Origin: Akkermansia muciniphila
Lineage (GTDB): Bacteria > Verrucomicrobiota > Verrucomicrobiia > Limisphaerales > UBA9464
DNA length: 32,443 bases
Direction: 5' to 3'
NCBI GenBank assembly: GCA_945861075.1
Contig: CAMATE010000003.1
Location: 1 to 32,443, forward strand
A model generated the notes under the pieces. It searched no databases and was not told where the DNA came from. It was given only the letters and a program-made list of their open reading frames with translations. A program made the translations under genes and the position numbers. Positions 1 through 32,443 of this stretch are shown here, piece by piece (the first letter of the stretch is position 1; every line of letters starts with the position of its first letter).

Positions 1-452
1 TACGCACCGATGGAGAGAAACTGCCAGCGGCTGCGGTCAAAGCCCCGCCCAAACTGGCATTGGCTCCATAGGCCACCAGGGCCCAACTCCCGCCTCCCAC
101 CAACGTCAAATCCACCAATGCGCCGTCCACACCGCTCACCTGATCCCACATCCGATATTGGATCGTCGCAGTCCCATTGAAATTGGAGTTTGGAACAAAC
201 CGAACCCGATGCTGTTCATCACTCTTGAGCAGCCGCCCTGAAAGGGAAGTCACCCCGGCCAGTGAACTCCAAACACCGCCGCCGTCAGTCGTATACTGCC
301 AGAGGCCATTGGCCAGATCGACCGATGTCACAGCAATGCCCTTCAAAGCACCTACATCGACATCCGAACCCCCACTGGTCAATGCAGCCACGGACGTGCC
401 GGGGTTTGCTGCCGATCCCACATCTTCGGCAATCGCATCCAGGACGAGACCT
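1..452 (-). repeat. Internal repeat module, copy B (truncated by window edge)
   Basis: This stretch of the giant gene repeats 3442-3893 at a constant offset of 3441 bases, with no insertion or deletion between anchor points (for example ggctccata at 62 and 3503, catcttc at 421 and 3862). The encoded segments share AEDV, GSDVD.GALKGIA, WQYT.DGGG.WSSL, HRVRF.PN, FNGTATIQYR and WDQVSGVD. The module probably continues beyond the left edge, since copy A is followed by further related sequence. Confidence 0.85.
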
Positions 453-3400
453 TGAATGACGGACACGGTGAACTGGCTCAGTTCGGTGTGGTCGTAGACA
501 AAATCACCTTTCGAATCGACGACCAGATAAAGCATCTCGCCAGGCTGCATTTCCACGAGACCGCTTGAGGCCAATGCGACGGAACCACCGCTCACTAAAC
601 TTCCCGAACGCAGGAGCAGGTAACGCGCTGACCCCGCCAAACCCCGCTGGATGAAATAATCAATCCCGTTGGCTGATGAATAGGGCATCCGAAGGGTGAC
701 CCCAAAATTCACCGAAACGGTTTGGTTGGCAGTGTTCTTCCAGCCCACCGCCACCGCTCGAACTGAAGCGTCCGTATTGGCGGGATGGATCACCAACGTC
801 CCCGCAGCGACCGGCGACCGGGCAGAACTCACCCTCTGCACAAAAGGATAGTTATTCAAATGTCCCGAATATCCGTCCCATTGTGGGATGCCGGAAATCA
901 CCTCGTTGCCGCCGGTCTTCCAACTGGTCAACAAGGTCAAACCCGACACGCTGCCTCCCAGGTATTGCCATCGACTGGCGGCAGACTGGAGCGCGGGACC
1001 CTCCACAAAGCCCGTAAATGCATCGTAGGTCGTCGAGATCTCAGAAACCACCGGAGCGTCATTCACCGCATTCACCGTGATGGAAACCGTCGCCACACCA
1101 GAATTCACTGCGCCGTCGTTCACCCGGAAAGTGAAGGAATCACTGCCGTTCATATTCGCATTCGGTGTGTAGGTCAGGTTCGGTGCGATTCCACTCAACA
1201 TCCCCTTCGTCGGCGGCGTCACCACCGCGTAGGTCAATGCTGAACCCTCCACATCCGTGCCCGACAGTGTGATCGGCTTCGCCGTATCTTCATCCGTCGT
1301 CACCGTCTGCGCCGTCGCCACAGGAACATCATTCACCGGGGTGATGGAAACCGACACCGTCGCCACCGAGGAATCCGCTGCACCGTCATTCGCTTTGAAG
1401 GTGAAGGAGTCGCTCCCGTTCGCATTCGCATTCGGCGTATAAGTCAGGTTCGGCGGCGTGCCACTCAAGACGCCCTTTGTCGGCTGCGTCACCACAGCAT
1501 AGGTGAGCGTCGACCCTTCCACATCCGTACCCGCTAACGTGACGAGCTTCGCCGTGTCTTCAAGGGTCGTCACCGTTTGCGCCGTCGCGACTGGCGCGTC
1601 ATTCACCGGGACAAAACGCAGCACTCGCGAAGCCGATACGGTCGAAGTCCCGTCAAACGCGCTGACGGTCAGTGTGCGATCAGAAGAGTTATTGGCAGCC
1701 CCCAAATAGGTCACGCTACCAGCCGTCGCAAAATAGGAGTTCAGATTGGCCACCGAGCCAACGAACGTGCGGGCAATGCTCGAGCCCCCAAGAGTGATAC
1801 CGGTGCCGGGATTTCCGGTGATCACGCCATCCGAAGCCGACAGCGTCACCGTCAGGGAGGCACTGTCCGTATCTTGAATCAGCGGAGATTCGAAGATGAC
1901 GTTCCCAGCCACATCTTCCGTCAACATGGATGCTGAGGTGGGGCCTCGGACATACACTTCAAACTTCAATGAGCGATTCAAACCCGTTGAGTTCTGGCAG
2001 CAACCAATGTAGTCGCCGGCCGACCAATTAACTCGGTCCATTCCCAAGCCACCGCTGACATCGTTGGACCCCTCGTTGCCGTTGGGAAAAAGACCGCCTC
2101 CGTTTTCGTTCCAACCAAAACCGAATCGAACACGGTTGTTGCCGACAGTGCTCACGTAGTTGAAGCCAAAAAAACGCACGTCGGTCTGGGTGGAAAACAC
2201 CCCGGCTCCGGCCGCCCGATAGGGAGTCGTCGCAACCGCGTCTCGGATGAAGATCTTCTCTTCCCCAGCGAAGAGTTCTCGCAGAGTTTTACCGGTGTAA
2301 TTCCCTTGAGTTGGCCTTCCAGTATAAGCGGTCGTGTTGGCCGGCGTCGGCATGGATTCCTTCCAAACAAATCCATAAGATTGTCCCGTGATCGCCCCAC
2401 CGGCCGTGGCCTCGGGAAAGATCACCAGGATTTCGCTGGCCGGCATGGAGTTGAAGACTTCGAACTTGGCGTCTTCGTTAAATGTGTCATTCCGACGAGT
2501 GGCAGCGGTGTTGAGGGTGTTTGCCGTCGTCCAGTAGCTTGAAGAATAATTGAAGGTGGAGCCGGTGTTGGCGCCTTTCATGGCCAACATCCACCCTCCC
2601 CCGAGGGCATCGTTCATCAAGCAATAAACCGGAACGGATGTGCCGTTGAAAAAGAGTGAGTAAACCCCGTCAGCAGTGGCTCCTGTTGAGGCTTTCAGGG
2701 TCGATGCATTCAAGATCGCTGTGTCCGAGCCTGTTATCGTCACTTGAGGCGCGTCGTTGACGGGGGTGACGGTGAGGGTCGCGGTCGCGGCGTTGATCGA
2801 GTAGGAAGCGCTCGCATCGATGTCGAGATACGTGGTTCCAATATTGACCAACGGGTAGTGTCCAGAGCCGCCGACTTGGGACCCTGCCAACGCCAAGACC
2901 TGAGCAGCACTCAACCGCGCCCAGAGGGCCATGGAGGAAGGCACATAGCTGTTCTGGGCTCCTCCGGCGCCTCCCATCACGAGCCCTGTTTTCTTTTCGT
3001 TCCCCGTTCCATGATCGAGGTAGAGGGCCTTGAAAGTCTGATTATCCGGAAACTGTCCGTAATCGAGTTGCGGGTTGCTCCCATTGTTTACGACCAACCC
3101 ATACACCCCACCGTAACCGGCCCCGAAACTCTTGTTTCTCAGGTACATCTGAGCGGGCATGTCCGGTGTTCCGATCAGTGTTCGCACTGTGACTAATGAT
3201 TGGTCTGGATGCGTGCTGCCAACCGCGAATGAATTCAGGAGGTTGCCTTGGGAGAATATCGGAGGGCTCGTGGCCGATCCGTCAAAGCTCATGCCCGACG
3301 CATTGGGCAGAGCAAATGCGACAGCATGTTTGTAGGAAGCGATACCCCCCACCGGAAAGCCTCCACCGGCAACGGTCCAAGACATGGCCAACTCGGAACT

Positions 3401-6400
3401 GCTCTTCAGGAGACTGAGGGCTGGCAGCACCGCGGAACCTGAACGCACCACCGATGAAAAGGTTCCCGTGGCGGCATTCAGGAACCCTCCCAGGCTGGCA
3501 TCGGCTCCATAAGCCACCAAAGCCCACGCTCGCCCGTCGATCGATGTCACATCCACCAAGGAGGCATCGACTCCACTGACCTGATCCCAGGCGCGGTATT
3601 GAATGGTGGCTGTGCCATTGAAATCAGGGTTCGGCAAAAACCGCACACGATGAAGTTCATCCCCTTTGAGCAATCGAGCCGAAGCCGTGCTTACGCCGGA
3701 CAACGAACTCCAGTTCCCCCCCCCGTCGATGGTGTATTGCCAAGAACCGTTGCTAGCATCAATCGACGTGATCGCGATGCCCTTGAGGGCACCGGCGTCA
3801 ACGTCTGAACCGGCGTTCGCAAGCTCCAAAACCGCCGTACCCGGATTATCCGCCAGAGCCACATCTTCCGCGATCGAGGTCAACGCCGCGTTTCCGGCCA
3901 CCGGGGAGTCGTTCACCGGAGCCAATGTCATGGTGACCGTAGCCTCAGCCGACCAAGCAGATCCATCGAACGCCTTCACGCTGAAGGTCTTGGCTCCATA
4001 TTCATTGGCCGCTGGCGTATAAGTCAAAGAACCCAACTGGGCCACCGGGATCACTTGGGCGGCACTTACCGCGGAGCCGGCCAAACTCAAGACTCCCGTC
4101 TCTGGCAGGGATACGATCTGGATGCTGCTCATCGCAACCCCTTCCGGGTCGGTGTAGAACGGTGAAAATATGCCGGATGAGAAGGTGAGAGAGGTGTCTT
4201 CGGTTCCGGAAACACCCACGGCAGCAAGGGTCGGTGGCATTTGAACGGTGAACCATGAACTGAAAGCCGAGCTGTACAGCGAAGCAAACGAGAAGTCGGC
4301 CCGGATCGAGTAGTACTGCCCACCAACAAATGTCAGCCTTGAATAGGAACTGGTAGCTACGTTCGACAAGGCGGACTGAATCTCGAATTGTGCCCACGTG
4401 GAGTCAGCCCCGATCAAGGCGGCGGCACCGCTGTAGATGTCTAGCAACTGGATCGTCGTTACCTGATTCGGATTGATTCCCGATCCGGCGAATTGCCGCA
4501 TATCAATTGCCAGCAGGCTCCGTCCCGCGCCTCGACCATTTGGAATCACGTAGGCCCACTCCACCGCACCTCCAGTGGACGAAGCCTTGTAGCCGCTGCT
4601 GAACCTTAGCCGGTAAGGATTGTTGAGGACACCCGTCATCGTTAGGTCAGCGAAAGTAGCAAAGCCGTTGATGGCATTGACGGTCAAAGCACCACTCAAG
4701 GCACCGCCAGTGCCGGAATCGATGGACACCGTGACAGCTCCTGTGCTGGCAGTCCGGTTCCCCTGGCTATCACGAATTTCAACTACCGGCGGCGTGGCCA
4801 TCAGCACACCGCTGACCACGCCTGATGGCTGCGTCGCCACGGCTAGTTGGGTCGACAACGGCACATCGATCTGGACGGAAAGAGCTCCGCTAGCCATCGC
4901 TACCCCGTCCGACACAGTGAGTGTGTAGACCTCCGATGCAGAGATTAGGAGTGGGTTGATACCTGCCGCCGAGGGCGCAAACGAGTAGGCTCCGGTCGCG
5001 GTGTTGAGGGTCAGGGTTCCAAAGGAGCCCGTCTTGGCCACTTGGCCTGCGGTGGCGGTCGCCGCGCCGCCTTGGATTCCATACACCAGCGTGGTGTTCG
5101 GATCGGGGTCGGTTCCGCTGACAGAACCAGAAATCGCCGGAAAAACCGTCTGGGTGGCAGAACCCGTGACAATGAGCGAGCGAGCCGATGACGTTGCGCT
5201 GTAGCGGACAATGACCACTCCCGATCCCCCCGCCCCACCCAATCCCTCCGGATCACCACCACCGCCACCACCGCCGGAGTTCGGCGTCCCGGCCGCACCC
5301 TGAGCCCAGTTTGAACGAGCGCCCGCTCCGCCTCCACCTGCACCTCCATTACCCCCGAACGTGGTCGGAAATCCCGTATTGTTGTTGGCACCACCACCAC
5401 CACCTCCGCCGTAGAAGATTGAACTCCCTGAAATGGAATGGCTGACACCCGAGCCGCCGTTACCACCGGGTGAGGAAGCGGTGGCGTAGCCATAACCATC
5501 GGCTCCCCAAAGTCCACGAGTGCCCACTCCACCTGCGCCACCACCGCCTCCGCCGGCAACATAACCATCGTTGGCCGCACCATCGGCTCCCCGAAACCCT
5601 TGGGTCGCCGCTCCGGAGGCCGCGGAGGTATCGCCGCCGGTGCCACCACTCGACGCACCAGATAAACCCGCTCCCCGAAATGCGCCACCGCCACCGCCAC
5701 CGAACGCCATCAACGAACCAAAGCTCGAGGAGCCTCCGTTAGCGCCGGCGAGAACCGTGCCGTTCAACGTTCCCCCGGCTCCTCCCGCTCCGACAGTGAC
5801 CGTGACCGATTGAGCGGCCGTCACCGAGAAACTGTTTTGATAAACAACTCCACCGGCGCCGCCACCGCCACTGCCACCACCCCCGCCGCTGCCTACCACC
5901 AAAACCTCCACAGCCCCGGATACCGCCGGCACAAAACTCCCACTCTGCCGAAAGGTATGAATGGTTGAGCCGCCGATTCGAGTCACCTCGCCCCCAGCAC
6001 TTTCTGCGACGAACCCTAAAGTCGGGGGCACGTTGGACATAGAAGCATGGACGAGGACGGGATCTTCGAGGGTGGTGTAAAAGCGCAGCTCGCCAATGGT
6101 TCCCCGAAACCAGCGATTCGAGGTTTCCCGTTCTCGGCCAAACCGAATCAAGTTGGCGACAATCCCCGATCCTCCATCGCTCACCAAGCTGCCTTTCAAG
6201 ACGCCATCGACATAGAACCGGGCTGTCTGGTCACCCACGTCTGAGTCCGACCAGGTCAGCATCATCGTATGAATCGCGCCATCGACTACATTCACCGCAG
6301 ACGGGGTCGAGATCGCTCCATTGAAAAACGCACGAGCCAAGCCGTCGGTGCCGATGGTTAGGCCGAAATCATTCGGGGCGCCGGGGGCTTCCGCGTTGAT

Positions 6401-6868
6401 GGGCCCCGGATATTGCCAGTGATTGCCGTCACTGCCGGTTGCACCTTGGGTGGCTTTGAAGAGTGCGACAATCGTGACGGTTTTCTGTCCGGCGATCGGG
6501 TTGTTGGCCGACGTGACTTCGAAGTAGTCATCGACGCCGTCGAAAACGATTCCCCCGGAGGAGGCACTGCCACCAAATTGGCTGGTGGCTTTGATCGGAC
6601 TTCCATAGGCAGCCGCGATCTTTCCTCCGACCCGGTCCACCCAGTGAGCGCTTCCGCCCGCCCAATCATCTGCAACCCAGCGCGCCACCGGATCGCCTGC
6701 GGTGAGTCGGATCGCGCCCTGAAACAGAATCAGAGCCGGAACCAAGACCGAAAAGATCAGCCGGCGAACGAGGCGAAGCACCCAAATTGTCCACGCGCAC
6801 GCACGATGCGTCTCCCCCTTCGGTCGGGAAGAAGGGACACCCATGGGTTTGAACGCGCAGGCAGACAT
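1..6868 (-). CDS. Giant secreted modular protein (LamG, glycine-rich, cadherin/VCBS-like, fibrinogen-like modules), partial
   Basis: One open frame without a stop runs from ATG at 6868 (alternative ATG 6844) off the left edge, at least 2289 residues. The frame was checked at several points and stays constant. An N-terminal hydrophobic stretch (LIFSVLVPALILF) ending near LTAG looks like a signal peptide. Modules in order, by approximate residue: LamG/concanavalin-like 60-263; glycine-rich 307-550; VCBS-like 557-663; Big-like 670-750; cadherin-like 875-985; repeat module A 992-1143; fibrinogen-like GGGW domain 1383-1635; two 90-residue VNDAP...TYTPNAN repeats 1757-1936; repeat module B from 2139. 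Such architectures belong to bacterial surface or secreted adhesins. That role is inference, because the C-terminal anchor or sorting signal lies outside the window. No clear Shine-Dalgarno marks either start, so the exact N-terminus is uncertain. Confidence 0.85.
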   Translation of the reverse strand, partial: MSACAFKPMGVPSSRPKGETHRACAWTIWVLRLVRRLIFSVLVPALILFQGAIRLTAGDPVARWVADDWAGGSAHWVDRVGGKIAAAYGSPIKATSQFGGSASSGGIVFDGVDDYFEVTSANNPIAGQKTVTIVALFKATQGATGSDGNHWQYPGPINAEAPGAPNDFGLTIGTDGLARAFFNGAISTPSAVNVVDGAIHTMMLTWSDSDVGDQTARFYVDGVLKGSLVSDGGSGIVANLIRFGRERETSNRWFRGTIGELRFYTTLEDPVLVHASMSNVPPTLGFVAESAGGEVTRIGGSTIHTFRQSGSFVPAVSGAVEVLVVGSGGGGGSGGGGAGGVVYQNSFSVTAAQSVTVTVGAGGAGGTLNGTVLAGANGGSSSFGSLMAFGGGGGGAFRGAGLSGASSGGTGGDTSAASGAATQGFRGADGAANDGYVAGGGGGGAGGVGTRGLWGADGYGYATASSPGGNGGSGVSHSISGSSIFYGGGGGGGANNNTGFPTTFGGNGGAGGGGAGARSNWAQGAAGTPNSGGGGGGGDPEGLGGAGGSGVVIVRYSATSSARSLIVTGSATQTVFPAISGSVSGTDPDPNTTLVYGIQGGAATATAGQVAKTGSFGTLTLNTATGAYSFAPSAAGINPLLISASEVYTLTVSDGVAMASGALSVQIDVPLSTQLAVATQPSGVVSGVLMATPPVVEIRDSQGNRTASTGAVTVSIDSGTGGALSGALTVNAINGFATFADLTMTGVLNNPYRLRFSSGYKASSTGGAVEWAYVIPNGRGAGRSLLAIDMRQFAGSGINPNQVTTIQLLDIYSGAAALIGADSTWAQFEIQSALSNVATSSYSRLTFVGGQYYSIRADFSFASLYSSAFSSWFTVQMPPTLAAVGVSGTEDTSLTFSSGIFSPFYTDPEGVAMSSIQIVSLPETGVLSLAGSAVSAAQVIPVAQLGSLTYTPAANEYGAKTFSVKAFDGSAWSAEATVTMTLAPVNDSPVAGNAALTSIAEDVALADNPGTAVLELANAGSDVDAGALKGIAITSIDASNGSWQYTIDGGGNWSSLSGVSTASARLLKGDELHRVRFLPNPDFNGTATIQYRAWDQVSGVDASLVDVTSIDGRAWALVAYGADASLGGFLNAATGTFSSVVRSGSAVLPALSLLKSSSELAMSWTVAGGGFPVGGIASYKHAVAFALPNASGMSFDGSATSPPIFSQGNLLNSFAVGSTHPDQSLVTVRTLIGTPDMPAQMYLRNKSFGAGYGGVYGLVVNNGSNPQLDYGQFPDNQTFKALYLDHGTGNEKKTGLVMGGAGGAQNSYVPSSMALWARLSAAQVLALAGSQVGGSGHYPLVNIGTTYLDIDASASYSINAATATLTVTPVNDAPQVTITGSDTAILNASTLKASTGATADGVYSLFFNGTSVPVYCLMNDALGGGWMLAMKGANTGSTFNYSSSYWTTANTLNTAATRRNDTFNEDAKFEVFNSMPASEILVIFPEATAGGAITGQSYGFVWKESMPTPANTTAYTGRPTQGNYTGKTLRELFAGEEKIFIRDAVATTPYRAAGAGVFSTQTDVRFFGFNYVSTVGNNRVRFGFGWNENGGGLFPNGNEGSNDVSGGLGMDRVNWSAGDYIGCCQNSTGLNRSLKFEVYVRGPTSASMLTEDVAGNVIFESPLIQDTDSASLTVTLSASDGVITGNPGTGITLGGSSIARTFVGSVANLNSYFATAGSVTYLGAANNSSDRTLTVSAFDGTSTVSASRVLRFVPVNDAPVATAQTVTTLEDTAKLVTLAGTDVEGSTLTYAVVTQPTKGVLSGTPPNLTYTPNANANGSDSFTFKANDGAADSSVATVSVSITPVNDVPVATAQTVTTDEDTAKPITLSGTDVEGSALTYAVVTPPTKGMLSGIAPNLTYTPNANMNGSDSFTFRVNDGAVNSGVATVSITVNAVNDAPVVSEISTTYDAFTGFVEGPALQSAASRWQYLGGSVSGLTLLTSWKTGGNEVISGIPQWDGYSGHLNNYPFVQRVSSARSPVAAGTLVIHPANTDASVRAVAVGWKNTANQTVSVNFGVTLRMPYSSANGIDYFIQRGLAGSARYLLLRSGSLVSGGSVALASSGLVEMQPGEMLYLVVDSKGDFVYDHTELSQFTVSVIQGLVLDAIAEDVGSAANPGTSVAALTSGGSDVDVGALKGIAVTSVDLANGLWQYTTDGGGVWSSLAGVTSLSGRLLKSDEQHRVRFVPNSNFNGTATIQYRMWDQVSGVDGALVDLTLVGGGSWALVAYGANASLGGALTAAAGSFSPSVR
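1061..1600 (-). repeat. Two tandem 270-bp (90-residue) cadherin/Big-like repeats
   Basis: The marker cattcacc recurs at 1060, 1330 and 1600, exactly 270 bases apart. Each unit encodes VNDxPVATAQTVTT, then EDTAK, AGTDVEG/SGTDVEG, LTYAVVT.PTKG.LSG, PNLTYTPNAN and NGSDSFTF. These are the hallmarks of bacterial Ig/cadherin-like repeats of adhesins. The nucleotide sequences are visibly close, so the duplication is fairly recent or kept homogeneous. Confidence 0.9.
1965..2720 (-). other. Fibrinogen-like (GGGWT-type) domain within the giant protein
   Basis: Residues about 1383-1635 hold an ILNASTLK...DGVYSL start, the core VYCLMNDALGGGWMLAMKG, a long polar middle and a C-terminal NRSLKFEVYVRG. The YC-x(6-8)-GGGW core is the signature of fibrinogen-related/intelectin-like domains found in some bacterial surface proteins. 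The usual aspartate of YCDM is leucine here (YCLM) and the usual T/L after GGGW is M. A CC pair (IGCCQNSTG) near the end could form a disulfide. Ligand binding (sugar or protein) is inferred from the family only. Confidence 0.65.
3442..3893 (-). repeat. Internal repeat module, copy A
   Basis: Partner of the module at 1-452, in register at an offset of 3441 bases (1147 codons). It encodes a beta-rich extracellular segment beginning near SIAEDVAL and reaching SWQYTIDGGG, then FNGTATIQYRAWDQ and a WALVAYGA.ASLGG stretch. Conserved framing with scattered substitutions, many at third positions, points to duplication followed by selection at the protein level. Confidence 0.85.
5220..5950 (-). repeat. 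Glycine-rich low-complexity coding segment
   Basis: The forward strand is full of ccaccaccgcc-type runs, which read on the minus strand as GGG/GGA/GGT/GGC glycine codons. Residues about 307-550 contain EVLVVGSGGGGGSGGGG, GAGGAGG, FGGGGGGAFRG, AGGGGGGAGG and VVIVRY. The EVLVVGSGGGG opening and the VVIVRYS close match the glycine-rich domain seen in secreted and tail-type proteins. Short glycine-codon repeats such as those near 5258-5280 and 5389-5410 could slip during replication. Confidence 0.8.
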
Positions 6869-6918
6869 TCGAAGGCCTGAGGCGACTCAACTGTCGTTTA
6901 AGTCTCAGACAACCGGAA

Positions 6919-6946
6919 TCGTTACAAAATTACATTAAACCATCAA
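6919..6946 (-). promoter_or_regulatory. Possible sigma-70-like promoter for the giant gene
   Basis: On the minus strand TTGATG (6941-6946) is followed after 16 bases by TAACGA (6919-6924), inside an AT-rich patch that stands out from the GC-rich surroundings. It would start transcription about 45 bases before the ATG at 6868. The -10 match is imperfect and this is a visual call only. Confidence 0.25.
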
Positions 6947-7170
6947 AAGAATAGTCTTACTCTATTTATATCTATTTTCAGACCCAGCCCGTCTGGAATA
7001 TCGACTCCAACGGAGTCTCCGAAGCTGGCTGGAATCCCAGCATCCGACACTCTGAGCCTCCCAAAATCGAGCACAGCCGAGATCAGCGACACCCAACAAT
7101 TTCCCGGCAACGGCCTACTGGCCGGATTCGAAATCCACAGCCCCAAAGCGCTTGCCCGGATTCGATGGGC

Positions 7171-7176
7171 AGGAAG
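7171..7176 (+). promoter_or_regulatory. Shine-Dalgarno deciding the start of the propeller gene
   Basis: AGGAAG lies 9 bases before ATG 7186, whereas the in-frame ATG at 7165 has no such motif ahead of it. This favours the shorter protein. Confidence 0.5.
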
Positions 7177-7185
7177 ACTGACGGC

Positions 7186-8814
7186 ATGCCGAACGACGCG
7201 TCGCAGCCCCATCCCGACTCCAGACCCACGGGGATTCGCTGGTGGCCGGCTGGGGTGATTTTGGGGGTGATGGTCTTGGCCATGGGGGTGGTTCAATCGA
7301 TCGGGGAGTTTCCCTTTCAGCGACGCAACCTCATTTGCCTGGGTATCGCGGGTGGCGCCGCCGGATTGCTGCTCTTTTGGTGGCTTTTCCTGTCACGGGC
7401 CCGGTGGACCTTGCGCTTGGCCGGAATCGCCGGGATCGCGCTGCTGGCAGGATTGGCTCGCCTGACCTTACGCATCCGCGGTGTGACCGGCGACCTGATC
7501 CCCATCGTCGAAACCCGCTGGGCGCAACCCTCACCGCCATCCCCCAACGGCAGCTCGGTCGGAAACTCAACGGGAAGCTCCATCGGGAGCTTGGCCAACC
7601 CCACGGGCGCCGCTTCAGCGTCGGTCGCACGTTCCAACTCCACCACGCGTTTAGCCGGTGATTACCCTCAATTTCTGGGATTGAATCGCAACGGTATCGT
7701 TGACGGACCCGCATTCCAAACCAATTGGGCCCAGTTTCCACCCCACTTGCTGTGGCGGCAGTCGGTCGGAGGCGCATGGTCGGGATTTTCGGTGGTGGGC
7801 GATCTGGCGGTGACTCAGGAACAATACGGTGAGGAGGAGTGTGTCGTAGCCCGACATATCGTTAACGGTAATATTGTTTGGAAAACCGGTAATCCAGCCC
7901 GTTATTTCACCCCGATTGCCGGAGAAGGCCCCCGCAGTTCGCCCACGATGGCTCCAGGGCGTGTCGTCACCCTCGGAGCGCGGGGTTGGCTTCAGGTTCT
8001 GGATTTGCGAACGGGCCAGCGGCTTTGGGGCACCAATATTTTGGATTTCGCCCAAGCAGGCATGCCGGAATGGGGCCTTTCGGGCTCTCCATTGGTGATT
8101 TCCAATCGAGTTATCGTTAGCGCCGGAGGGCGAGACGGACGCTCGTTGCTCATGTGGCATTTGGAGTCCGGGCAACTCTTGGCCTCGGGAGGTTCTTCCT
8201 CGGCGCAATACAGTTCGCCTTACCTGACCGAATTGGCCGGAGTGCCCCAGATTCTGCAGTTTAACCATCGTGAGATCAGCTCCCACGATCCCGTGACGGC
8301 TCAGGTGCTCTGGAACCGGCCCTTCGGCATCCACTTCCCTCTCGTGGCCAACCCGGTTCAAGTTTCCTCCAACCGCGTGTTTTTGAGCGCGGGTTATGGG
8401 GTGGGAGCGGAGCTGTTGGAGATTTCGAAGAACCCGTCAGGCACACTCGCGGCTCGACCGGTTTGGACTTCGAAACGCATGAAGGCCAAGTTTTCCAACC
8501 CCTACTTCCGCGACGGGTTTCTGTATGGGTTGGATGATGGAATCCTGGCCTGCCTGGACGCGAAGGACGGCTCACAGCGTTGGAAGGAGGGCCGGCACGG
8601 TCATGGTCAAGGACTGCTGGTGGGCGACGTGTATTTGCTCATGGCCGAACAAGGCGAACTGCTGCTCTTGCGCCCCACCCCCGAAGGCCCGGGTGAATTG
8701 GCCCGACTGAAGGTCTTCGACGACAAGACGTGGAACCCCATCGCTCTGGCCGGAGACCTCCTACTGTTGCGCAACGACCGCGAGGCCGCCTGCTACCGAT
8801 TGGCGGTGCGCTGA
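7186..8814 (+). CDS. Membrane-anchored PQQ-like beta-propeller protein (BamB-like)
   Basis: A protein of 542 residues from ATG 7186 (549 from ATG 7165). Three hydrophobic segments come first (around WWPAGVILGVMVLAMG, LICLGIAGGAAGLLLFWWLF and LAGIAGIALLAGLA), then a Ser/Pro/Asn-rich linker. A propeller starts near residue 159 with DYPQFLGLNRNGI, a variant of the D(W/Y)PQFRGPNRDG opening common in Planctomycetes and Verrucomicrobia. Blades show repeats such as ARHIVNGNIVWKTG, VLDLRTGQRLWGT and ACLDAKDGSQRWKEG, the PQQ/BamB-like strand pattern. No catalytic site is evident, so it is probably a periplasmic scaffold or binding protein rather than a dehydrogenase. It converges on the pseudopilin gene with a 30-bp gap. 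Confidence 0.8.
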   Translation: MPNDASQPHPDSRPTGIRWWPAGVILGVMVLAMGVVQSIGEFPFQRRNLICLGIAGGAAGLLLFWWLFLSRARWTLRLAGIAGIALLAGLARLTLRIRGVTGDLIPIVETRWAQPSPPSPNGSSVGNSTGSSIGSLANPTGAASASVARSNSTTRLAGDYPQFLGLNRNGIVDGPAFQTNWAQFPPHLLWRQSVGGAWSGFSVVGDLAVTQEQYGEEECVVARHIVNGNIVWKTGNPARYFTPIAGEGPRSSPTMAPGRVVTLGARGWLQVLDLRTGQRLWGTNILDFAQAGMPEWGLSGSPLVISNRVIVSAGGRDGRSLLMWHLESGQLLASGGSSSAQYSSPYLTELAGVPQILQFNHREISSHDPVTAQVLWNRPFGIHFPLVANPVQVSSNRVFLSAGYGVGAELLEISKNPSGTLAARPVWTSKRMKAKFSNPYFRDGFLYGLDDGILACLDAKDGSQRWKEGRHGHGQGLLVGDVYLLMAEQGELLLLRPTPEGPGELARLKVFDDKTWNPIALAGDLLLLRNDREAACYRLAVR

Positions 8815-8844
8815 GCCGGACCCAAAGGAGCAAGGGTCGGGGAC

Positions 8845-9624
8845 TCAGGGGATTTTAATCCCGTAGAAGCACTGCCACTGACTTTGGCTCGATCCCAATG
8901 TCACGTTGCGGGACGAGATCCATTGGACATGGCCGTCCTCGAAGAGAAAGTTGCCTCCATCGGGAATCCCACGCTGGCCGGCATGGTTGGCTGTCTTGGT
9001 GAGGCGTCCGTTCTCGACCATCATCCACTTGATCCCGGGGTTCCACATGTTGGTGGAGTGGGCCCCATGTCCCTGAAGGCGGTCGATGAGGATGGGAGCG
9101 GCGGAAAACTCGCCACCCATCTTCTTGCGGTAATGCCAGTCACCCAAACCGTCGGAGTTGTAATCCCAGGCACCATCCACGCGGCCTGGGAGAAAGAAAT
9201 ACCCAATGAAAACAGGCCGGCTGCTGTTCGCTCCGTAGCTCCAGGCGTCGGCCTGTCGGTTCCATTGATCGGTTGGGCAAAAGAGAACGTGATTGGCCGC
9301 CTTGCGGTCGTTCCGCGACTTTGGGGCCGCATTCTTCATCAGGTACTTGTCCGTGAAGTTCCGGGCACTGGATCCCAGCCAACTCAGCCCGGTTCCGTCA
9401 GTGTTGTCGGGAAACCGGTCCTCATTGTCATTGGCATAGAGGTTCACCGCGATCCCCCATTGCCGCTGATTGCTGCTGCATAAGGTCTTGATAGCCGTGG
9501 ATCGAGCCCGAGCCAGCGCCGGCAGGAGCATACCCGCCAAGATAGCGATGATGGCGATCACCACCAGCAGCTCAATGAGCGTGAAGGCGGTTGATCGTGA
9601 GGCTGAAATCCGGCGCGGGTTCAT
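8845..9624 (-). CDS. Type II secretion-like pseudopilin (prepilin-type N-terminal methylation domain)
   Basis: A protein of 259 residues. The N-terminus is a short positive leader ([13 protein letters not shown]) followed by [19 protein letters not shown], the prepilin peptidase recognition and assembly helix. Residue -1 is Ala rather than the usual Gly. The body has the [10 protein letters not shown] continuation and an [11 protein letters not shown] segment. Near the C-terminus are [15 protein letters not shown] and an upstream HAGQRG, typical of the large verrucomicrobial/planctomycetal family of single pseudopilin-like proteins. Mature protein would sit in the inner membrane with a periplasmic globular domain. 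No other secretion genes are adjacent, so its partner apparatus is unknown. Confidence 0.88.
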
Positions 9625-9707
9625 GAAGGGGATGAGCCATCACAATGCTCCAAAGGGAGGATGTGGGTCAACCGTGTCGGTCAACGACTCCGCCGCTCAT
9701 TGGCCCG

Positions 9708-12371
9708 TCACTCGCCGGCCACAGTCACCCGGTAAAAACGAGTCGGCCCGTCGGGCAGCGGAATGGATGCCTCGGAATCGACGGATTTTGCCCGTGGATC
9801 ATTTTCCTCCACCTCCAACCGGCTCCACTGCGCCGTCGGCGTCATATCCGAAGCCCACTGCACCTCGAATCGCCGGCCCGCCCATCGGGGAAACCGCAGA
9901 ACATATTGGGTACCCTCCCGAAGGAGGGATGGTTTCCAAAGACGCTTCGGATTCAGCGGGCCCTCGCGCAGCAAGTACTCGGTGAAATTATCCAATCCGT
10001 CGCCGTCCGGATCCATGGCCTGCAAACGCAAGCTCTCCCAAGGCTCCGGCATCCACTGCGTCGCCCATTGGGTGTAGCCCTGACGACCCGGCAACTCATC
10101 CACGATCCAGCGCCGCAGCAAATCCACACCTTCCCGCTGAATCTCGGAGGAGCCCAACGGGGGCATGTGGAGGGCTCCCAAGGTGGAGATCCGGAGAAAG
10201 AGGGACGAGTTCTCGGGGTGACCCGGATCGATCAAATAATCCCCACTGCCCAGTCCGGAAGCGGACGATCGGACTCCAATCAACCCCATCTGATCCAAGG
10301 CGGTGCCGATGCGGGCATCCCAAGGCATCCGGGTCAATCCGCCCGGCTGGTGACAGGAGGCGCAGTTGGAATCCAAATAGGCTCTCACCCGACGCTCCAA
10401 CGTCTGGGTTTCGTCGGATGGAGCGACCAGAGCCGGCATTTGATGGGTACGAACCAATGGTGTCGAAAAGTAGCCAGCCGCCGACCAGTCATTCAGTTGG
10501 GAGAGTATCTGCACCCCGTGACGAACGACGCGATTGAGTTGGGCCGTGTTGAAGCCTGCAGGCCCGCCATTGGCCGAATTGTGGCAGGACAAGCATTCGT
10601 TCCGCGCCGGAAACCGCCAGTTCTGGGTAACCAACTCGGTTGGGGTCCAAGCATAGAACATGGCATTGGCCCCGTCGTCCGGAACCAGATCCGCGTCGGT
10701 CCCCTCATCATTCCACCGGTAGCTGGCCCCAGACACACCGTTGGTGGTCTGGATGAGGATCCGGGTTTCCATGGGGAAAAGCAGGGTTTTTGGACGATAA
10801 TACGGACGGTCAAAGTGCTTCACCCAGATCGTCCCCATCGGGAAGCTCCACGGTCCCTCACGACGGAAAGTCATGGTCGAGTCGTCGCCCGGGAGGGCAA
10901 ACCAACGACGCTTGAGGGCGTAATCGGACCAGAAGGGGGCATTGATCTCGTAGGGAACCAATCCAGGGCGAGGCGTCAGGGATTGAACATTTTCGAACAA
11001 GCCGGTCTCCGACAACCGCTCGGGCCAGACCTCCCCCAACACCGGGCGGTGAACCAAGCGGAAAATCCGCCCTGAACCGGAAGTCATCAACACCGATCCA
11101 TCCCGAGGGTCAGCACCAAAGGATATCACACCCGGCAAGTTGGCGATCCAGGTGACCTCGGCTTCACCCGATTGGCCGGGTCGCAGCACCGCAATGTCTC
11201 CGGACCAATCCGCGAAGAGGTAAGTGCCATCCAGTTCGGGATAGAATGTTCCCCGGTAGAAACGGCTTCCCGTGATGGCTGTGCGGCCGGAAAAGTGGCT
11301 GTACTCGAACTCAGGAGAAGTCATTCCTTCGACCGGCGGATTGGCAACCGAGATGGTTCCTTCCCACCAAGGCCATCCGTAGTTGGCCCCGGGACGGATT
11401 CGGTTGACCTCTTCACGCGAACCAAAGCCCACGTCGTTGCACCACAATTCACCCGTCTTGGAATCGAAGCTGAACTGCCACGGATTGCGCATGCCCAACG
11501 CATAGAACTCGGTGCGCAGGGATGCGGGATTGGCGCCGTTCCAGATCCTCTGGTTCCCGACGACGTATTGCCGAATGCCGACAAACGGGTTGTCGGCGGG
11601 AATGGAGTAAGCAGCCGGGTTGACACCGAACCCGGGATTCGGCGGGAGATTTCCCGGCCGTCGATCCACGTCGATCCTCAGGATGCCTCCAAAAAATCCG
11701 GCATCGAGGCGTTGAGCCACGCGGTTGGCACTCAAACTCCCATCTCCGACGGACAGATATAAATAGCCGTCGGGTCCAAAGGCCAAACATCCCGCGTTGT
11801 GGTTGGGACCCGGGTCTTCCTGATGGAACAAAACCACCTCGGATGCCGGGTCCGGGAGTCCATTGCCACCGGGTGGGACGGTGAAGCGCGACAACCGATT
11901 GAAAGACTGCGTCAGTCCGCCAGCCCCTTCCTTGGAGGAATAATAGACAAAGACCCATCCATTGGTCTGGAACTGCGGATGGAAAGCCATTCCCAGAAGG
12001 CCGGATTCTTGCTCAAAGAAAACCCGTTCCGAGAGATCCAAAAACAAGCGGCTTTTCGGAGCACTGGACAGCGAAACCTCGAAGGCGATGCCGCCCATGC
12101 CGACCAAGATAATGCGGTTGGTCTCTCCCGGAGGAACCGCAAAACCGAGAATACCCGGAATGGATTCCAAGGTGGGGAACGCGTCCTCCAGTCGCCACGG
12201 TCCTTGAACTGGGTTTCGCGGAACCTTCCCGCCATCCCAGAACTGCCGGTCCAGAGCGCTCAGCGATCCAACGCTCACCCATAAGCAAAAACCAAGAACC
12301 AGCAACCTGCTCAGCAAGAAGGATCCCGCTGGGTTTTTCCTACTGAAACCGGCACTCGAATACCCCCCCAT
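9708..12371 (-). CDS. PQQ-dependent sugar (glucose/sorbosone) dehydrogenase-like protein fused to cytochrome c motifs
   Basis: A protein of 887 residues with a signal peptide (LLSRLLVLGFCLWVSVGSLSA). Residues about 45-430 match the soluble glucose/sorbosone dehydrogenase propeller: GLLGMAFHPQF, NHNAGCLAFGPDGYLYLSVGDG-like and GMRNPWQFSFD. The middle-to-C-terminal part has two c-type haem motifs, CLSCH (around residue 594, within NECLSCHNSANGG) and CASCH (around 673, within NCASCHQPGG). Near residue 785 is DPDGDGLDNFTEYLL, a calcium-binding-like DPDGDG segment seen in many secreted verrucomicrobial proteins. The role inferred from family is periplasmic oxidation of a sugar or alcohol with electrons passed to haem. 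The substrate is unknown. The gene lies 83 bp upstream of the pseudopilin on the same strand. No Shine-Dalgarno is evident, so the start is provisional. Confidence 0.85.
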   Translation of the reverse strand: MGGYSSAGFSRKNPAGSFLLSRLLVLGFCLWVSVGSLSALDRQFWDGGKVPRNPVQGPWRLEDAFPTLESIPGILGFAVPPGETNRIILVGMGGIAFEVSLSSAPKSRLFLDLSERVFFEQESGLLGMAFHPQFQTNGWVFVYYSSKEGAGGLTQSFNRLSRFTVPPGGNGLPDPASEVVLFHQEDPGPNHNAGCLAFGPDGYLYLSVGDGSLSANRVAQRLDAGFFGGILRIDVDRRPGNLPPNPGFGVNPAAYSIPADNPFVGIRQYVVGNQRIWNGANPASLRTEFYALGMRNPWQFSFDSKTGELWCNDVGFGSREEVNRIRPGANYGWPWWEGTISVANPPVEGMTSPEFEYSHFSGRTAITGSRFYRGTFYPELDGTYLFADWSGDIAVLRPGQSGEAEVTWIANLPGVISFGADPRDGSVLMTSGSGRIFRLVHRPVLGEVWPERLSETGLFENVQSLTPRPGLVPYEINAPFWSDYALKRRWFALPGDDSTMTFRREGPWSFPMGTIWVKHFDRPYYRPKTLLFPMETRILIQTTNGVSGASYRWNDEGTDADLVPDDGANAMFYAWTPTELVTQNWRFPARNECLSCHNSANGGPAGFNTAQLNRVVRHGVQILSQLNDWSAAGYFSTPLVRTHQMPALVAPSDETQTLERRVRAYLDSNCASCHQPGGLTRMPWDARIGTALDQMGLIGVRSSASGLGSGDYLIDPGHPENSSLFLRISTLGALHMPPLGSSEIQREGVDLLRRWIVDELPGRQGYTQWATQWMPEPWESLRLQAMDPDGDGLDNFTEYLLREGPLNPKRLWKPSLLREGTQYVLRFPRWAGRRFEVQWASDMTPTAQWSRLEVEENDPRAKSVDSEASIPLPDGPTRFYRVTVAGE

Positions 12372-12417
12372 TCAAGCGGCCAGACGCCGAGAATGTAACG
12401 AGGGTTTCAGAAATGTT

Positions 12418-12429
12418 TTACAAATGTAA
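12418..12429. promoter_or_regulatory. TTACA-N2-TGTAA inverted repeat upstream of the dehydrogenase gene
   Basis: TTACA (12418-12422) and TGTAA (12425-12429) form a perfect 5-bp inverted repeat with a 2-base centre, 47 bases ahead of the dehydrogenase start in an AT-rich patch. It could be an operator or simply promoter AT richness. Confidence 0.2.
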
Positions 12430-12455
12430 TTCGATCCAAACGGAACCACCGACAC

Positions 12456-12470
12456 AGCAGGTTACCTGCT
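12456..12470. promoter_or_regulatory. Perfect 7-bp palindrome with 1-base centre
   Basis: AGCAGGT-T-ACCTGCT lies in the 227-bp spacer between the dehydrogenase start and the livF stop. The dyad is operator-like, but the arms are too short and too tightly spaced to act as a terminator. No regulator binding this sequence is known to me. Confidence 0.25.
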
Positions 12471-12598
12471 CAGGCAATGAGGATTTCTGGCTCACGAATT
12501 CAGGCCCTCGATTTAGTAAAATTCAGGAATGGGTTGGACCCCACGGCGCATGTCGGGCATGTCGTCACGACCGCACGCATCCGGCACGCAAGCTGGCA

Positions 12599-13306
12599 TC
12601 AACCGCCCAGGTAGGCACTACGGACTTCAGGACTGTCACGGAGAGCCGTCGAACTGTCGGCCAGAAGGACACGGCCGGTTTCCAGCACGTAGCCAAATGA
12701 GCTCACCTCCAAGGCCAAGTGAGCGTTCTGCTCTACGAGCAAAATAGGCAGCGACCGCTCACGGTTGAGTTCCACCAGACGGGCGAAGATTTCCTTCACC
12801 AAGAGTGGAGCAATGCCCAAGGACGGCTCATCGAGCATCAAGAATCGCGGACGACTCATGAGCGCGCGCCCAATGGCCAACATTTGCTGCTCTCCTCCGG
12901 AAAGGGTTCCAGCAGCCTGATCGCGGCGTTCCTTCAGCCGCGGGAACATGCCGAAGACATGGTCGAGTTCCGCGGTGATCCATTGGTTATCCCGCTGCAA
13001 GTACGCCCCCATGCGGAGGTTCTCCATCACCGTGAGGTTGGCGAAGACCAACCGACCCTCCGGAGAATGGGCCAGACCCCTCCGCACGATTTCATGGGGC
13101 GCCATCCCCGTGATGTCCTGACCGTCAAAAAGGATCCGGCCCGAACTGGGTTTCACCATGCCCGAAATGGCCCGAAGCGTCGTGGTTTTGCCCGCACCGT
13201 TGCCACCAATGAGGGTCACGATACCCCGGGCCGGCACGCTCAACGAAATACCGTGGAGGGCGGTGATGGCACCGTATTGGACGCTCAGGTTTTGGACTTC
13301 TAGCAC
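12599..13306 (-). CDS. livF: Branched-chain amino acid-type ABC transporter ATP-binding protein
   Basis: A protein of 235 residues, the normal LivF length. Walker A is GGNGAGKTT (residues 34-42), the signature LSGGEQQ (135-141) and Walker B FLMLDEP (155-161). The LivF-type opening MLEVQNLSVQYG and the segment GLAHSPEGRLVFANLTVMENL distinguish it from LivG. It is the last gene of livHMGF, 32 bp after livG. It would energise uptake through LivH/LivM on the cytoplasmic face. The substrate could be amino acids, urea or other small compounds, because this family is broad and the binding protein is not seen here. Confidence 0.92.
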   Translation of the reverse strand: MLEVQNLSVQYGAITALHGISLSVPARGIVTLIGGNGAGKTTTLRAISGMVKPSSGRILFDGQDITGMAPHEIVRRGLAHSPEGRLVFANLTVMENLRMGAYLQRDNQWITAELDHVFGMFPRLKERRDQAAGTLSGGEQQMLAIGRALMSRPRFLMLDEPSLGIAPLLVKEIFARLVELNRERSLPILLVEQNAHLALEVSSFGYVLETGRVLLADSSTALRDSPEVRSAYLGG

Positions 13307-13338
13307 GGCGGAAAAAGGAGAGGGTTTGGCTCTGGTTT

Positions 13339-14103
13339 TCAGTCACCCAAGTAGGCGGCGATGACTTTGGGATCCGCACGAATCTCCGCCGGCGATCCCT
13401 CGGCGATTTTCCGGCCGTATTCCAGAACATGAATGCGCTCGCAAATACCCATGACCACCTTCATGTCGTGCTCGACGAGCAACACCGCCAGGCGGAAGCG
13501 GTCTCGCACGAAGCGGATCAAGCGCATCAACTCGTCTTTTTCGGATGGGTTCATTCCGGCGGCAGGTTCATCGAGCAAGAGCAGTCGCGGCCCCGTGGCC
13601 AAGGCCCGAACAATTTCCAGACGACGCTGGTCACCATACGAGAGGCTCTTGGCCGGAGCATCCTGGACACGCTCCAAATTGAAGATACCCAGCAACTCGC
13701 GAGTGCGGTCCTGCAAGTCGGCTTCCTCCGCATGAAAGCGGCGACTGCGCAACCAGGACTCCCAAGTCCGGTGCTCCAGATGTCGGTGAAAGGCCACCCG
13801 AACATTGTCTGAGACCGACAAGCTCGGAAAGAGCCGGATGTTCTGAAAGGTCCGGGCGATCCCACGTTCGGTGAGGTGGAATGGCTTCGCACCGGCGGTG
13901 TCCGTGCCCGCAAACTCAATGCGCCCTTCGGTGGGCTGATACACGCCGGTGATGAGGTTAAAGAGGGTGGTCTTGCCGGCACCGTTGGGACCGATGAGCC
14001 CGGCCAACTCCCCTTCCCTCACGTCGGCCGTGACCGAAGAGACCGCCGTCAGGCCGCCAAAGCGGATGGTCACGTCGGTCAGTTGCAGCAAGGAAGTGCT
14101 CAT
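13339..14103 (-). CDS. livG: Branched-chain amino acid-type ABC transporter ATP-binding protein
   Basis: A protein of 254 residues with Walker A GPNGAGKTT (38-46), the LivG-typical GIARTFQNIRLFPSLSV segment (81-97), signature LSYGDQR (154-160) and Walker B LLLLDEPAAGMNP (from 174). The C-terminal tail ILVEYGRKIAEGSP-like region (here HVLEYGRKIAEGSP) is the LivG/BCA ATPase tail. Its start overlaps the end of livM by 4 bp (14100-14103, ATGA), which suggests translational coupling. Confidence 0.93.
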   Translation of the reverse strand: MSTSLLQLTDVTIRFGGLTAVSSVTADVREGELAGLIGPNGAGKTTLFNLITGVYQPTEGRIEFAGTDTAGAKPFHLTERGIARTFQNIRLFPSLSVSDNVRVAFHRHLEHRTWESWLRSRRFHAEEADLQDRTRELLGIFNLERVQDAPAKSLSYGDQRRLEIVRALATGPRLLLLDEPAAGMNPSEKDELMRLIRFVRDRFRLAVLLVEHDMKVVMGICERIHVLEYGRKIAEGSPAEIRADPKVIAAYLGD

Positions 14104-15098
14104 GTGCGCTGCCTCCGACGTTCACCCCGATGGAACAGGCCCTGTGGGCGCATGAGCATCAAGAGGATCAAGAGCAGTGAGTAGAGGATCATCCGCATGT
14201 CCTTGATCCACTCGAGCGACCAGGCCGCTCCTCCAAAAGGATTGGGAACCGAGCGACTGCCCAATTCGCGAAGACCCTCCGGCAGCAAGGTCAACAAGAT
14301 GGCCGCGAAGACAACGCCTGCATGGCGACCCATGCCTCCGAGGATGACCATCACCACGATTTCGATGCTCTTTTCGAAGGAGAATCCGCCCGGGTTGAGA
14401 TACCCCTTGAGGTGCGCGTACAAGCCGCCCGCGATTCCCGCAAAGAAGGATCCGATGCCGAAGGCCGTGATCTTGTAGCGGGTTGTGTCCAGGCCCATGG
14501 CCTCGGCCGCCACTTCATCATCGGCCACCGCCAGAAATCCGCGCCCATGGGTGGAATTGAGCAACGCCCACACCGTGTACACGGTCAGCGCCGCTGATCC
14601 GAAGGTCCAAAAGAGATTGGTGTGGGTTGGCACGCCGGTCAGGCCGCGGGCTCCACCCACCGCATCCACATTCTGGAGAATGACACGAATGATCTCGCCG
14701 AAGCCCAGCGTCACGATGGCCAGATAGTCGCCCTTGAGCCGCAGCGAGGGAGCCCCCACCGCAAGGCCCGCCGCCGCAGCGAGCAATCCGCCCACCAGGA
14801 GGCTGAACGGAAAAAAGACCCATTGCAGGAGAGCCGGGCTCCAACCCAATCGCGGCGCCACCACCGTGGACAACATGGCCGAGGTGTAGGCACCCAAGGC
14901 CATGAAACCGGCGTGACCGAGAGAAAATTGGCCCGTGAAGCCATTGATGAGATTGAGGCTGGAGGCCAGCACCACGCTGACACCCACGCCCATCACCACG
15001 TCCAGAAAGTAGGGGTCGATCGAGCCGGAAACCGCCGAGGCCACTCCTGCCAGAATCAAGGCTGCCAGCAACCAGCGTTGGGCGATGGGAAACGCCAT
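14100..15098 (-). CDS. livM: Branched-chain amino acid-type ABC transporter permease LivM
   Basis: A protein of 332 residues, polytopic with about nine hydrophobic segments. The family hallmark NLINGFTGQFSLGHAGFMAL-type segment is present near residue 50, followed by GAYTSAM. Other family features are LRLKGDYLAIVTLGFGEI and GGMGRHAGVVFAA. The C-terminus is basic (RGERRRQR). It forms the inner-membrane channel with LivH. It starts 2 bp after livH and overlaps livG by 4 bp. The length fits stand-alone LivM without the extra N-terminal domain of E. coli LivM. Confidence 0.92.
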   Translation of the reverse strand: MAFPIAQRWLLAALILAGVASAVSGSIDPYFLDVVMGVGVSVVLASSLNLINGFTGQFSLGHAGFMALGAYTSAMLSTVVAPRLGWSPALLQWVFFPFSLLVGGLLAAAAGLAVGAPSLRLKGDYLAIVTLGFGEIIRVILQNVDAVGGARGLTGVPTHTNLFWTFGSAALTVYTVWALLNSTHGRGFLAVADDEVAAEAMGLDTTRYKITAFGIGSFFAGIAGGLYAHLKGYLNPGGFSFEKSIEIVVMVILGGMGRHAGVVFAAILLTLLPEGLRELGSRSVPNPFGGAAWSLEWIKDMRMILYSLLLILLMLMRPQGLFHRGERRRQRT

Positions 15099-15100
15099 GC

Positions 15101-16006
15101 TCAGACCTTCTCCACCTTGAGTTTGCCCAGCAGACCGGCGGGCCGGAACAGCAGGATGGCGATGAGGATGCCGAAGGCGATGGCATCGCGGAAGGTCGAG
15201 AGCCGCGTTCCCGACACGAAGGTCTCCACCAAACCAATGAGCAACCCACCCAGTGCCGCTCCCGGCAGGTTGCCGATGCCGCCCAGCACCGCAGCCACGA
15301 AGGCCTTGAGGCCCGGCAAGGTGCCCATCAGCGGATCGATGCTGGGGTAGTTCATCGCATAGAGAACCCCGCCCGCTCCGGCCAAGGCTGAACCCAGTCC
15401 AAAGGTGAAGGAAATGATCCGGTCATTGTTGATGCCCACCAACGAGGCGGCTGTGGCATTGAAGGACAAGGCACGCATGGCCGTGCCGATGCGTGTGTGA
15501 TGCACGATCCAGTAGAGCAACCCCAGAAGACTCAGGGCGACTGCCAACACCACCAACTGATGGGTCGAGACGGTCAAGGTGCCGAAGTGGAGCTGCTGGG
15601 AGGGAAAGAGAGCCGGAAAGGCCTTGGGGTTAGGCCCGAAACCGAGCCGAGAGTTCTGCGCCACGTTCTGGATGAGCAACGAAACGCCGATGGCGGTGAT
15701 GAGCACCGTAAGGGTGGATCGCTGACGCAACGGCTTGTACGCGAGCTTTTCAATGACCACCCCCAAGACGGCGCACACCGACATCGACAACAACAAGGCC
15801 GCCAACCCACCGCCGATCGACTGGGTGGGCAACCCGAGTTTCTCTACCGAATACCAGGCGACAAACGCTCCCAACATGAACACATCGCTGTGGGCGAAAT
15901 TGATGAAGCGGAGCACGCCATAAACCATGGTGTACCCCAGGGCGATGAGGGCGTATATAGCCCCCAGGAGCACTCCATTGAGCAGTTGTTGCAGGAACTC
16001 GGTCAT
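15101..16006 (-). CDS. livH: Branched-chain amino acid-type ABC transporter permease LivH
   Basis: A protein of 301 residues from ATG 16006, chosen because MTEFLQQLLNGVLLGAIYAL is the usual LivH N-terminus. An in-frame ATG at 16084 would add 26 residues unlike the family. The hallmark ALGYTMVYGVLRFINFAHSD follows, then GIGNLPGAALGGLLIGLVE near the C-terminus. It is first in the livHMGF operon and 124 bp downstream of the aminopropyltransferase-like gene, a gap large enough for its own promoter. No periplasmic binding-protein gene lies beside it, although livJ/K-type genes usually do. Confidence 0.92.
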   Translation of the reverse strand: MTEFLQQLLNGVLLGAIYALIALGYTMVYGVLRFINFAHSDVFMLGAFVAWYSVEKLGLPTQSIGGGLAALLLSMSVCAVLGVVIEKLAYKPLRQRSTLTVLITAIGVSLLIQNVAQNSRLGFGPNPKAFPALFPSQQLHFGTLTVSTHQLVVLAVALSLLGLLYWIVHHTRIGTAMRALSFNATAASLVGINNDRIISFTFGLGSALAGAGGVLYAMNYPSIDPLMGTLPGLKAFVAAVLGGIGNLPGAALGGLLIGLVETFVSGTRLSTFRDAIAFGILIAILLFRPAGLLGKLKVEKV

Positions 16007-16130
16007 CGGGTTCCGCGGGCCCCGCCACGCGGACAAGCCTTCAAGAAAACCCCAGTCGCGCCCAATGTCGAGCGCGGGTGACAAAGACGGCGCAGGAGCG
16101 GATGAGACGCTGGCAGGCTCGACCTCATGG

Positions 16131-19100
16131 CTAGAGGGAAGATTGAGCGGTGACTATGACCCGGCGAGCCAGCATCTGAAGGACTTCATCTCCAGTCATT
16201 CTTTCCGGACGAATATAGCCCAACCGGCGGAAGCGAAGGACTTTCTCCAAGGCACCCTTGAGATCGCCCGCTCTCAGGTCGGCATCGATCAATCGGGCCA
16301 TCATGCCCGCCGGGCACCCCGGATCCTCCGAGAAATCCAACGGCCCAAACCGCTTTTCATCCAGATCAAGGGCTTCCTCGAAGAGCACCCGGGCGCGGGC
16401 ATCATTACCCCGATCCCAGCTCACCTCAGCCAACCGCATGCGGTGTATTCGCTGACGGGCAGGATCCAATTGGGTGAGCACTCCCAGAAACACCTCCAAC
16501 CGGACCGAATCGGGCAAATGGAAAGCCGAGCGCCGAGTGCGGTGCTGCAGCAAGAGCAGGTCGGCCAACTGGCGCATGAGGTTCAGATCGCCCAATTGCT
16601 CTTCATTGGAGAAGGACGGGTGGCTGACCAGCGAGGCCACCTCGCCGTCCGGCGCAGGATTCTGGATGGCGTAGGTGGAAAGCAACCGGAGCACCGTTGG
16701 ATCTTTCGGTTGAAGTTCCTGCCAACGACGCAAGACGGAGCGGAAAACTGGGAGTTGAGGAATGCCGATCTTGGCGAATTGCCGGGCCAAGGCTCGGCAA
16801 TCTTCGGCCGTCAGCGGAGAACGCGCCAGGTGTTCCCCGAGGAGCGTCCGCGGCCGGGGGCGCTGAACCTCGTTGAGCCGATAAGGCACCATGGCCATGC
16901 CTCGGACGAAAAAGGCCTGCTGGGCCCGATACTCGAGTACCGGATGAAAATCGCTGTGGATCGTCGTGCCGTCCGGGGCCAAAAAGAACGCATCCCCGAA
17001 GGCCAGCATTTGCAACGCCAGCACATTGACGGGCCGGGTGATCTCAATGCGCCCGAGGTCGGCCGCGACGGACGGATCGGCCAGGCGGCGGGCCATGGCC
17101 TGCAAGTCGGGACGGTAGGGTTGGGCGGCCCCGATGAGGAGTAGGTCGCTGGTGGAGGTCTGCCAGAGGCTCAGATGCGGGAACACCGAACCGAAGGTGG
17201 CCACGACGGTGGCGAAGGTGTCATCGTCGGTCTCATAGGCTTGGATCCACTGGGCGCAGAGACCACCGGGCTTCAGGCGAGCAAGACAGTCCCGGTAATA
17301 CTCCTGACTGAACACGGCGGCGACACCCGCCATCCAGGGATTCGACGGCTCGGTGACAATGATGTCGAAGGACTCTGGGGTGGTCTGGAGGAAAGTCTTG
17401 GCGTCCTCGATGTGGGTGTGGCACCGGGGATTGCGAAGGGCATCGTGGTTGAAGGGCGCAAAATGCTCACGGGCGACCTCGGTCACCTCCGGGGAAATCT
17501 CGACCAAGTCCACGGCCTTCACCGTCGGATGTTGCAGAATCGAGCCGACCGTCACGCCGCTGCCCGCGCCGACCACGAGGACTCTCTCGGCGGAAGGATG
17601 GAGCAACATCGGCAATTGGCCGGCCAGAATCTGGGTGCTCATGTCCTCACCGGAACTGGCGTCGGCCTTGCCGTTGACCTTGAGGCTGATGCTCGGCTGA
17701 CCCGCGCGGTTGGTGACAGCCAGAATCGCAACCGTCGATCCGGCCCCGTCACGGTGGTAGGCCAGGTTGTAGATGTCGGCGCGTTGACGGAATTCAGCGA
17801 TACTCGCCGGAGGACGAACGTCGCGCCAGAGCCCCAGAACGAAGGCGCGCGACCAGCGTTCGCCGAGCGTGAGCGAGACCACAGCGACCAGCACGGCCGT
17901 GGCCACCAACCCTTGGATCAGGGCCCTGGTGACGCCACCACGCCGGGAGGCCAGGGTGACCCAGCCGATGAGTGCGTTGATGCCGATGCCCAGAGCAAGG
18001 GTCGATGCCAACCCAAGGACGGGCAGGAAGACCAAACCGGTGAGAACGGCCCCCAACACTGTCCCCACCGTGTTGACGGCGAACACCCGACCGACCGATC
18101 CGCCGGTCGTACGGAAGTCGGCCGTGACCACGCGGCTGGCCAACGGCAGGGTCATACCCAGGCATACGGCGGGCACGAAGAGCACACTGAAACAGACAAG
18201 CACCTGGACCAGTTCATACAACGGATAGGCCGCCGGCCGCCGGGCGATGACGTCGGCAAGATGGGCAAAGGCGTACGGAATGAGGTCGTAGAAAAACATC
18301 GAGACCAACAGCGTGCCGGCCAGCGCCCATTCGGCGACAGCGAAGGCGACGAGCGTGTCGTAGCGCCGGCGCCAGGCGGACACCAGCGCACTGCCGACGG
18401 CGATGCCACTGATGAACGTGGCCAGCATCAGCGAGTAGGCGTGAGTGCTGGACCCGAGCGCCAGGGCCAACAGGCGGGTCCAAGCCACCTCATAGATCAT
18501 GGCCACGAAGCCGGACAGGCCGGCGGCCACCAGCGCCACCCGGCACTCCAAAGGCGTGAAGGACTCGTCGGTCGCGGAACGTGCAACCGGCTGAACTGGC
18601 TCATCGAGACCCTCGCCGCTACGGGAACTTAAGACGTACGCGACCAAGGCGATGCCGAGGCTCAGCGTCGCGCCCAACTGCACCACTGCCTCGAGGCCCA
18701 GCGCGGGAATCCACCACCAGTCGGCCAGCAGAATGCCGGCGACTGCGCCCGCACTGTTGATCGAGTAGAGCGCCGCCACCCGGCCACGGAGCTCCGAAAG
18801 TGAACGGGTGACGTATTTGGTGAGCACCGGGAGCGTCGCGCCCATCAGCACGGTCGGCAGGAGGATGATGAGCACGGCGAAGCCGAACTGCAGGGCCAGG
18901 CGCGGAGTCCCCTCGGGATGGACCGTCCGGATAACCGACAGGAAACCCTGTCGGACGGTCTCGAAATACCAGGGGAAAAACACCGCGAAGAGTCCGATCC
19001 CGGCCTCCAGACAGGCATAGAAGAACAGCGGTCTCCGGAGCGAATCGGCCCGCGTGCCCAACAGGGCGTTGCCCGCAGCCAATCCACCCATGAAGGCGGC

Positions 19101-19247
19101 GAGGACCGCGACCACGGCGTAGCTGGTGCTTCCGAGGAAAAGGGCCAGATACCTCGTCCAGACAACCTGATAAAGCAGGCCGGCGAGGCCTGAGACGAAA
19201 AACGAGGCGAGGATGGTCCAGAAGACCCCGCGGGAATTCGACTTCAT
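16131..19247 (-). CDS. Membrane-fused spermidine synthase-like (aminopropyltransferase-fold) protein with C-terminal helical extension
   Basis: A protein of 1038 residues. Residues about 15-466 hold many hydrophobic helices with charged loops, in two related halves (GLLYQVVWTRYLALFLGSTSYAV and MIYEVAWTRLLALALGSSTHAYS), as in the fused-permease spermidine synthase-like family. A class I methyltransferase-like fold follows, with the SAM/dcSAM-binding VLVVGAGSG (about 556-564), acidic DLVEISPEV, IEDAKTFL and TEPSNPWMAG, then GGLCAQWIQAY. Residues about 780-1035 are helical and TPR-like. The canonical aminopropyltransferase active site is only partly recognisable, so polyamine synthesis is not established. 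No speD or arginine decarboxylase gene is nearby. It is 37 bp downstream of the Nudix gene. Confidence 0.8.
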   Translation of the reverse strand: MKSNSRGVFWTILASFFVSGLAGLLYQVVWTRYLALFLGSTSYAVVAVLAAFMGGLAAGNALLGTRADSLRRPLFFYACLEAGIGLFAVFFPWYFETVRQGFLSVIRTVHPEGTPRLALQFGFAVLIILLPTVLMGATLPVLTKYVTRSLSELRGRVAALYSINSAGAVAGILLADWWWIPALGLEAVVQLGATLSLGIALVAYVLSSRSGEGLDEPVQPVARSATDESFTPLECRVALVAAGLSGFVAMIYEVAWTRLLALALGSSTHAYSLMLATFISGIAVGSALVSAWRRRYDTLVAFAVAEWALAGTLLVSMFFYDLIPYAFAHLADVIARRPAAYPLYELVQVLVCFSVLFVPAVCLGMTLPLASRVVTADFRTTGGSVGRVFAVNTVGTVLGAVLTGLVFLPVLGLASTLALGIGINALIGWVTLASRRGGVTRALIQGLVATAVLVAVVSLTLGERWSRAFVLGLWRDVRPPASIAEFRQRADIYNLAYHRDGAGSTVAILAVTNRAGQPSISLKVNGKADASSGEDMSTQILAGQLPMLLHPSAERVLVVGAGSGVTVGSILQHPTVKAVDLVEISPEVTEVAREHFAPFNHDALRNPRCHTHIEDAKTFLQTTPESFDIIVTEPSNPWMAGVAAVFSQEYYRDCLARLKPGGLCAQWIQAYETDDDTFATVVATFGSVFPHLSLWQTSTSDLLLIGAAQPYRPDLQAMARRLADPSVAADLGRIEITRPVNVLALQMLAFGDAFFLAPDGTTIHSDFHPVLEYRAQQAFFVRGMAMVPYRLNEVQRPRPRTLLGEHLARSPLTAEDCRALARQFAKIGIPQLPVFRSVLRRWQELQPKDPTVLRLLSTYAIQNPAPDGEVASLVSHPSFSNEEQLGDLNLMRQLADLLLLQHRTRRSAFHLPDSVRLEVFLGVLTQLDPARQRIHRMRLAEVSWDRGNDARARVLFEEALDLDEKRFGPLDFSEDPGCPAGMMARLIDADLRAGDLKGALEKVLRFRRLGYIRPERMTGDEVLQMLARRVIVTAQSSL

Positions 19248-19284
19248 GGTGTGAGCGCAGACTACACTGGATTCCCAAAAAAAC

Positions 19285-19800
19285 CTAGGATGCGGTTGGG
19301 ATCTCAGAGCTCAGGCGCTCCCAAATCACCCGGAATGCGCTGGCGAAATCTTCCGGACGCTGCGCAACCCACTCGGAGATCGCACCGATCGTGAACCAAC
19401 CTCCCCCACGGATTTCCGATGGCTGGAGCACGAACGGGCCTTCGTGATCGGCCCGATACACGCCGCAGAATTCCCAACCCGTGGATGCCGTGGCATCCAA
19501 TTCGAAGATTCGACGAGGAGGCTGGGTCAGTTCTACACCCAGTTCCTCGGCGACCTCTCGGAGCGCCGTGCCATCCATGTCGTCACCGGCACTGACATGG
19601 CCCGAAGAGGACGAATCCCAGACTCCGGGAAAATCATCCTTCCAAAGCGCCCGCTGCTGAAGAAACAGCTCACCCCGCTGGTTGAAGACCAGGATATGAA
19701 CAGCCCGGTGACGCAGCTTCAGGCGGTGTACCTCGCTGCGGGGCGCTTGGCCAATGACCCGGTTTTGCTCATCCACCACATCAAACCATTCCTCGGACAT
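19285..19800 (-). CDS. Nudix hydrolase (IDI/YfcD-like)
   Basis: A protein of 171 residues. The opening EEWFDVVDEQNRVIGQAPRSEVHRL and HRAVHILVFNQRGELFLQQR match the Nudix subfamily related to isopentenyl-diphosphate isomerase (YfcD type). The Nudix box reads GHVSAGDDMDGTALREVAEELGV. The spacing and the REVAEELG core are intact, but the first conserved Glu is Asp. The substrate is probably a nucleoside diphosphate derivative or similar pyrophosphate and cannot be told from sequence. It diverges from the TPR gene across a 142-bp spacer and lies 37 bp upstream of the aminopropyltransferase-like gene. Confidence 0.88.
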   Translation of the reverse strand: MSEEWFDVVDEQNRVIGQAPRSEVHRLKLRHRAVHILVFNQRGELFLQQRALWKDDFPGVWDSSSSGHVSAGDDMDGTALREVAEELGVELTQPPRRIFELDATASTGWEFCGVYRADHEGPFVLQPSEIRGGGWFTIGAISEWVAQRPEDFASAFRVIWERLSSEIPTAS

Positions 19801-19934
19801 ACGGACCGGAGGTTCCGACAGGAGCCCGAGACCGGCAACCGCAGAACCGCTTTGCAGAACCGTTTACCTCCCAAGGGCAATCCCGGTGTTTCCCGTGACT
19901 GTCGCTTGACGGATGATGAGCGGCTTTCGAGATT

Positions 19935-19939
19935 GGAGG
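19935..19939 (+). promoter_or_regulatory. Shine-Dalgarno deciding the start of the TPR gene
   Basis: GGAGG lies 3 bases before ATG 19943. The earlier in-frame ATGs at 19913 and 19916 have no such motif. The spacing is short but the match is strong. Confidence 0.45.
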
Positions 19940-19942
19940 CAG

Positions 19943-20350
19943 ATGTCGCAGGCCAAACAACAGAAGTTGGGAAAGCGGGAAACCCGGGATCTCGATGTGG
20001 AGATCGGTTTTCTCGAAGGGCTGGTTGGAAAGGACCCCCAGTATGTGGAGGCGCTCCAACTCTTGGCCGATGACTACACCCGGCGCGGGCGCATCAATGA
20101 CGGCCTGAGAGTCGATCACCAACTCAAGTCGCTCCGGCCCGGCGATCCGGAAGTGCTCTTCAATCTGGCCTGCAGCCTGTCTCTGGCCGGTGACTTGGAA
20201 TCGGCCATCGATGAACTGGTCCGGGCCATCGAGGCGGGCTACCGAGACTTCGATTGGATGCTCAAAGATCCAGACTTGGCCGCGGTCCGCAAGGAACCGG
20301 CCTTTCGAAAGGTCCGAGACCAGCTCAAGACCCTCAAGGCCGAGATTTGA
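19943..20350 (+). CDS. Small TPR-repeat protein
   Basis: A protein of 135 residues from ATG 19943 (145 from ATG 19913). There is no signal peptide, so it is probably cytoplasmic. Residues about 20-100 are helical TPR-like: VEIGFLEGLVGKDPQYVEALQLLADDYTRRG-type, then LRPGDPEVLFNLACSLSLAG and AIDELVRAIEAGY. This pattern of A..L..G....A fits two to three repeats. A basic, lysine-rich start (SQAKQQKLGKRETR) precedes them. Its likely role is protein-protein contact and its partner is unknown. The stop overlaps the convergent VWA gene by 17 bp (20334-20350). Confidence 0.8.
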   Translation: MSQAKQQKLGKRETRDLDVEIGFLEGLVGKDPQYVEALQLLADDYTRRGRINDGLRVDHQLKSLRPGDPEVLFNLACSLSLAGDLESAIDELVRAIEAGYRDFDWMLKDPDLAAVRKEPAFRKVRDQLKTLKAEI

Positions 20351-22715
20351 TCTGGCCCGCTGGCGGGGCGGCATTCGATGCCGAATCATTCAAGGCCCGC
20401 GCCTGACGAACCAGCTGCAGGAACTCCATCCGGTATCCCTCTCGATCCGGGCCCTGCCCTTCCTCGGCCAGCGACTGAACCTTCTCCCAGGTCAAGTCAC
20501 CCTTGTAGGGGGAATCCCTCAGCAGCAACCCGTAGCCCACCACCGCGGCGGCGAACTTGTAATCGGCCGTCGCTGCATCCGCACTCCGGTGGACATCTGG
20601 AACACCGACTTGAAGGCTCCGTGCCGGCTTGTTGGTGGTCGTATTCTGAACCGCACCACCCGCCGGAGACCGGTAGCCCACCTGAAGGCTGAGCAAGTCG
20701 TTCGAAGGACTGGCGACCGCTGCAGACGCCTTGTCAGCAGCCGATTCCGGTCGGCTTCCCGAGCGATTGGGAACGATTTCGTACAAGGCGGTCACCGACT
20801 GGCCCGCCTCCATTGGAGTCCCTTTTTGCGCTGCGGCGTTGGTTTTGGAAGCCGCGCGTTTAGGTGAAGGATCCCGACTTTCTTGGCTGAGCAATCGCCA
20901 GCGATCGACGCGATCGGGATTGAACCGGACATCCACCGTCACGTCCTCAGCCGCCGTCGTCGGATCCGGCAGCAATTCTCGCTGCAAGGCCGCGCGCGCT
21001 TCAGCCGGGCTGGCGACCGAGGCGTAGGTCTCGCCAGAAGGCGTGGGGACCCAAGGGGTGGCATTTGGGGCGGCCACGGTATCGGAGCCAAAACCCAGAA
21101 CGCTCAGCAACACACCCCATTCGGTCTGCTCACGAATGAGCGCCGCGAGCTCTTCCCGGGTGCCAACCTCGGCAGAGAATTCTCCGTCGAGGATCCAAAT
21201 CACGCGGTTGATGCCATCACGGACAAGATGCTGAGCGGCCAACGCGTAGGCCCTGCGCAAGCCTTCCAACCCGCGCGGGGCACCCTCGGCCCGCAACAAG
21301 CCCAGGCTTCGGGACAATCTGTCTTGATCACCCGCAGAGGTCGGCGGCAGAAGCACTCTTCCGCGAGGGCCGTCGAGCAACAAGGCCACGGAATCCCGAT
21401 CATTGAGGGTCTCAAAGAGGGTTTGCAGGCTCCGCTGAGCCCACGAGAGCCGAGCCGCAGAGCCGGGACTAAGACTCACCAGCACGACGATGTTGGCTGC
21501 GGGACGTCCAACAGGGCGCATTGGGCGAGCCTGAACACCGATTTTCACCAGACGGTGATCGGGGCTCCACGGAGAATCAGCCACCTCGACATGGGCCGAT
21601 ACGGGATCCGATCCCGCAGGGGCCGGCTGGTTGTATGAAAAATAGTTGAGCAACTCGTCGAGGCGGACCGCATCGGGTGATGGCAGTTGCCCTTCTTGAA
21701 GGGCTTTTCGGACCTGGGGGTAACTCGTATTGCCTGGCTTCAGCGGGAAGGTGGACAGCGGAGAGGTCGCTGCCGACTGGAAGGGAATCTCTCGGGTGGT
21801 CTGAGCCTGACGACGCGGTGACGGCGACTTCGTTGACGATGCAACCGGTTCGCGGGTCTCAGCTGCAGCCACCGCGTTTGGCACCAAAGGGCTGGCCTTG
21901 GCCTTGGCCTGGCCCAGCCATCGAGGGGATTCCTTCGAGTCCTTGGGGGCAAAAGACGCAACATCGCTGCTGCGGGCCGAATCCGACACGGCCCAGCCCT
22001 GAGCCTGCGCCAAGGCCGCTGTGGTCCCACCGGGCGCATCCCCCGAAACCGGCGCGCCCAGCGCCACAGGATTTCTACCCGAATGATCCCAACGAAGCTG
22101 AGGATCACCGCGCTGGATATCTTCTTGAATCGGGCTTTCAGGCACCGCTTCCGTCGCCACCTCAGCGCCCAAGGGTTGCTCCAACTGGTTTGACGCTTCA
22201 GGCGTGGATTCGAGCATTCGAACCGGCGCATTGGACTCCGTGCTGTGGGCAGCGACAGAACCGGCAGGGACGGAGGCAGACTTCCACGGACTCCAGAGAG
22301 CCAAAGCAATGCTCAATGCGGTCGCCGCAGCCAAACCCAACCCCATTGCCGGACGAGTGAGCACCGACCAGAACCGGCGCCAGGGAGAGTCCGCATTGGA
22401 ATACAGTCCTTCAGCAAATCGCCGGGGCAATCCGCGCTCCGGATTGCGGGCATAAGCGAGAACGGCCTGACGACGGTCCAGGCTCAAACGATGGATCGCT
22501 TCCTGCGCCAGATCCGTTTCAACGCTATCGGCCAAGCGTCGAATCTCTCCCACCTCGGCACGCAAGGCAGCCGAACGGGCCACGACTTTCTCGGCGGCGG
22601 CTCGGCGCTCGGCCCAACCGGGGACCGATTGTTCGTACGGGCCGTCCTTCAAGGCGAAGTCGGTCAATTCCGGTGAATCAGGCGTCCAATCCGCAGGTGA
22701 TGAAGAGGATTTCAT
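20334..22715 (-). CDS. YfbK-like VWA domain protein with anti-sigma-like N-terminus
   Basis: A protein of 793 residues. The first ~110 residues are cytoplasmic and resemble anti-sigma-like segments (DSPELTDFAL, AALRAEVGEIRRLADSVETDL). One membrane helix (MGLGLAAATALSIALALW, about 124-141) and a long Ser/Pro/Ala-rich linker follow. From about residue 330 there is YfbK architecture: SYPQVRKALQEGQLPSPDAVRLDELLNYF, a VWA-type Rossmann core (ANIVVLVSLSPGS ... RVIWILDGEF) and a C-terminal DUF3520-like region (DVTVDVRFNP, VTALYEIVP, YKFAAAVVGYGLLLRDS). The MIDAS DxSxS is SxSxG here, so metal-dependent adhesion is doubtful. The start overlaps the sigma-factor stop by 4 bp (22712-22715), and the 3' end overlaps the TPR gene. 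Confidence 0.82.
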   Translation of the reverse strand: MKSSSSPADWTPDSPELTDFALKDGPYEQSVPGWAERRAAAEKVVARSAALRAEVGEIRRLADSVETDLAQEAIHRLSLDRRQAVLAYARNPERGLPRRFAEGLYSNADSPWRRFWSVLTRPAMGLGLAAATALSIALALWSPWKSASVPAGSVAAHSTESNAPVRMLESTPEASNQLEQPLGAEVATEAVPESPIQEDIQRGDPQLRWDHSGRNPVALGAPVSGDAPGGTTAALAQAQGWAVSDSARSSDVASFAPKDSKESPRWLGQAKAKASPLVPNAVAAAETREPVASSTKSPSPRRQAQTTREIPFQSAATSPLSTFPLKPGNTSYPQVRKALQEGQLPSPDAVRLDELLNYFSYNQPAPAGSDPVSAHVEVADSPWSPDHRLVKIGVQARPMRPVGRPAANIVVLVSLSPGSAARLSWAQRSLQTLFETLNDRDSVALLLDGPRGRVLLPPTSAGDQDRLSRSLGLLRAEGAPRGLEGLRRAYALAAQHLVRDGINRVIWILDGEFSAEVGTREELAALIREQTEWGVLLSVLGFGSDTVAAPNATPWVPTPSGETYASVASPAEARAALQRELLPDPTTAAEDVTVDVRFNPDRVDRWRLLSQESRDPSPKRAASKTNAAAQKGTPMEAGQSVTALYEIVPNRSGSRPESAADKASAAVASPSNDLLSLQVGYRSPAGGAVQNTTTNKPARSLQVGVPDVHRSADAATADYKFAAAVVGYGLLLRDSPYKGDLTWEKVQSLAEEGQGPDREGYRMEFLQLVRQARALNDSASNAAPPAGQIKSRP

Positions 22716-23296
22716 GGCGATGAGGTCGGAGGCTGACCGGAGCGGTTATCCAGGTGCTCGAAGCGTTGCCGAAGGGTCTTCAAGGCCGTGTGCAACAAGA
22801 ACCCAACATTGGTCTCGGTCAACCGGGTGAGTTGGGAGATCTCCCGGTAACTGAGCTGATTCTGGAATTTAAGTCGGACCACCTCCCGCTGATTGGGCGG
22901 CAAGGAAGTCATGAGGGACATCAGGTTGCGGACATCGTCCCGCGCCTGAACGGAAGCCGACGGAATCGGGCCATTTCCTGCCACCTCGGACGCTTCAGAC
23001 TCCGCCGCCCGAGGCCAACGGGATTCGCGACGATGACGGTCCATGGCCTGATTGCGGACCACCGTGAAGAGCCAGGGCACCAGACGTCCGCGCAACGTTC
23101 CGGGCTCCTGCTTGCACAACTTGAAGAACGCGTCTTGGACGAGGTCTTCGGCCGAAGGCAAATCACCGACCAGCGAAAGGGCATAGCGCAGTAGTTCCGC
23201 CTCGTGTCGCTCCATCGAAGCCCGGATCCACTCCACCCGCTCATCGGTTTGGTTGGAGGTGGTGGACGGGTTCATGGCGGACGCCGGGCATTCCAT
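22712..23296 (-). CDS. ECF-family RNA polymerase sigma factor
   Basis: A protein of 194 residues from ATG 23296; ATG 23275 (MNPSTTS) is an equally plausible start. Region 2 is visible as LLRYALSLVGDLPSAEDLVQDAFFKL, then LVPWLFTVVRNQAMDRHRRE. Region 4 is visible as LPPNQREVVRLKFQNQLSYREISQLT and VGFLLHTALKTLRQRF, the helix-turn-helix that reads the -35 element. No region 3 is present, as expected for ECF/sigma-24-like proteins. The gene overlaps the downstream VWA/anti-sigma-like gene by ATGA, indicating a coupled sigma/regulator pair. A CCCGGCCGGG palindrome sits just upstream at 23307-23316. Confidence 0.93.
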   Translation of the reverse strand: MECPASAMNPSTTSNQTDERVEWIRASMERHEAELLRYALSLVGDLPSAEDLVQDAFFKLCKQEPGTLRGRLVPWLFTVVRNQAMDRHRRESRWPRAAESEASEVAGNGPIPSASVQARDDVRNLMSLMTSLPPNQREVVRLKFQNQLSYREISQLTRLTETNVGFLLHTALKTLRQRFEHLDNRSGQPPTSSP

Positions 23297-23306
23297 ACTG
23301 ACAACG

Positions 23307-23316
23307 CCCGGCCGGG
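23307..23316. promoter_or_regulatory. 10-bp perfect palindrome in front of the sigma gene
   Basis: CCCGGCCGGG is 10 bases upstream of the sigma-factor ATG on the minus strand. It might be a binding site or affect translation. In GC-rich DNA such palindromes also arise by chance. Confidence 0.15.
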
Positions 23317-23431
23317 AAGTGTCTTAGGAACAAAAACAGGAATAAAACCGGTCGCTTCTCCCGGATGCAGAAGTGCCTATGGATTGCCTTTTTACCAAAC
23401 CCAACCCGCACGGAAGCCCATTTTCCGAGGT

Positions 23432-25069
23432 TCAGATCTCGCGCCAGCGCTGGGCCACGGGTTGACGACGACCCACTCCGAAGGCGCGGGATGTGACCTT
23501 GAGTCCGGGAGCGGCCTGACGGCGTTTGTACTCGGATAAATCAATGAGTCGAACGACTCGACGGACATCCGCCTCCCTGAAGCCCAAGGCGATGATCTCG
23601 GCCACCGAACGATCTTCGACCACATAAGCCTCGAGGATGGCATCCAACACGTCGTAGGGGGGCAGGCTGTCCTGATCGGTCTGATTGGGCCGCAACTCGG
23701 CGCTGGGCGCCTTGGTGATGGACGAATCGGGAATGAGTTCGCGGTCACGATTCACCCACCGGGCCACGCGATAAACCCAGGTTTTGGGCAAATCGCTGAT
23801 CACGGCCAACCCACCGCACATGTCGCCGTACAGCGTGCAATAGCCGACGGCCAATTCACTTTTGTTGCCCGTGGTCAGGAGCAGCGATCCAAACTTGTTG
23901 GACATGGCCATGAGGGTCACACCCCGAAGCCTCGCCTGCAGATTCTCTTCGGTGGTGTCTTCCGGCCGACCTTCAAACAGCGGCCCCATCTGACGCTTGA
24001 GGGCTTCGAAAGAACCCTGGATGGGCACCACATCGAAGCGAATCCCGAGGTTGGCCGCCAAGGATCGCGCATCATCGATGCTCCCGGCGCTGGAAAACTC
24101 GGTCGGCAAGGCCAGACCCCGGACATTTTCGGCACCCAGCGCATCCACGGCCAAAGCTGCAACCAAGGCCGAATCAATGCCGCCCGAAAGACCCATCACC
24201 ACCGATTTGAAACCGCATTTTCGGACATAATCACGCGTACCCAGCACCAGTGCATCGTGCAACAGCGCCTCATCAGCGACGGAAGCCAGTGGCCGATCGA
24301 GAGCGGCATCCGTGTCGACCAACACAAAATCCTCCGAAAAGTGGTTCGCCTCGGCAATGCAGCCACCCTCGGCGTTGAAGGCCAGACTGCGACCGTCGAA
24401 CACCAACTCATCGTTGCCACCCACCAGGTTGCAGTACACGACCGGCACCTGATGCCGGCGGGCCAAGGATCGCAGCAATCCGCACCGGCGTTGTTCCTTG
24501 CCGAGCTGCCAGGGCGAAGCGCTCAGGTTGATGAGAATCTCGGCACCCGAAGCGACCAAGGCGGCCGCCGGATCCGGCCGGTAACGCCGTTGAACCCCGA
24601 ACTCGGCGTCATTCCAAATATCTTCGCAAATGGTCAATCCCAGCCGACGACCCTCCCAATGGATGACGGCGTTCTCCGAGGCTGGCTCGAAGTAGCGGTC
24701 TTCGTCGAAGACATCGTACGTCGGCAAGAGTGTCTTGGTGCGGATAGCCACCACTTGGCCTCGGTGGAGCAAGGCCGCCGCATTGGTGAGCGGACGCCCC
24801 GGGCGAGCGGGATTCTCACCCACAAACCCGACGATCAACCCCACATCACCCACGGCCGCAGCCAAGCGTTCCAAGGCCGCCTGATTGGCCCGAATGAAGG
24901 CCTCTCTCAAGAGCAGGTCGCGTGGCGGATAACCGGTGAGGGACAGTTCCGGAGTGAGCACCAGATCGACTTGCGCATCGACGCCGCGCCGATAGGCCTC
25001 GAGGACCAGCCTCTCGTTGGCGGCGATGTCCCCGACCGTGGTGTTGAGCTGCGCTAAGGCGATCCTCAT
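23432..25069 (-). CDS. nadE: Glutamine-dependent NAD+ synthetase
   Basis: A protein of 545 residues with two domains. The N-terminal nitrilase-type glutaminase has the catalytic triad Glu41 (LTPELSLTGYPP), Lys112 (TKTLLPTYDVFDE) and Cys148 (LTICEDIWND). The C-terminal synthetase has the ATP-pyrophosphatase P-loop SGGIDSALVAA (295-305) and the family segments TTGNKSELAVGYCTLYGDM and DSLPPYDVLD. It catalyses the ATP- and glutamine-dependent amidation of deamido-NAD+ in the cytoplasm. Length and order fit the single-chain bacterial type. It lies 33 bp after the DUF192 gene and 135 bp before the sigma gene, so those two may not share its transcript. Confidence 0.96.
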   Translation of the reverse strand: MRIALAQLNTTVGDIAANERLVLEAYRRGVDAQVDLVLTPELSLTGYPPRDLLLREAFIRANQAALERLAAAVGDVGLIVGFVGENPARPGRPLTNAAALLHRGQVVAIRTKTLLPTYDVFDEDRYFEPASENAVIHWEGRRLGLTICEDIWNDAEFGVQRRYRPDPAAALVASGAEILINLSASPWQLGKEQRRCGLLRSLARRHQVPVVYCNLVGGNDELVFDGRSLAFNAEGGCIAEANHFSEDFVLVDTDAALDRPLASVADEALLHDALVLGTRDYVRKCGFKSVVMGLSGGIDSALVAALAVDALGAENVRGLALPTEFSSAGSIDDARSLAANLGIRFDVVPIQGSFEALKRQMGPLFEGRPEDTTEENLQARLRGVTLMAMSNKFGSLLLTTGNKSELAVGYCTLYGDMCGGLAVISDLPKTWVYRVARWVNRDRELIPDSSITKAPSAELRPNQTDQDSLPPYDVLDAILEAYVVEDRSVAEIIALGFREADVRRVVRLIDLSEYKRRQAAPGLKVTSRAFGVGRRQPVAQRWREI

Positions 25070-25102
25070 GAAAGAAAGTGTCGGCGATTCGACGGCGAAG
25101 AC

Positions 25103-25699
25103 TCAGTTCAATTGAGCCAACGGACTCAAAACCTCTGCGAGACTGCCGCGCTCGGTGCTGATGAGGGTGCCCGGACCGAAGCCATTGCGGGTGAAGTAGT
25201 CTGGCGCCGCTTCCAGCACAAACTGGATGCGGGAGGATTTCGACGGCACCCCCTTGGCATCCTGGGCCTTGAGGCGAACAATTTCCTGAATCACTCCGTC
25301 ATGATCGATGTAGGCCACATCGATGTCGAAGGGCACGTTCTTCATGTAGAAGGAACGGTCCCGGGGTCCAGCGAAGACGAAGAGCATGGTTTCTTCAGGC
25401 CCGATGGCCGTGCGATGCATGAGGCCCGTGGCGATTTGGGGCACCGTATGACACAACTCCGAGACAATTTCCTTGGAGCCGATCCACAGCTTCACCCGAG
25501 GCAAATTCACCTGGGCGCTGGCCAGATGAAACACCGGCTCGGAGGCTTCAGCCGGTGGACCCGACGCCGTAGGCGAAGGCGACGCGGTGGACGACTTCTG
25601 CACCGACGGGGCAGCCGGAGCCGGGGCCTGCGGCTGAGCACCACAACCCACCCACCACACACACAACAGGAGCGCGAGCAATCGCTTCACGCCGTCCAC
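25103..25699 (-). CDS. DUF192 domain lipoprotein
   Basis: A protein of 198 residues from GTG 25699, chosen because TGAGG (25705-25709) stands 5 bases ahead of it. A TTG at 25726 would give 207. A lipoprotein signal follows (VKRLLALLLCVWWVGC|G, Cys19), then a Pro/Ala/Ser-rich linker. The DUF192 domain begins near VKLWIGSKEIVSELCHTVPQ. It has the family marks GLMHRTAIGPEETMLFVF, FYMKNVPFDIDVAYID and a C-terminal VLEAAPDYFTRNGF. The function of DUF192 is not established. The lipobox places it on the outer side of a membrane. Confidence 0.87.
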   Translation of the reverse strand: MDGVKRLLALLLCVWWVGCGAQPQAPAPAAPSVQKSSTASPSPTASGPPAEASEPVFHLASAQVNLPRVKLWIGSKEIVSELCHTVPQIATGLMHRTAIGPEETMLFVFAGPRDRSFYMKNVPFDIDVAYIDHDGVIQEIVRLKAQDAKGVPSKSSRIQFVLEAAPDYFTRNGFGPGTLISTERGSLAEVLSPLAQLN

Positions 25700-25704
25700 A
25701 CTGA

Positions 25705-25709
25705 CCTCA
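25705..25709 (-). promoter_or_regulatory. Shine-Dalgarno supporting a GTG start
   Basis: On the minus strand TGAGG precedes GTG 25699 by 5 bases and marks the start of the DUF192 lipoprotein. Confidence 0.45.
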
Positions 25710-25786
25710 CGACGCTCTGCCGGCAATCGGGAGAATGACCAGCCGGCTCAGAGCCTGTCTGAAAATGGGGAGGGGCCACCAAACCC

Positions 25787-26245
25787 TCACGCCCGGGCCG
25801 CTCGTAGAGCCGATGCCGGCGCGACTTCCAATTGCGCGGCAAAATCGGTGGGGAAGGGTTGCGACTTGAGCACTCCACCCGGGCCCCGGGCCACACAAAC
25901 CACCGTCACATGGCCCACGGCCACTTCCTCAGCAGGTCCCGGCTCGATGCGCCAAAACCGAATTTGATAAGTCACCGTCTTCTCACGCTTCTCCTTCACC
26001 AACAGGTGCATTTCGACCAAATCCTCAAAACGCAACGGTTTGAGGTAATCACAATCGGCATGGACCCGCGGTAATCCCAACGGCTCGGCGGTACCCCTCA
26101 AGATCACCGACTGACCAAAGGACCGATAAAAAGCACCTTCCACCGTCTCCATGTACCGGAAGAAGTTGGAAAAATGGACAATGCCGGCCAGGTCGGTTTC
26201 ATTGAACTCAACACGTCGGGTCGCTCGGAATTCGTAGAACGGCAT
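25787..26245 (-). CDS. Acyl-CoA thioesterase, 4-hydroxybenzoyl-CoA thioesterase-like hotdog fold (YbgC/FadM type)
   Basis: A protein of 152 residues, the usual length for a single-hotdog thioesterase. The motif ETDLAGIVHFSNFFRYMETVE (from residue 16) holds the family Asp18 followed by GIVHF and the central helix. HADCDYLKPLRFEDLVEMHLLV and EVAVGHVTVVCVAR are the later strands of the fold. It should hydrolyse a cytoplasmic acyl-CoA or acyl-carrier thioester, but the substrate cannot be read from sequence. It sits 33 bp after the GT4 gene and 87 bp before the DUF192 gene on the same strand. Confidence 0.9.
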   Translation of the reverse strand: MPFYEFRATRRVEFNETDLAGIVHFSNFFRYMETVEGAFYRSFGQSVILRGTAEPLGLPRVHADCDYLKPLRFEDLVEMHLLVKEKREKTVTYQIRFWRIEPGPAEEVAVGHVTVVCVARGPGGVLKSQPFPTDFAAQLEVAPASALRAARA

Positions 26246-26278
26246 GGGGAAATCAGGGGGTTTGCATGAATGCGCAAA

Positions 26279-27616
26279 TCATTCGGGTCCGGTCGAATGC
26301 GGCGTTCGGGAACCGGCGATGAGAAAACGGGTTTGATCCAGAACCTCCCGGGCCATGGCGGCATCACTGAACCGTTCGGCCACCGCCTGTCGACCGCAGT
26401 CGCCCAACCGCCGCAGCTCCACTGGATCCGCGAACAACTCGCCAAGGGTGGCCGCCAGGGCCGATGACGTGTTCGACGAGCACAGGCGTCCACCGCCCGT
26501 CGCCTCGATGATCTCGCGAAAACCACAAACATCGGGCTGGACCACCGGTGTTCCGGCAGCCAGTGCTTCGACGACAAACAAACCGAAGGCCTCGCTGAAG
26601 CGGGACGGCACTGAAAGCACATCCACCGAGGCCAGGAAGGCTACCTTCTCATCTCGGGAGAGATTGGGATGAAACGAAGCCGCATCCGACAATCCCGCCT
26701 CAACCAACCGACGACGCAACGAGTCCACAAAGGGCTGATCGCTGGGCCCGCAGCCCCCACCCACCTTGAGTCGCAAGTGGGAGAATCGCTCCTGGCGCCG
26801 CAGTTCAATGAAGGCGTCCACCACGGTATCCAACCCCTTGTCGGGGCACATGCGGGCGAAGAATCCCAGCGTGGGCACGGAACCGCGGAAACCCTGCCCT
26901 GATCGGCTGGGGAGATCCCGGTAGCCGTCGAGGGAAATCCCGCTCTGGGCCACGCGGACCCGGTCGGGCGACAAACCCAGCCGGAGGATCATGCGATCGG
27001 CGAAGTAGCGGGTCGGAGCGATCCACCCGTCGAGTTCCCGACCCCGCTCGGCCATCAGTCGCCAGGATTCACTACGAAACGGTTCGGGCAGGGAATCGAG
27101 GAAGGATTCCTCGCTTTGGAGAAAACTAATCACCTTCGTTCCCAACCCAGAACGCAACCGGCGGGCAAACCCCAGCAACAGCGCATTGGAAAGATAGACG
27201 GCATCGGGTCGGGGTAACCGGGACATCCAGGCGATCATGTCCTCCAGTTCGCGAGTCTGGCAGCCCTCCTCACCCCGCAGCATGGAAACCGTGAGTTCAC
27301 CCACATCCTGGGGCCGGGTCTTAGCGGTCTTGCCCGCGGCCCATTTCAGCAACCAGGGCGCATCCACGGCCTGACGCAGCCAAGCCGGGGCGCTCCGGTA
27401 CCAGGGCAACTTCTGGGAAAGGAAGACATTGATCCCACCGAAGAAGGTGGGCGTGGTGCCCACGGTGGGAGCCTCGTCCAGCGTCATCGGCAAGTACAAG
27501 GGCACCATCACCGTGTCATGGCCTTGTCGACGCAGCTCCGCCACCAAGGCGTTGTCGCGGAAACAGTTCCCGCAATACATGCCCCCGGCTCCCGGAGTGA
27601 TCTGGATCAGGTTCAC
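26279..27616 (-). CDS. Glycosyltransferase family 4
   Basis: A protein of 445 residues, cytoplasmic or membrane-peripheral, with the GT-B fold. The N-terminal domain begins [28 protein letters not shown] (glycine-rich acceptor-side loop). The C-terminal GT4 core shows [48 protein letters not shown] (the E-x7-E nucleotide-sugar site, around residue 350) and a C-terminal [15 protein letters not shown]. The Cys-Gly-Asn-Cys in the N-terminal loop is unusual for a generic GT4 but recurs in some envelope glycosyltransferases. The gene heads the minus-strand run 27616-23432 and is divergent from the nucleotidyltransferase gene, which may supply or share a nucleotide sugar pathway. Confidence 0.87.
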
Positions 27617-27777
27617 GCTTTCAAGGACTCCTAACCTTCACTCCGGTTCCTGTCGAGGCAGGGAACGGATTTCGAGACAATCGGGGCAAGCCCACCGACG
27701 GAACCCTCTGGAGACACGGACTGCCCCCTCTCCTCCTGCTGACAAGGCAAAGCCGTTCTGCCACGGTCGGAAAACCG

Positions 27778-28617
27778 ATGAACATCAAGAAGGCTCTGAT
27801 CACCGCCGCCGGGCGCAACCAGCGCACGCTGCCGCTGCAAACCCTGGTGGATCAAGACGGCGTCTCCCGCAGCGCCTTGGGAGTGGTGATCGAGGAAGCC
27901 CTCTCGGCCGGCATCGAAGAAATCGCCGTGGTCATTCATCCGGGAGACCAAGCGGCCTACACCGAGGCAGCGGGAATCCACGGTCGCAAGCTCCGCTTCA
28001 TCGAACAGGCCGAACCACGGGGCTACGGCCATGCGGTGGCCTGCGGGCGAACCTTTACCCGAGAGGAACCCTTCCTCCTGATGGTCGGCGATCACGTCTA
28101 TGTCAGCGCCACGACGGTCCGTTGCGCCCGACAACTGGTGGAGACCGCGGCCCATGAGCGCTGCGCCGTTTCCGCAGTGCAAGCCACACACGAGAGCAAA
28201 CTCCCCTACTTCGGCGCGATTGGTGGCCGTCGGGTGAGTGGCCGTGACGCGTTGTATGAGATCACGGAGGTCTTGGAGAAACCGACCCCCACCTTGGCCG
28301 AACAGCGCCTGGTGATCCCAGGATTGCGCGCAGCTCATTATCTCTGCTTCTTCGGAATGCATGTGCTCACCCCTTCGGTCATGGACTTGATCGAACGTCA
28401 GGTGAGCGAGGCGACCGGTTCGGTGACCTTGTCCAGCGCCCTCTCGAACCTGGCACGAAAGGAACGCTATCTGGCGTTTGAAACGGCCGGACGTCGCTAC
28501 GACATGGGCGCCAAGCACGGATTCCTCACCGCCCAACTCGCACTCAGCCTGGCGGGCAACGACCGCGAAGAAGTGCTGTCCGGATTGGTCGAGTTGCTGG
28601 CGCAGCGTTGCCGCTGA
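27778..28617 (+). CDS. Sugar-phosphate nucleotidyltransferase-like protein (GalU-type) with altered nucleotide-binding loop
   Basis: A protein of 279 residues. The fold and order follow UTP-glucose-1-phosphate uridylyltransferases: [11 protein letters not shown] at the start, [16 protein letters not shown], then [17 protein letters not shown] and the [12 protein letters not shown] segment with its catalytic-type Asp. [21 protein letters not shown] and a final [11 protein letters not shown] follow. The usual GxGTRxxPxTKxxPK loop reads [19 protein letters not shown]. The GTR and the lysines are missing, though R, LP and T survive. It may therefore use another nucleotide or have lost activity. 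ATG 27778 is preceded by GGAAAA at a loose distance. Confidence 0.75.
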
Positions 28618-28652
28618 GCGCAGCCGCGGCACCGTCCGGAAACACGGACTCC

Positions 28653-28690
28653 AAAAAGCACAACGGCGGCCAAGGGTTGGCCGCCGTTGT
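28653..28690 (-). terminator. Rho-independent terminator of trigger factor
   Basis: A 12-bp perfect stem (left arm 28660-28671 acaacggcggcc, loop 28672-28678, right arm 28679-28690) lies between the convergent trigger-factor and nucleotidyltransferase genes. On the minus strand it is followed, two bases on, by a run of five T (28653-28657), as expected for tig termination. On the plus side the stem is followed only by a weak t-rich stretch. Confidence 0.8.
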
Positions 28691-28730
28691 CGTTGAAACC
28701 TCAAGTCCCCTCAGGAGGGGCGGGTCCCCA

Positions 28731-30059
28731 TCAAGCCTTGGTCTCGGACGGAGACGGGGTGGCCACTTCTTCGACCTGGGCGTTGAGTTCGACGAAGTCG
28801 AGCACCTTGCCGATGACGATTTCCTGGGCCAATTCCTGGAAGGCGTTCCGCTCTTGCAGCGTCTTGGCCATCTTCTCCGGGGCGACCTTGTTCTGCTCGG
28901 CCAAGGCGATGATCCGCTGGGTCATTTCCTTCTGCTCAGCCTTAATGTTCTCCTTGTCGGCAATACGACCCAGGATGAAGGACGCCTTGACGCGGTCCTT
29001 CGCGCTGGCGGCGGCGCTGGTGAAGATCTCGTCCTTACGCTCCTCGATGATCTCCTTGGCGACACCGCGCTGCTGGTTCTCATTGACGATGTTGTACACC
29101 ACGTTGCGGGTCTCGTTGGCGATCACGCTCTCCGGGAGATCGAAGCTGACGGAGTCCAAAAGGCTCTTGAGCAACTGGTCGCGCAGCGCCTTGCGGCCGC
29201 GGAACTCCAGCTCATTCTTGAGATCCTGACGGATGCCCTCGGTCAGCTTGGCCAAATCCTCAGCACCGAAGCCCTTGGCGAACTCGTCGTTCACAGCAGG
29301 GAGAACCTTCTCCTTCACACCCACAACTTCGAGCTCATAGACCACGTTCTTGCCGGAGAGACCGGCGATGACGAAGTCGGCCGGCAAGGTCAGCGGCACC
29401 GTGCGCTTGTCGCCGGCGCTGGCACCGACCAGCGGGGTGGTGAAGCCCGGAATGAAGGATTCTTCCTTCACTTGGACCCAGAAATTCTGCTTCTCGGTGA
29501 GGCCACGGGCCGTGGGGAACTCATCGGTCAAGGGCTTGCCATCGAGGGTGCCTTTGTAATTCACCACGGCGATGTCGTCAGCCTGAATGGCGCGGGAGAC
29601 GTCGTTGTAGCGGACCTGCTGGTCGCGCAGGATATTGAGCGCGCGTTCCACATCCGCATCGGTGGGTTGAGACACCGGGCGCTGGGCCTTGAGGCCCTTG
29701 TATTCAGGCACCTCGAACTCCGGAGCGTGCTCCATGGTCGCCGTGTAGGAAAACGGCAAACCACGACCAAAGGCCAACTCCTCGACATCGAGGGTGGCCA
29801 GGATGCGCAACTTTTCCTGGGCAGCGGCGGCGGCGTAGGAATCGCTGAAGAGCTTCTTGCGAACCTCGTCGCTGATCTGACCCTCGTACGACTTGACGAT
29901 CAGGTGCTTGGGAGCCTTGCCGGGCCGGAAACCGGGCAACTGGGCCTGCTTCTGAAAGCTGGCGGTCACGGTGTCAAAGGCGGCGTTGACCTGCTCGACG
30001 GGCACCTCGACGCGGAGGAGCTTCTTGCACGGACCCAGATTCTCGACGGAAACGTTCAT
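28731..30059 (-). CDS. tig: Trigger factor, ribosome-associated chaperone / peptidyl-prolyl isomerase
   Basis: A protein of 442 residues from ATG 30059, the family-typical MNVSVENLG start. An upstream ATG at 30221 would add 54 unrelated residues. The N-terminal ribosome-binding domain carries the signature GFRPGKAP (43-50). The FKBP-type PPIase domain spans about 158-240 (VVNYKGTLDGKP, FIPGFTTPLVGASAGDKRTVPLT). The C-terminal part is long and helical and forms the substrate cradle. A strong terminator follows the stop, so the gene appears to be transcribed alone. clpP and clpX, often next to tig, are absent from this side. Confidence 0.95.
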   Translation of the reverse strand: MNVSVENLGPCKKLLRVEVPVEQVNAAFDTVTASFQKQAQLPGFRPGKAPKHLIVKSYEGQISDEVRKKLFSDSYAAAAAQEKLRILATLDVEELAFGRGLPFSYTATMEHAPEFEVPEYKGLKAQRPVSQPTDADVERALNILRDQQVRYNDVSRAIQADDIAVVNYKGTLDGKPLTDEFPTARGLTEKQNFWVQVKEESFIPGFTTPLVGASAGDKRTVPLTLPADFVIAGLSGKNVVYELEVVGVKEKVLPAVNDEFAKGFGAEDLAKLTEGIRQDLKNELEFRGRKALRDQLLKSLLDSVSFDLPESVIANETRNVVYNIVNENQQRGVAKEIIEERKDEIFTSAAASAKDRVKASFILGRIADKENIKAEQKEMTQRIIALAEQNKVAPEKMAKTLQERNAFQELAQEIVIGKVLDFVELNAQVEEVATPSPSETKA

Positions 30060-30288
30060 GTGCTTCTTGCTGCGATAGGATGACGCCAGAACGCACAACT
30101 GCATTCCGGCAAAGAGGCGGGACACTACGAACCGCCGGACAAGCCGGTCAAGCGCCCGTTCCGGGACACGGATCGGCCCGGATGATCGGGAAGCCTCCCT
30201 CAGGGAGCGGCACTGAGGCATTCCTCGTGATGCGACAGGGCCCGCATTGACTCAGGAAGATCGGCCTGTTAACGCCTTGGACCGCCCC

Positions 30289-31695
30289 ATGAAATCCAAG
30301 CCATCGATCGGCCTTTCCGGTCTCAACCGTCGCCGCTTCCTCCGCCAAAGCGCCGCTGCCACCGCCGCTGCGTTCGCCTTCCCCTACGTGGGCTCGGTGC
30401 TCGGCGCCAATGACCGGATCCAGATCGGTTGCATTGGCGTCGGTGGCAAGGGTTCCAGCGACACCGACGACGCGGCACGTTGTGGCGGCACCATTGTCGG
30501 CTTGTGCGACGTCGACCGGACCACGCTCGCCCAGAAGGGGCAGAAGTATCCGAAGGCCCAGCAATTCCAGGACTTCCGGAAGATGTTCGACCAGATCGGC
30601 AAATCGATCGACGCGGTGACCATCTCCACGCCCGACCACGTCCACGGCATCGCCGCCGCCACGGCCATGCGCCTGGGCAAGCACATCTACTGTCAGAAGC
30701 CGCTCACCCAGACGGTCCATGAAGCCCGCATCCTGCGGCAGTTGGCCCGCGATGGAAAACTGGCCACCCAAATGGGCAACCAAGGCAGCGCCGGCAGTGG
30801 CCTGCGTCGCGCGGTCGAGGTGATTCAGTCGGGGATCATCGGCAACGTCACCGAACTGCACGTCTGGTCCAACCGCCCGGTGTGGCCGCAAGGTCTGGCC
30901 CGGCCCGAGGGTTCCGACCCGGTGCCCGAGTCGCTCGACTGGGACTTGTGGCTCGGACCGGCGCAACACCGTCCCTTCAAGAAAGGTGTCTACCACGGCT
31001 TCGCCTGGCGCGGCTGGAACGACTTCGGTACGGGTGCCTTGGGCGACATGGCCTGCCACACGGTCAACATGCCCTTCCGCGCACTCAAGCTGGGCTACCC
31101 GACCCGCGTCGTGGCCGAACTCACCTCGCAATCCTTCCCCGAGACCTTCGCCAAGACCTCGCGCATCCGCTTCGAGTTCCCGGAACGCGACGGCCTGCCG
31201 CCGCTGAAGTTCTGGTGGTACGACGGCAATCCGTCGGACAAGGACTTGGCCCCGCTCCGTCCGAGCGCCGATCTCACCCGCGAAATCGTCACCCTAAAGG
31301 GATCGTTGCCGTCCAGCGGGTGTCTACTGGTGGGCGACAAGGGCAAGCTGTTCTCGCCGGACGATTACGGTTCCCAGTTCTTCATCATGGTGGGTAACGA
31401 AAAAATCTTCCTGCCCGGTGATGCTCACGAAGCGGTCAAAGCCGTGCCCCAGAGCATCCCCCGTTCGCCGGGCCACAACGAAGAGTGGTTCCAGATGATG
31501 CGCGACGGCACGCCCGCCTACTCCAACTTCGACATCGCCGCCTACCTCACCGAAATCATCCTGCTGGGCTGCATCGCGGTGCGGGTCGGCGAAGGCAAGG
31601 TCATGGATTGGGACGGCCCGAACATGCGCTCGACCAACTTGCCGGAGGCAGCCCGCTTCGTGAAGCGCGACAGCCGCAAGGGCTGGGATATCTGA
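30289..31695 (+). CDS. Gfo/Idh/MocA family oxidoreductase, Tat-exported
   Basis: A protein of 468 residues from ATG 30289; a TTG at 30247 would add 14 residues without a family counterpart. The twin-arginine signal RRRFLRQSAAATAAAFAF (residues 13-30) is followed by the Rossmann NAD(P)-binding motif IGCIGVGGKGSSD and CDVDRTTL. The family active-site region reads STPDHVHGIAAATAMRLGKHIYCQKPLTQTVHEARIL, which includes the conserved Lys-Pro (KPL). The likely substrate is a sugar or polyol derivative. It diverges from tig over 229 bp and is followed 74 bp later by a DUF1501 gene on the same strand. Confidence 0.93.
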   Translation: MKSKPSIGLSGLNRRRFLRQSAAATAAAFAFPYVGSVLGANDRIQIGCIGVGGKGSSDTDDAARCGGTIVGLCDVDRTTLAQKGQKYPKAQQFQDFRKMFDQIGKSIDAVTISTPDHVHGIAAATAMRLGKHIYCQKPLTQTVHEARILRQLARDGKLATQMGNQGSAGSGLRRAVEVIQSGIIGNVTELHVWSNRPVWPQGLARPEGSDPVPESLDWDLWLGPAQHRPFKKGVYHGFAWRGWNDFGTGALGDMACHTVNMPFRALKLGYPTRVVAELTSQSFPETFAKTSRIRFEFPERDGLPPLKFWWYDGNPSDKDLAPLRPSADLTREIVTLKGSLPSSGCLLVGDKGKLFSPDDYGSQFFIMVGNEKIFLPGDAHEAVKAVPQSIPRSPGHNEEWFQMMRDGTPAYSNFDIAAYLTEIILLGCIAVRVGEGKVMDWDGPNMRSTNLPEAARFVKRDSRKGWDI

Positions 31696-31769
31696 CCCAT
31701 ATCTCGGACCTGGGCCCCGACACCCGGTCTCCAACACTCCGTCTCCAACATCTCGGTCGACACCCTCCG

Positions 31770-32443
31770 ATGAAACCCTGCTCAGGCCCACTGTCCCGAC
31801 GCAGCTTCCTGGAACTGGGAAGCCTCAGCGCGTTGGGCTTGGGCCTGAGTGATTTTCTGCGCCTGCGCTCCCTGGCTGCGTCCGGTGCGCCCTTGGGCAT
31901 TCCGAACTCGCAAGACAAGGCCGTCATCTTCGTGTGGCTGCCGGGCGGGCCCTCGCAGCTCGACACCTACGACATGAAGCCGGATGCGCCTGCGGAATTC
32001 CGCGGCGATTTCCGACCCATCCGGACGAACGTGCCGGGCATCGACATTTGTGAGCTCTTCCCGCGGCAGGCCAAAGTCGCCAACCGCTTCACATTGGTGC
32101 GCTCGGTGTGCCACGACTTCTCCGACCATGGTGGCGCGCACAAGCGCTTCATGACCGGACGCATTCCGGCCACGCCCACTGAATTCGTCAACGACGCGCC
32201 GGCCGTCACCTCCATCGTGAGCCGGGCGTTGGAGAGCCGACAAAAATCCGGTCTTCCGGCCTGCATCGCTGGCGTGGACGACGGACGCAGCCACATCGAC
32301 GTCTTCAGCCTCGGACCCTCCTATCTGGGATCCAGCCACACGCCCTTCATGGTGGTGGGTGACCCGAGCGCGCCGAACTTCAAGGTGCAGAACCTCAGCC
32401 TCACTCCGGACATGGCCACCCGAATGGAGGATCGGTCCCATTT
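31770..32443 (+). CDS. DUF1501 domain protein, Tat-exported (partial, right edge)
   Basis: Open from ATG 31770 to the window end, with 224 whole codons and no stop. The Tat-type start (SRRSFLELGSLSALGLGLSDFLRL, residues 9-32) is followed by the DUF1501 marks AVIFVWLPGGPSQLDTYDMKPDAPAEFRGDF and IDICELFPRQAKVANRFTLVRSVCHDFSDH. This exported family is abundant in Planctomycetes and Verrucomicrobia. It resembles the sulfatase/alkaline phosphatase superfamily in fold, and its function is unknown. It normally follows DUF1549/DUF1553 genes; here it follows a Gfo/Idh/MocA gene instead. Confidence 0.92.
   Translation, partial: MKPCSGPLSRRSFLELGSLSALGLGLSDFLRLRSLAASGAPLGIPNSQDKAVIFVWLPGGPSQLDTYDMKPDAPAEFRGDFRPIRTNVPGIDICELFPRQAKVANRFTLVRSVCHDFSDHGGAHKRFMTGRIPATPTEFVNDAPAVTSIVSRALESRQKSGLPACIAGVDDGRSHIDVFSLGPSYLGSSHTPFMVVGDPSAPNFKVQNLSLTPDMATRMEDRSH

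What the first reader, a model, noticed from the sequence alone, without database searches (positions are those of the whole stretch)
1..6868. Giant modular secreted protein, at least 2289 residues, cut by the window edge
A single uninterrupted minus-strand frame combines LamG-like, glycine-rich, VCBS/cadherin/Big-like and fibrinogen-like modules. It would be easy to miss, because it has no stop in the window and its opposite strand carries many short shadow frames. The combination could be an adhesin or matrix protein. How it is anchored is unknown because the C-terminus is outside.
Basis: partly seen in the sequence, partly recalled or inferred. Interest (0 to 1): 0.55.

Follow-up and report, generated by a model that had tools for sequence, protein, structure and literature searches.

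The report
Giant adhesin with cyanophage-type tip domain
An uncultured Verrucomicrobiota bacterium encodes a very long secreted protein, probably used for gripping surfaces, and one of its building blocks is the same domain that forms the end of proteins encoded beside the tail-fibre genes of viruses of marine cyanobacteria.

Summary
The frame is real: 2..6868 (-), 2289 aa, no stop, Ka/Ks 0.15-0.17 against three orthologues. The window is a whole contig of a metagenome-assembled genome, so the gene is cut by the assembly. Orthologues run to 3013-3573 aa and are also cut. LamG, Gly_rich_2 and cadherin/Big modules pass curated cut-offs. The fibrinogen-like part (residues 1386-1641) hits NCBIfam GGGWT_bact below its cut-off (E 3e-5). 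Full length it belongs to a virus family: PHROG 1325 (E 4e-22), 59 IMG/VR contigs (33-45% identity), five T4-like cyanophages. In 64 of 64 of these frames it is the extreme C-terminus. In the isolates it lies among tail-fibre/baseplate genes; in five other cyanophages checked the N-terminal stalk and the start of the domain are kept while the rest diverges. In the bacterium it is internal, and against G016 the best conserved module (89.5%). Best reading: a secreted giant adhesin with a cyanophage-tip-type, lectin-like head. Fold, ligand, anchoring and direction of transfer are not shown (AU p 0.25); the C-terminus is inferred from paralogous contigs.

The parts
2..6868 (-). Giant ORF, at least 2289 aa, no stop before the contig end
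   Evidence: Ka/Ks; orthologues L026, L063, L064
6695..6868 (-). Residues 1-58: N-terminal hydrophobic stretch (res 37-55, KD mean 2.07), probable Sec signal peptide with a long n-region
   Evidence: hydropathy only; inference
6014..6694 (-). Residues 59-285: LamG / ConA-like lectin fold (Laminin_G_3); not recognisable at this place in G016 (27.5% over 189 aligned residues) and outside the aligned region in G014
5201..5935 (-). Residues 312-556: Gly_rich_2 domain
3569..4231 (-). Residues 880-1100: cadherin/Big-like repeats
2879..3571 (-). Residues 1100-1330: module with a GGxAWALVAYG-like motif, FReD-like by eye only; no family hit, no viral relative found
1946..2713 (-). Residues 1386-1641: cyanophage tip-type (PHROG 1325 / GGGWT-like) domain
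1040..1606 (-). Residues 1755-1943: two tandem-95 / Big_9 repeats; collinear similarity to orthologue G010 ends here
470..1036 (-). Residues 1945-2133: module of unknown kind, matched in G014, not matched at this place in G010 or G016
2..469 (-). Residues 2134-2289: cadherin-like repeat and the start of a further WALVAYG-type module, cut by the contig end
7165..8814 (+). Divergent neighbour, PQQ_2 beta-propeller protein, 549 aa; an ORF of 530-604 aa lies in the same divergent place in all three orthologous contigs

Best explanation
The window holds the N-terminal 2289 residues of a secreted modular giant adhesin (orthologues at least 3573 aa; 4000-5000 aa is likely if it shares the C-terminal half seen on paralogous contigs, an inference). 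Cadherin/Big/tandem-95 repeats act as a stalk that carries several binding heads: an N-terminal LamG, a Gly-rich domain and, at residues 1386-1641, a lectin-like domain of the kind found at the C-terminus of T4-like cyanophage proteins encoded among the tail-fibre genes. SHOWN: one intact conserved frame, module content, homology of the 256-residue domain to the phage proteins, its C-terminal place in them, its occurrence there behind two unlike N-terminal parts, and its strong conservation in the bacterium. INFERRED: export, that the phage proteins are tip adhesins, and that the domain binds a surface glycan of other microbes or particles. UNKNOWN: fold, ligand, anchoring, direction of transfer.
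For: Purifying selection. A phage-only profile of 31 representatives hits the giant at residues 1386-1641 with 221 bits and hits the three orthologues; none of 200 shuffles of P0001 and none of the other ten proteins in the set passed E 10. PHROG 1325 E 3.7e-22. 66 of 97 candidate IMG/VR stretches confirmed, 59 of the 66 over more than 200 residues; in 64 of 64 such cases (59 IMG/VR, 5 isolate phages; one per locus, near-copies included) the domain ends within 3 residues of the stop, in stop-to-stop frames of 236-1195 codons, a few cut by contig ends. All 10 isolate records found with the window domain and all 34 found with a phage copy are cyanophages. Tail fibre, baseplate wedge or 'tail fiber assembly' genes lie close by in all five isolates. 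Modularity: in P-TIM40 the domain (285-529) follows an N-terminal part unlike that of the other four isolates and matching tail-fibre families. Variability: the S-H9-1 protein matches 159 cyanophage records, only 8 over at least 80%; in five of them checked (Syn19, P-SSM4, P-SSM3, S-CAM4, S-RIM12) the N-terminal part and about the first 60 residues of the domain are kept, the rest is unrecognisable in four and distant in S-RIM12 (59 bits). In the bacterium it is the most conserved module against G016 (89.5%; the eight others 27.5-84.1%); Ka/Ks of residues 1425-1655 is 0.065-0.087 against 0.15-0.17 for the long stretches. Precedent: the 1.5-MDa Marinomonas adhesin with a lectin domain that binds diatoms (PMC8092209, abstract and passages read).
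Against: No binding, localisation or expression data. Anchor and C-terminus not seen in this gene. AlphaFold on residues 1083-1650 with four sequences failed (pLDDT 28), so a lectin/FReD fold is not shown; profile matches to solved intelectin-type lectins are marginal (E 0.047 and 0.073) and cover only the YC..GGGW region. Against G010 two other modules are slightly more conserved (Gly_rich 98.4%, residues 1642-1754 98.2%, domain 97.7%). The isolates are marine cyanophages; the habitat of the MAGs was not established.
Confidence: 0.57

Rival explanations
1. It is a structural extracellular-matrix or sheath protein; the phage-type domain serves as a capping, trimerising or cross-linking module and not as a receptor-binding head.
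For: Repeats and a Gly-rich domain are typical of structural surface proteins; in phages the C-terminal position would also suit a capping function, and the start of the domain is kept across other cyanophages.
Against: Most of the domain varies strongly between cyanophages while the N-terminal part is kept, which suits specificity better than assembly; in the giant it is internal, so it caps nothing.
Confidence: 0.24
2. The domain is a general bacterial GGGWT fibrinogen-like domain taken up by cyanophages from bacteria; the likeness to phages says nothing about what the giant binds.
For: The NCBIfam GGGWT_bact model partly fits; a Verrucomicrobiota genome of another family (G255) has two distant GGGWT domains (E 6e-6 and 2e-5); the AU test does not reject the phage rows as one clade apart from the bacterial ones (p 0.253).
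Against: Within what was searched, full-length relatives were found only in viruses and in 4 genomes of one genus: 4 of 50 family genomes, 1 of 387 phylum genomes, the window's own, 0 of 72,556 plasmid records. Other bacterial phyla were not searched. The bacterial rows fall inside a group with 13 phage rows (support 93/98, short of the tool's star).
Confidence: 0.35
3. It is a giant contact weapon for attacking or degrading other cells, as proposed for giant genes of Omnitrophota.
For: Giant genes in the PVC superphylum have been read that way (PMC12057145, passages read; it cites West-Roberts et al. 2023, not read).
Against: No catalytic domain above cut-off in the 2289 residues or in the two orthologues scanned, P0002 and P0006, which add RCC1 and Ig modules.
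Confidence: 0.08
4. The frame or the embedded phage-type domain is an assembly chimera.
For: MAG contig; the window and the three orthologous contigs all break inside the gene.
Against: The domain sits in the same architecture in four genomes, with mostly synonymous divergence; the last 1 kb, which differs from G010, is matched in G014.
Confidence: 0.02

Closest known systems
PHROG 1325 / C-terminal domain of T4-like cyanophage proteins encoded among the tail-fibre genes (S-H9-1 PQC11_gp075, ACG-2014h S-MbCM7_084 and _086, P-HM2 PHM2_102, P-TIM40 AU107_gp043, S-H9-2 PQC10_gp022)
   Same: 256-residue domain end to end, shared motifs YC..M..GGGWMLA.K, YGFN, RWGFGWN, SAGD..CCQ.TG.NR..R.EIYVR
   Different: Internal in a giant bacterial protein instead of the C-terminus of a phage protein; 33-45% identity
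NCBIfam NF040941 GGGWT_bact (fibrinogen-like YCDxxxxGGGW)
   Same: N-terminal 40 residues of the domain
   Different: Score 23.9, below the cut-off 30; the model covers only 46 positions
Intelectins / FReD lectins (lamprey serum lectin 7e1e, XEEL 4wmo, tenascin)
   Same: YCxM..GGGW motif region
   Different: E 0.047-1.2; no similarity found past the motif region
Giant RTX adhesin of Marinomonas primoryensis (1.5 MDa, PA14 lectin domain)
   Same: Works alike in principle: a very large adhesin with a lectin head
   Different: Different lectin domain; no C-terminal secretion signal seen here
Giant genes of PVC bacteria (Omnitrophota, Planctomycetota)
   Same: Size class and mosaic surface modules
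   Different: Much smaller than the largest of them; carries a phage-type tip domain

Membership tests
PHROG 1325 / cyanophage tip domain | Significant profile match over most of the domain | tested here: met
   E 3.7e-22, residues 4-218 of 259 to profile 106-299 of 334; own phage-only profile 221 bits over positions 3-232 of 232
PHROG 1325 / cyanophage tip domain | Domain forms the C-terminus of a phage protein encoded in the tail region | tested here: not met
   Internal in the giant; no phage gene among 20 neighbouring ORFs by Pfam. It is therefore a domain homologue, not a phage gene
NCBIfam GGGWT_bact | Curated score of at least 30 | tested here: not met
   23.9 bits, E 3.1e-5
Fibrinogen_C / FReD fold | Pfam match or FReD fold | tested here: inconclusive
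   No Pfam match; model unusable
Laminin_G_3 | Pfam gathering score | tested here: met
   30.6 against 27.6
Gly_rich_2 | Pfam gathering score | tested here: met
   69.5 against 24.3
Tandem-95 / Big_9 / cadherin-like repeat proteins | Curated score | tested here: met
   180.8 against 90; 142.1 against 23.6
PEP-CTERM, T9SS or RTX/T1SS-secreted adhesin | C-terminal sorting signal | not testable with these tools
   C-terminus outside the window and the three orthologous contigs; the related C-terminus P0013 has no hydrophobic tail

The most novel reading that the evidence does not exclude
A free-living Verrucomicrobiota lineage acquired the receptor-binding tip of a T4-like cyanophage and built it into a giant surface adhesin with which it grips picocyanobacterial cells or their released glycans: a phage host-recognition module reused for cell-to-cell attachment.
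Probability: 0.2. Interest if true: 0.82.

Novelty: new variant of a known kind. Interest (0 to 1): 0.57.

Why it matters
It gives a probable role (tip adhesin) to an unnamed cyanophage protein family (PHROG 1325), ties it to a bacterial giant protein, and offers a direct test of what these uncultured Verrucomicrobiota attach to: one 256-residue domain can be expressed and tried on cyanobacteria and glycan arrays. Lectin heads shared by phage tails and bacterial adhesins would make phage host range and bacterial attachment readable from one another.

Tried and rejected
Full-length Pfam, NCBIfam and PDB scans missed LamG and the GGGWT domain; segment scans found them. My first segment of the fibrinogen-like domain began too late (residue 1425) and missed the motif; searches used the full domain. 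Searches (4 of 50 genomes; 2 of 387: the window's genome and one weak partial match with stops) therefore rest on the shorter piece; one search repeated the phylum search with a full-domain profile (2 of 387: the window's genome and G255, partial).

A clean swap of the phage C-terminus for unrelated domains, which I first read out, did not hold: one search shows that the part shared with Syn19, P-SSM4, P-SSM3 and S-CAM4 includes about the first 55-65 residues of the domain, and that S-RIM12 carries a distant version of it. I now claim divergence, not replacement, except for P-TIM40, where the N-terminal part differs.

Structure of residues 1083-1650: pLDDT 28, discarded. Structure of the C-terminal module of the paralogous contigs: pLDDT 54.6; the Foldseek rows shown have TM-scores under 0.4, not interpreted.

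Misassembly as the reason why the last 1 kb differs from G010: rejected, because the module is matched in G014. Viral relatives of residues 1100-1330 and of 1945-2133: none found. LamG: four weak viral matches, 24-39% identity, not followed. Direction of transfer: the tree is suggestive, the AU test is not (p 0.253). The genome-contig scan was made with residues 1-636, so relatives of the phage-type domain in other bacterial phyla were not sought. Papers: the listings (no paper) showed no title or abstract start on this sharing; PMC3909814 names fibrinogen-like genes in marine phage host-recognition islands (passages). A search for the lake behind one MAG label gave nothing usable; passages of PMC9878933 were seen and not used.
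Full report
OBSERVATION. The minus-strand frame 2..6868 starts with ATG and has 2289 codons without a stop. The window is the complete contig C3 of a 3.3-Mb, 340-contig genome (86.39% complete, 7.02% contaminated). Record titles of near relatives: one says Verrucomicrobiota, one Verrucomicrobium, one Akkermansia. The gene has orthologues in 4 of 50 genomes of its family, the window's own included, all four among the 19 of its genus (searched with residues 1425-1655): G010 (contig length equal to JARXAF010000190.1; 92% identity over residues 1-1946), G014 and G016. Ka/Ks is 0.15-0.17. It is a real gene.

WHY IT IS CUT. Orthologous frames run 3210 (G010), 3013 (G014) and 3573 aa (G016) and all reach a contig end. 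G010 and G016 stop inside an RCC1 plus immunoglobulin-like stretch; G014 stops earlier but seems to continue on contig C64 (91% identity of that piece to G016). This stretch is shared with a second giant (G000:C285, G010:C120, G014:C110; 55% to the C285 frame and 70% to the C120 frame; near identical in places by eye). G010:C120 has an exact 141-bp end overlap, equal to the k in the assembler's contig name, i.e. probably a loop in the graph. Copies of a 660-aa C-terminal module (ending NPTTW) are followed either by a prepilin-like gene, a xylose-isomerase-like gene and the second giant (G010:C120, G014:C110, G016:C187) or by another giant frame (G016:C45, G014:C53, G011:C65). The simplest reading, inferred, is a tandem of two giants with a common C-terminal half. 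That module was not found in G000 (0 matches), so the window gene's own C-terminus remains unseen.

ARCHITECTURE. Residues 1-58 probable signal peptide (hydropathy); LamG 59-285; Gly_rich_2 312-556; VCBS/cadherin/Big-like repeats in 566-1100; residues 1100-1330 with a GGxAWALVAYG-like motif, no family; 1386-1641 GGGWT-like; tandem-95 repeats 1755-1943; an unnamed module 1945-2133; a cadherin-like repeat and the start of another WALVAYG module to 2289. Modules differ between species: in G016 the N-terminal LamG is not recognisable (27.5% over 189 aligned residues), in G014 it lies outside the aligned region, while LamG relatives at 51-70% sit on other large frames of the genus; the module 1945-2133 is not matched at that place in G010 or G016 but is in G014.

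THE PHAGE-TYPE DOMAIN. Residues 1386-1641 hit GGGWT_bact below cut-off. Of 97 candidate IMG/VR stretches 66 encode a relative; 59 of these match over more than 200 residues; seven (L151, L168-L173) are partial. Among 50,697 phage records 10 match (five phages, each under two accessions), all T4-like cyanophages of Synechococcus or Prochlorococcus; a phage copy as query finds 34, all cyanophages by name. In 64 of 64 viral cases with such a match (one per locus; near-identical contigs included; stop-to-stop frames) the domain ends within 3 residues of the stop. In the five isolates the gene directly follows a giant tail fibre or baseplate wedge gene (S-H9-1, ACG-2014h), or is separated from one by two (S-H9-2) or five genes (P-HM2), or lies between two 'tail fiber assembly' genes (P-TIM40).

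HOW THE PHAGE PROTEIN VARIES. The S-H9-1 protein (323 aa; domain from residue 84) as query gives 159 cyanophage records, only 8 over at least 80%; of the 40 rows listed 24 end at residue 133-144. I checked five of them: Syn19, P-SSM4, P-SSM3 and S-CAM4 keep the N-terminal part and the first 55-65 residues of the domain (GVYWI..YC..GGW), but the rest is not recognised by the phage profile beyond that region; S-RIM12 carries a distant version (59 bits over positions 1-212). In P-TIM40 the domain follows a different N-terminal part that matches tail-fibre families. So the C-terminal domain is the variable part on a kept base, and in one phage sits on another base. This suits a receptor-binding tip (established knowledge of modular tail fibres), but for these phages, whose proteins are annotated hypothetical, it is inference.

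SPECIFICITY AND CONSTRAINT. A phage-only profile finds the domain in the four orthologous giants, in none of 200 shuffles and in none of ten other proteins. In the bacterium the domain is 97.7% identical to G010 and 89.5% to G016; against G016 the eight other modules compared are at 27.5-84.1%, but against G010 Gly_rich (98.4%) and residues 1642-1754 (98.2%) are slightly higher.

ORIGIN. In a tree of 39 rows the four bacterial domains form one long branch inside a group with 13 phage rows (93/98, not starred), with two distant G255 GGGWT domains as outgroup. The AU test does not reject all phage rows being one clade (p 0.253). No relative in 72,556 plasmids; in 387 phylum genomes only the window's own and the partial G255 domains. 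Other bacterial phyla were not searched. Direction is open.

MECHANISM. Most likely a secreted adhesin: repeats as a stalk, LamG, Gly-rich and phage-type domains as heads. Shown: gene, modules, homology, constraint. Inferred: secretion, glycan binding. The lectin idea rests on the YCxM..GGGW region, which gives only marginal matches to intelectin-type lectins (E 0.047 and 0.073). A bacterial precedent for a lectin-bearing giant adhesin that binds microalgae is the Marinomonas 1.5-MDa protein (PMC8092209, abstract and passages). Marine phage hypervariable islands contain fibrinogen-like genes read as host recognition (3 of 390 genes, PMC3909814, passages). Giant surface proteins are known in the PVC superphylum (PMC12057145 and PMC11573180, passages).

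VERDICT. Giant adhesins as such are known; the domain shared with cyanophages is the new element.

Noticed in passing
L072:4782-6761 (-); also L102, L101, L100, L105, L096, L103, L104, L095, L092, L086: 660-aa C-terminal module (motifs LxPGWNAVxLxV, NPFxHxYHPDHDNL) without a Pfam family, in 8 of 19 genus genomes (alignment A4; model pLDDT 54.6).
   Followed up: partly
L072 (G010:C120): Contig whose ends overlap by exactly 141 bp, hence probably circular in the assembly graph; either a tandem-repeat loop or a real 9.9-kb circle.
   Followed up: partly
L022:2-5899; L098 with L106; L100 with L107: Further giant frames of 1965 (cut), 4175 and 4072 aa; P0009 has no Pfam hit, the first 2575 aa of the G016 frame have LamG and Big_9; they are clustered with the giants.
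   Followed up: partly
L023:1443-8963 (-), L062:4861-9729 (-), L024:2-2017 (+), L027:7338-11975 (+): Four other large proteins of the genus end in a similar signature, F(Y/W)RL followed closely by a terminal P, unlike the NPTTW end of the giants studied here.
   Followed up: no
window 8845-9624 (-) and L072:3914-4840 (-): Prepilin-like genes (N_methyl) stand near both the window giant and the C-terminus on the paralogous contig.
   Followed up: no
L060:1-4005 (-): Second giant in the own genome with a C-type lectin domain and RCC1 repeats.
   Followed up: no
L188-L192 (Syn19, P-SSM4, S-RIM12, S-CAM4, P-SSM3): A GGW-type C-terminal domain with a kept start and a strongly diverged remainder occurs beyond PHROG 1325 in cyanophages.
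   Followed up: partly
L028: Record title says Akkermansia muciniphila, but its contig length equals that of G016:C82, a genome placed in the window's genus; the label looks doubtful.
   Followed up: no
window 12599-16084 (-): Branched-chain amino-acid ABC transporter genes (two ATPases, two permeases); ordinary.
   Followed up: no
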